A stretch of 64,000 nucleotides of DNA, taken from NCBI RefSeq assembly GCF_003144195.1, contig NW_020289998.1, forward strand, positions 252,459-316,458. Reading direction: 5' to 3'. The stretch's first letter is position 1. Every line of letters starts with the position of its first letter. Made by a program: the position numbers and the translations under genes. This DNA comes from Ceraceosorus guamensis (lineage: Eukaryota > Basidiomycota > Exobasidiomycetes > Ceraceosorales > Ceraceosoraceae). Shown here piece by piece: positions 1-64,000 of the stretch. The notes beneath the pieces were generated by a model. The model saw nothing but the letters and a program-made list of their open reading frames with translations, was not told the DNA's origin and did not search any database.

Positions 1-662
1 ACGACTCTTGCACCGCCTTGCAAACAGAGAATGTTCTCTGGTTTCAAGTCACGGTGATAGATCCCGAGACCGTGGCAGAACTGAACTGCATCCAAGATTT
101 GGAAGAAGACATCCTTGACGAGGTGGTCCATGTCACTACGGTCGCGCCAGTATGCTTCGCCTTCATCGGCGACGCGGGACACGCCGTCAGAAGCCCTTCT
201 CCGCGTGGGCTGCGGCTGCGCGACGGCATATCGCTGCTGCTCTGTGATCATGCTGAAGAGGTCACCGTCAGGACAAAAGTCCATGATGACATATACGCAC
301 GGGTCGTCATCCGCGTCAATGACACGGTGAAGACCTACGACGCTCGGGTGATTCGAAGCGAGCGTGTGCAGAGTGATCTCTCTGCGTTGGAACCGTCGCT
401 GACGTTGATCAAGGCCGACTTTGTTGAGCACCTTGACTGCATAGAATCCGCTTGCAGCTGCGCCGTGAGAAGACGCTAGCCGCATCGGCAGCTCATTGCA
501 GGAAGTCGAAGCGAACGGCTGTTGGTGGAGCGGGTGTGTCAAGTCGCGGGCGAGGTAGACGACACCGTAAGCTCCGAGGCCCAGGACCGATACTAGCTCC
601 AGTCGGCCATCTGCAATGCAGTGGCCCAGCATATTCTTATGCTGTTGCTGGGTGTTCGACAT
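1..662 (-). CDS. Ran1/Pat1-like Ser/Thr protein kinase, N-terminal part (runs off the window)
   Basis: Uninterrupted reading frame of 220 codons on the minus strand, starting at the ATG at 662 and leaving the window at base 1, so the C-terminal half of the kinase domain is missing here. Visible motifs: glycine-rich loop [12 protein letters not shown] (residues 27-38), the ATP-anchoring lysine in FYAVKVLNK (K77), a hinge region reading [17 protein letters not shown] (about 124-140), and the catalytic loop HRDLKPEN (203-210). The CPDGDLF hinge is typical of the fungal Ran1/Pat1/Ksp1 group, which restrains meiosis or controls nutrient-dependent growth; the subgroup is inferred from that motif alone. 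There is a low-complexity insert between the glycine loop and K77. Kinase identity is very sure, subfamily moderately so. Confidence 0.9.
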
Positions 663-1504
663 GATGGCTAGGGTATGTCGCGCTAGTGCGGGGTGGGGCA
701 CGAGAAACTGTGGTGATGGGCTGCTGGGCGGCGGTCTGGCTGTTGGGCTGTGTTGGGCTTGAAGAAGGGTGCGAAATTTGACTGGCCAGTGGGCAAACCC
801 TATTTGTACTTTCTCGACGGCGACGCACTCGCTGGCGATGTGAAACACGGTTCCCGCACTGCTATGTGCGACGTGCAGTACGCGATGGTCAACGGTGTCG
901 ATTGATTGCGAAAGAGAAGGGACGGAAGCTTCGAGTGGAAAGGTGAGACGAAGCGGTGATGGTGTCGGAATCAACGTTGCCACGGAGGTAGATGGATGGA
1001 GCAGGAGCGGAAGCAGAAAAATTGTTGAACGAGAGACGAATCCCTTATAGGTACAGTCACAGCAAGGTACAAGGGCGCTGAGCAGTTTAGCGCGAATAGA
1101 TCCGGGTCGTAGTCGCGAGATCTCCAACACTGTGCGGTGAGTACAGTGGTGTGTGGTAAGCAGGCTCTGGCGTAGCGGGAGCAGTGGTGAGTGGCTTTGG
1201 TGGCAGGGACGATCGCAGTAGTCAGGATCGGAAACAATCACGATTTGCGCTCGGAGGAGGAGGCGACGGATGCGCACTCATCAGGTCCGGGCTGGGTGAT
1301 GTAAGTACTCGGCGCGGCCGCTGATGCGAGCTTCGCTGGTCAAGCGAATCCTCGATCCCCAAAGGTGATTTGGCTCAAGATCGGTCGATCGTCCTGTGCG
1401 GTGCGGGAGGGTCCATTGTGCAGATGCAGCACAGGGCTACAGGGCACTTTGGGGCGTGGAGGCAGAGACCGCGCTTTGCTTTGCATTCGCTTTTCTTTGC
1501 GTTG

Positions 1505-1531
1505 CAGCAGCAGCAGCAGCAGCAGCAGCAG
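1505..1531 (+). repeat. (CAG)9 microsatellite
   Basis: Nine uninterrupted CAG triplets about 840 bases upstream of the kinase start. Open frames across it read poly-Q or poly-C, but no supported gene contains it. Confidence 0.9.
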
Positions 1532-2856
1532 GGAGTCTCTTGGCCCGTATGCATGCGATTTTGATGCTGTGAAACCCGGCCGCAGGTCTTGCATCCGTGC
1601 ATGCATGCATCCGGCCCCTCGATGCCCTTGGACGGAGCGGCTGCATCGCAGCTAGCCATACAGTCACAGTACATAGCTCCCCTGATCGCGACTACTTTCC
1701 CGGCGCGCGCGAGTCGGAGACGAAGTTTTTCTCCCATATGAGGGGCAACGCCGAGGACATGTCCCACCCCCTCCCCTTCTGCGCGCGCATGCGGCCTGTG
1801 CAAAGTGGCTGCATGGCTTGCTGACTTGACTCCGATGCAGGGTGCATGAGCCCGCGCGCCTGTAAGACCAAGCTCGCTGTTCATGTTCGTGTTGCCGTCG
1901 TGCCACAGTACGTGGTAGCTCCGGTTTCTGGCCAAGGCACACGATTGCGGAGCTCTACCCGGCATGCAAGTGCAGAGCGCGCGCACAGGGAGGCAGCGCT
2001 GTAAGCAGCAGCTGCGGAGGTACTACTATATGTGCCAGTGTGCAAACGTATAGCAATCGCGAAGGACTAGTCGTGAGTTTAGTACTACTCGTGACTCAAG
2101 ACTGCTGTGCGAGCCGCCGTCCGCTCGCGAAATGAGCGCATGCGGCGAGAGCAAGTCCCGGAGCGGAGCGCAGAGAACTTGAGCCGCGCGCGCGTTGCTC
2201 GTACCCACGCCGTAAATAGTAAGTGCATCGTCAGAGTGGCAAGAGCATCAAGCGCAGCGCATCGCAAGCGGCAAGTCCAGCGCGCACCGCACGCAGCCAA
2301 GCTTACCTACTGTACTTGACTGCATACAGTACTGTAATCACGAGGGTGAATGGGTGCCTGCCATGGTTTTGCCCCCCTTTGGCCCAGACATGGGCCGCAA
2401 ATATAGACGAGCCTTGCTGGCCGACTTGCCACAGTGGCGAGCGGTGCATTCCCACCCTCATTAAAGTCGTCAATCGAGCTACGCGAGTCAGAGTGGCCTC
2501 CTCAGCAGCGCTAGCATCAGCCTACGACTTATGGGCGCGTACGCTCATGACTCGCACAAGCGTCGCAGATTGAACGACGCCAGATTGCGCTTACGGCGTA
2601 CAAGTCGGTCGCAATCAGGAAGTCACCAGTATACAGTAGTAATTCACGAGGGTAGGGTAGGCGGGCCCCCCGCCAGACACAACGGCCACTAGCGACTAGG
2701 GATGGTATGACATGACGGGGCTCTTCACTGCGAGAGCTTCGCTGCCGCCCTTTGCGACGAAAACACCTCGCGATCGTCGTTCTTCGTCGCGAAAGCTTTG
2801 CCCTGCACCTCGACGATCAGCGCCTGTGTCGAATCGCGCCGATGTCAGACTGCGCG

Positions 2857-2900
2857 TGACTGTGACTGCGACTGTGACTGCAACTGTGACTGCGACTGTG
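2857..2900 (+). repeat. Tandem GACTGT/GACTGC repeat
   Basis: Alternating hexamers TGACTG and CGACTG or CAACTG give about 44 bases with a 12-base period. It lies in the gene-poor region and is not part of a supported gene. Confidence 0.8.
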
Positions 2901-5900
2901 CTGTTAGATCAGCGGCACGCCAAGCTGAGCATCAATGTCGCAGCGAGAGCCTGCATGCACCAGTGCAGGATGCCGTTGCAAGATGCAAGCACAGGTGACA
3001 CCAGCATGATCTTGCGGGCGGCGTCGATCCAGATCGAAAGCGGTCCAACGATCATCAAGCAAGACGCCGCCAGCATCTGGAGAGCGCGATCGAATACACC
3101 CTTCAGACGTTCATCGGCTTCCGCGCAGAGCAGCTCACACCATCGACATCGGTAGTCAATGTGAATGTTCATGTACGGTAGTGGCAGCACAAGTACCATA
3201 GAACCTCAGGTGCCATGCGATGAACGCAGCTCGAGCCGGGGTTTGGAGATGCACAAAAGCATTGAAAGCTTTGGCGACCGCACTCTGCCTGTCCAAGGCA
3301 TACCGCGCTTGACCAAGCGACCGTGCAAAGTGTGAATGGTATCAGTACCTGAGCTTTCACGCACGCTCGATCTGAGTGAATGGGCATACACAGAGCTTGG
3401 CACAAAGAAGTCTCTGCTGTCTGTCATCGTCATGCTCCTCACCCTCTCGAGCGTCGAGATCGCCGAATTGCTTCAAGCAAGGTCAAGCTTTTCAATTCGA
3501 CTGCTAATTCCACGTTTGAAGGGCACGAGCAGGCCCGCTCTGCCCTGATCAACTTGAGCCCGTGAGTTTTGGATTCAAGATTGTTGCTGCTCCCCACTTC
3601 GACTGCCAAGCTCCCATCTCTCTTAATTGACGTCTGACGCTGCATGGTGTGTGACGCGTCGTTCGCGGCGAAACCCACGCGGGTGTGCGGCCCCGAGGGA
3701 GTGCATGTCCTGTGTGCTGTAGGTCCAGTGCCTGCGCCTGCGTAGATGCTGTAGAGATCTCACTTGCATACTGTACATGGCCGCGCAACTGCATGCAAGC
3801 CTTTGTCTTAGAACGCTGCAAGGGAACCGCTCTTTCTGCAAGGAGTTGCGCGGGCCCAGCTTCTTGGATTTGAAATCAAAATTGCCGATGCTGAAGCCAC
3901 GAAGATCGCACTGTACTGTACAGTCACAGCGAACAGCCTCCGCTGATTTATTCCAATCGATCGACCGCCCGAGAAGCGTGTTTGTGACGAAGCTCACGTG
4001 GGTTCAGGCACATTTTGTGATGACTCAGGACTCAAAACTCACTCGCGGGCCACTTGACTCTTGACTGTTGACTAAATTGAGTCACCACTTTTGCAGCTCC
4101 GATCCGATTCGGGTTCTCGGCCACGCAAGGTAACGATGCGAACATTGTCAAGTCAGAAAGTGCAGTCACGAGTTGCCTTGGTCTAGATCTTCACTACTCC
4201 TTTCTGATTGGAGATCCGATGGGCGGAAGACGAAATGAGAACCTGCTCCCGACCTTTGTTGCACACCGAGGCGAAGACGCCGGCCGTCACGCGGACTCAG
4301 AAGCTGCAAACGTAAGACGCGCAAAAATCATCAAGCTCGACGACACCGTCTCCAGCCGAACGAAGATTGCACCAGTCAAGAGTATTCCAGCTGCCAGTAC
4401 AGCGCCCGGACAACTGTCGACATCGGAACATGAACGGAACCTTGCTTTGGAGACGTCCTGGGATGTGCGGCGAGCCAGACTTGCGGCGCAAGATGGTTCT
4501 CCTGGCGGGAACTAAGTTTTCGCCCATGACACACTACCACGGCGCAGAGCGAACCCCAGAGGCCAAGATTACATCTTTGATCACTTGAATCAAGAATATA
4601 GCCTGACACTAAGACCTGTCTCTTGCCCAGCGATCTTCCTGGCGAGGTAAGTCATTAATGTACGATCACGTGACCTTGTACCCTCGCTGCAAAATAGGGG
4701 TGGTTTTCGGCCTCAGTCAAAGGGCCTCGAAAACCGCGGTGTCTTGGCGACAGATCTCGGTATCTAGGTGCTCTTCCAGCGCCAACTTGGCTCCAGCATG
4801 AATGAAGCTTCCATATTTGCCCGAATTGCTGGAGGCGTCTCAGATGCTGCGCAATAACGAGAGTAAGAAAACGAGGAAGATCCATTCAGCGGACCCAGGT
4901 TGAATTGAAACTCCGCTAGAAGAGGCGGCGGACCGTCCGCGCAACTACATTCAAGATTTCTTGACACAAGGATCTCTGCTTACATCGGGGCAGGTCGCGA
5001 GTCAAAGTGACGGCATACACGTCTCATGATTCGTATTGGACACGTGAACGACCGTCCATTGGTACTGTCGGATGCTGAGCGCCTCGGAGACCAAAGCCCG
5101 GGACGATGTGTCAAGAGCCATCAGTGGTTGACGCCAAGCCCGGACGGCACCCCCTGCGTCAGCTTCTTGGCTCAAATGAGTGCGCTCAGACAGGTCGAGT
5201 GGGGGCACAACAACAAGTCTCCGAAATTCAGCTCTCGGCTGCACACATGGCATCGACAGCATGGGTTGTGCTTGCTACACGCTATAGTCACGTCGCCGTT
5301 GGCTACAGAATAGCAAGAAGCGATCAAAACCGACGACCAGCTCGACGTTACATCAATTTTTGAATGCACAGGTAGCGAAAAGATCCAATCCTATCCAGGA
5401 GACCGCACCGTTCGTTTGCCGAGACGTGAGGCGATCTATTCTCTTTGCAGGCAGAGCCCGCTCAGGCCTGCGGCTCACTCAGGACTGCGGTCCCTACACC
5501 TTGCAGGTGCTTCTTCGCGTGGCAAGGCTAGCTGCTCACGTAAAACTTGTGTTGTGAGCGCTCGTGACCACGCCCACCGTGCCATTACAGCCCGCCGGAA
5601 GCGGCCAAGGTCTGCGCGACCTTGAAGGGACACTGAATGCATTGTGATTTGTAGCAGGTCGCCTTCGGGCCTCACACGTCCAGGAGCCTCAGCGGAGCAA
5701 GCACCCTTGCGTGGCGCATGTACAATAACGGTCGGCCTCGCTTAGGTGGCTGCAGGAAGGGACGTCATGATCGCGAAGCTTAGGATGGCGCTATAAGGCG
5801 AGATGGAGCCCGGTGGTGCCTTGCGCTCCCGGCTAGTCGCCGGGGCTTCCAGCGTGGTCATCGCTTGCTGTCAAGAGAGGCAGGACCTCACGACAAGCGC

Positions 5901-7080
5901 TGAGAGGTGAATCTGCGTCATCGACGCTGAGTGAGCCTTCATTTACCAGGGTCCACTGAGGGCCCTTGAACTTTATGCAGCAGGAGCGCGCCACGTCCGA
6001 CTCTTAACCCCTTCCGAGTTCGCTTGTCGCACGCTTGCTGCAGGAAGTTTGTCGACCGACAGCACAGGCGGCCTTCGGCTTTCATCGGGCTTCCTACAAG
6101 CTACCGGGCATTGCACTGTGCCAACGCGACGAGCGCTGTGAGGTATCATCGGGTGCACGCCTACCGCGCGCTACTACTACTACTCACGACTCAATCTCAT
6201 CACTCAAGATCATCCTTACATTGAGCACAGCATAACGTTCCCTCACGGCAATGACGTCGAAGAGCCGACAGAACATTCACGTCAGGCCACTCTTCATGCT
6301 CCTTTGCGGTCTCTAGGGGCAAGTGAGCAGTTCAAAAGCATGCCAAACAGGCTGGCCACTTAACAACATGGGACAGAGCTAATCGTGTCCCTGGAGAGGC
6401 ATGACCCTGGCGCCACTAGCTCATCACTGGCTCACGATCTTGTTCCTATTCCTCCCTTCCCACGCCACACCACGGGTGACTGCATTCTTGATTCGAGATT
6501 GAGTGGCGTGTCCGTGTCATCGCAACTATTATTCGCACGCGGAGAATTCACGGGGACATGAAAGACCCGCGTCAAGTATTGCTCGAGGTTCCATCTCAAT
6601 TCTTCGAACAATGAAGAGCAGCTGCGGGCGTCTAGGCGAGCTGGTCACGGGTGCTCGGTGTGGATTGCGAGGTCGCATGCCTAAACAGCAAGTGCGAAGC
6701 CGATTCGTGATTGTTGATTTTGTCGCCCGAGCTCAGATAGTCAGCTGGCTTGACCCATTAGAAGTGACATGTTCATCGTGAGACTGTGCCAGCCCCGAGT
6801 GCAAGCACGGAAACGTATATGACGATGACAGCCATCGCTGACCATTTTGAGTGAGCAGCATGTCCCGCAAAGCCATGGCTTGACGCGGGAGCCCCCTGTC
6901 GTACGGGAATGGTGGCTTGAGAATCACACTGTCAAATCACAATGGTGACGTGACACGCAGCGGGTGAGCAACTTTACCTTGGCACGCCTGCAAGGGCGAA
7001 AAGCCGAGATCGGGCGATCTGTCCCAATCCAAACTCAGTTGAGCACGTTGCAATGTTCACGCGTTTGAGACACTGACTTC

Positions 7081-8338
7081 GTAGCCTTGAGTATCTCGCA
7101 ATGCTGTGTAGTCCAAAGCAATCTCACTCACATCGTTTGCGGTGAAGGGAATAAGGAAAGCTATTGCAGCTTCGCTGGTCCGGACCTGCTTTAGGAGCAC
7201 TTTGTCATCAAGCTCGCTCACAAATGTTCGAGCGGATGGTGATGACCATCTGGCAGACGAATTCAGGATTTTCTGCGACGACCTTCACGAAACCTTCGTC
7301 ATGGGAAGCTTTGTATCAACGGAAGCTTCGTGGGCTCGACGATGGCCTGTGCGGCAAGCGGATCCAACTCGTATTCGATCAAGGTCACCCGCAGCTATTC
7401 AAGTCCGACCCGTCCGGAGGATTTTGCCTTCAAAGTACTCGGAGCAGCAACGCGGACACCAGCAGGGATGCCGTTGGCGAGTCTAGTTTGTGGGAGGCCC
7501 TTTTGGGAATCCACTTCGAAACAATCCAATGAATCTACCGATGCCAGGGATGAAGAAGTAGGAATCCGCACGTCGCCGTTCAAAGCTCGAAGGGGTTCGT
7601 GGTCAGTACCACAGCTAGAGTCGGAAAGGGCAGGTTGTGCTCCCTTCGTTCCCTTCCCTCATTCCAACAAGGGGCCCGGCGACAGCGTTCAGCCACTCGT
7701 ACGCCACGCCAGATGATGCTGACATAAGGTAAATGTCTTTGCGCAACTCTCGGCTCCTCGTCCCGTGTCGGGATTTCAACGTTCCGATCAAAGCCAGCTC
7801 CACCTGTCCCCAAAAGAGAAAGCCGATGCACGACTTGTTGTCATCGATGGAATTCAGGCACCGACGTGTGAAAGCTCAAAGGCGTCTTGCTGCCGCATCG
7901 TCAAGAGTCCCGCCTCTTGGGTGAGGAGCAAGCTGCGCTCAGATAAGGATCCCAACATGCGGCGGAGAAGGCAAGCAGTGGACGGTGGCGCGGATGCCCT
8001 GGATATCGTGGCGGTGCGGATAGACGTGTGAACGTCGCGAGGTTTCAAGGTGATTTCTCGCCTCGCCTTGGTACGAGCGGAGAGAGTGCAGCGGCTCGCT
8101 GATCATGGTCTGGAGGGTCGCCAGGGTCCGTCGCGCCGTCGCTCCTTGCTGGGCCGTGCGCGAGTGTGTGATATAGAATCAAACCAGGTTTGTTCAGGAT
8201 ACAATCCTAAACGAGAGGCGGCATAGTTTAGTTGAGGTGCGCTTTTGTGGTTGTTGAACCGAGACTCATGAACGGCTCAGGCATTTCTAACCCCTGCTGT
8301 GAAGGCCACGACGTGTAGACTTCATCCTGCACTGTTCG
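7081..8338. other. Region with possible unresolved spliced or decayed gene on the minus strand
   Basis: No complete gene could be modelled. The minus strand between about 8110 and 7060 has several protein-like frames of 20-85 codons. Some are flanked by plausible splice sites, for example a GTGAGT donor at 7131 and a GTGAGC donor near 7215. Frames do not join into one convincing product and none matches a family I recognise. The plus strand also has short frames here. Either a fast-evolving intron-rich gene or a pseudogene is possible. Confidence 0.25.
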
Positions 8339-9567
8339 CTATTCAGGACTCGAGCTCGGCCAGCTCTTGCCTGGCCAGTCCAAGCAAGCCTCGTTGGAAA
8401 GCGATGTGAGCCGTTCCCGCTTCATGAGCGCTTGTCGCAGCTGAAGAGTCAAGTCCACCAGCTTGCACAGCGCAGGGGCTGACGGAGAGAAGGACCTGAG
8501 GCAAGTCCAGCACGGATGCTTAGGGCGCGCAAGGGTGAAGGGTGATGATGAAAGAGGTGAGTCTGTTGCTAACACTCTGGACAAGGCTCGCTTCTATTGC
8601 CACGTGGCTTTCGTCGAGAGGGACACGTACCCAACCGCTTCGCAATGGGTAGAGCTAGATCCATCTCAGAGCTATATAGACTGGTACCCACGGCTTCGCA
8701 ACCCTGCGAGAGGATCATTCGACAAGAGGTCAGGATCTGGCGCAAGAGAGCGCGAGGATGAGGGAACATTGGTGTTTGGCAAATGTAGGGTCGCCTCTGC
8801 TAGCACTCTTCGCCTCCGCAGCTCCGCAGGAAATCTCTACAATCTTAAAAACGCACCTTTCCGCGACTCATTGCGAGAGCCCAATCAGCAGCGAGAGATC
8901 CGCCGGTCGATTGCATGCTCCCTTGGCCCAGAGAGACATTCCCGATATTGCTCAGAGCGCGAGCAGTATCTGCGCCGGCGCCACCGACTTCCTCCAACAT
9001 TGGATTTTGGCCACTTGGTCCCCGGGCAGCTGTCCTGAGCGCGGCGTCCAGATCTCCCTCCATCGAAGCGTCAAAGGCGGCCTGCAGTCGATCTTCCTGA
9101 CTCTGTTCCTCCGGTGCTGAGCTCTGACGCTCAGAGTGTGGAGCTGTGGCCTGAGGGGGTGCTACTAGCGGCGTCAATGAAGAGTTGAGAGCTTCGATGG
9201 CGTTCCAGCTTGCAGCAGATACGTGTATGAGCAGCGTCATTCGCCTTTTACGGTCACTCATGCTAGATGGAGCAGCATCAGCCTGGCCCTCCGAATGCGT
9301 GCTGCTCGATGTCAACGTGGTGAGCTGCACGCTGAGATGCTTTTCGCTCTCCATGCGAGAAGCGTGCGGTAGGCTGAGCAGATAGTGTGATGAGCGCATC
9401 GCTGGCGCAATTTGCTTGCCTGCAAGCGTTCCTCTCCAGCCGCTGGGTATGGACGTCGCTATATGCGCAGCGAAGGGCGGGCTGGTGCGTTCTGCGCTCT
9501 TCGAAATGGCGCAGTGCTTGAAATTATAAGTGAGCTCGAGAGGCGGCTGGGAAGTTCGTTGGTTCAA
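8339..9567 (-). CDS. Hypothetical protein, three exons
   Basis: Not recognised. Proposed exons on the minus strand are 9567-8857, 8736-8631 and 8478-8339 (TAG stop). Introns start GTGCGT and GTACGT and end CAG, and the phases agree. The start is uncertain: the ATGs at 9567, 9399 and 9354 are in frame. A TATATA at 9732-9737 lies about 165 bases upstream of the first. The N-terminal part is Ser/Ala-rich and probably disordered; it holds an acidic amphipathic stretch (EDRLQAAFDASMEGDLDAAL). The last exons look helical (LCKLVDLTLQLRQALMKRE). That helix faintly recalls Mediator subunit 22, but the similarity covers only about 20 residues and I do not claim it. The gene is divergent from VPS26. Confidence 0.5.
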
Positions 9568-10254
9568 ACCGATGCACCAGGACCATCACAGACGCAGCAA
9601 GCTTTCGTCTTCCCTTACTGTCCAGGCGCTGCAATCGAAAGCGCTCTTCGAGGCTACAGGCGCTGGCGATCAGAGAGTCCTTAGGAGCCAGACGTGTTCT
9701 CAATATCAGCGACGTCGCTGGCGTGTCTGTGTATATACCGGTGAGAAAGGGCCCAGAGTCGGGATGGACGAACCGAAGATGGAGGCTCCGCGGATGAAAG
9801 CAGATTCACGTTTGATTCTTGATTGATGACCAGTCTTGAGTCAGAGTCAAAGTCGACTTGAGAAGACTTGTGTCCCTAACCACGTGACATGTCTCGAGGC
9901 GTGCACGGACAGGCGTGGTGAGGTTGCACGGTCGCGGCCGGACGAGTGCATAGTGGGTCTCGGGCGTGTCAATGCATACACGCAGGGAGAAGTTCCATCG
10001 TTCCGATCACGAAGAGCACCCACGAGCAATCACGAATCACGGATGGCCACACGTCTGCATTGAGAGGCAGCGCGAGCCAAGCACCCTGTGTCAACACCGC
10101 AAGCCACGCTTCAAGTTTTCGTCATTCAGCTCTTTCAGAGCCACGAGAGGCCAGGGTCTGGTCCGCTGATCGAAGCGCGATCATAGCAGCAGCACGAGTG
10201 CCATCCCGCCTTCTTTAGCAGAACAGTCGTCGATTTCGTGCAGTGTTTCCCGAC
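9568..10254. promoter_or_regulatory. Divergent intergenic region between the orphan gene and VPS26
   Basis: It holds TATATA at 9732-9737, properly placed for the minus-strand gene. A block of GATTC/GAGTC-type words occurs at about 9806-9860 and another (AATCACGAATCACGG) at 10027-10041. No further gene is seen. Confidence 0.4.
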
Positions 10255-11988
10255 ATGGCGTCCTGGCTATCTTTTAGCACACCAACGGACATCGACGTGC
10301 GGCTGGAAGGAGAAGAGTCTCACAAGCAGGTGGATGTCAGGCTGGACAAGGATAGGAGGGAGAGGTGTCCCGTGTATCTGGATGGCGAACCTGTGAGGGG
10401 CACCGTGCACGTGAGGGTAAGGGATGGCAAGCGGCTCGCTCACGAGGGCATCAAGATCGAATTTATAGGCAGTATAGGTGAGTGCAGTAGGAGCGTTGCA
10501 ATGGATGGGCCAAGAAAGTGCCGAGCGACCGGTGGCTATGGTTTGAGAACCTTGAACTCGATTGCCGCCGTGCGAGTCCCGTTCGTTCGTCTCGTAGCGC
10601 CCAGCTTTGCTCGTGCGCTGCACCTCAGAGGTCATGTCGCCGCTTCGCGATTCTGTTGGGTGTCATCATGCCTGAAAATCCCATTCTCTTGCTTGCCTTT
10701 GCAGAGCTGTTCTACGATCGAGGCAATCACTACGAATTTCTTGCGCTCACGCAAGAACTGGCCAGTCCAGGCGAAATTCGCAACGCCCAGTCATTCGACT
10801 TTGACTTTAAGAACGTAGAAAAACAGTATGAGAGCTACGTCGGCATCAATGTCAAGCTGAGGTGAGACGACGAGAGGACATCCGCGACTCGCAGCTGCGA
10901 ATGGACAGCAGAGAAGACGTGCAAGGGGCGCAGCTGGCGGGTGCGCACCGCGCTGCTCAGCGTGTGGGCGAGGCAGGTTTCATTCATCTTTGGCGCCCAA
11001 CACGCAGCCTCTGTTGGCTCCGCAGAAGAGCTGATGCACAAGCCCACACTGCACACCTCGCTCAGATACTTTCTGCGGGTCATCGTTTCGCGACGGATGG
11101 CGGATATCACCAAAGAAAAGGACATGTGGGTGCATTCGTACCGCATGCCGCCGGACAGCAACAACGCCATCAAGATGGAAGTGGGGATTGAAGATTGCCT
11201 GCACATCGAGTTTGAGTACAACAAGAGCAAGTCAGTTGAGCAGATTCTTTCCCCCTATATGCCAATGGTAATCTCAACTTTTGTCGGTTTTCGCACGCAG
11301 ATATCATTTGAAGGATGTCATCGTCGGAAAAATCTACTTCTTGCTCGTCAGAATCAAGATCAAGCACATGGAGCTCAGCATCATCAGAAGGGAAACGACG
11401 GGTACAGGTGATTCAATCAGGGCTCAGGCTCTCTCCAACGCTTTGCTAAACCACCTGCTTGTACACTGCCCGCAGCACCCAACCAGTACAATGAATCAGA
11501 GACAATCACAAAGTTCGAGATCATGGATGGAGCTCCCGTGAGGGGTGAGTTGGTACTTCATCTCATTCGAGTGCACATATTCTTCCCTTCTCCCTGCTCA
11601 TTCGGCCCATCGCGCCGCAGGCGAGACCATCCCAATTCGGCTGTTCCTGGGTGGATTTGAGCTGACACCGACATTCAGAGAGGTCAACAAAAAGTTTAGC
11701 ACGAGGTACTATCTGAACTTGGTCTTGATCGATGAGGAAAACCGACGGTATTTCAAGCAGCAGGAAATCACCATCTTGTAAGTGCTTCTGCCGCTCGTCG
11801 GGAGAGCTGCTGCGTTAAACTCCCGAGGATCTCAGTGGGTTGAAATCGCTGATAGGGACTTCATTTCCTCGCGCCATGGCCGGCAGTCGGATTCCAGAGA
11901 ATTGATCTATCGGTGCAGCGGAAGTACGATTCCGACAAGCGCCAGCATGCTTGCTGTACACTATATCCAGCCACCTTTTGAATCATGA
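10255..11988 (+). CDS. VPS26: Retromer subunit Vps26
   Basis: Vps26 is the arrestin-fold subunit of the retromer cargo-selective trimer (Vps26-Vps29-Vps35), which returns receptors from endosomes to the Golgi on the cytosolic membrane face. Exons: 10255-10477, 10705-10861, 11066-11230, 11301-11407, 11476-11544, 11621-11777 and a last exon ending at TGA 11986-11988. Hallmark stretches include RCPVYLDGEPVRGTVHVRVR, ELFYDRGNHYEFLALTQEL, FKNVEKQYESYVGINVKLR, VGKIYFLLVRIKIKHMEL and NRRYFKQQEITI. The start ATG gives MASWLSFSTPTDIDVRLEGE, matching the family N terminus; an in-frame ATG four codons upstream exists. The last splice acceptor is uncertain (11919 or 11898), so the extreme C terminus after EITI is not settled. 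With 11919 the protein is 315 residues, normal for the family. Confidence 0.96.
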
Positions 11989-12622
11989 AATTTGGTGCAT
12001 TCAGCTTCAATACTGCGTGATAGAGCTTCTGACCCAGAAACCTTGGAATCTCAGAAGACGCTCGGCTCGTGCCATCGCTGACACCGCGCTCATAGCTTGG
12101 CTGGGAATCAACATTCTCTATGACGTGTCTGAAGCATTACGTGCGTGGAGCTATGAGAGAGGCGCCGAATCGTCGGGAAAGTGGCAATACAATGTGCGTT
12201 TTGGCTTGGGCAGCGATTGGAAAGAGTCATGATCGCGAAGCGAGAGTGTGAAGCATCGAACACGAACACAGAGAGATGGCGCGGAGCTTGGACTTGATGA
12301 GCGAGAAGAGAGTTTGCAGGGAGACCGGCGAAGGGACAAGGCTCGTTTGAGGGTCATGACGTCAGAAGCTGAGAACTTTGTTTGGCACGACCCCCCAGCA
12401 AACACGAACTTCGACGCGGAAAACGCGTGAAGAGGCCGCGGCTGACAAAATGTCTAAGAGGGGCCGAATCGATAAGTCCTTGGAGCTTTGCGAGAATGAC
12501 CGAAGCTGTCGTGCAGATTGACGTTCGCGACGAGTAGTAGGCGCATACCAAGGTGCGGAGCTTCTGAGCAAAGGCTCAAAAGTCCGCCGTCCTCCGCGGC
12601 GTAGTAGTGATTGGGCGCGTTC
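11989..12622. other. Intergenic, convergent 3' regions of VPS26 and the Rho3-type gene
   Basis: No gene seen. Short frames on both strands are without motifs. The stretch should hold both transcript ends. Confidence 0.5.
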
Positions 12623-14108
12623 TCAGAGGACCACGCATCGACAACCGCCAGCATCCTTCTCCTTGTCGCCGTACTTGCCCCCTTTTGATTTGGACTTTGA
12701 TCTGGAGTGTCGCCTCTCGCTGCCGTTGCCAGTGCCGCCAGGGCCACGCAAGAGCATGCTAGCTCTTGTGGCAGCCTCAAAGATGTTCTGTCCCATGATG
12801 AACAATTACAGCGCATCAACACTAATTGCCGCTTTGCGACAATGCACCGTGAGGTGAATCACTCACGTCCACTCCATCATTCTTCAGCGCTGAGCATTCA
12901 TGATAGGACCTCGCGCCAATCTGCTGGGCAATCGCCTTGCCCTGAAGGTGGACATCGCAACCAAAGATTCAGTTAACCTGCAAAGCGACTCATGCTCGCT
13001 CACTCACTTGAGCTGTGGTCACAAATCTGCTCGCAGCACCAACTCGCCCTTCAGCCTCATCTCGCAGATCCCTCTTGCAGCCTACGAGTAAGACGGGCAC
13101 CTGAGGGCCGCAAATTTGCCGTACCTCTTCCATCCACTGCGCGCGCAAGTGATTTCGGCGTGAAATCAGCAATGCGACGGATTACGAGCAGTCTCAAGAC
13201 GCCTCACCTTGACTGTGACATTATCAAGAGAGTCGGGTGTGTCGATGCTAAAGGCTATGAGTATGACGTGGGCTTGAGAGTACGAAAGCGGCCTCAGGCG
13301 CTGCGGACAGAGAAGCGTCAACGGGACCGAACGCCATTTGCGAGCAATCAGTGTCCAGGCCTCTACTTACCTCGTACTCTTCCTGACCCCTGTCCGCGTC
13401 GTGCAGTGAAGATTAAAGGTCTGATCAGAGTGACCCTCGAATGATGACACTTTGGACCCCGTAGCCGACTCACGCAGTATCCCACAACGCCAGCTGTACT
13501 GGCTTACCATCCAATCTTATTTCAGCAACGTAATTTTCAAATATTGCTAGCGGTACGCAAGATGGAATACGTTCAGTTACAGAAGCAGCCTGGCGTTTCG
13601 CGGGATCTGCATCTCAAACTCACTAGGTTCCTGGCGCGTTGGACGGGCGAAGGTAGAGAAGCGACCGACGTGTTGGTCAATCATTCAGCAAAGACGGAGC
13701 TACGAAGTTGGTAGCCCTACACAAAGGTCTACGGCAGCGACTGGGCTGTGCTTGTGCACCTCGCAGCTCCCATTGAGCGCTTTGCGAGGTGCTGATCCAG
13801 CGCCCCAGCATTCTTCCACACTTTCGTCCCCTGTTCGCGCGTCGCAGGCCAACCTGTTGTCTGAACTCACATATTCGTGTGGAAAGTCTCCAACGGCAAA
13901 GACGCAAAGCAAGCTTGTCTTGCCGCAAGCGCCATCTCCAACAATGACCAGCTTCCTTCTGATCTGCGGACGTGCGGATACGAGTCGCGCAGAGAGAAGG
14001 ACAAGCGGTGAGTTGATGGGTAAGTCTTTGCCTTTGTGCAGCTCGCATTTGGCCAGCCCTGCGCTCGCTCTTCCGCGCGCGAGCTTCACTCACAGGATCC
14101 GGAGCCAT
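12623..14108 (-). CDS. RHO3: Rho3-type small GTPase with a 7-base micro-exon
   Basis: Rho3 GTPases act at the plasma membrane in polarised growth and exocytosis. Nine exons: 14108-14094, 13963-13871, 13630-13624, 13546-13474, 13389-13371, 13300-13208, 13136-13008, 12941-12867, 12787-12623. The product is 222 residues. Motifs: P-loop GDGACGKT (14-21), switch I YEPTIFENY (37-45, effector Thr39), DTAGQEEYERLRP (61-73), GCKRDLRDE (119-127, in place of the usual N/TKxD), ECSALKN, basic Ser/Lys-rich tail, and prenylation box CVVL at the end. The sequence YEPT, rather than YVPT, and the G4 variant favour Rho3 over RhoA/Rho1. Exon 3 is only GAACCTA, flanked by CAG and GTGAGT, and restores the canonical loop exactly. 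Exon 5 is 19 bases. The first exon encodes just five residues. A longer start cannot be excluded but has no family support. Confidence 0.95.
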
Positions 14109-15944
14109 GCTGATGGGCGCGATTGAGACTGCCTGTGCCTCAAGCGCGCTTCTCTTGCCAGATCCTTCTTCGATACGTGTCCCGGATTGTCGAGCCCTCT
14201 CCGTATACAAGCGTCGACTTGCTCGCGTTGCGTGGCCCTGGTGATGCGTGTATGCGTGAGACTGCGCTGCACCAGAAAGTCGAGTTCGCGAAGTGGAAAC
14301 ACCTCGTCTGCAGAGGTGTCTTGGTTGGGCGTGCGAGGAGCTTCGCGTCGACTGCGAGTGCCGATGCGAAATGCGATGATGTGAGGGTAGCAATGGCTGT
14401 GCACGCTCAGTCGTGGCTTATTGTGACGGATTCCACTCTCAGAATGGGGCCGCGCACAGCTATCAGCTACAGATGTAGCTGCTGATGAATACTGACCACG
14501 ATCGCTCGGCCGGTACTCGGTGCGCGCCAAGCCGGAGCAAACCTCGAGAAAGTGCGACGTCGGTGAGGCTCAGCTAAGCTCAGCTCCCTGGCTGCGCCGC
14601 GAGTGGCTTGTAAGCGTGAATCGGTTCGGAATTGTTGGAATTTTTGCGGTAGGCCATCAATTGTAGACGTGATTGCAATCTGAATGCGTGAGCAGACAAC
14701 ACCGAGACCTCCTGCGTAGGTGGAGACTCATCAGACTGCACGGGTCAATGGGGACGTGATGGTCGGCCTGCGAAGGTTGACGCGCACCAGACACCAGCAG
14801 CTGATGTACCTAGGCACAATCAAGCAGCTGGCAGGCATCAGCAGGCGTGCGTGCGTGCATGCATGCATCAGCCTACCAAGCTTTCCGAGCCATGGAGTGT
14901 CAACGCGGTGCGATGCACACGATCGTGATCGATTTGGTGGGGCGCCTTTCTTACGCCAGAGTGTCGCGCGCGGCAGCTTCATCATTTGAATTCAGCACAG
15001 CAGCTGCAGCAGCACGGCATATATGCTGTGTGCTGCAGGCTGCTGCTGCTGATGATGATGCATGGAAGCGCATCACGGGCGCGCGCGCGGATTCCGTTCT
15101 TATTGATATTTAAAGATTATATACATCTCGCACACCTGCAAGACGAGACGCGGCCACCCGAAATTCAAGATTCAAGATCGATCACGTGGCTGTCAATGAT
15201 TCAGCATGTCCTTAGGCTGCCGCGCTGCTGATGCATGCGCTCGACGCGCTATGCGGCGTAGGTGCTTTTGACGTGCTGGACTCGCCGTAACTCTATCCGT
15301 GATGGCATCCCCAACAATTTGAGTGTACGCTGCACTGGAGCGCTCTAGCATCTAGCGTGGGAGTACTGAATGGAGCTGAATATTCCATTTGTGAGGAGTG
15401 AAGCAAGTTGACGCAGTCAGAGTGCTCAGTCAAGAGTCTTGAGTGATTGGTGAGTGCAGATGGTTTCGTCTGCGCGTGCTGCATGGATGCAAGCCCTCAA
15501 TTGAGGAGACGTTCAAAATTGTCACTTAGTAATTTGACTGTGCGGTACGTGCTGTTGTACCTTGAATTCAAGATCGTGCAAGATCAAGTGCCGGTGTTGC
15601 TCTCGCCCGGGAAGAAGCGTAGCGCCAAAAACGCGTGCCAAAGTGCAGCAACGCGTCGGACGCGCTGCCTTCGTGATTGCATGGTTGCGCGAGGCGATCG
15701 CGATTCGTGATTTGGGTGAGAGCGCAGCAGCAGCGGCATCAAGGACGCGAGCGTACTTGCGAGGCTATGAGGAACTCGACCGTGCCGCTCGTATCAACCA
15801 AGCTCCTTGCGATCACCTCAGCATTCGCACCGCGTCTCAACGCACGTTCATCACTGCTTGCTTCGCAAGACAGACATCCGACTCCCTTGGCGGGCGCTTG
15901 CCAACCGCTGCAGAGAGAGCCGCTCAGTGCGCCGCACTGCAACG
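14109..15944. other. Intergenic, divergent promoters of the Rho3-type gene and CAC1
   Basis: No conserved gene. It contains CAG/CTG-rich and GATGATG runs around 14998-15062, a GCATGCATGCAT palindromic run near 14857-14868, and GATTC/GAGTC words near 15163-15180 and 15405-15445. Confidence 0.5.
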
Positions 15945-18900
15945 ATGGAAAGTTTTCTGATGGCGGCGCCATTGCCCTTGACCTCGGCATCCAGCGCAAG
16001 CGCACTTGGCACGATGAGTTCGGCCAAGGATATGACTGCGACAGATGGGCACGATGCAGCGATGATGGATGCGCCATCCGCCACGAAGCGGAAAGCAGAT
16101 GCGGGGTTCGAGCACCTCGACGCCGAATCTGAACTCCACACGCCGCCTCGTAAAGGGCCATCGGCAAAGAAGGCCAAGCCAACTGGTGCTCATCCAGATG
16201 GCGCTGCTCATCCACCGCAGGCACGCCCAGGTGATGCTCGCGTCGACGTCTTCGGTACCAATGCCACAGCTGGGCCTTCCAAATTGCCTGCCATGGGCAC
16301 ACGGAGGGGCGCCGGCAACAAGGGCAAGAGTCAGCAGCTGGTCACGCTCAAGGGGAACAAGCTCATCATCAAGCAAAAGACCTTGGACGCAAAGGACCAG
16401 ATGTCAACATTGCAGGGTATGTCTGCATTCATCGACTGTGCAATATCAAGGCGCTTACAATCCTGCTTCGCTGTACGCAGGCCGCATCAACCTCAATGCG
16501 TACGTGCAGAGCTGCACCGGGCCAGTCGAGCAACTCCCCGATGAGCATCTGCCAGTCATCGCAAAGCTAGCTCAAGAGTCGTGAGTGGCGCAATTTCCTT
16601 GCACCAAAGGTTGCATAGTCTAATCTCACTCGTATCGCTCATCCTGCACCTCGCAGCGACAAGACTTTGGTAGATCTAGTGCGATCTATAGTCAAGATCA
16701 TTCTTCCCTCGAGCGACGACGTCACCAGCGCACTATCGGGTTGTGCAAAGAGTCTGCGTAAGTCGGAGCGTTGGGTCGCCCGCACGTGGATCATGCCACT
16801 CATGAACCAAACTCAATCACGTTCGTCCAAAGCCACGCTCACGTCTGAGGCGGTGCACAAGGCGATCCTCAGCGTCGCTGATAGAGTCAACTATGGAGTA
16901 GAGAGCGATCCTCTGGGGAGGGACTCGGTCCCGCCAGTGAGTCGCGAGCTTGCGTTACGCCGCTGGTTGAGCCATGCTTATACTCGTCGGCATCAACAGG
17001 GCATGCAAATGTGGCGGTGGGAAGTTCGGGACGATGCCATGCTGCCGAGCGAGATTCGAGAAAAGCTGCTCGCCAGGCGAGAAGAACGCGTCGCATCCAT
17101 TAAACCCGACATTGAGCGGATCATGGAAGCGATGCCTGAGGAAGAGCGGCTTACCCTCTTGAAGGCGACCAGAAGACCTCTGCCTAGCAAAGCCGCACAA
17201 GCTGACCAGTCAAGTGCGGCGCCAGAGCCCCAAAAGGAGATCCCAATCGTCTCTTCGGCGCTTGAATCGTCGGCTTCCAAGACGCCCTTACTAAAAAGTG
17301 GCGTTGGCAGGGACGCTTCTACCGCAATAGAGATTGACGAGGAAGGCGATGAGGAGCAGGATTCCGGCATTGGTAGCGCATCCTCAAATGGTTCGCCTGT
17401 GAAGAAGCAAAAGACGAACGCAGGCAAAGCGGCTCCGGAGCAAAAAAAGGTGAAGGTGTTGGACCCAGAAGCGCTGGCGAAGCAGGCCGAGCGAGAGGAA
17501 AAGAAGCGCGAGCGCGAGCTGAAGCGAAAAGAGATGGAAGAGAAAAGGGCGGCCAGGGAGGCGCTATTGGCCAAGAAAGAGCACATGAAGCAAAAGGCCG
17601 CTTCTTTCATGTCTGGCTTTCTGGCTCGTGGAAGGTCGCCTTCGCCTATTAAGCATTCACGGCAGCCCGAGATCAAGGATCAAACCGATTATGAGCGCAC
17701 ATTCTTGCCTTGCGAATACAAGGACATAGCTCCCGTCAATCGATTCCACAAGGCGGCGAGTCTTGACCTGCTTGACAACATTGGCACTGGACAGCCCACC
17801 TGTGGGGGTGAGTGAGCGTATCTGCTGGAAGCAAGTCACGCGCTTACATTGCACATCTCTATCTTCGCGTGCAGAGCTCTTGGCCCAATGTGTGCGCGGC
17901 TCGGCGAGCGATAGTCGCTCAAGCATGCCGGTTCGACGTCGGCGCAGAGGCATTCACCCACGCGCCAATGTCCGCGAGACGTTTCGCCTCGTGAACGAAG
18001 CCGGCCTTGTCGGAAGCGCTTCGGAAGAGGACGCGCGTACCAGTCTGAAGAGATTGTCGAACCGCAGGAATGTCCCTATCAAATTCTTGCAGTTTGAGAG
18101 CGACAGACGACCAGCTTGGTTCGGTGCGTCCTTGCGAAAGTACACGTTTGGCTCACCATGTGCCACACTGACCCGGCGTGATTTGCGCCTGCCAGGCACG
18201 TGGACTCGCAGCTCTAACCTAGTCGGCGCACGCAACCCCTTCGGACAGGATCCTGTTGCGCTAGATTACACGTATGATAGCGACGCCGAGTGGGAAGATG
18301 TTGGAGCGATAGAGGGCGAGGAAGTGGACAATGACAAAGAGGACGACGCAGGAAGTGGGTCTGACGGCGATTCGGAAATGGACGATTGGCTTGTGGATGA
18401 TCTCGAGGAGGAAGATGAGCCCGAAGGCGAGGATGGACACTCTGACATCGTCGAGACGGACAAAGACGGAAATGCACTCTCTGCATCGCACAAAATGGAA
18501 TCTGCACTCGGAACCCCGCCGCTCTCGACGCGCCCTGCCACTGCTATCAACCAGTTGCAAGTCAAGAAGAAGCGAGTCAAGCCAATTGGCCGCAGATTCA
18601 CTTCCAAGCTTGTGCCAATCTCCATGGGGCCGCACTGGGAATCGACCCTTGGCGAATCTTCGCATGATGCATTCAAGCCGTACCAAATGGAGTTCCTGAA
18701 TGGTGAGCAGTTTCCTGCGGCACAACATCGCGCTCGAGCTGTGCTGACAGAGTTCGTGCGTGCGAATTTTTTCCAGGCGCGTACCCAGGTCTCAATCCTT
18801 TCACGTATGTGCAGGCGACAGCAGAGCCTGAACAAAGCAAAGTCGAGTCAGCTGCTGTCACCGCATCTTCGCCATCCAAGGCTGTAGCCATGCAGACACA

Positions 18901-19243
18901 GGCATCGCTCGGCGTCTTGCAAAGAGCACTCAATTCAGCAGCGGTCACCGAGCCAATCAATAGCAGCTTGACGCCCAACGCCTTCGGCGTCCTGACAACT
19001 CCAGCTCCAGCAGCAAAGGTAGTCAAAAGCGCATTTCCGAGCGAGAGCATTCCCGCTCTGCTCAGGGCCGTCGAGGGACGCACGCAGACGAAGATTCTCC
19101 TGATCGAATCTCTGCGTGGAGAATTTGCTGGTGTAGCTCGAAACGCCATCGAAGCTGCTGTTGACCAGTACACGGAGAGAGAGGGCAAGAAGGCCACTAG
19201 CAAATGGATCGTCAAGGCCAACTTCAAACACTTGGTCGCTTAG
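15945..19243 (+). CDS. RLF2: Chromatin assembly factor 1 large subunit (Rlf2/Cac1, p150 type)
   Basis: CAF-1 deposits H3-H4 behind replication forks; this is the scaffold subunit that binds PCNA and histones. Exons: 15945-16416, 16481-16580, 16657-17807, 17875-18123, 18196-18702, 18777-19243, giving 981 residues. Visible order: Ser/Ala-rich N terminus with basic patches; a helical Rlf2-specific region; a highly charged K/E/R coiled coil (EREEKKRERELKRKEMEE, around residue 470); the signature ALDYTYDSDAEWEDVG followed by an acidic Asp/Glu stretch (about 675-755); FTSKLVPISMGPHWES; and a C-terminal winged-helix-like domain ending KATSKWIVKANFKHLVA. All splice phases agree. The start ATG 15945 is the first that gives the complete frame. 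Nearest neighbours are functionally unrelated. Confidence 0.95.
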
Positions 19244-19670
19244 GGGGCCATTTGCGCACGTCTCATCCACTTAGCACGATTTTCTTGAAGCAGATATCGA
19301 GTTTCGAATCGATGCAACAGGTGACGCGACACTGGAGACGTGCTGTCGCATCCATACCTCCCAGGCTTCTCTCTCACTTTTGCAATATCATTTCCCATTT
19401 CAACCGTGACCTTTTGTAGCCGACTTATGTGCAGACGGAGCTTCTTCGTTATGCATCAGCGCGAGCTGATCGACGATCTGGGTAGGAAGTTGAATCGGCG
19501 GTGAGCCTCTTGGCAATGTTGGAGTTGACGGACGTGTCTTTTTCAGAACTCACGTAACTGCTGTCTGCGTAGCCGAGCACGGTTGATATTTGCGAGCTGT
19601 GAATGTAATCTCATCAGGCATCAGCACGCGTTCGCGCAAGGCTTGTCACCGGACGTGGACCCCTTCAAGC
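19244..19670. other. Convergent 3' intergenic region
   Basis: 427 bases between the CAC1 and PRO1 stop codons. It should contain both polyadenylation regions. No gene seen. Confidence 0.6.
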
Positions 19671-21426
19671 TCACCTCTTGATACCCTTTATCCTTTCCGA
19701 CTCGATCGAGTTGTAATTCGCCAGGCCTCTGCCGACTTCGATCAGTTCCCAGTCCAGTTCGGAGGGCGCGTCTCTAGCGAGGGCAGGCTCAGCCAGGTGA
19801 GCGTGTTGATCCTCGCCTGCGAGATGAATCGGAGTAGTAGCACCGCTACCATCGGAGCTCTTGATGAAGGTCGTCAAGCCCCGTCGAGCCAACGCCGCAG
19901 CGGACATGGATTCCTGAATCGCTTGCGAATGATGATGCGCATCACGCTCGACGTTGGTACCCGTAGCTTCTGCGCTCGAAGCGACGCGATGTCGACGCAA
20001 GACAATCCTTACAGCTTGCATGCGTTCCCAAGTGCCTTCCACGCCTACCACTCCAGCTGGCAGCAATCTGCCTCCGCTCTCGGGCTTGGATATCCTCGCA
20101 AAAGCTCCTTCATCGATGACGAGTGTGCCCGCTGGATGCAGCGCGTGCAACAACGACCACTTGCGCTGCGCCAAAGGCTCAGAGGTGGGCAGAAAGAGTG
20201 TGTGCGGTGGGTCGAGGATAGGCGGGCAGCCGACCTTGGAGAGCTCCTCCGCATCCAGCAACGAAGAGATGGACGAGACCATGCCCTGGTCACTGTTTGG
20301 CAAACGCTGATCTGCATCAAGAGGGGGTAGACCACGAGCAACGACGGACAAGATGTTTGTTGGCTGGTTGCCATTGAGAATCACTGTGGCTACGCCTGCC
20401 GCTGTTGCGAGCTCGGCAGCAATCAGCTTCGTCTGCATTCCGCCAGTGCCAAAATTTGAGCCTGGTGTGTCGACGCTCACTGAGGAAGGAAGGGGAAAAG
20501 CCGAGGTCACTCGATGGCATCAGTATACACGCTTGCTCAAGTCTTGCCATCTGCAACGCGCTCAGATACGCACCGGCCTTTCGTGCCAAAGCCACGTTCC
20601 GCACGACTCCCAGCCTCCTCGCATTGGGGTTGGAGTTCGGATTGCCAGTGTACAGCCCGTCCACGTCTGTGCAGAGAAAGAGGTAGTCGGCATCCACGAT
20701 GCCAGCGGCGATAGCACTGAGAGTGTCGTTGTCGCCAAACCTGAGTTCCGACACTGAGACGGTATCGTTTTCATTGATGATGGGGATGGAGGAGAAGGGC
20801 AAAGAGAGCAGCGTAGAAAGCGTCGTCTTGGCATTCTCGAAGCGAGGGCGCTGCACGAAGCGGGGAAAAGGGGGATGCGCAACAAAGCGCGTGCAACAAA
20901 GCGCGTGTGAGCGAGAGCCGGCTTAGCATCGCAAGACACGAGCATCGACACTCACATCGCCGAGATCGTTCCTGGTGAGCAGAACCTGTGCAACGCTGAT
21001 GCCGACTTGCGCAAACAGGCTGTCCCAAAGCGCAATGAGCCTAACCTGACCCAGCGCGGCCAGCGCCTGCCTCTCCCCTACGCTCTTTGGCTTCTCGTTC
21101 AACCCCATTCTCAATCTTCCCATTCCGATGGCTCCCGAACAGACGATGACGACCGAATGTCCGTCTTTGCGTAACGCCGCGCATGTTTCCACGATGGAGG
21201 AGAGGACGGAAAGCTTGGGCTGACTGGTGAGGGACGAGAGGATGGAGGATGTTCCGAGCTTGATGACGATCCGCTTGCCTTTGGGTGGATTGGCCGCTGA
21301 CACTGTCGAGGTTGAGGCAACGACATCATGCTGCGCCTTGCCGCTGCTGCTAGGTTCGCCGCCCAACGTGGCAGAGACCAAGCTGGCTGTGGTCGCAGCT
21401 CCGTGAATCGGCGGTCTTGAAGACAT
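19671..21426 (-). CDS. PRO1: Glutamate 5-kinase with C-terminal PUA domain
   Basis: Catalyses ATP-dependent phosphorylation of glutamate to gamma-glutamyl phosphate, the first step of proline synthesis in the cytosol. Exons: 21426-20956, 20850-20574, 20479-19671; 518 residues. Motifs of the amino-acid kinase fold: RIVIKLGTSS near residue 50, VIVCSGAIGMGRLRM, NDLGD at the first junction, PIINENDTVSV, FGDNDTLSA, DVDGLYTGNP, and GTGGMQTKLIAAELA with the catalytic-loop Lys. The C-terminal part contains RKWSLLHALHPAGTLVIDEG and GRLLPAGVVGVEG, the PUA-domain hallmark found in ProB-type enzymes. It is longer than the yeast enzyme (about 430 residues) because of a Ser/Thr-rich N terminus and Ala/Ser-rich inserts in the PUA half. 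It is divergent from the FGAM synthase gene, with a shared upstream region of about 600 bases. Confidence 0.96.
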
Positions 21427-22020
21427 TTCACGTGCGCGAGAGCATGGAAGCTGTGGCTTACATGCACGGTACGAAGCTTGTTGAGCTGGAAATATTGTGG
21501 TCTATATGCGCCTACGGTGGGCTCGATCTGCGGGCAGAGAGGATGAGGTGGTGGGCGATGGCAGCTCCATAGGAGCACAGAAGCGCTTCCTCGCACGAGC
21601 GACCAATACAAACGTGAGTGATGAGTTCGCTTCTGTGCGCGACTTCCTGTCGCGCTGCTCCATTCTCGGTTTTCATGTCAAATACGTGAGTCACAGTGAC
21701 GCTTCAAGAGAAAGCAAGTCCGCGGACTTGATGGAGTCGTGAGTGTAAGCTGTGTCATTTTTCCCAATCTTGCACGGTCACGTGTTCACTGCAGCGAGCC
21801 TGCGAGCTAATTTTCTTCGCAGCACGGTGCCATGAATCGCGAAGGCAGCTGTTTGTGATTTGTTGGGAACGTGAGGTGAGTGAGTCACCTGAAAGGCATG
21901 CAGCAGTCACAGTCTTGAGTCGTAAATCTTGAGTCATTCAAATTCAATTGAAGTCAAGGCGTGGCAGAGGATGCTCACCATCGGCATTGCTCTCGTGTCA
22001 TTGCTGTGCTGCGGCGACCG
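21427..22020. promoter_or_regulatory. Divergent promoter region, PRO1 / FGAM synthase
   Basis: 594 bases between two divergent starts. Near 21905-21950 it carries a cluster of TTGAGT/GAGTC/ATTC words (AGTCTTGAGTCGTAAATC). No clear TATA box was identified. The two genes serve amino-acid and purine synthesis, so joint control is possible but not shown. Confidence 0.45.
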
Positions 22021-25000
22021 ATGCTCTCCACTCAGCTCTCGAAGCAGAGCTCATCCAGGTGCGCTTCCGCGATGGTCCACAACTCGTCGGCCGCGGAATC
22101 GAAGGCCATGTTGGCCTTGGCCGGCAGCTCGCCCATGCCAGTCGCCAAGCGGGAACAGACGCTGAAAGCTGTGCAAGCGCATATTCCCCATCTCGTCTCC
22201 CTCGACTCGCTCTACCTCCACTTTGTCTCTCCCACCTCGAGCAGCGCTCTGCAATTGCTCTCCACTGCGTCCTCCTCTGAACGGCTTTTGCTGGACAACT
22301 TGCTCGGCTACGGGGACCACCATGCGCTTCCTCATACGCGCTCTGCCATTCAAGCTGCTCTTGCTGCGCAGAGCAGTGGAGCGTCGACGACGACGGTGCT
22401 TTTCGTCACGCCCAGACCCGGTAACATCAGCCCTTGGTCTTCCAAGGCGACAGACATTGCACGTTTGTGCACTTTGGGCGACCACGTCGAGCGCATCGAG
22501 CGTGGTCAAGCGTACGTGCTCACCGGCATGGAGCTGAACGAGGCTCAGATCGCATCCTTCGCCGATCTCTTGCATGACCGCATGACTCAGTCCATCTCCA
22601 CCGCGCCCCCAAATGCTACGGCGTTGTTTGGCAAAGACGATCCTGCACCTCTTCGCACAGTGTCGTTGGGCGAAAAGGACTTCGATGCGGCAGTCGCAAA
22701 GCTGTCTTCAGCCAACGAGCAGCTCGGTTTGGCTTTGGCACCGGACGAGATCAACTATTTGGTCAAGGCTTTTGTGTCTGGCGGTCAAGACGTCGGAGCT
22801 GCAGAGGCGCTGGGCAGGGATCCGACGGATGTGGAGCTGTTCATGTTTGCTCAGGTCAACTCGGAGCACTGCAGGCACAAGATCTTCAACGCGGATTGGA
22901 CCATCGATGGCCAGCGCATGCCCAACACGCTGTTCGGAATGATCAGAAACACGCACAAGCTCCACCCCGAGCACACCATCAGCGCATACAGCGATAATGC
23001 AGCTGTGCTCGAAGGCAGCGACGCCAACCACTTTGCAGCACGAGCCAGTGATGCCCCGCTCACGCGGTACGAGGCGCATTACGAAGCGATGCCGATTCTC
23101 ATCAAAGTCGAGACCCACAACCATCCCACTGCCATCAGTCCCTATCCTGGAGCAGCGACTGGATCAGGCGGTGAGATTCGCGATGAGGGTGCAGTGGGAC
23201 AAGGTTCAAAACCCAAGGCGGGACTCGTCGGTTTCATGACCTCCAACTTGCTCTTACCCGAGCCGTGCGCCCCGGAGAGCGGCTCCAAAGCGAGGCAGCC
23301 GTGGGAACAGGACGTGGGCAAGCCGAGCCACATCGCTAGCGCTTTGGACATCATGCTGGATGCGCCATTAGGCAGCGCGAACTTCAACAATGAGTTCGGC
23401 AGACCGGGGCTCGGTGGATTCTGGCGCACTTGGTGCCAACGCGTGCCGGTGAGTTGCAAGCTGAAATCATCACAGCTGCAGCTTGCTCTCTCGAAGGTGA
23501 GGTGCTGACAACATGCTGTGCACCACACATCAGACGGAGGGTCCCGAGGGGTCGACCGAGATACGCGGCTATCACAAGCCCATCATGCTTGCAGGAGGCA
23601 TGGGCAACGTCAGGCCCAGCCACGCAATAAAGCAGACGATCACGCCTGGCAGCGCCATCATCGTGCTGGGAGGACCTGGCATGCTCATAGGTCTTGGTGG
23701 AGGTGCAGCTTCCTCGATGGCTTCTAGCGCCAGTCGCGCAGCTTTGGACTTTGCGAGCGTGCAGAGAGAAAATCCAGAAATGCAAAGGAGATGTCAGAGC
23801 GTAATCGATGCCTGCACGGCCTCGCTCGACGCTCCAAACCCTATCATCAGCATCCACGATGTCGGTGCCGGAGGTCTTTCGAATGCTTTGCCAGAGCTAG
23901 TTCACGACTCTGGCTGCGGCGGCCGCTTCGAGATTCGCAAGGTTCTCATCGACGACCCCGGCATGAGTCCCATGGAAATTTGGTGCAACGAGAGCCAAGA
24001 ACGATACGTCTTGGCCGTGTCGCAATCCGAGTTGTCCAGGTTCGAGAGTGTTGCTAAACGAGAGCGCTGCCCTTACTCGGTGGTGGGAGTAGCTACAGAG
24101 GAATTGAGACTCGTCGTCACAGACAGCTTGTTGAACTCCACTCCGATTGACCTTCCAATGGCGACGCTATTTGGCAAGCCACCCAAGATTGCTCGGCAGA
24201 GCAAGCATAGCAGTCCACCTCGGTATCCCTTCGACACGACGCTGAAAACTTACCTCGGTTCTGCCACGGACATTTCCGCAGCGGTCACTGAGGCGTTCGA
24301 CAGAGTCCTTCGTCTGCCAACCGTCGGCTCCAAATCCTTCCTCATCACCATTGGCGATCGGTCCATCACCGGTCTCGTGGCTCGGGACCAGATGGTCGGC
24401 CCGTGGCAAGTGCCGGTGGCAGACGTGGCGGTGACTCGCACTGCATATGGATTCGATGACGCGTTGGCTGGCGAGGCGATGGCCTCTGGAGAGCGAACGC
24501 CTCTTGCTCTCCTCGATGCTGCCGCATCAGCTCGTATGGCAGTTGGCGAGGCGTTGACCAATCTGGCAGCGGCCAGTGTGCCGGACCTTAAGCGAGTCAA
24601 GTTGAGCGCCAATTGGATGTGCGCAGCAAGTCACGGAGATGAAGGCGCTCGCTTGTACGACGCTGTGCAGGCGGTCGGATTGGACCTGTGTCCGAAGCTC
24701 GGCTTGTCTATTCCCGTCGGGAAGGATTCGATGTCCATGAAGATGGGCTGGCAAGAGCAGGGCGCGCAACGCGAGGTCACAGCTCCTCTCAGCTTGGTGA
24801 TCACCGCGTTTGCGCCCGTGGACCGCATCGACCGCACGTGGACTCCTCAGCTCAGAGCAGATGTCGATGAAGAGACGGTGCTGTTGTTCGTCGATCTCGC
24901 AAGTGGCAAAGCCCGCATGGGCGGCAGCGCATTGGCACAAACATTCGAGCAACTCGGCAAAGAGGCGCCCGATGTCGAGAGCGCAGATGTTCTGAAGGGC

Positions 25001-26468
25001 TTCTTTGAAGCTTGCGCAACATTGAAGGCTCTCGAGGTGCAAGGGCGCACCGATCATTCGCTGATCATGGCTTATCACGACCGCAGCGATGGTGGTCTTG
25101 CAGCGACCATTCTAGAGATGGCGTTTGCTGGACATGTCGGCGTCAACGTCAACCTGGACACCATTCCAGGCGGTGCCAAGGATCCAGTAGCTGCGTTGTT
25201 CAACGAAGAGCTTGGTGCTGTCATGCAGGTCCGTGCTCGAGACGTCAAGGCCGTCTCTGCTGTCTTGTCCAGCGCGGGAGTGCCAGCCGAAGCTTTGCAT
25301 ATCATCGGTCAGATCGTGCCATCAACGGACGAGCAGCAGATCCACTTCGCCGCCGACTCGCGTCCCGTCTTCTCCGGTGCGCGACACGACTTGCAAAGAG
25401 CCTGGTCAGAGACATCTTGGCGCATGCAATCACTTCGCGATAATCCAGAGACGGCATCTTCCGAATGGGCTTTGATTGGTCCGCAGAGCCACGGACCAAA
25501 CACAATTTCATTTCAACTCGCATACCAACCTGGAGCAGAATTCGCTCTCGGAACCCTCCCAATTCCCGAGGCGCCCCTTGACAGCCGACCCAAGGTCGCA
25601 ATCCTGCGCGAACAAGGAGTCAACGGCCAGCTCGAGATGGCGTACGCATTTACAGCAGCCGGTTTCTGTGCCATCGATGTGCACATGTCTGACCTGATCA
25701 CGGGTCGCGTAACACTAGGCGACTTTGTGGGTCTGGCAGCGTGCGGAGGTTTCTCGTTCGGAGACGTGCTCGGCGCAGGCAGCGGTTGGGCAAAGTCTTG
25801 CTTGCTGAATCCCAAAGCTCGCACTGAGCTCAGCGCGTTCTTTACTCGCAAGAATACATTTGCACTGGGCGTCTGCAACGGATGCCAGCTGTTCAGTCAG
25901 CTCGGACAGGCTGGTCTGATACCAGGCGCAGAGCAGTGGCCCACGTTCAAGGTGAACGAGTCTGCGCGTTTCGAAGGGCGTTTGTGCATGGTGGAGGTCG
26001 ACGATGGTCCTGTGACATCCAAGAGCGTGTTTCTGCGCGACATGGTAGGCAGTCGGTTGCCTGCCGTCATCGCGCACGGCGAAGGCCGAGCATCGTTCAG
26101 GGATCGAGCAGACCAAGACGCCGTCGAGTCGAGCGGGCTTGTCGGACTGCGATACGTCGAGCACGACGCTCCCAAAGGCCAGGGAACTACGAGATATCCG
26201 ATCAATCCCAACGGATCCCCCCACGGAATCACTGCAGTATCGACTCCCGACGGCCGTATCCTTGCCCTGATGCCCCGTGAGTCTCGACGTGTGAATAGAC
26301 AGAATCGCATCGTGCGCTCACAACCTGTCGTCATCTGCTCTCATAGACCCCGAACGCGGCATCTCTGCCGAAAGCATGTCGTGGAAACCCGCAGGCGCAA
26401 GCAAAGCGTGGAGAGGCCGGGGTCCCTGGCTGCAAATGTTCCAAAGCGCAAGGACTTGGGTCGGTTAG
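22021..26468 (+). CDS. ADE6: Phosphoribosylformylglycinamidine synthase (FGAM synthase)
   Basis: Converts FGAR, glutamine and ATP to FGAM, the fourth step of purine synthesis, in the cytosol. Exons: 22021-23448, 23534-26276, 26347-26468; up to 1430 residues. In-frame ATGs at 22021, 22072 and 22108 are possible starts; family proteins begin near MLALAGSS, which favours 22108 (1401 residues). Visible parts: N-terminal PurS-like region; first AIRS half with [35 protein letters not shown] and [29 protein letters not shown]; second half with [19 protein letters not shown] and [14 protein letters not shown]-terminal glutaminase with nucleophile Cys in [14 protein letters not shown]. The third exon supplies the His-Glu pair in MPHPERG and the conserved end [13 protein letters not shown]. 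Length and order are normal for the large eukaryotic fused enzyme. The symbol follows the yeast name. Confidence 0.97.
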
Positions 26469-28298
26469 ATGGGATTGAGAGATTGAGCAACCAGAATCTC
26501 ATGATTTTGCACGACCACGCCATGCACTCATGCCGTCGCAATCGGCGATGCGTGAGATAGACTAAGAAGAGCTAGTTCGGCTGGATGTGGAGAGTCGAAT
26601 GCGAAAGCAAGGACAGCCTGCTGATTTGTCACCCGTCGTGTAGATTGACCCCGCTTTCGGCGTCCTGCGATCTAAACGACCTGTCTGTATTTTTCTGGCT
26701 GCGATGTGCGTTGTGACAGTAGCAGCGAACTCTGCCGGTTCCAAGTACCACTTGGCGTACTTGTGTGTAGCAGCGTTGACGAAACGCGCAAATGCGAAGG
26801 CTGGTTGGCTCTGCGCATAAGCGCGCCGAGAGGACGCTTGGGTTGGTGCGCCGCTCCTCATGCAAGAGCTCTTTTAGTGCGCACGCAATTTGCCGTCAAG
26901 CTGACGAGTTTTAATCCCACGCACCGCGCACCAAATGACAGAACGTTCGATGGCAAAGTCTGGTTGGAGCTTCTCCACAAGCTCTGATTGGAGCATCTCG
27001 CTTGTGCAATGGCGACATCTTGACTGGCTTTCGGTGCATATCAGGCACAATCCCGAAACTGCTAAATCGAGAGCAGCTGTGATGATGGCCGCCTGACTGT
27101 GCACTTACTGTACGACAAGGCGCAAGACCCTGCCCTGCGCCCAGCGCCGATCCCGGCGACTACTGCGACTGACGGAAAATAAATGACCACGACCAATCAT
27201 TGCCGACGGCTCGAAATGCACAGCTCTGTATCGGACTTTGATGCAGCGGTACAGACGGCGATGCGTCCGCGACGTGATAGGTCGGAGTGTGTGCTTCCGA
27301 TGTGGCCAAGCAGTCATCGCTACTCGAATGCGATATTGGCAACAAACGCTCATCGGTGAGGAAAGGTGGGCACAAGCCCAGGTGACTTCCAAGGCCCACA
27401 GTGGCTGCGTTTGAACCACACCCTGCGTTCTTGGAGGGTCGTCGACCGATGAAAGCTTCCGAACTGGATAAGCTTTGTGCTGGACAGCTGTGGAGGTCCA
27501 TGTCCAGCTATGCGAGCAGCTTACAGCGGCAACAACTCTCAGGCTTCATAGTGAGCATCACTGGTCTTTAGGTACGACAAAGTTGGGCCGAGCGGATGAT
27601 GTCGACCTGCACCGACAAGATTTTGTAGCATGTGTGGGCGAGCACTGTGTGTAGGGCGGGCTGTGATGCCATGCCAGCTTCCTTGCCGAAAGTGTGAATG
27701 CACTCGGACGATCGAGCATTCTGGTCAAAGCTACGCTGGCACGCTAGCCTCCTGCTAGATACACGCCCGTGCTTTGTGGACCCTGAGCGGGCCCAACATG
27801 ATGACGTCCACCCAACCACGACCGTCGCTTTGGCATCGGCTGTCCGTGATAATACCACCAAGAACACCTGTCTAGTCGTCTTGTGCGCGTCTTGTTGCGA
27901 CCTTTAGGTCGGGCTCGCTGAGCGTCTCGATCGCAACGGAAGAATGGTGTGCTTCGGCTGAATTTTGGCCATTCGTGTTCTTTGCGCCTTTGGCGAGGTG
28001 TGTTTCGCTCAGGATAGAGGGCATTGCAGGAGTGTCTGCACAGAGGATTGACGCGATGGCAAGAACTTGGAATTGCGAGCGTGGACTTGGTCCTGACGGT
28101 CGTGAGAGCTGGCTTGGTGTTGTCGATTTGCGGCATGAGCTGTCTGGGTGATTGCCACAGCCTTTGTGATCCACTGCCGAATGTATAAAAGGGCCCACGT
28201 TCGTGTCCAAGGTTGGAGGCCACTTTCATCATCTCACTTTTCCTTTCCACATCCTTTCCCACCCCCTTCCCTACAACCCCATACGTTCTCCATCCATC
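26469..28298. other. Intergenic region upstream of the peroxidase gene
   Basis: 1.8 kb with no recognisable gene. The only open frame of note, on the minus strand at 27744-28307, overlaps the peroxidase promoter and has no motif. Confidence 0.5.
28184..28190 (+). promoter_or_regulatory. TATA box of the peroxidase gene
   Basis: TATAAAA, 109 bases upstream of the start codon at 28299, followed by a pyrimidine-rich leader (about 28226-28280) of the kind seen before highly expressed fungal genes. Confidence 0.7.
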
Positions 28299-30348
28299 AT
28301 GGTTCAAATTCTCCGTCTCTTGCCGCTTGTAGGCTTCGTCTCAGCCGCCATGGCCGCCTGCCCTATGGCCGAGCTCACGCGTCGCGGCAATGTCCCCGCT
28401 GACATCGCTGCGCGATACCACGCTGGGCTCGGTCTTGGCGACCTCAGCGCCGACAAACGTGGCGATGCTCCCGTTGAGCGTGCCCAAGCTCCTCCAGGCT
28501 CTCACAATGACCAGCCTCCCCTTCTTGACCCCTTGAGCGGCATCCTTTCGCCGCTTGGACTGGGCGGCCTGACTCCGCGCTCGGACGCCCTTCCTGAGCA
28601 CCTCGAGATGCAGCGTCGTCACATCCTTGAACGTCTCAACGAGCGCGATGAGGACGTCGACATCGATGCCAGGGTCCTCACCCCTAAAGCGCAGAAGCGC
28701 CACTTCGAAGAGCGCGGTCTCATCGGAGGCCTTCTTCAACCTCTTCAGGGTCTCCTTGCTCACCTCGACATTCCTGCTCCTTATGAAACCGGACTTAAAG
28801 CCATTCCTGGAAACGATCCGGACCACCAGTACAAAGCTCCTGATTCTACCGAAAAAAGAGGCCTCTGTCCCACGCTTAACACGTTAGTTCGGGGATTAGG
28901 GTTAGGGTTAGGGTTAGGGTCTAACCCTAGGGTTCTAACCCTAAGTAGAAAGGATGAGGAGACTCGCTAGGCATTGCTGAAGGACGCTAACGTCTTGTCT
29001 TCCTTTTTCATCCGGCGTGGATGCGTTCACGATCGACCGATGTATCTCGATTTCGAACTTGCCCGGGCCGCCGGTAGTCTGGCTAATCACGGGTGAGTTC
29101 GACGCTGAGATTTGAGTGTAAAACACAGATTGCCCAAAGAATTTCAGGAATGATGAAGAGTGAAGGGCTAATGTTCGTCGTGGAGAAGTCGGGATGGCGG
29201 TTGCACGAGCATCGAAAGGCGCGCTACATGCTCGTCACGTGACCACACATATCCCTGTGCCAGAGCTGATTAATTTGCGACCATATCATCCACCCGCCTG
29301 CAGATACATTGACCGATCTGGCATCACCACTTTTGCTGAGGCCGCCAATGCCATCCAAGAGGCTTACTCGATCTCTTTCGACCTGGCCGTCGGCTTGTCC
29401 GCCCTAGGTCTGCTGGCGGGTGGTGACATCATCACCGGCAAGTACAGCCTTGGTGGTCAAGACCCTCGTGTTCCCAACACCCTTGGCCCTGCGCTCGGCA
29501 TCAACAGGCACGGTCTGTTCGAGCTGGATGGTTCCATCAGCCGTAGCGATGCTGGATTCGGTGACAACCACTCCTTCAACCAGACCAAGTGGGATGCTCT
29601 GGTGGATGACACCAAGAAGTACGGTGGCGGTTTGTTCAACCTTGAGGCCTTCAAGCGTAATGCTGCCACCCAGATCGAGGCAAGCCGCAACACCAACCCA
29701 ACGGTGAGTAGCGAAGCGCGACTGTCAGCAAAGCTCTTCTGAGTACGTCCTTCTCCCCTGAAGTACACCAACGGCCCAAACTTCTTTGTGAACTATGCTA
29801 CTCGTGCTTTGACTGCGCGTCCTCTGCCCAACGGTACAGCCCCAAACACTCCTGGTGAGTCGCAGTCGCAGTCGCCTTACCGCCCTGCCTTTGAGTCGTC
29901 TTGAGGCACTGACATTGGTTTCCACTGTCTCAACGAAGATTACGCGAACGTAGCCCCATTCTTCCTTGAAGAAAAGTTCCCCGAAAACTGGTTCAGAATT
30001 CCCAACGCCTACTCGCTCGTCGACTTGCTTGGTGACGTGGCATCTTTGCTTCTCTTCAAGCCTCAACCTCTCGGCGAGACCCACAACGGTCGCTTTGTGC
30101 CACTCGAGGTGAACGTGCCCACCCTACCAGAGGATGTTGCTTGCTTCGCCTTCGCAGCACTCGTCGACGTTGCACCTGGTCAGGTGTCCGGTGGCATCCA
30201 GGTGCTCAACGCCATCAAGGACCAGCTTTTCGCTCCTCTCTTCAAGTCCGTCAAGTGCGACATTGACGAGTTTAGCAAGCGTCAACAAGGAGGTAGTGGT
30301 ATCAATGGCGGTCGCCGTTCGGTGACCAGCTATTCCCGCGAGGCTTGA
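28299..30348 (+). CDS. Secreted heme-thiolate peroxidase (chloroperoxidase/peroxygenase family)
   Basis: Family enzymes use a Cys-ligated heme and hydrogen peroxide to halogenate or oxygenate substrates outside the cell. Exons: 28299-28882, 29078-29092, 29304-29703, 29764-29854, 29939-30348; 499 residues. Signal peptide MVQILRLLPLVGFVSAAMAA, then an unusually long 165-residue stretch with Lys-Arg pairs at 53-54, 133-134 and 186-187. The heme-ligand motif is CPTLNTLANHG (Cys190), followed by GITTFAEAANAI, LAVGLSALGLLAGGD, and the acid-base region FELDGSISRSD (ELD where chloroperoxidase has EHD and UPOs EGD). Exon 2 is only 15 bases and encodes most of LANHG, split over two junctions; without it the family motif is lost. 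Intron 1 contains telomeric repeats (28896-28945). Basic KRQQGG and Ser/Arg residues lie at the C terminus. Substrate unknown. Confidence 0.93.
28896..28945 (+). repeat. Interstitial telomeric sequence in intron 1 of the peroxidase gene
   Basis: Four perfect TTAGGG units (28896-28919), then the palindrome AACCCTAGGGTT (28923-28934), then CTAACCCTAA on the opposite orientation. The forward and inverted units together could fold back. It lies 13 bases after the intron donor GTTAGT and makes the intron 195 bases long, more than twice the usual size here. Confidence 0.95.
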
Positions 30349-31383
30349 AGAGGTGGATGGTGATCGACTGGCAAGGTCTTCAGACTCGCCCTTTGCTGTG
30401 GCCAACCCTTTCCACGTCCCGCACACAGCCGCAGCGTGCTCCAACGGTTGCATAAGCGCGCATGCGCCTGCGACTCACGCGCGCGTGTGTAGGAGGAACG
30501 CGTCCGGACGGTGTTGGACAGCGTGAATGAAGCACGGCATGCTCGCTGAGACAATCACATCGATCGACCGCAGCTCGTTCGTCCTCAACGCCAGAGCGCC
30601 AGCTTTCACGGTCGCGCCTTCACCTCCAATCCTCTTTCACCTCTTTCGACTTGTCTCCATTCATAAATATGCCTTTTCGCATGTAGCCCAGTGTACGCAC
30701 TACTACCATCACGCATAGCCTCCTCAACTTTGCTTTCGGACCTTCGAGTCTATTCTAATTGATCCTTTCTTCCAAGAGGATGGGTTGCGTGGCTAGTCCA
30801 TGTTGAGTCGGCTGTCAAACCATCGCGCTATATCATGGACTACGCTCCAATTTGATCCCAAAGAGTACCGATCGTGTGCAGACAATGTGAGTCTTCAAGT
30901 CAGCCGTAACGCACAACGTACATCCTCTTTCAATGCCACAAGCTCGCTTGACGTCTGTCAGCCATAGCGCCCAATGTAAGATCCTCTATCAATGCCACAA
31001 GCTCGCTGACGTCAAGCGTGGGAATGTGCCTGTTCGTGAGTCCTGTACGGTAGACCATCAAGCTCTATCGGGGACGCGCGGGAACACTCAAGCAAGCTTA
31101 CCTTGGGAGTGCTGTGCTAGATCGAACCATCTCACCTTCACGCAGCACCCTGCAATGTGACAGCAGTTGCCCATCCCGCTCGAACAGCGCGCCTTCACCT
31201 TGGTCGGTCAGCAGACGCAGAAGAGCTACGATGAGGTTAAAATATTGAAATATTGAAATACAATGTGTCGGGGTAGAAATCTGATCGTGACTAAGTGATC
31301 TGGGAGCGCGTGACATGTGGCGCAAGCCAAATGCTGCGACCATCGCCTTGCTTGGATGCGAAGCATGACATAGAGCCTGTCTT
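30349..31383. other. Convergent 3' intergenic region
   Basis: About 1 kb between the peroxidase and the membrane RING gene, holding an imperfect 58-base tandem duplication (30899-31013) and a short AATATTG-type repeat near 31236-31259. No gene seen. Confidence 0.55.
30899..31013 (+). repeat. Imperfect tandem duplication, two units of about 58 bases
   Basis: Unit 1 (30899-30956) and unit 2 (30957-31013) share the start GTCAGCC and the core TCAATGCCACAAGCTCGC. They differ at scattered bases. Unit 2 ends in the palindrome TGACGTCA (31007-31014), identical to a cAMP-response element core. Confidence 0.8.
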
Positions 31384-33055
31384 TCAGGCGAGGACGGGCC
31401 CAGCTCGAGCTGGCGCCCCCTCTTGCTCGATCCGATGCGGTCGGGGCGCGTCTTCATCCTCTCCTGTCCAGTCGACGAGATAGTCTTCGACTTGACCGAG
31501 GGCACGTCTGGAAAAAGAATTCACAGCCTTGTAAACAGCGTAAGCCGCTTTGAGTATTCCAAAGAGGATCAAGAGGACGCCGAGCACGATAATGACTGTG
31601 TCCATGGCGCCACCACCTCCTCCATTCCTTCCTCGTCTGTTGCGCGCCTCGCGCCGTGCGAAATGACGACCCACGCCCCAGTTGCCAAATGGCGTGAAAG
31701 GTAGCGACATCATGACCTGCAACACAGAGCCAGCTCCAATGACGAACAAGCCGAGCAGCACTGGACATGCAGATTTGAGCATCGCGATTCACGAATGAGC
31801 GACATACGTCACCTCTGCGCGTAAGCAGCGGAGCACCACTTACTCTGTGTGACGACACGAATAGGCCAAGTCTCCTGTTTTGACAAGTCCTCCATCAGTT
31901 TTTCCTTGACGAGCTCCTTCGTGATGCACTCGCCTTGCTGCGCGCCCTTGCGGCTGCTTGCAGCATCATTTTGCACTTTCGTTGGACAAAGCTTGGTGGC
32001 TCGCCTTTGGTCTCCGACACTGTCCTCAAGCTGTGGTCGCTCAGCGTTCCTTCTGAGAAAGGGAAACCACTTGCGAGCCGCAATCGGACTTGAGCTCGAG
32101 GCAGCCTGTGCATGACGGTCCGGTACGCTTGCGACTGGCTCTGTCTCTCGCGCCGAAAGCGGCGCAGGTGGAGTAGAGGAGACGGTGCTTGCAGTACTTG
32201 GTGCATCCTCTCCATGCAGCCAAACCCACTTGAGCTCGGACCACCAACCCTGCTTCGCTGCAACTTCGCGCTGTTCGTTGTACTTTCCTTGGGCTTTGCG
32301 CAGCTCCTTGTCGCTCTTGCCGTAATCTGGATCGGCAACACCGGTCCAAGCTCCAGCCATTGCGATGAGACCCGCAGCTTCAGTGTCGTAGTCGGCCGAG
32401 AACTCGTACAGAAACTTTAAGAAGCCCCCAGCGTCTTTGGCGGTGCGCTGTCGGGGATCGCCGTAGCGGAAGTGACGCAGAAGTTGAGCGTACGTCATGA
32501 TGCGAGGAGATGTGACCGATCCTGCGCCTTCGCCTTGCACATAGAAGCGTACTCCGTGCGAAGTGTCTATCAGGTCGAAGTCTAGCTGTTCTCGCTCCAC
32601 CTTCGCTTCGATGACGCTAGAATCGAATCTGCTATACGCCAGCTCGCAGATCACGCCAGCGCCGTAGGCCAAGATACCGAATAAGAGCATGGAGACGAGC
32701 AGTACCAGACCTGGCGAGGTACCAAAGCCAACGAAGCGAGACTTTTTGAAGCGGTAAGGGGCACGGCACTGATCGCACCTCAAAGCTGAAGAGCTGCGGG
32801 GCGAGAGTCTCCTCCACTCTTCGAGGCAGCCGGCGTGGACGTACTAAGAAGTGGACAGGATACAGAAGCGGAAAGGATAAACATGCCCGAACTAAGCCTC
32901 CGGAAGTATGTGCAGCCGAAATTGCGGAAAGAAGTTCGCTCTACACGCACCTTCATAGTCCCACTACATCGGCAGGGTGAAATGAGCTTCGTACTCAAGT
33001 TGCCTGAGTCGAAGCAGATGCGACAGGCACGCGCCTGCCCAGCCTCTTGCTGCAT
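31384..33055 (-). CDS. RING-variant (RINGv/MARCH-type) membrane E3 ubiquitin ligase
   Basis: RINGv proteins are usually membrane-bound ubiquitin ligases of the ER, mitochondria or endosomes. Exons: 33055-32951, 32843-31844, 31760-31384; 493 residues. The C4HC3 pattern is complete: C11, C14, C28, C30, H38, C41, C57, C60 (CRICF ... SPCRCSG ... YVHAGCLEEW ... CDQCRAPY). The intron falls just before the histidine segment. Three hydrophobic segments follow: one right after the RING (LVLLVSMLLFGILAYGAGV), and two near the C terminus (LLGLFVIGAGSVLQVMM and TVIIVLGVLLILFGILKAAY), with a long charged, Ser-rich loop between. An Arg/Gly-rich patch precedes the last helix. An in-frame ATG at 33172 would add 39 residues. 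It is much shorter than Doa10/Ssm4. Target and membrane are unknown. Confidence 0.9.
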
Positions 33056-34085
33056 CGCCACATTTTCTCTGTCTTCTGAGCGTGGCAAATTTTGTTCGCT
33101 TGCGCTCCTGCTTCTCTGTTCGTGACCTATCTCGCATGACGTGGGCGTCAGTTGTCGCAAAGGCTGCCGCATACACCAAGTCAGGGAGCCAGCCGCTCAA
33201 GCCACCGTTCATGCATCTTTTACGCACCTTCGGTGCTGCCACTATCGCTCACATGTGCTAGAGAGCCACTCGCGTCCGTAGTCTCCGACTCCTCCGAAGC
33301 AATCGAGGTCACAGAAGAGGAAGAGGCGGAGCCATCAGCCGCTGTGCGTGGGCCGAGGCGCCCTTCTGGGTCAGGAACTCGACGGTGATCTGCCGAGCTT
33401 CCAGCACTCGTCGATGCTCTCGAATGCCATCCGTATGTGAGGTCAGCTGCTGTGAGCGTGCCTGAGGTTGGGTCCAATGGTGCGCGCTGGTCGGGTAGTC
33501 TTCGACGGAGTGCCTCATTGAGAGTCTGCTGGGGACGAGGTGGTGGCATTGTGAGTCACATCTGGCGCTCGGAATCGCTGCCATCAAAGTTGCGTGGTAG
33601 CGACCGGAGAGGTGACTGCTGAAGCACCGTGAGAGTCTGTTTGCCGCGTCGAGATATCACCATCTGATGTCGCGAATAGCGATCGAATGAGGTGGTCGAG
33701 GGAGGCGCAAAGGTGGCAAGTCAAGACTCAGCAGCACGGTCTGCTGGGCACTTCCAACCTCTCGCCGCTTAATTGCCGCGACGCTTGCACCCTTGCATGC
33801 ACTCACGGCAGCACCTCCACGTCCCGCCGCACTCAGCAGCGCAATGCTCGGCTGCGCGCTTTTTTCCGTGGAGACCGCGGAAATCCCTTGACAGTCACAG
33901 TGCGTTGTGATTCAGCGCAGCCATCTCACCTCACCATCTCGCACAACCACCACTCCGCCAACTATCGCCACCACCTTGACACTGTGCTCAAGATGAACAG
34001 GCAAGCCGCATAGATCTGGCTCATCGCAGACAATATTTCGCACCGGATCATTGTGCCAGGGCTCAGCTAGACCTCGCGTCGCATT
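33056..34085. promoter_or_regulatory. Divergent region between the membrane RING gene and PCP1
   Basis: About 1 kb. Minus-strand open frames at 33220-33549 (109 codons, Ser/Thr/Asp-rich) and 33309-33587 overlap each other and have no recognisable motif; they may be chance frames or an unresolved small gene. No TATA box stands out. Confidence 0.4.
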
Positions 34086-35948
34086 ATGGCATTACGCAGG
34101 TGAGCACACCCCACTGGATCGCATCGTCCTCTTCCAGCGCGCGGGTGGTTGACCGTGCTCACATGTCCATGCGCGCGACCCAGTGTGCTCAGCATACACC
34201 CACTGAGATCGCACATCACAGCGCAATACAGCAGTGGCATTACCGGCCAACAAGTCTTGGCACGAAGGGCATCGTTGCCCTTCGCTCGAAAGTTCAACTC
34301 TTCCACACTTCTGGCCCAACCTCGTCCACGGCGCTTCAAGTCAGGGTTGGAAAGGCATGAAGAAGCCGAAACGCTGCGGTCGGAGGACTTGGTGAACCCG
34401 AGTGGTCGCATTTACTCTCCTCGACGAGGACGAGACGATGAGGACTCGGATGTGCTTCAACAGGCCGTCCGTGCGGGTTTGGATCGGGATTCAATCGCTG
34501 AATTGCAAGACAGATTAGATAGAGCCAAAAAGCCGTCCATCGTGTGGGCTACCCTCAGCACAATGGCCTTGGGATATGCATGCTACTCTACGGCTGCCTG
34601 GTACAGCGTCAAAAATACCGAGGAGCTAAAGGACCAAGACCGAGGACGGGGCAGGTTCTGGCCCAATCTTGCCAGCCTTTGGCCGGTGGGCGAGACGCAA
34701 GCTTTGACTGCCGAGGAGAGTAGACTGAGGGTTGTTAGACAGGAGGAGATCGTGAAGAAGGCTCAAAGCTCAGCACGGGCCTTGTCGAAGTTGTGCGATC
34801 AGCTCTTGCTCCCTCAAAGTCTCAAGCAGTCCTTGTCACAGGCATGGCTCAGCATCGTGGCCCAGTGAGTTCAGTGTGGATCACTTGTAGGCGCCCTTTC
34901 TGCGCAGTGTTGACGCAAATGGCAATGCTGCCGTTGCACAGCTATCTAAATTTGTCTCCAGGACAACAAGCTATGGTTCCTGTGATAGCCGTCAACACCG
35001 CCATCTTTGCTGCTTCTGCTGCCTACTCTTTGCGCCCTCTGAGCCGTCTCGGCCGCTTGTGGAGCCGAACTTTCATCCATAGCCCTTCCTCAGGTCGACA
35101 TCACACGATCCTCACGAGCTCCTTCGCACACAGCGCCCGTGGGTACATCGGCGCACAAAGCTCGTTGCGAAGCGCAAGGACTGACTACTGTTCCGATTTA
35201 CCCATATCAGCTATGCATTTCCTCTTCAATAACCTTGCGCTCTGGTCTTTCTCAGCGACGATTTTCTCGTCCAAGCCATTCCTGTCCTCCGACGAAGGGA
35301 TTTTGAAGCACACCTCCGAAGCGTCCTTGGCGCCGCACTTGCTGGCCTTTTGCGCTTTAGCAGGGATCAGCTCAGGGCTCTTGTCCCACCTCGTCAACGC
35401 TGCAAGATGGCGCTTTCTCGCTGCGAGAGCTGGCGAGGCCGTCGCTAGATCCAAATATGGTCTGACAGCTAGTCTAGGAAGCTCTGGATTTGCCTACAGT
35501 CTGCTAGTCATGAACGCTCTGGCCTTTCCGGATGCTCAAGTGGGGTGAGTTGGAGAGCCCGAAACGACGGCGTTCAGCGCTGCTCAATGCTGACCCTGCT
35601 CGACTCTGCCCCTCAATACCAGACTCATCTTCCTTCCGATGATATCCTTCCCCATCGCGCAAGGTGTCCTTGGCTTGGTCGCGCTGGACGTCGTTGGTGT
35701 ATTGCGCGGCTGGAGGATGTTTGATCACTGGGGTGAGGTGCACGCCAGTCCCCTGTCTTCTCTGGCTTGCTGACCTCTCATCGCTTTAATCACTCTCAGC
35801 TCATCTTGGAGGTGCAGCCTTTGGCTACCTGTACTTCAAGCACGGCAACGACCTTTGGGAGAGGAAGAAGGCTGACTGGAGAAAGAATTGGTCATTCACT
35901 ATGGAGTATCATAGCGACCTGGATGCAGAAAGGGAACGCAAAGTGTGA
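34086..35948 (+). CDS. PCP1: Mitochondrial inner-membrane rhomboid protease (Pcp1/PARL type)
   Basis: Cleaves membrane proteins within the inner membrane, for example cytochrome c peroxidase and the dynamin-like Mgm1/OPA1 in yeast. Exons: 34086-34099, 34193-34864, 34942-35138, 35211-35544, 35623-35732, 35800-35948; 491 residues, phases all agree. The first coding exon encodes four residues plus two bases (MALR). The N terminus is rich in Arg, Ser, Leu and Ala and lacks acids, as in mitochondrial presequences. Family features: a hydrophobic segment near WATLSTMALGYACYSTAAWY, MHFLFNNLALWSF, catalytic serine in LTASLGSSGFAYSLLVMNAL, and catalytic histidine in HLGGAAFGYLYFKHG. The donor of intron 3 (after 35138) was chosen because it keeps FAHSAPMHFLFNN in frame. 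Confidence 0.94.
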
Positions 35949-37271
35949 CAGAGTCGTTGCTACCGTAAGCCTGCCTCGAAGACTTTCCAAAGAGGACACG
36001 AGCTTTGTCACCGCTCATCAAATGTTGTTGCTGCGCTCATGTTCGCTTCCATCGTAAGTGCACCACTCAATGTACTTGTAACAAGTCGTGATCTTTCGTG
36101 ATTGGCTCTCTGTCGCTCTCATGCGCTGCACAACGCTGTTGGCGCGTCTCTTCGCAAGCTCATCAACGTGCGCTGCCCGAAATACTTGACCGCTGCAAGG
36201 CACGCTTGAGAGCATCGCCCACGAAGCAAACTCGAAGCAAAACTCTCATCAGTCGCACACTTGCATCCTCGGAAAGGCTGGCTAGAGCGCAACGGGAAGT
36301 TTGTTTAGTCACCAGTGTGATGTCCCGTATCCTCCGTCTCCACCAGCGGCGGGATGCTTGAGTGGGCAGCTATACATGTAGAATCGGTATACACTTAAAT
36401 AGAAGTTTAGCGCCATGATGATTGCAGCTCAAGCGCCGACGTGCATATTCAAATTGCAGAGAGCCAGACGAGCATTTAAGCGATCGAGCATTCGCGACTT
36501 GCTTTAAACTCAATGTGTACGTATATATCGCGTAATTGTCCGGGCGAGTTCTGTCCGCCGCCCCGCCCGCCAATGACCAAATCGTTAAGGTGAACCTAGC
36601 TGCGGTGATAGAACCAACAAATGCCGGCTCGCGCTATCAGCCGCCGGCCCGAGTGCCCTTGCCGCGGATACTGATGTAGGAGCAAAGAGAAAACGTGGTG
36701 TAGCCGCATATCCATGCAGCAAGCATTGCCCACTCATCCTGTGTGCTCAGAAAGGACTCCGATCCGCCGCGAAGCTAGGGCAAGGCTGCGCTGAGCAGGA
36801 AGGAGAGTCGGACGACACGTCGAATCGAATGCAGCAGCAGCAGCTGCTGCTGCTCTCCTCGGTGACCCCTGTATCATTGCCGTAGGGACCAAGCTTAGCT
36901 TCGGACGTTGTGCCGAAGCGCACGCTCCCTCGCGCAGATGTGCTGACGCTAGAAGACAAAAGTCAGGCTTGTGGTTCCATCTGAGTACGCAAACAGCGCT
37001 GGCCGCGTCTCGCTCTCATTGGTGCTTGCTGCTTGATAGTGTCCACTGCCAGTCTCCCAGCAGTGAGTCCAGTAGCAGATCGTTTGGTTCTCGGATGTCC
37101 GACAGTGTCTGCTACGGGCAAGTGATGCTGCCATTTCTATAAGAATAAGAAGCCTTTCGCATGTTCATGCCCAGTGATCCACCCCAACCCTGTGTGCTCA
37201 CCTTCTCCCTTGCTTATCCATCTCACCCTTCGCCTTGCTCTCCAAACCCTCGCTCACCGTACCTCTTCACG
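35949..37271. other. Intergenic region upstream of the RNase gene
   Basis: 1.3 kb, no gene seen. It contains a 22-base perfect palindrome of CAG/CTG triplets (36833-36854) and, near 37138, TATAAGAATA about 130 bases before the RNase start, a likely TATA element. Confidence 0.5.
36833..36854. repeat. Perfect 22-base palindrome of CAG/CTG triplets
   Basis: AGCAGCAGCAG followed directly by its reverse complement CTGCTGCTGCT. With no spacer it could form a tight cruciform or hairpin. Confidence 0.9.
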
Positions 37272-37898
37272 ATGTTCTCTCTCAAGGCCCTTCTCGTCGT
37301 TGCGTTCGTCGCAGCAAGCAGCGTTTCCAGCGCCAGCATCGCTGCGCGTCAATCCAGCGTCAGCTGCGGTGGACACTCGATCTCTTCCAGCCAGATCCAA
37401 ACTGCTCTGCAGACCGGCTACGACGACTATCAGAACGGCAGCTCCCCTTCAGGCTACCCTCACGCCTACTACCAGTGCGTGATCGAGCAAACGTGTTGTC
37501 ACACGTCTTTGAGTGAAAGAAAAGAGGAAAAAGAACACTTGTTGACTTTTTGTCCAAGCTTGCTTTTGCAGATACGCCGATGAGCACATCACCCTCCAGT
37601 GCGACGGCAACTCTTACCACGAGTTCCCCATCACTGGCTCTACTCCCTTCACTGGCGGCTCTCCCGGGTGAGTGGACGATGCGGAGGAAGAGCCCGGGCC
37701 TCAACCTTGATGCTGCTGCCGGTGCCGGAATGTCAAGCAAGCAATTTTGAGTGACGCATCACACACATGCTGACGACGCTTGACTTTTGCTTCCCCTCTC
37801 TTAGCGCCTACCGCGTCATCTTCAACGACGACGGCGACTACTGCGCCACGGTCTACCACGCGAGCAAGTCTGACAACTCCTTTGCTCAGTGCAACTAA
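37272..37898 (+). CDS. Secreted guanyl/purine-specific ribonuclease (T1/U2 family)
   Basis: Small extracellular RNase that cleaves single-stranded RNA after purines or guanine through a 2',3'-cyclic phosphate. Exons: 37272-37474, 37572-37667, 37805-37898; 130 residues. Signal peptide MFSLKALLVVAFVAASSVSSA, then a mature domain starting near SIAARQSSVSCGGHSIS. The catalytic set known from RNase T1/U2 is all present: His in YPHAYY, Glu in YHEFP, Arg in YRVIF and His in TVYHAS. Cysteines are at VSCGG, LQCDG, DYCATV and AQCN, fitting the family's disulfides. The closest resemblance by eye is to RNase U2 of smut fungi. The promoter has a TATA-like element about 130 bases upstream. Such RNases are known as secreted, sometimes virulence-linked, proteins; the role here is inferred only. 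Confidence 0.94.
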
Positions 37899-38071
37899 GC
37901 GCGCAAAAGTCATGATGGTGCATTTGCACAGCCGGACATTCTAGCCTGCTCCACAGACCGCATCCACACTCGTCCCAAAAGAATCTTGTCAGTTCCCACG
38001 TCCTTCGGCGTGCTCGAAAGAGCGTCGCCCTGCCGGGAGAGAGCTGCTCGAATAATGACCGGTGATGCAAA

Positions 38072-38095
38072 AGAGAGAGAGAGAGAGAGAGAGAG
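38072..38095 (+). repeat. (AG)n dinucleotide repeat
   Basis: About 24 bases of uninterrupted AG in the region downstream of the RNase gene. Confidence 0.85.
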
Positions 38096-38274
38096 CGCAT
38101 CACTTCTACACCTGTACCTACTTCATGCGTAATGACAAGTGATGCCACAAGCGGTGACAGCGATCCGAGCATCAACCGAGGTCGCAGATCGGCGCTGCCG
38201 CCATCAGCGCAGCCTCTCGAAGAGGACGAATGTGAGTCCCATCAGCCTACTGCTCCGCCGAGACACTCGACAAT

Positions 38275-38289
38275 CCCCCCCCCCCCCCC
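38275..38289 (+). repeat. C15 homopolymer
   Basis: Fifteen consecutive C. Long C tracts are a common place for sequencing length errors, so the count may be off. Confidence 0.85.
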
Positions 38290-38891
38290 TGAGCGCCCTC
38301 TTTTTGAACTGCACGAGGCCTCGTGATGGGACGCATATACGAACCTCATTCCGAACCTTTCGAGAGGCAGGGACCTTCCCGCCTCATGTACGCTCGATCG
38401 TTGACTTCTATATCGGCGGAGTGTCAAGCGCATGAGTCGGTCCGAAAAGCTGCCGCAAATCCTCTCACCCTGCTGTGGCTGGAGGACCTCACACGATTTC
38501 CCGCTAATTGGACTACGCCAAGTGGTGTTTTGACGATAGAAATCAAGTCCAGATGGAGAAACAAATGCGCCATGAGTGACGAGGCACCGAAAAGCGGGAC
38601 AGGAAAGGAAAGAGGCTCGAACGGATGACCATCGAAGATTGTCAGCGTGCTCCTAGAGCATGATGGCATCAAATCGCCGGCTTGCCGAGTCGTCAGGAGT
38701 GAGATCGTCTCGATCTGATCGTCTGTTTGCGTCCATAGCTCCGCGCTTCCTTTTCTTGCTGTGCTCCGCAATGCTCCGCGGTAACATAGGTCGAGGGAAC
38801 GAAGAGTATTTGCCGCAGTATATATTGTGAATTGGGGAGAAGTGGATCGGGAAATTTCGTGAAAAGCGGTCGCTGTACCGAGACCTGTCCT

Positions 38892-39949
<1,058 letters not shown>

Positions 39950-40931
39950 CGCGCCTCTCTTTTGCTTTCAGATGCAGCGAGTCCGAGTCTGCGTGCAAGT
40001 GGGACACAAAGGATGGAAATCAGCAAGCCTGACCTCGGATCACGATGTAGCCGCAGACGTAGAGCGACTGCCGCGAGGCTAGACAGGTCAGTGCTGCTGG
40101 AGCCACAAGACTGGCCTCTCCCTGCCGCCTACACATCCATCCGGATCGCGTCAATCTCTGCAAGCTAAGCGAATCGATGCGCCAAAGCTCGAGATGCCGA
40201 AGGATCCAAGACCATACAGCGTCTCGAGACATGCACATCTGCACTCGCTGCGCAAGAGAGATTCTCAGATGCCATGCTGCGAGCATACAAGCACCATTAG
40301 CGTGACGAGCCGGCCACAACCCAGTGATGACGCATGATACTGGTCACCCAATCTGTTCGCACAGACCACCTTTGGGTCCTTATTTCCCACTCATGCCAGT
40401 CAAGTTTGACGATTCGACTGCTCAAGGGCGCTGACGCTTTCCAATCACCAGATTGGCAGAGCCCGCGCTGGTTTGGACGTGCCCAGAGCCACGCCGCCCT
40501 CCTATGAGACTGACCTTCTTTCCTGGTGCCTGCTCAACTATGTCTTCCGATTGCGATACCGACCCTTCCTAAGTCCTTGATCAGCCAGCAGGACCTCGAT
40601 AGACACCGAGGTTGCGGAATTCTTGGAAGGTCGTCGAGCCAGTGATAAGCGAGGTCGATTGCAGAGGTCGCTCGTAGATGAGTCCGAAGTGACTCAGATA
40701 AGAGTTGCGAGATCTGCGATCGAGAGCTATGAGACGTCGATGAGATATACCTCGCTCGTTTGCCGAACGAAGGGATGCGAATGCGGAGGAATGAGAGTTC
40801 ACGAGTCGAAGTCAGAGTCAAGAGTGAGTGTGACCAGTGGTTCAATAGCGACCTCAAAGCGTCACGAGTGGATGGCGCACGCAAGGCCCAAGCATAGAAA
40901 TGACGAGTTCAGGAGATTCATTTCAACTTGC

Positions 40932-40967
<36 letters not shown>

Positions 40968-42338
40968 GCGATTCAAGCTTGGCGCGGCTGCTTTGCCCTC
41001 CCTCGCCTGCGCGCGGCTCGTGCTGGATGCATGCCTCTGCTATGCCTGCCACGCTGTGCCCTGCGCGCGCGGGTCTGCCCTCGTGATGTGCTGCCTAGCA
41101 GCGATCAAGGCGCAACCCATGCACTCAAGACTGACGGCATTTGCTATGTGTACTCATATGTGTACGTACAGTATACAGTATGTACATGTATATAATAGCT
41201 GCTGCACCCATGCTGTGTAAAGACCGCTGCATGGGCACGCGATGCGGCGGCGCTTTATGCTGTGCGGTCCAACTGAGGATCACGGCGTACCGTCTCTGTC
41301 TGCTGCACAGCTCCTGCGACGCGCGTTTTGGCGAGCTCCTGAAGCGGTCGTGGACCGCGCACCGCACCTCTTTGCATATTCGTGATGATTCTTGTGATGA
41401 TTACACTCGTGACTCCGACTCGTAAAATCACGATTGTATAGCTCGCGATGATGCTTGCATGGGCGCAAACGGTCCGTCATGGTGTGTGCATATAGGTTTG
41501 CTGCCTATAGGAGCGGTCTAGCATGCGCGCGGCGAGCTGTCTCGTTGTGGCGCATCGATGCTGCTGTTAAGCTAGATGAAGCCGTGTAATTGACAGCGCG
41601 GCAGCAGGCGTCGGTCGATCTGAACCGTGATTTGAATCTGCACAGACGTGACCGGGCTCGTGCAGAAAGTCTTTCATGCATGATTTTTTTTTTCTATCAC
41701 GCCTTCAACCGAGCTACTAGAGCATTGAAAGAGAGGCGCAGCCGCTAGCAAGCATGCAGGGGCGACTCGCCTCAGCTGCATGGCTGCTCTTGTAGCAATT
41801 GATTTGAATGTCATTTCAGAATTGAACTTGAACGATTCGTGCCTTCACATCGGGATTCAGTTCGTGACTTATTACCATGCAGGCCAAACAACTAAAAAGT
41901 TGGTTCAAGCTGTATGCGTGTCTCAGTTCGTCTAGTCGCTGATAATCGTCAAAGGAGATGTGAAACGATATCCAAGGTCGAGCAAGCAAACAGCCACGCA
42001 ATTTTGAATTTTGAGTCTCTGAAATCAAAAATTGGGTCCTGAATCAAGAATGCTTGACCCGTGCGTTCAGGTGGTGGGCTAATGCTGAATCCACGATTCG
42101 GTTGAAGCCTTGAGTCAAGTTTGTGTGCCAGTCAGACGTGACCCTCGCACACATACGAAGCTTAGCCTCACACAGCCACAGGGCTTGATCAGCGTAGAGT
42201 GCACCTACTCAATCGCGGATTGATCTTTTGAGCAGCCACAACCATGATTCTTGAATGACGAGAAGTGTGTGTGTGTCGAGGCACAGAATACAGACACGCA
42301 GGAGAAGACACTTGGGGGCCCGACACTCTTCATGATGA
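39950..42338. other. Intergenic region with simple repeats
   Basis: 2.4 kb without a recognisable gene. It holds a (TGCG)n tract at 40929-40970, a palindrome-rich block of TGTACGTACA and related words at 41155-41194, a T run near 41686, and GACTC/GATTC word clusters at 40797-40835, 41377-41430 and 42001-42055. Confidence 0.5.
40929..40970 (+). repeat. (TGCG)n tetranucleotide repeat
   Basis: About ten copies of GTGC/TGCG in alternating purine-pyrimidine order, a sequence type able to adopt Z-DNA. Confidence 0.85.
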
Positions 42339-43947
42339 TCATCTTTCAGCGACTCTTCTCTCGCGAGGATACTGAGCTTCAGAGGTCGGTTGGGAGGCCC
42401 AAGGCCGAGATCTAGCAGACTGGTGATCAATCTGTGCCATCGAAGGATGCACGCCAAAAGGCGGCATGAAGGAAGAAGCCGCGATGCTTTGTGGGTGCGA
42501 GTGTCCAGGCTGGAAGGCTTGAGGCGACGCTTGTTGCTGCACCATCAGTTTGGCTTGACCCAAAAAGGCCAGAGTGCACCTGACCACCAAGGTCGTCAGC
42601 AAGTAGCCCATCACTGCTACGAAGATCTGATGAGAAGAGCCAGAGAGCTTCAGTGACGAGAAGACCGAAGTCAGACGCGCGTTTGGAGGCGCAGCTCACC
42701 ATTTCTTTGTACCCTAGAGGCCCCAAAAATCCCTTGACAACATCAGCAAAGACCTCAGCTACCAGCTTGTAGGTGCTCGACACCGTCGAGGGATCCCTCG
42801 CGTAGCAAGCCTCCCAGGCTGCGCATTGCTCAGCCAGCACGGGTGCTTGATTAGGCGTTCCGCAGTGATTCAGAGAGTACTGCTGTGCGCATCTTGCGAT
42901 CTCGCTGTGGTGTACTGTGAAACGGAAAAGTTGTGGCGTAGGTGTGAGATACGGCAATCTACCATCGATATCAGTAGTCCGCATGCTCACTTCTCTCGTG
43001 TGCTTTTGCCTTGCTTCTCACATCGCTGGCGAAAGCCGAGACCATGTGGAACAAGACGTAGAGCCCACAGGCCGTGACACCGCCATTAGCCAATGCAGCT
43101 CCCCAGCTGAAATCGTGACCGGTACAAGAGGGTTGAGATGTAAGGAAAGCGCCAGGCCAAGAGCATCGTCTCGCCTTCACTCACGCCTTGGCGACGGCGG
43201 GATCCGCCCACGCTGAGCTACTGGACTCGGTTTTCGACGGTGTGGCAGCCGCTGGCTGATACCAGTGATGGTGTGTGATGCGGCTGTTCGGGCTTTTGAG
43301 AGAGGCCTGCGAAGAAGCTACTCGTCAGCGAAGTCAAGCAGAAGAAACGGCCTAGTCGGTCGCAGCTTCAACCGTACACTCACTGGTCGTCTCCTAGACT
43401 TGGAAGTTGGAGTGATGGCAAGCCTTGCCAGCGCTGAGCTCGACATGCTTGACCCTGCCCGAGGCCCCTCAAACGAAGAATCGTCCTCTTCCTCTTCCTC
43501 CTCGTCCGCGCTTCCCGCCTCGTACACCCAGTCCCGCTCGTTCTCGTCATCCCTCGCGTCGAAAGCGGCACTACCTCTGCCGTAGCTCATCCGACCTTGA
43601 GAGGTCCCATTTCTCCTGCCAGGATTTGAGCTTCGCACCTTTTTGCCGGCTGTGGCGGTGTATTGTGGAGTTGGGCGGTGCACTTTAGGCGGAGTTGCTT
43701 CCGCCATCTCGACCTCAGGACCAGCGATGACTGGGATCGAGTTCGTGCGCCTTTGAGCGGTGATCGAGTTGCCAAGTGCTGATGTGGATGCGTGCGGTGG
43801 ATTTTCGTCCGCACGTGTCATCATTCGAGGGTCACTCAACGGTGGAGCGTCGAGGTCCATGGGAGCTTCTCTGCCTCGCTGTTCGGCGAGCAGCGCTCGA
43901 AAGGAGGGGGCCGCCTTGGCGGGCTGCAGAAAGGCATGTCGCGCCAT
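42339..43947 (-). CDS. BRL1: Brl1/Brr6-type nuclear envelope protein
   Basis: Brl1/Brr6 proteins span the inner nuclear membrane and assist nuclear pore assembly and membrane lipid balance; they are found in fungi with closed or semi-closed mitosis. Exons: 43947-43384, 43306-43185, 43106-42991, 42914-42700, 42626-42339; 434 residues. A long N-terminal half is disordered with an acidic run (EEEEEEDD). The conserved domain follows: a first transmembrane helix (GGVTACGLYVLFHMVSAFAS), DVRSKAKAHE, the paired cysteines of ARCAQQYSLNHC and EQCAAWEACYARDP (family-conserved disulfides in the perinuclear space), a helical stretch AEVFADVVKGFLGPLGYKEM, and a second transmembrane helix (IFVAVMGYLLTTLVVRCTLA). 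The Gln/Pro/Ser-rich tail faces the nucleus or cytosol. Whether it is Brl1 or Brr6 cannot be told from sequence. Confidence 0.92.
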
Positions 43948-44754
43948 CCCGTTCTACACGTGTGACCGCCGTTGGCTTACGAGAGGATCACTTGACTGCT
44001 ATTCAGCTTGTCTTTCCGAGTCACCGCTGGAGGATGTGGAGCCGAGGGTGGAAAGAGCTTCTCGGTGGATGTGCAAGTCCCAAAGCGCCAGCGCTCAACC
44101 TTTGCTCCGAGGTGACCGAGCTTGCGAGAATAGATGAGAAAGCGTGGATGTATAGTGTTCGTCGGTTCAAAGTAGCGAGCCAATCACTGTATCGCCATGC
44201 GGTCAAGCGTCTTGTATTGAGTGATACCGACGTGAGCGTCTCCTCGGTGCATGCGTACCAACTCATCAGACTTCGATCACGAATCACGAATCCGTAGGTT
44301 GTTGGGAAGCTTTCTACCATGCATACGCGTAGTGTCACGTGACTATTGCACCGCCACATTCAGAACTCTTGACTTGGGACTCGTGACTCACGACTCGCCC
44401 TCATGCTTAAGACTTTGACTACTGCTCGAGGGTTGGTTATGAAGCAGAAGATCGATGCCATCACGAATCTGATCAGCAAGCCAACTCATGAGTCGAGCTC
44501 AAAGCTCAGTAAGAGCTATGGCTCAGGGCTATCGTATCATTCCGCGTTCCGCACTGCGAGCCCTTGACACAACCAAGAGGATGAAAGGATCGTCGCAGCA
44601 ATGAGCGCAGGTGACTGTCCTATGACACCAAGTGAGTGAATGAGCAGAGTAAGAACACCACGTCGAGACAACAGACGCTCACGGCCACAGGCTGCAAAGG
44701 CTCAAATGAGTGCTACGGACGTGAAGTGCGTGTGGAGCCGAATGAGGCTAAAGT
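43948..44754. other. Intergenic region
   Basis: About 0.8 kb. It contains GATCACGAATCACGAATCCG at 44275-44294 and the dense block ACTCGTGACTCACGACTCG at 44377-44395. No gene seen. Confidence 0.5.
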
Positions 44755-47700
44755 CTAATTGCTGGAGATGTGAGGCCGGCGGGCTGATCTGCGTGGTGGT
44801 GGCAAAGAGCCTCCGTGTCCATGGGATGCGCCACTGTCCCGCTCGCTCCAGGCCGCGCTCGAGGTGTTTGTCGACGAGCTCGACGACGGTGCTCCGCTCG
44901 AGACTCTGGGCACCTGCAGACGTGTCTCTGCAGAGAACAAAGGACGAGTATTAGCTCTCATCCAGCCGCTTCGGAGGACGGCAGTCATCACGGGAACTTG
45001 TCCTGACGAATGACCGGCAGCAGGCTGAGCTTTGTCCTGCAGAGGTAGAACCTCGAAGCTATGAGTGTTTTGCGTGCTTGATCGCGGTCTTCCTTGAGGC
45101 GAGGGCAGCATTGAAGACGCAGGGAGTGCCTCCGTAAATGGAGCACTCCAACCACTATTTTCAAGCTTCAGCGGCTGCGAGCGCTTCTTGCGCAGCTCTG
45201 CTCCGCGCGAGGCAGTCGACGCAGGAGAAGTCGTTTGCACGCCGCTTTGTGGGCTGACAGGCGTACGTGCGGCATGCACTGATGAAGATGGCGGACTTGA
45301 CGAAAATCGGGACACAGAAGGTCCTGGCGCCCATGGAGACCGGACCAAAGAATTTTGTCCATCCTCGTTAGATTCGCAGTCGGTGTTGATTTGAGGCAGG
45401 AAGATTTTGCCCCGCTCGACCGCAACCTGCATGAGCAGACTGGCTACGATGGGCTTCCGAGGCGAGTCCCTAGCACCTGCCAGCGCTGTACAAGGCTCAG
45501 CAGCCACCTCGTTCAGGGCTTCATGAGAGCTGGCACCAGATAGATCCAGCGTCAATCGACGGGCGCGAGCCTTGCCCTTGAAAGCCGGCGCGGTGAGAGC
45601 TTCGTCCGTAGGATGCGGTCCAGGTGAGCTAGCTGCAATCGGATTTTTCGCTACTTCCGAAAGGGGCGTCAAGCCTTCGCGCCACTCCAGAGATGTTCTT
45701 TGATGCGCGCTCTCTTTGCTGCATCTCAGTGATTCGCTACGTGGCGCTGCCGAGCTGGTGGCGCTTTCTGGAGCGCAGGACTTTCGGCGTTGCGGTTGCA
45801 ACCAGAAGTGCTCTTCTGAGATGCTCACAGAGCTCCTATTCTCATCGAAAAGATCACCATTCCAGAGCCTTGTTTGTCGTAGCATTCGTTGCGCGTACGA
45901 GCAGGGATCTGTGAGCAGAAAATGATCCGGCACAGCGAGTGACGAGGATGCTGGTTCATCCTCGTGTGAGCGTCGAGGGGAGTATTCGCAGCCTTGAATC
46001 GAATCAGCACTTGATCTCGGCCTAGCGTCTTGGCAGCTCGTCATGAAGGTCAAGGGATTTGGACTGTGTCGCGAAGCACGCTCAGCCTCTAGCTCGCTGA
46101 CGGGCTCGCCATAGTCTGCGTCCAGCTCTACGGTAGGGCTCAAGGTCTGGACAGCTGCGCAGAAAAGCGCGTCTATGACTGACGGGGTGGAAGACATACC
46201 AGAATGAGTCCTGACGTGGGCTGAATGTTCCACTGAAGGTATTCGATCAGTCTCTGACGTCAACTGCAGACCTGCCGTAGTGTTGTGCGCGCTCGGCCCT
46301 TTGGACTTGTTGTCGGATGTCGAACTTCGAGTTTCGGTTCTCAAGAGTTCCACAACGTCCGATTGAGTCTTCAAGGAAGGGGCCGATGCTGGACCCGAGA
46401 CTGATCGTTGCTCGACTGCGGAAGCGAGTGGCCGACTATCCGCCTGTTCAAATGTCGCCCAGCCGCTGGCAGCTGGATCGAGTCCCTTTGCTGTGTGAGG
46501 CCTTCCATCTATATTCACATGACGAGCAGGCTCACGACCAATGACGTGGAAGGAGGTCCCGAAGCGTTCTCGTGCATAGGGATTGGTCACGCCGATAAAG
46601 CGGATCTCGGCATCTGCCAGGTCGGTTGTCGATGTAAGCGATGTGCGCTCCCCCTTGTCCTTGCGCTGCAACCGACTGCTTGTCTCGGCTTCAGATGCGG
46701 TTCTGGGTCGGACGAGCCGGCCGGCTGAGGGACTCGAAACTCGAGAGCGAGGCACGTGCGTCAATGTTCCCTCTGTAGCACGGCGTTCGGTTTGACGCGC
46801 GATGTCAAGTGGATTCGGCACGCCAAGTCCAGACTTTTGGGCTACCCCCTTGTCGTCTTCCTCCAACACATTGCGCAGCGCTTGCGCACCGTGAGGTAGA
46901 GCAGTACCAGGTCGACGCTGGCTCACGTGCGGCCTGAAGGTCGTGTCTTGGGGTGGACTGCTACTTTTGCCTTCGACCCGTTTATAGTAGCCTCCATCGC
47001 CCCAAGACCCTCTTGGCGTGCGCCAGTCATCGAAGTGTGATGGCTTGCCAAACGTGGCTATGCTACGCAACGAGGTTGGCGATGCTGGGGGCTTCATCAT
47101 AATGCGCACGCTCTTTGAACTACTGCTCGAGCTAAGCTTTGAGCGAAGGCTCTTCGCGCTTTCGATGTCGGAATGTGCGCTGTTATTCGGATTTGCATTT
47201 GAATCTTTTTGCTCTGAAGTGATCGGAGCGTTGAGATCGAAGACGGAGATGCGGTGATGGTCTGGCATCTCTTTGGGCGGCGTGCTCAGCTTGATTGGAT
47301 CGCCTGAACGAAGGGCACTGATCGAATGCGATACGAAGAAGTGAATGTGAGCGGCAAAGCTCACGCGCAGCGCAAAGATGGCTTTTTTAACCCACAAGAA
47401 ATCCGATACTGCTCTTGAGGTCGCCAGAGCGTCACCGCAAGTTTCGAACAGTCGTTGCCAGTAAATATCTAGCGCTTGTTTGAATGCTATCACCCGCTGC
47501 ATCGAGGGGTTACCCGAGTCGGCAGAGTCCGAAGTGGTCGCTGCAGCAGTCATCAGCGCAAAAGGCTCAACATGATCCTCCTTCCTCTTCGTAGGCGAGA
47601 AGAGTCGTTTGCGCAGGCTTCGAGTGGACTCAACATTGCTAGGCTTTACCAAGCCATCGTTCGCTTCGCTCTCAAGAAACTTCGCTAGTCGAGTGACGCT

Positions 47701-48834
47701 GGTGTGCTCTGGCTTTGTCAACAGCACCTCCAGAGAGGCATGCAGATGGGCGTCGAGTAGCTCCAGCTCTTTCCACGTCCTCCGCACCACGACTGGAGCA
47801 TTTGCTTCGATCTGGTCTCTGTGCATACCGAGGAACGAGAGCGTCGAGATGCGCTTGTCCGACGGATCTGCAGGGAAAGACTGCCTGGATGCATCCGAGC
47901 CTGAAGTCAGGACGAGGAGATAAAATGCTGAGGACTTGCTTAGAGCATGCGTCTGCGTCGCCTGAGAATGCATGAAAGCGAGCTCGGCATTCAGTGCAAG
48001 GACCTTGTCGTCCCAGTCCGAAGCAATGCATATAGTCTTGATTGCCGTAATCAGGGGCTCGCCAGGTACTGCGAGAGCGCTCATCGAGCCCACAGATCGA
48101 GGTTGAATGCTAAGAGCTTGACTGCTTTTCAGCGACTCGAAGCCGCACGATCGTTGGTGCCTGAGCGCAGGGGGTCCAGTCTTTGAGATGCTGCCCAAAT
48201 GCTTTTCGGATGTGGTTGACTTGCGCCTGGTTATGTCGGGCGTAGCATGATCTTTGTCCACGGCAAGCAGCTTCGAAGTGGTGGTGGTAGCATGATTGTC
48301 TCCCGCCACACGACCAGATGAAGTGGATGGCCTAGAGAGCTGACTGAAGCTTCCACGCTTTGCAGTGGATAACATCAAGGACTTGGTCTTTCCAAGGACT
48401 GAATTGCCTTTCAGACTCTGACGCGATCGGGGAGATGACAGACTCGCGCTCAAACTCAGCGAGTTTGCGTCCTTGTCCGAAGTCGACGACATTGTGGACG
48501 CTGCAGAGGATGGTGCTGGAGCTTCGTCGAGGTATGCGGCAGCACAGAGGTGCATACCCGATGCGAAGGACCATATGCTGCCACTGAGCGGAGGCTTGTT
48601 GTTGTGCTGCCGCTGCTGCTTTTGGCGCATGGCCAAAGCGATGCTCGCCTGTATCTCTGGCGGGGGCTGATTGCTGCTCATCAGTGCCCGAAGACTCTTC
48701 GGGCTACTGGATGCCGACCGACCGCCGGCGGTGCCTGCTTGACTTTGCAATTCATCCGTGCTGGATCCTGGGCGACGCCCCTTCGACTTGCGTGATGAGG
48801 CAGGCATGATTCGGATGTGAGAAAGACCGAGCAC
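44755..48834 (-). CDS. Large mostly disordered protein with a possible divergent PX domain
   Basis: Single uninterrupted frame of 1359 codons, ATG 48834 (a second ATG ten codons on, 48807, gives MPASSRKSKGRRPG). It is Ser/Thr/Pro/Arg-rich and low-complexity over most of its length. One ordered block, about residues 255-520, runs from PLITAIKTICIASDWDDKVL through VVVRRTWKELELLDAHLHAS to DALATSRAVSDFLWV. The spacing of the RRTWKELELLDAHL and SRAVSDFL elements resembles a phox-homology (PX) lipid-binding domain with a long insert of poorly conserved sequence; this is inference from pattern, not certain. Many SP/TP and RxxS sites suggest phosphorylation. No transmembrane segment. The intron-free 4 kb frame is unusual among its intron-rich neighbours. 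Confidence 0.8.
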   Translation of the reverse strand: MLGLSHIRIMPASSRKSKGRRPGSSTDELQSQAGTAGGRSASSSPKSLRALMSSNQPPPEIQASIALAMRQKQQRQHNNKPPLSGSIWSFASGMHLCAAAYLDEAPAPSSAASTMSSTSDKDANSLSLSASLSSPRSRQSLKGNSVLGKTKSLMLSTAKRGSFSQLSRPSTSSGRVAGDNHATTTTSKLLAVDKDHATPDITRRKSTTSEKHLGSISKTGPPALRHQRSCGFESLKSSQALSIQPRSVGSMSALAVPGEPLITAIKTICIASDWDDKVLALNAELAFMHSQATQTHALSKSSAFYLLVLTSGSDASRQSFPADPSDKRISTLSFLGMHRDQIEANAPVVVRRTWKELELLDAHLHASLEVLLTKPEHTSVTRLAKFLESEANDGLVKPSNVESTRSLRKRLFSPTKRKEDHVEPFALMTAAATTSDSADSGNPSMQRVIAFKQALDIYWQRLFETCGDALATSRAVSDFLWVKKAIFALRVSFAAHIHFFVSHSISALRSGDPIKLSTPPKEMPDHHRISVFDLNAPITSEQKDSNANPNNSAHSDIESAKSLRSKLSSSSSSKSVRIMMKPPASPTSLRSIATFGKPSHFDDWRTPRGSWGDGGYYKRVEGKSSSPPQDTTFRPHVSQRRPGTALPHGAQALRNVLEEDDKGVAQKSGLGVPNPLDIARQTERRATEGTLTHVPRSRVSSPSAGRLVRPRTASEAETSSRLQRKDKGERTSLTSTTDLADAEIRFIGVTNPYARERFGTSFHVIGREPARHVNIDGRPHTAKGLDPAASGWATFEQADSRPLASAVEQRSVSGPASAPSLKTQSDVVELLRTETRSSTSDNKSKGPSAHNTTAGLQLTSETDRIPSVEHSAHVRTHSGMSSTPSVIDALFCAAVQTLSPTVELDADYGEPVSELEAERASRHSPNPLTFMTSCQDARPRSSADSIQGCEYSPRRSHEDEPASSSLAVPDHFLLTDPCSYAQRMLRQTRLWNGDLFDENRSSVSISEEHFWLQPQRRKSCAPESATSSAAPRSESLRCSKESAHQRTSLEWREGLTPLSEVAKNPIAASSPGPHPTDEALTAPAFKGKARARRLTLDLSGASSHEALNEVAAEPCTALAGARDSPRKPIVASLLMQVAVERGKIFLPQINTDCESNEDGQNSLVRSPWAPGPSVSRFSSSPPSSSVHAARTPVSPQSGVQTTSPASTASRGAELRKKRSQPLKLENSGWSAPFTEALPASSMLPSPQGRPRSSTQNTHSFEVLPLQDKAQPAAGHSSGQVPVMTAVLRSGWMRANTRPLFSAETRLQVPRVSSGAPSSSSSTNTSSAAWSERDSGASHGHGGSLPPPRRSARRPHISSN

Positions 48835-51800
48835 GGTAAATCGCTTGTTACTTCGTGAACTGGCCCAATTGGTGCTTGCGGCTGTAGGGAATCTGCAGAT
48901 GAGTCACGATCCTTGATTGGTGATCGTGTGGTCGCACGCAACCTAGCTCAGCTATAGCTTTGCGCGCTGCTTCCCAATTGCATTCAAGAATTTGACAAGT
49001 CGTGAGTGTTTCAGGTCTCCCTAATGGAGCAGGCTGAGCTACCTTGCCTGCACCGTGTTGCTAAGCCGAAATCGTGGTGTCAGAGATTGTGAATTGTGGT
49101 GCCACTTTGTTTCACTAAAGAGACTTGCCGATCCTAAGGTCAGCCCCGACATGCACTCGCCAGACTGCAAGATGCGCATGCACTGATGAACAAGCCTATT
49201 GGAGGGGAGGTTGTCCACATTCGTGAATGACGCTCGACCACACATTCGAGGTTTGCTCAGCAGCAGCTGGTAGAGTCAAGAGTGCTGTTCGGGTAGGAAC
49301 AGCGTGTTATTTGTGACGCCGACCGCTCTTCTCCTACAAACGCAGCCCACAAGCGTACATACGTCGAGTCTTGAAGCAGTTTGAGCAGCAATTCACAGAG
49401 CGGCCTTAGCATGGACGAAGATCTGCTGGTCTTGGGCCCAATCAGCGATACAACGATGAGGGCGCAAAGTCGAATGTTGTTGAGAAAGATCGCATGCTTG
49501 GACTACTAAGACTGTTTCTGTCGGAAGCGAATTGCCCTGGGACGCGTGAGACCTGTCGCCCTTGATGGTATAGAATCAGAGCTTCTGCTGCTGCTGGCAG
49601 ACTAGCTTCTTCGCCAAATGTACGATTGAATGCCCACTAATCCGTTCGCGGCCGGGATGTACGAGGTCTAGTCAGCAGCAGCTGGCACAGGGCGTGCGAG
49701 CAGCGGTGGGGAGGTACGACGTATGCCACTCACGAGTGGGAGTGCACGCAGCAGCACACCACAAAGCATACCGCCGGTGCCGTGCTCTTGCTGAGCGAGA
49801 ACCGTCGGACCTGAGGTACACCTACGCAGCCAGAAAGCTTGGGAGCGGCAGTGGTGAGTGCGTGTCCTTCGAGATGGGGCAACACAACGCATATGCAGCC
49901 ATACACCGCACGCATGACTCGGCGTGTATATAGTAGCCACGATTCACGGTTATTGCTGTCTGCTCAGAAGAGGATGAGCAGGGCGTCGAAAGTGCGGGCG
50001 GAGGCGACTTTCCGAGCTGCATGAAGCCATCCATGGGATAGAGAAATCATCCCAAATGTGTACGTACGTGTGCGTGCTGCCACCCGCGCGTGACACTCAT
50101 CAGACCTTTCACTGTGACCCAAAGCTGGGCAAGAGTGATGAATAGCGCCGCCCTTATCACCGCTGTGATCTTTGTGAATTGTGATGGGTAGTGGCGATGT
50201 CTTGAAGAAGTACTAGATCTGCGCTGATTCTAGTCACGAGTGTGGATGACGCTGATGTAGCTGAGCCATAGCCGAGCAGAACCGCCGCGATGCACGGGCC
50301 GAAGGGGTCACTCTGCAAGGTACGAGAGCTACTCTTGGGATTCGCGCAGTCATTGCAGTGTGTGCATCGACCGAGCATCCAGCAGCATGAGAAAGCTAAT
50401 TGCGCGCAGGTGGGCGTCGAAGGCATCACTCCATTAATTCCGGACCTTGCTTGATGACCGTCTTTAAGCGCCTTAGTGTCGGGCACAAAGGGCGGAAAGC
50501 TCTCTTAATCGTTGCATCGCACCTTCCATTGGCCGCGCTGCCGACTGTAATCTAGCTGCGACTCGACACACGAAGGTATTCAACGATTGTGTATTCGTTG
50601 CTTATTCTCATCTCATGCACGACCGAGCAATGACAGGCACATGCCGCAATCATCACGGCCTTGCAGTCGCCTGAGTCACGAGTCTATTCGAGATTATTTG
50701 CGCAGTCATCACGCGGAGATCAGCCGGCCGATCGAGCTTCGGTGCTCAGCCACGCAGTCACTCACACTGTTTGAGACCGCAGCTGCGCAGACTCTTGTGA
50801 CTTCATCGGAAGAGGGGTGCGTCGCAGTTTGTCTGATGCCGCGTCTTTGCAGCAGCAGCCGTCGCTATACATACCCGCGCAGTCCAAAGAGGCGGCTGCG
50901 ATTCTTCTCGTTGGACCATCATGCAGAGGCCTGATCGATCAAGCCATGAGCAAGGTGCGGCTGATGCCATCGTTGTAGTCGTAAGTCTAATTCGTGAGTG
51001 TATACTTTTGCCTGATAGTGCTTGCGCGAGTCTGCGCCGTATTCCGGGTCTTGGACGTCGGAGCTGGAGCTCAGCTGACGATGCTTAAGGCGCAGTCAAT
51101 TTCGTGGGCCTCCGTGACCTTCAGATCCGACAACAATCACCACGAATTGCGAAAGCAATCTTGAGCTTTCTGATGCGAACCATTTGAAATTAATTGTTCC
51201 TTGTACTGCTTCCTCTTAATTGCTGCCATGTCTGCGTTCATCGCGCTAAGCATCAGGTGGAGCGTCGGAGTTCGAGTCTTGAGTGAGGGCACCTGTCACA
51301 TTTACAATTGTGAGTGATCAACCTGTCAGGCGTGGCAGGCAGACTGGCAGTAGAGCGAGTAGCCGAGTACAGTGATGCAGTCCGAGAGCATCGCATGTGA
51401 TCAAGGACAGTTGCGAGCGTAGGCGGTGCTGTTTAGGACTTTCGACTGCTTATAGCGCGGAGAAGGCGACAAGCAAGCCATTCGTGATTCGCGCGTGATT
51501 TCGACTCAAACTCGAAAAAAAATTGAATCGAATCGAGCAAGGAGGTGCGCTTTTGCCACGAATATGACCGTGATTCCGGCGCGACGACGAGTCATCAGCC
51601 GTCTTGAGCCTGTCGTGTCGCGCTTTCCTTCGCGGAAAGCCTATGTATGCTGTATAGCCGCTCGCAGTCCCGCTCCGTTCCACGCGCGGAGACGACCATG
51701 AAGCACGGCAAGCCATTCACGATTCTGGGTTTTGGTTGCGCCGGACAGTGCATATCTGGCGCAGCTTGCCACCCGCCTTTCCCGAAAGCAGACTGCGTCA

Positions 51801-52877
51801 AAGTGACTGTGCACATCAGCGTTGCTTGTTCGGGCAATACGTTTGCTCGTCACGTCGCGGTGTGTTGTCCGTCAAACCTGAAACGAGCTAAGCAATGCGT
51901 GGTTAGACTCGTCTGGCACAACATCTGTGCGCCGTCATAGCAGCTATGGCCATCGGGGAATCCAGGCTGATGTTGGATGGTCAACGAAACAGCATCGACA
52001 GTGATGGGTGTAGGGCCTGTTGCTACTTCTGAACCGGAATAGGATGTGGTGATGGGAAAATGGATGCACGGATGTGGATGCCTTGAAGAGAGACGCGCAA
52101 TGGTAGCGTGATGGTGGAGTCTAACACAGAGCAGCCGCGGCATGAAGCTCTCCTAATTGCGCGTGCTCCTGCAAGCTGCTGCAACATTCACGATTCACTT
52201 GTGATTCAGCAAGCACGCCACGCGCAACAAGCAGCAGCATGTAAGGCGGCTTTTGGAGCTCGCGCAGCAGCAGCAGCTGCTGCAGGATGGCCATGCAGCT
52301 GCATGTCTCGATTTTGCCTGTAGCTGATGATCTCCTTGGCTTGAACTATGTACCGAGTCGACTAAATGTCCAAGCAACACCTGAGCCATACCTCGTGTCT
52401 TTTCGTGTGTGGTCATGACTCGTAAAGAGACTCGCTGACCCAATAGGAAGTGCAGACCCAAACGTGTAAGCGGATCATCAAGCGAGGAGACGGGCGCGCG
52501 CCCCCCGGAAGCGGGCAAGGGGCCGAGGGTCCGGCTTGCCCTGCAAGTGCTTCTTGCCTCGACCAGCTTAGGGAAGCTCGTGTCACCTATCGATTATGGA
52601 ACTCGTGTCACCTATCGATTATGGACTGAGAAATAGGAAAGCGTGCAAGACAAATGACCACTACTTGGGCAGAAGTCATTCAGGGTGATCAGCCCGATAC
52701 AGAGAGATGCAAGGGAGGGTAGGGGTTTTAGTAAGCCGGACGGAGGACGTGTCAAGTCGGCAAGAAGAACAGAACAAGAGGAAACGAGAAAAGAGGGAAA
52801 GTGAAGGAGTGACGATCGATTTGCATGGGATCATGGCCATGGACCGTCGCTGAGGCTTGCTCTGAAGCCAATCAAGG
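48835..52877. other. Gene-poor region
   Basis: 4 kb without a recognisable gene. Only short, motif-free frames are present. It contains several CAG/CTG clusters (for example 52260-52285), GATTC/GAGTC words near 51263-51300 and 51483-51515, and a 25-base tandem duplication at 52577-52625. It includes the MFS gene's 3' side at the right end. Confidence 0.5.
52577..52625 (+). repeat. Perfect tandem duplication, 24-base unit
   Basis: Two identical copies of a unit beginning CTCGTGTCACC and ending CGATTATGGA (52577-52600 and 52602-52625), separated by one A. Confidence 0.95.
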
Positions 52878-55332
52878 TCAATGCTCGTCTTTCTGAGACC
52901 TGCGTCCCAAGCGACTACCGAAGAGCCATAATGGGACCATGGTGAAGAGCCTGTACACAACGGAGACGTCATCATAGTCACATCGCTCAGCCTTGCCAGT
53001 CTCAAAAAGCATATAAGTCTCATTTTCAACTCACCATAGTGCGGCGACTATGCCACCTTCGGTTCCCCACACGAGCATCGGACCATCGCGGTTGACCCAC
53101 TCGTGTTGGAAGTAAGGAATGCAGAAACCGAAGAGGACTCTGGCCCAATTCACCAGTGCAGCTATCTCTCCGCCACGGTCCGGCATCTCTAGAGATAGCT
53201 TGCTCAGCAAGCTGGCGGCCTGACAGGGTCAGCTTGGCGGGCCTACGATCTCCGGCCTCATTCGACTCACGCGACGAGATTGACCATGCAGCCTGCCTGA
53301 ATAAGGGCCCATCCAATGATGATGCCTGCCAAAGTGACGTGCTGAAGTCCAGCACCAAAAGCCAGCATACCTGTCGGTTGGATGGGGCGCATGACTCTCA
53401 GCTATTTGTGGGCGGATGGAGTCAATAGGCCAACATTGCTCACCGATGAGGTACAGGAGCGTGCCCGGCGCAGTCGGCAGCAAGAGGTCTTCGTTTTGCA
53501 GCGTTCCAACGTTTGGTCCATGCAGAACAGACCATCTGGTAGCCATGCGTGACCACCAGCCAGCCAGAGCCTCGCCAATAAAGACAGATATCTAAGGATC
53601 CGATGTATCCCATAAGCAACGTGATGGTCTAAGCCTCGACGGAACAAGCGTCACTTACGATGGGTACCAAGTACAGCGTGCTGATGGCGTCGTGCGAGAA
53701 GCCGAAGCCACCGACACGCTTGGGCTCAGCCAAGAAAATGGGCAGCGTCACGTTGATTCCCACGGTAAATCCGAAGAAGATGGCGCCAAAGATGTAGCAA
53801 AGAACGGCTTGCGGATGGAACATGACCTCGAGCATTCTGCGGAAAGCTTCAAGACCTCAGCAAGCGCATGTTGTCGGCGTGTGAAATCCTGCTCGCCCGA
53901 CTCACTCTTTCACCGCTTGCCACATGGGCGTGCGATTCTTTCTGAGCTTCCAGGCCGTGAGACCGAGGAGCGTCTCGATACGATAGCGAAGACCGTGTGT
54001 TGGACGTGCGGGGACAGGATCTAAATGACGGTCGTACAGAGTCTCCTCCATGCAGAAAGCAATCAAGAGAACCACTAGCGGAGGGAGGCGATTAGATCAC
54101 AGCCTTGCACATCTTTGACAAGGCCGGATCACCGGCATTGGTGCACTCACCAATCACCGAGTAGATTGAGCCGCAAGCGTACACCCAGCGCCAACTTTGA
54201 CGTGCCGCCAGGTAGCCAAAAATGAAGGGCGGAATGAAAGGACTCGCTACAGCGAGGATGACAACAACAAGATTAGCAGAAACATGCTGAGCATCCGCCA
54301 GCGCAATTCGGCTCACCAAGATAGCCAAAGGTCCACAATGCCACGCTGAGCAGTGACGGAAAATGAAGCAGACCGAATTCAGTTTGCGCAAAACCCTGAA
54401 TGCCGCATTTCGTGTTTGCGACGACGCACCGCGTTGGTTGCTTGTGCACCGGATACAGGTCAGTGCAGATGTACAGGCCGAGCACCTGCGAGCTCGTCGA
54501 GAAAAAGCCGCTGAGGCATCGACAGACGGCGAAACTGGTTAGGGTCGGGGCGAACGTAGCGCCGACAAGAAAGGCGAGTCCGATCACCTGGCTGCAGAGC
54601 AAACCAGAGAGACAGTCAGAAAGAAATTGACTAGTGCTGCAAATGGTGCACTCACGTCCAAAAGAGCACGGGCAGACGGCCAAAGCGGCGAACGAAAACG
54701 ATGGCAAACACACCGCCGGGTCCCAGGAGAAAGATGGACCAATTACTGGTCAAATTGTTGATACGGTCAGGTGTTGTGTGGAAAGTCTTTGCCAGGCCGA
54801 ACATGGACGCAATTCCTTTGCGCGTTCAATCATGCAAGGGTATCAGCCACGAATCTCTCCATTTCGGCGCAACACGACAAAGCTTACCGAGAGCTGAATC
54901 AAAATCTGGCACTATGGCTGCCAAAACCATGACTGTCAAGACGTGGAGTGCAGAAAGTGCGTCAGTTGCGCTTCTGTGTCGAAGGTCGAAGGGTAGGAGC
55001 AGCTCACTGAATAGGATCAGGCTCTTTTTGCGCTCTGGCCAGGCTTGGGGGTCTTCAGGGCCCAAAGGCTGGGGCCACAAGACAATGCCATTCTTGTCCG
55101 TCTTCAAGGAGCTTGCCCACTCATCGCCGAACTGCCGTTGAGCCTCTCCGAGCTCCAGCACGTACTGGCCATCCTTCTGTTCGAGCTGGTGTCGAAGCGC
55201 CATGCCGGTGATTGGCCTATCAGTGAATTGGATCGGCGACGGAGGTATGCTCGAGTCTCCATGACGAGAAGAAGAAGTTGCGCACTTGTCTGAAACGTCG
55301 CCGTTCAGCTCAATATCGTGATGGGACGACAT
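52878..55332 (-). CDS. Major facilitator superfamily transporter, 12 exons
   Basis: Plasma-membrane proton-coupled carrier of the fungal drug/H+ antiporter-like type; substrate unknown. Twelve coding exons can be joined in phase, about 552 residues. N-terminal cytosolic part, then recognisable family blocks: PQAWPERKKSLILF entering the first helix, INNLTSNWSIFLLGPGG, RRFGRLPVLFWTQVIGLAFL, CRCLSGFFSTSSQVLGLY with TDLYPVHKQ, SPFIPPFIFGYLAARQSWRW, cytosolic loop MEETLYDRHLDPVPARP, then HPQAVLCYIFGAIFFGFTVG, PIFLAEPKRVGGFGFS, and GEIAALVNWARVLFGFCIPY. One exon (about 54315-54343) is only 29 bases. The ATG at 55332 gives a normal N terminus; an in-frame ATG at 55533 would add 67 residues. Introns of about 60-110 bases interrupt most helices. 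Exact ends of two junctions are my best choice by phase. Confidence 0.9.
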
Positions 55333-57555
55333 TTCGGCGTTGCGTAAGAGAGCGCCGGCACGATAGGGAAGAGCGACAAGAACGATAAGCCTTGACTTCC
55401 TGACGGTATTTGAGAGGTCAGGCGATGGAACGGAGTAGCTGGCGTCGACACCGTCAAAGGTGTGACCGGCGTCTGGCTGAAGGTCGATCGGGGGGTTTTG
55501 GTTGATGTTGTCAGGGCGAGCAAGGCGCTCCATGCGGCAAAGGAGTTTGTTGCGGCGCTGATGGAGAGGATTGATTGCTCTCTATACGAGCTGAAGCGCC
55601 AGGAAGCAAGCAGTCCGACGCTCGGCCTGGCGAGACATAGGTACCGTAGTACGGTCTGTCAGGGCGATCGCTCTGCACACGCTGCTGCTCTTCACCGAGT
55701 GTCTCTGCCCACACAGGCGCTCGCTATTTGCGACGACGAGGTGCATGGCTCGATTGTCAGCGCAGATCACGAGTGTTGTGGTGTGGCTGCATCTCACGAT
55801 CATTGGCATCGTTCGGAGAGACGAGGCCTACGGAGCAACACAAATGGCAGCTTTGACGCCCACTCTATACACGTAGACAGGATCGATTACATGGGGATAA
55901 ACAAGGCCTCCTCTGCAACGATACACGCGCGATTGCACGCATGAATCACGAGCCCACAGTGCCGCGGTTACTGGTCAGTCACGAGTGTGGGCTGGCTATA
56001 CCTGCGATGATGCACCATGATTGCTACAACACATTCTCTGTTCATATGAACACCGACGTAGTCATGACTGCCCTTATACCGACCCTCTGATTCTTCCAAC
56101 TTATCAACGGCTCTTCCATCATCTCTGCACGCTTGCGCATGCACTTACCTCGTCGCTGCATCCTCTGCTGCTGGATGGGGTTCAGTTCAAGCTGCATGAA
56201 TTTCCCACGGCAGCGCGTGTGGGGTGGGGTACATGTACGTAGTGCTGCTTGCTCCCTTGCTCTTCTTTCTCCCTCGCCCGCCGGTAGTCTTGAAGAAAGC
56301 TCAGAGCGCCATGCGTGATTCAGATTCCTTTTCCGCTGGCTGTGCGTCGGCATTGATCTCCGATAGGTGCGAGTTATGTAGGCATCCCAACAGCTCACTC
56401 GGATCTCAGCGACAGGATTCTCGTCCTCCATGGCTGATCAGCTGCGCCGACAAAGGGCAGACGCACCAAAAATCCTGAACGATATACGGCCTGCCATCGA
56501 ATCGAACGCATATTGTTCCGGCAAAGATCCACAACCACCGCCCGGCCGTAAGCACTTGACTGCGCGGCTCAGCATTCGTGCTTCGTGATTGCTTTCATTT
56601 GTTGAGCGAGGATTGAGCGCATCATGGCAGGAAGTTGCATGCCGCGAGCGAAGCGTGTCTTGAGCGGACCGCGCGCGCAGTCGATCACAACGCGGCATAC
56701 TGGCATGTATATGGCACTCGAAATTGCAACTTGGAATCGTCAGCTTCTGGCCGCACAAAGTCTTTGCACCCTGATTGAGAGTGAGGGCCGAGCCGGCTTT
56801 GTTGTACTTTGAGTGGTCCATCGATGATAAAGGCTGCCAAAGTGCCGCGCAAACGTGTCTACGCAGACGAAGCCGTTAGTATGCACGCGTGCGGCAGCAA
56901 TCGCGAATGTACATGCACCTTCCGTCTTTTCCTTGACCGATTGAGACCTCCGAATGCGATTCGCGCTGTGCTTTGTATAGGCATGCTCTCGGCGTGCATC
57001 AGAGCTTGCTTCCGATCGCGATCATGCCACTCCATGACGCATCTTGATCAATTGCCCTCTGCTCGATGTCTCAACCTGCTATCAGCGACTCGAACAATCG
57101 TGATTCGTGTGTTTGCATTCATGTGCATATCCGCCGCGACGTGTTTTGACGTTAGCATGGGAACTTGTTCTTCAAGCACACCGTCAAGCAAGCAAGACGC
57201 CAAGCTCATCTCAAAGCCATGCAGTGACTCTCAAATCACTTGCTGATCCTTCATCAGCACCTCTTGCTCAATGAGCCAGACAGGATAGGCAGGCGACGAA
57301 AGAGGATAGAAGGATTTTTTTTATTTTTTTTTTTCGAACTTGGGCATTCCAATCAGTGACTTATCGTCGCGAGCAAAGGAGTACGGAAAAGCAATTTGCA
57401 AAAACGAGGAGCTCGTCATGACCATTTAGACCATCGCGAATGTGGGGATCTGATGAGGTGACCGAGTCGGGTCATGATGAATCGAACGTGCGCTTATTTG
57501 AGTTGAGAAGGTCGCGAGAAACATGGCACGTCTGCATGGCTCGTCATCTTGCTGG
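55333..57555. other. Intergenic region between the MFS and WSC genes
   Basis: 2.2 kb, no recognisable gene. Near 57316-57335 lies a T-rich run (T8 A T11), about 220 bases past the WSC gene stop on its downstream side, so it may belong to that transcript's 3' region. Confidence 0.5.
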
Positions 57556-58914
57556 TCAAGCCGCTACTTGATAGAGACTCATGCTGTACACGCTGCCACC
57601 GCAAGTCTGAGCGCTGTTTCCGCTGCACGGCTTGTCGCACGTAGCACCGACAGTGCTGCTGTAGAGCAAAGTGTTGCCACCGCGGCACTCGTTCCCATTC
57701 TCCAGCGCCGCGTACTTGAAGCCACGGTCAGCCATGGTGGTGATGCAGCCCTGGATCGTCCTGGCATTCGAGAAGAGCGCTGCTCCGTCAAGAGCTCGGT
57801 TGGGGTCAGCGCGGTCCTTGTAGCACCCGATGAAGTTGTACTTCTGGCCATTCCTGGCAGTCACGGGCGAAGGCTGCTGAGGAGTGCCGGTCGGCGGTGT
57901 GGTGGACAGCGTGGTCTTGTAAACGGACAGGGCCGAAGCGCCTCCACAAATCTGCTTGGTGTTGCCCGTGCAAGAGTTGTTGCAGTTAGACTCGTCAATC
58001 TTCTTGTTGGCAGGGGGGGCAACAGATGAGGAAGAGCCACAGTGGCATTCGCTTCTATACTCGGTGGCTGACAAGTCGTAGCCCGAATTGGCACAGCGAG
58101 TTGCGCAACCCTGCACGGTATTGTCGTTGATTCCATACGTACCGGCAGGCAGAAGGCGGTTGTTCGGGTCGTCACGGTAGCAGCCCTGATAAGATCCGTT
58201 GGTGATGGTGACGCTTCTAGCAGCTGGTCCATTAACCTTGCTCTGGAACACCAGCAGCTTGTTGGGACCGCCAGCCCGCTGTGCGCCGTTTCCTGGAGCA
58301 ACAGTGTTGCACCCACCGTCGTTCGAGCTGGTCAATTGGGCTGCTGGCGTGTCGACTGTTCCGGTTGGTGAGTTAAGCGCGTCGCCGCAGAAGCATTGGT
58401 AGCTGGCAGTACACAGAGACAAGCAGTCAGCCTTTTTTGTTGTTTCTCTCTGCATTCAGAATGTCTCGCTCGCTCTCACCCATACTCGAGGCCGGCGTAG
58501 TATGCTCCCAGGGAACCGCAGTACGTCAAGCATTTCTACATGACCATGACAGCAACAACCTGTGAGTGCAAGCTTCGCGCAGCGTCGAATCTTGTGCGAC
58601 TCACTCCAACGGTCATTGCCTGCTTGTCCTCTGTGTAGCCAGATCGGAGCAGGCGAGAGTTGGGGTAGAAGTCTAGGCGATCGACAAGGGTCGTGTCAGT
58701 ACGCGTCACGGTCGATATGAGCGGCAGCAACGTCCGAGTCGAACTGACCTGCCGTGCAGCCAGTAGTCTGCCAACTTGCAGCATCAGGTCCAGAGGGCTG
58801 GAAGGGCGCCGATGGGCCAGCCGCTGGACTGGTTCCGGTCTGGGGAGCCGGGACTGCCGAGACTGCGCCGATTGCAATGGCCAAAGCGCCGACGATGAGG
58901 GACGTAGAGCGCAT
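57556..58914 (-). CDS. Secreted protein with three WSC domains
   Basis: WSC domains are Cys-rich carbohydrate-binding modules found in cell-wall stress sensors and secreted wall or glyoxal-oxidase proteins. Exons: 58914-58749, 58672-58605, 58535-58480, 58402-57556; 378 residues. Signal peptide MRSTSLIVGALAIAIGAVSAV, then a Pro/Ser/Gly linker and three WSC repeats beginning at TGCTADFYPNSRLL, YQGCYRDDPNNRLLPAG and FIGCYKDRADPNRALDG. Each carries a family-type Cys set (for example CATRCANSGYD, ECHCGSSSS, CNNSCTGNTKQICGG). The first WSC is split over four exons. There is no transmembrane segment or GPI signal, so it is probably free or wall-bound rather than a Wsc-type sensor. The third repeat has an ECRGG in place of the usual EC-C-G, losing one cysteine. 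Confidence 0.93.
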
Positions 58915-61323
58915 GATGGATAATTGAGTTCCTTGGGTCGATGAGCGGAGCGAAGCTGTGGAAAGGGGCTGGAGGGGGGGAAGGATTGTCGAGGGAAAGG
59001 TTTGGGTTGGGTGACGTGAAAGAGAGAGAAGGGATGCTCTAGGACGCGCTTTTTATAGACAAACTGCTAGCACACCTGTCAAGGACAGGTGAGTCTAGCT
59101 TCGCATCGATTCTCGCCGGTCATGGGTGTAGAGCGGAGAAGCGCATGCCGTGCGGGCATGGCAAAGCCTCATCAGCACCACTAAGCGATCTCAATCAGCA
59201 AAGCGTTCGCACCCCACTAGCCGACCCAATCGTGGGATCCAGAAGCCTTGGAGCCAGATGCTCGGGTCCTGTGGATGCGCCGGATCGCTATGTTCACCTG
59301 CTCACCAGAGCGCATCGCCCGCCTTCAGCTGCGGGGATGTGGCGAGGCGATACGTTTCAGGGTGTGGGCTCAAATGCCATGGTCCCGCGGGTCCAACGAT
59401 GTACATGCCCGCGAACTCTTTGGCAGAGCGGGAACGGGATGGAAAAGACCGAAAGGGAGCAGGATAATGCTCTTGCAGGGACGCAGGAACGTGGAGGTTC
59501 GTGCGCGGATGGATGCTGTCGGAGAGAAGTCCGACACTCGCCTCCCGTTTCGCCTTGCTCCCCGATCCAGTGACGCTGCACACCTCTTGTTACACGAGAT
59601 GATCGGCAAAGCAGCAGATGCGGCTTCAACCAGCTGCAGCCACTACGTGTCACGAGCCCGCCAATGATCAAGTGTCGCGCATCCTCTATCCTGTGTCACC
59701 TTGATGTGGGCCTGCTTGCGTGTCGCATAAACGGTGTCCACGATCCCTACATATTCGCGTCCCTACTGGTCCCGCCATGCTTTCCTCCAATGCTCTGCGT
59801 TGGCGCGCTGGCCGCGCCGCACCGTTGCGATTGCGTTCGGAGCCATTGATTGTTGTTGTGTGGGATGATGCTCCGCATGACGACAAACGCAAAGCCATAC
59901 GTCGCATCCCCGTCGACGACGAGGTGCCTCCTCATCTTTCCCAGACGAGCGCTTGGATGCAGCGGACGGGGGCATCGCGGTGATGACAAGTTCAATGCCG
60001 GGAAGTGCGTTGCGATGTGGTTATTACGCGGCACTGTCTCTTTCCCCCTGCGGTGCACCGGCTGGCCTACCGAGCTCATAGCGAGTCCCGCCATCGTCCC
60101 AGGATCGTGGCTTGTCTGGAATATGGCATGTGAGGGGGTTTGGGGAGTGGGACGTGCTCCGTGCACGCTGTCGTGCGGGTCGGTCTTTTGGACGTTGGGA
60201 AGCATACTTGGAGTCAGAGTGAGTGAACGTGTGGGGAAAGCGTGCATCGGGACGGGAAGCTGCAGCTATAGGAACGCGGTCTCGATGAGTGCTGCGTGCC
60301 GATCTACGTGCAGCAACAGCAGCAGCAGGAAAAGAGGCGTAGGAGTTCCGCCCACCTGCCCATGAAATCCTGCTTACAGTCGAGGCTCGAGTAGTCGAGC
60401 GGGGCTCGAGATCAAGGCAGCAAGCAGTCATGCGCCCAGCCCGGCTGTGTGGGACGCTTTTCGAGCGGTACAGTACGGTATCACTGGCGAGTGGCAACGA
60501 GCGAGATGAGCAGGAAGCACGACCCTGCTGATCGTAGCCACAATCGTGAATTTCTGGGCGGAGTTCTGCACGCGCCTTCTTCTCAAGCCACCGCGGGGAG
60601 CGAGTTGAAACCAACTCGGACGCGACTCCATCGGGCCGAGATGGGAGGCGAAATCGGGTGGATCGTAGAGCAGCGAGAAGGTCAACTCGGCCTTTCGCGC
60701 CCAGATCGCCCCTTACGGCGCTCTGCAGCCGTTATTCGCCTCGGAATTGCTTCCCTTGATCGCACACTCGTCGCGACGCCTTGCTTGTACGCATCGAGCC
60801 CGAGCACCCTCATCATTCGCAACCCTGAGCCTCCAATGGGCCAGGCATAGCGAAGACACACAAGGACCGACCAAGATTAGCTGGAGAATTTGCTTCCCAA
60901 CGCCCGTTCTCAAGCTCCTTGTCAAGACGCTGCGCACGCGTTGCAGTACGTCGATCTGTGGTGCGCTTAGTGCGACAAGTTGAGACTGCTTTGAGTGATG
61001 TACAGAAATGAAGGGCTGCTGCGGGACGAGGAAGTCGCTCGGACGAGCGTGATTGAGACAATCTCGAATGAGAGCTAGGCGCTTTTGCTGCGTGAACGGA
61101 ACTAAGCGCTGTGCCTCTCGTGAACTGCAAATATTGGGCCGGTTGAGAAGATGAGTCAGTTCAAAGGCTCCTTTGTGCGCGCATCTTGCAGCTAGCTCCG
61201 AGTCACGGGCCCGGGACAGTAGGAAGCGACGATGAACAGCAGGGAAAGAAAAGCCAAGCTGGTGGCCATGCCTCCCGACCACTCGTAATGACCGCCGTCC
61301 GGACGACGAGGGCATTGCGACAA
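58915..61323. other. Gene-poor region upstream of the WSC gene and downstream of RPB10
   Basis: 2.4 kb. Overlapping frames on both strands (up to 200 codons, minus, 60713-61315) have no recognisable motif and Arg/Ser-rich composition typical of chance frames. A CAG-rich patch lies at 60308-60328. The left end is the WSC promoter. Confidence 0.45.
59050..59057 (-). promoter_or_regulatory. TATA box of the WSC gene
   Basis: TATAAAAA on the minus strand, about 136 bases upstream of the start codon at 58914, the same distance range as the TATA boxes of the other two secreted-protein genes here. Confidence 0.65.
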
Positions 61324-61670
61324 CTATCGCTCGGTCCTAGAAGCCCTAGCACCTTCTCATTCTCATCGAGAAGCCGAGCGACGAGCTGAGAGAACAATGA
61401 GACCAATGACTCACTGTTGTAATGCAAGAGCTTCTCGATCAAGTCCACGTGGGTGAGGACCATCCTCCTACAGCAGTATCTCCTCATGCCCAACTCTGTC
61501 AGCGCTTCGCCCTCACTCTTTCCAGCCAGCAGCAGAGCCAAGTAGGCATTCCACTTGTCGCCAATCACCTTGCCGCACGAGAAGCAGCGAACGGGAATGA
61601 TCTGTTTGAAAGGGGATCGATCAGTTCGGGCACATGGCTAACGATTTTTGCCCCATTGTATGCTCACCAT
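61324..61670 (-). CDS. RPB10: RNA polymerase I/II/III shared subunit Rpb10 (RPABC5)
   Basis: Zinc-binding small subunit common to all three nuclear RNA polymerases. Exon 2 (61601-61415) encodes [20 protein letters not shown] through [20 protein letters not shown] to HYN. The zinc ligands CxxC and CC are present. The family always begins MIIPVR, and the only way to supply Met is an exon whose coding part is the ATG alone (61670-61668) followed directly by GTGAGC; the intron ends ACAG at 61602. After HYN an AGTGAGT donor follows. The last acceptor is unsure: joining to the GTGCTAGGG segment gives about eight more residues and the TAG at 61324-61326, and a 29-base intron would give a similarly short tail. 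The usual length is about 70 residues. Confidence 0.93.
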
Positions 61671-62350
61671 CGCGTAGAAAGGCAGCTAGCGCGAGAGATG
61701 GCCTGATATTCGATTTGCTAGGCCGGCAGGCTCGGTCGGGCGCGGCAGGGGGGGCAGTGGAGATGAGGTGCCAGGATAGAGAGCGTGGATGTATTGCTGC
61801 TCGCACCCGCTTGGTGAAAGAGACGCGCGATTTTTCGAAATGAGCCTCTCGTGCAAAGCAGATGTTGACCCGAGGACGTGGACCAAGCGGATCTCCACCT
61901 GCGCTCAGAATGAGTGAGATCCTTCCGAGTCGTGAGGGTGAGGGAAGTTGGAAGGCTGCGGGAAGGCATCCATCCCTATGGGCGGATGCATTCATCAGAT
62001 TCTTCTGTGTGGACGGCCTCAAAAAGAGGTGATGAAGCGCGGGCGATGAACAAATTTCAGTCACGTGCAGAGGCTTGCAAGGCGCTCGCCAAGCTCATGC
62101 GCTGCAAGAAGACTGACTGGCTGTGGCCGTGAAGCACAGGGTGGGCAGTTGGTGCGCGGCGCAGCGCGTCGTGAACTTCGCAGAGCAACGTCAAAGGCAA
62201 AAAGCGCGGAGCCGACCGGGATTCGCGATAGAGGGCAACCGCTTGAGCTACGAAGTCGCCATTCCTCCTTCTGACCCATCTTGCGTCCACCCTTCGGAAT
62301 TTCAAGCGCCAGCGTCGTGCCTTGAGCATCCACGCAACAAGGTCATCGAG
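61671..62350. promoter_or_regulatory. Divergent region between RPB10 and the MICOS gene
   Basis: 680 bases with no recognisable gene. Minus frames of 90 codons at about 62057-62333 are motif-free and overlap each other. No TATA box seen. It probably contains both promoters and the RPB10 leader. Confidence 0.45.
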
Positions 62351-63496
62351 ATGGCATTGACAGCCGCGGTAAGTAGTCGTCGAGAAGGTGCCTCGGAGTG
62401 GAGATCTTCATCGCGCTGCATGCTCACCCTCGGCTCATGCTCACCGCCTTCCTGACTCTGGTCACTCAGCTGCGAGCCAAAGGCTCGAGCACTGGCGCAT
62501 TTGCAGCCTTTTCTCTCGGAGTCGGTGCATCTACCAGCGCTGCCTTGCTGATGCCTGTGCTCGCTGATGGGCACGATTCCCACAAGGTACGTACGCCGCG
62601 GCGCGGTCAACCTCGATTCACCGTGCTCGCCCGCGCTCTGACCTTTGACTCTCACTCCATACATGCGCATTCTAGCTGCCCATCTATCCTCAACCCACAC
62701 CACCAGTGACACTGATCGAGACCCATACTGCTTTGGAAGGCCATGTTGGGGACGCGAGGCGCGCTTTGCAGAGCTCGTTCAGCGATCTCAAGGGCTACGT
62801 GCAGAGCGGAGTCAGTCGATGGATTGGTGTGGAAAGAGCTGTGGAAAGTGAGTGTGGGGCTGTGTATCTACGCGCGACTGAATTGCCGGCGCCTTTCCTG
62901 TCAGCGAAAGGGTGACTGACAGCTAAGCGGCACGCTCGATGCCCTCGCCCACTTTACTGCTTCCTCGCAGATCGCGTCTCTTCGCTCGTTTCCGACAGCG
63001 AACCTCTCACACCCGGAATCCTCTACATCGGTGTCGCCACGCTTGCAAGTTCCGTCTTCACACGATATCGTGAGGCAGCATCCGAAATTCTGCAAGTTGC
63101 AAAATGAAGACTTAGTCTAGCAAAGCTGACTCGATCATCCTCTCTTCCGCTCAACACCCAGGTGCACTTCCGCTGCGTCTCTTGACGCCTCCTTTGGCCC
63201 TCGTCGTGTCTTCTCAATACTTTTTGCCAGAGACAACCTCGAATGTCTCTTCCTACTACGTCGAGCTGGAGGGTAGACACTTCCCAGCTGTAAAGGAGCA
63301 CAGGGAATCCGCGCTGCAGTCGGTCCGAGGTCTACTGAGCAGCGCTGGAAAGAGCACCAAGGAAGCTCGAGAGGAGGCTGCAAAAGCATGGAAACGGAGT
63401 CTCAAGAGCGTGGAGGACGTTAGCGGACTAAAAGTAGCTGGTCAGGATGCCAGAGACATTGCTCATCAGGTCGAAGCCAAGGCGAAGAGCGTGTGA
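62351..63496 (+). CDS. MICOS complex subunit of the Mic26/Mic27 (apolipoprotein O) family
   Basis: Mic26/27 proteins sit in the mitochondrial inner membrane and help stabilise cristae junctions, with cardiolipin. Exons: 62351-62368, 62470-62586, 62676-62847, 62971-63069, 63162-63496; 246 residues with all phases agreeing. The first exon encodes just six residues (MALTAA). Features: a hydrophobic first stretch (GAFAAFSLGVGASTSAALLM), then the family signature LPIYPQP and LIETHTALEGHVGDARRAL, two hydrophobic hairpin segments (PGILYIGVATLASSVF and LLTPPLALVVSSQYF), and FPAVKEHRESAL before an amphipathic Lys/Ala-rich C-terminal helix region. Family assigned from the order of these parts; the match is by eye and Mic26 versus Mic27 is open. 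Confidence 0.85.
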
Positions 63497-64000
63497 TTTG
63501 CTCGGCCAGATCACACTTTCGCGTTCACTTCAGCAATAGATGTTCGTATTCTCAGTCCCTATTCTGCTGCGCCGTTACAGTTGATAGATTGGGGAGGCGG
63601 ATCGGGCGCGGGGGCAGGTCTCGCCAGTGCTAGCTCAAGGCGCAGGCAACTCGACGCACAAAGACGTGTTCGACCTGGCATCAGCAACAAAGTCTGCCGC
63701 ATCCACGGCGCTTGTAAGGGCGGCGCCGGTCAGCTCAAGCTAAAGGCGCCTCTGCCTCACCCAGCAGCGGCAAAAGTGTGAAAGGAAGTCGAGAGAGAGA
63801 GAGAGAAACAGAAAGCGTCAAAAAATTGGTTGCTGGCCCACTCTATGAGCGTGTTCCTCGTTCGCCTGGCGGACCTCTTCAAGGATGGGCTGCCGCTTGC
63901 TAGCCACACTTGGCCGTGCCGCAGGTTCAGGTCACGCGGACGGACATCTTGACGGGCAGTGGCCTATCTGTCTGATGCCCGAAGCATCCGACGCCCCGTG
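63497..64000. other. Right edge, downstream of the MICOS gene
   Basis: 504 bases. It contains a short GA repeat at about 63790-63806. A 67-codon plus frame at 63581-63781 has no motif. No gene can be supported. Confidence 0.5.

Follow-up and report, generated by a model that had tools for sequence, protein, structure and literature searches.

The window, a 64,000-nt stretch (C3:252459-316458) of the Ceraceosorus guamensis assembly (23.8 Mb, 199 contigs), carries a heme-thiolate peroxidase gene with a short telomeric array and its fold-back inside the first intron (Table 1). The coding chain of the gene runs through 28299-28882, 29078-29092, 29304-29703, 29764-29854 and 29939-30348 (stop included), and its product matches the Pfam family Peroxidase_2 with an E value of 5.3e-42. 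The five-exon protein is the same as the C. guamensis protein IE81DRAFT_363690 except for five residues that are missing from the latter. Since the public model differs in nothing but the lack of LANHG, it has very probably merged introns 1 and 2 into one.

Exon 2 restores the stretch CPTLNT-LANHG in the protein. A197, N198 and H199 are invariant in an alignment of 14 rows, and 113 of the 120 proteins listed (the best 120 of 128) have ANH or ANY at this site. Among the others in that list, P0007 has ASH and five start at or after the site; only P0001, which is IE81DRAFT_363690 itself, spans the site yet lacks the segment. The 15-base exon of the preliminary description is thus borne out, in that homologues spanning the site carry ANH, ANY or ASH there, and, judged by homology, the exon is real. 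The comparison exposes an error in the public gene model, which removes near-invariant residues beside the heme-ligand cysteine.

Very short exons were seen in a second peroxidase gene of the assembly as well. A paralogue on contig C106 (C106:7403-7122) has microexons of 30 nt (7329-7300) and 8 nt (7213-7206, AAATGGAA), which lie between introns of 74, 86 and 84 nt and restore ANHGYIARNGITTFAEA; microexons seem to be recurrent in this peroxidase family here. A protein search with a 101-aa piece of a paralogue returned short proteins only, because candidate length follows query length. Among P0001-P0036, the named closest homologues of the window's gene are mostly Dothideomycete and the rest are largely unnamed metagenome proteins; there is one Exobasidium homologue, at 57%. 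In a gene tree of 43 proteins, Ceraceosorus sits on a long branch of unsure placement, paired with P0010 (support 93/79), and Exobasidium is not its sister. No name among the best 120 of 128 homologues, many of which are nameless, shows another Ceraceosorus species, and a search of viral_contigs for relatives gave 50 pattern matches with none confirmed.

Table 1. Features of the peroxidase locus (window positions) and copies of a dispersed telomere-linked element (contig positions)
Feature	Position	Strand	Remarks
Heme-thiolate peroxidase gene, 5 exons, 499 aa	28299..30348	+	One open frame; PF01328
Intron 1, 195 nt, GTTAGT..GGTAG	28883..29077	+	Branch-point candidate CTAAC at 28987
(TTAGGG)4, G-strand sense	28896..28919	+	Units start at 28896, 28902, 28908, 28914
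Predicted RNA hairpin, 22 pairs (3 G-U)	28896..28944	+	3-nt loop GGU 28918-28920; 2-nt bulge 28931-28932
14-nt tandem unit TAGGGTTCTAACCC, 2.1 copies	28915..28943	+	TRF; overlaps telomeric array
Inverted C-strand arm CTAACCCTA-GGGTT-CTAACCCTAA	28921..28944	+	Holds CTAAC motifs at 28921 and 28935
Exon 2, 15 nt	29078..29092	+	Completes T195, LANH, two bases of G200; not in public model
Intron 2, 211 nt	29093..29303	+	Without two adjacent telomeric units
Dispersed element copies	C3:5531-5583, C20:264969-265057, C64:51049-51101, C70:81620-81667, C90:40346-40413		

The array lies at C3:281354, 281 kb from the left end of a 681,627-nt contig, and the insert starts 13 nt past the donor of intron 1. 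Four perfect TTAGGG units followed by an inverted telomeric arm are present as first described, with the arm slightly scrambled. The GT of the next unit stands between the fourth TTAGGG and CTAACCCTAGGGTTCTAACCCTAA, which is the sequence of the arm. The arm does contain the central palindrome attributed to it (AACCCTAGGGTT, 12 nt, 28923-28934), but the plural inverted CCCTAA units of the preliminary description reduce to a single complete one (28939-28944), the rest being CTAACCCTA and the palindrome. The location given there (28896..28945) likewise holds except at its end, the exact span being 28896-28944, or 49 nt. TRF reported the hexamer array at 28896-28920, with 4.2 copies. The locus is absent from an inverted-repeat scan of the window (strict Watson-Crick pairing, loops of at most 12 nt), because without G-U pairs the inner stem is 9 bp and the cut-off was 10. 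Inspected by eye, the insert edges showed neither a target-site duplication nor any other sign of repair.

A comparison with the chromosome ends of the same assembly identified the repeat: seven of the 12 contig-end stretches examined run into a TTAGGG/CCCTAA array at their very end, and the intron array is therefore telomeric sequence at an internal site. From the base composition of the window, 1.4e-7 occurrences of (TTAGGG)4 are expected in 23.8 Mb, as against 2.6 two-unit arrays, and a chance origin of the four-unit array is excluded. Within the window, a search for two units with one mismatch allowed found this place only (three overlapping matches; shuffled mean 0.03). The head-to-head pattern TTAGGGTTAGGG-N0-30-CCCTAA was found at this locus only in the 23.8 Mb (two overlapping matches), and its reversed control gave 0 matches; fold-backs of lesser length do occur in the genome. 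Among the 100 of 466 matches listed (C3 to C87), every array of at least three units except this one was within 5 kb of a contig end. A similarity search of the genome with the whole of intron 1 returned the intron itself and a weak opposite-strand self-match of the palindrome (E 1.16), and in a short-word BLAST against chosen loci the 60 matches listed, all of them for intron 1, were the 25-nt telomeric run.

We also scanned the genome for two units followed by C within 10 nt, which gave 66 rows versus 11 for the reversed control; the resulting list is incomplete, as a five-unit array at C3:4269 is missing from it. Besides this locus, the rows comprised seven isolated two-unit sites (C11, C16, C27, C33, C36, C40 and, 3 kb into its contig, C47), copies at most 1.7 kb from a contig end, a scaffold-gap site on C123 and a small dispersed element. 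Seven sites are not far above the two-unit expectation, and hence there is no general abundance of short interstitial telomeric sequences (s-ITSs) in this genome.

Several other telomere-linked elements came to light in the assembly. TTAGGG tracts, mostly at contig ends (L019, L022-L025, L028-L030, L044-L051 and L056), enclose at least two sequence families. Both begin with TTACAAGGG after the array and have a variable distal cut-off by a new telomeric array, resembling the telomere-inserted retroelements MoTeR and Cryptococcus CNL1 described in PMC12810828. A small choice of five open frames near these elements was scanned for a reverse transcriptase Pfam domain, and none had one. The dispersed element is G+C-rich and carries some two to three telomeric units adjoining GCCGCACGCTGCTACGCAGCG, a core with five exact copies in the genome and none for the reversed control. 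At C123:29198-29819 (L047), a single base separates a telomere-embedded element and its TTAGGG array from a 10-N gap. NRPS-like condensation and PP-binding domains lie upstream and an AMP-binding match just below the Pfam cut-off lies downstream; the scaffold was probably misjoined here at the end of a chromosome.

The 195-nt length of intron 1 and the 13-nt distance of the repeats from its donor are both as originally reported, and the accompanying claim of a length above twice the local norm is true only in comparison with introns 3 and 4 (60 and 84 nt) and three introns of the C106 paralogue; it fails against intron 2. Length is weak support for an insertion, because intron 2 is longer without any array; intron 1 minus the insert would still measure 146 nt. 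The first intron of the C106 paralogue lies one codon upstream of the intron 1 position. Better arguments for a presumed insertion are the telomeric identity of the repeats, their inverted order and their rarity.

We consider it probable that the insert is an s-ITS that entered during repair of a break and is spliced out with the intron. Its four telomere-type units at a non-terminal site fall within a class that ranges from a few to a few hundred units, and the array unit is the telomere unit of the species. Repair of a break is our best guess, though unproven: a double-strand break in intron 1 would have been sealed with head-to-head telomeric DNA, either by telomerase extending both broken 3' ends with joining afterwards or through capture, as filler, of an already existing inverted fragment of telomeric or subtelomeric DNA. 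The duplication of the 14-nt fold-back unit could stem from a small later rearrangement. The insert, presumably neutral, would be transcribed and then removed with the intron. The head-to-head order speaks against this reading insofar as it requires two additions or a preformed palindrome, and so do the edges without visible repair marks and the lack of a general s-ITS abundance in the genome.

A fragment of subtelomeric repeat could instead have moved in as filler or by ectopic recombination, with no telomerase acting on site, which we regard as rather unlikely. The suggestion comes from a 21-mer at the palindrome centre, TAGGGTTAGGGTCTAACCCTA, which has two exact copies in a minisatellite close to the left end of C3 (its 19-mer core lies at C3:3825-3843 and C3:3878-3896, and one further base matches on each side) and, with one change, in the same minisatellite repeat at C162:1533. 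The search behind this returned 14 rows, of which eight were minisatellite copies, four were in the intron and two elsewhere; the reversed control gave five. With this 21-mer present in a subtelomeric repeat, capture of chromosome-end DNA as filler is a rival to addition by telomerase. However, the satellite flanks are not in the intron, and the satellite stretches examined lack both a four-unit array running into the fold-back and a second copy of the fold-back unit, although the five-unit array at C3:4269 is 0.4 kb away. We estimate that two inverted tracts meeting without filler would share the same join by chance in about 1 in 36 register combinations, and the recurrence of the 21-mer is thus suggestive only.

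The insert might also matter to the RNA. Minimum-energy folding of RNA 28889-28948 predicts the hairpin of Table 1 at -27.6 kcal/mol (z -3.54; an equally good fold in 1 of 200 dinucleotide shuffles), in line with the hairpin potential proposed at the outset. The G-quadruplex proposed alongside it was rejected, since the minimum-energy fold with the G4 option switched on is still the unchanged hairpin. Intron 1 has three CTRAY motifs, all of them CTAAC, with those at 28921 and 28935 inside the insert and that at 28987 outside it; no AG follows the latter before the acceptor at 29077. In the predicted fold both insert motifs are base-paired, so that the hairpin may hide them. In the pre-mRNA, the hairpin would loop out the insert and bury its two CTAAC motifs, and with these buried exon 2 would probably be spliced via the branch point at 28987. 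Mis-splicing through the insert motifs is possible on the sequence, as the AGs at 28945 and 28948 could act as cryptic acceptors, which would give introns of 63 and 66 nt and a truncated protein ending in KDEETR.

It nevertheless seems improbable that the insert is a functional intronic element through which the hairpin, or a TTAGGG-binding protein, would control how the 15-nt exon is spliced or how the gene is expressed. Such a role would suit the perfect units in a non-coding stretch, the strength of the predicted fold, the placement close to the donor and ahead of a microexon with near-invariant residues, and the presence of two-thirds of the intron's CTAAC motifs within the insert. Yet use of an insert CTAAC with AG 28945 or 28948 would yield the truncated protein, and the paralogue stretches C106:6000-7700 and C14:301500-303500 contain zero TTAGGG or CCCTAA. 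As a long shot, patches of head-to-head telomeric DNA may give rise to introns or shift their sites; the 63-/66-nt splice here would compete with the 15-nt-exon splice and tune enzyme output. The G strand offers a GTTAGG-like donor, the C strand CTAAC and the edge AG, and one palindrome therefore carries ordered splice signals. The alternative intron in this gene would combine the donor at 28883, the CTAAC at 28935 and the AG at 28945 or 28948, and its length would be near the range of 60-86 nt into which most other introns measured here and in the C106 paralogue fall.

Expansion of a simple repeat by slippage, unrelated to telomeres, is very unlikely: a hexamer tract of 4.2 copies and other short tandem repeats in the window would agree with it, but slippage alone does not make an inverted arm, and the unit is the genome's telomere unit. 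The relic of an end-to-end chromosome fusion, proposed earlier as an ancient telomere fusion, or an assembly join of two chromosome ends is hardly credible, for although G strand followed by C strand is indeed the fusion orientation and a suspect join exists elsewhere (the five-unit TTAGGG array one base before the gap at C123:29810-29819), exons 1 and 2-5 of one colinear gene stand on either side of the array and align in order with homologues, 281 kb inside the contig, and intron 1 has no other match in the genome. The window contains no N, in contrast to the 10-N gap at the suspect C123 join, and a contig join was accordingly judged unlikely.

Heterochromatic, short, subtelomeric and fusion types of interstitial telomeric sequence (ITS) are distinguished in PMC6410037. 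Like the s-ITSs of human, rodents and horse (PMC7215372, PMC6410037), which are often intronic and for which break repair has been proposed, the insert has few units and is internal; unlike them, it is in a fungal host and is a head-to-head palindrome, an arrangement reported in horse within a complex rearrangement. According to PMC7215372, 31% of human ITSs are intronic, comparisons with empty sites indicate a break-repair origin, and the horse provides a head-to-head case. The insert shares the TTAGGG-CCCTAA order of fusion ITSs such as human 2q13 (PMC7215372, PMC6410037). It differs from them in being 49 nt only, inside one colinear gene with no subtelomeric repeat found beside the insert, so that head-to-head arrays are present but former chromosome ends on both sides are not. 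With subtelomeric ITSs and degenerate satellites (PMC7215372, PMC6410037) it has in common the 21-nt fold-back core of the contig-end minisatellite and only that core; subtelomeric ITSs adjoin a telomere and are mixed with subtelomeric repeats, whereas the insert is 281 kb from the nearer contig end and without satellite flanks. A search for interstitial repeats near Kwoniella fusion sites (PMC11185503) detected no arrays of at least two repeats beyond the chromosome ends.

Titles and abstract openings in the open-licence literature yielded no announcement of an intronic ITS in a fungus. Mammals are known to carry short telomeric insertions in introns and in head-to-head order, and as far as the literature searched shows, a fungal, palindromic and microexon-adjacent instance is new. 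PMC7215372 leaves the effect of intronic ITSs on splicing open, and the locus offers a small test of whether intronic telomeric repeats affect it. If the break-repair reading is true, it would suggest that telomeric DNA is used to seal breaks also in a compact fungal genome.
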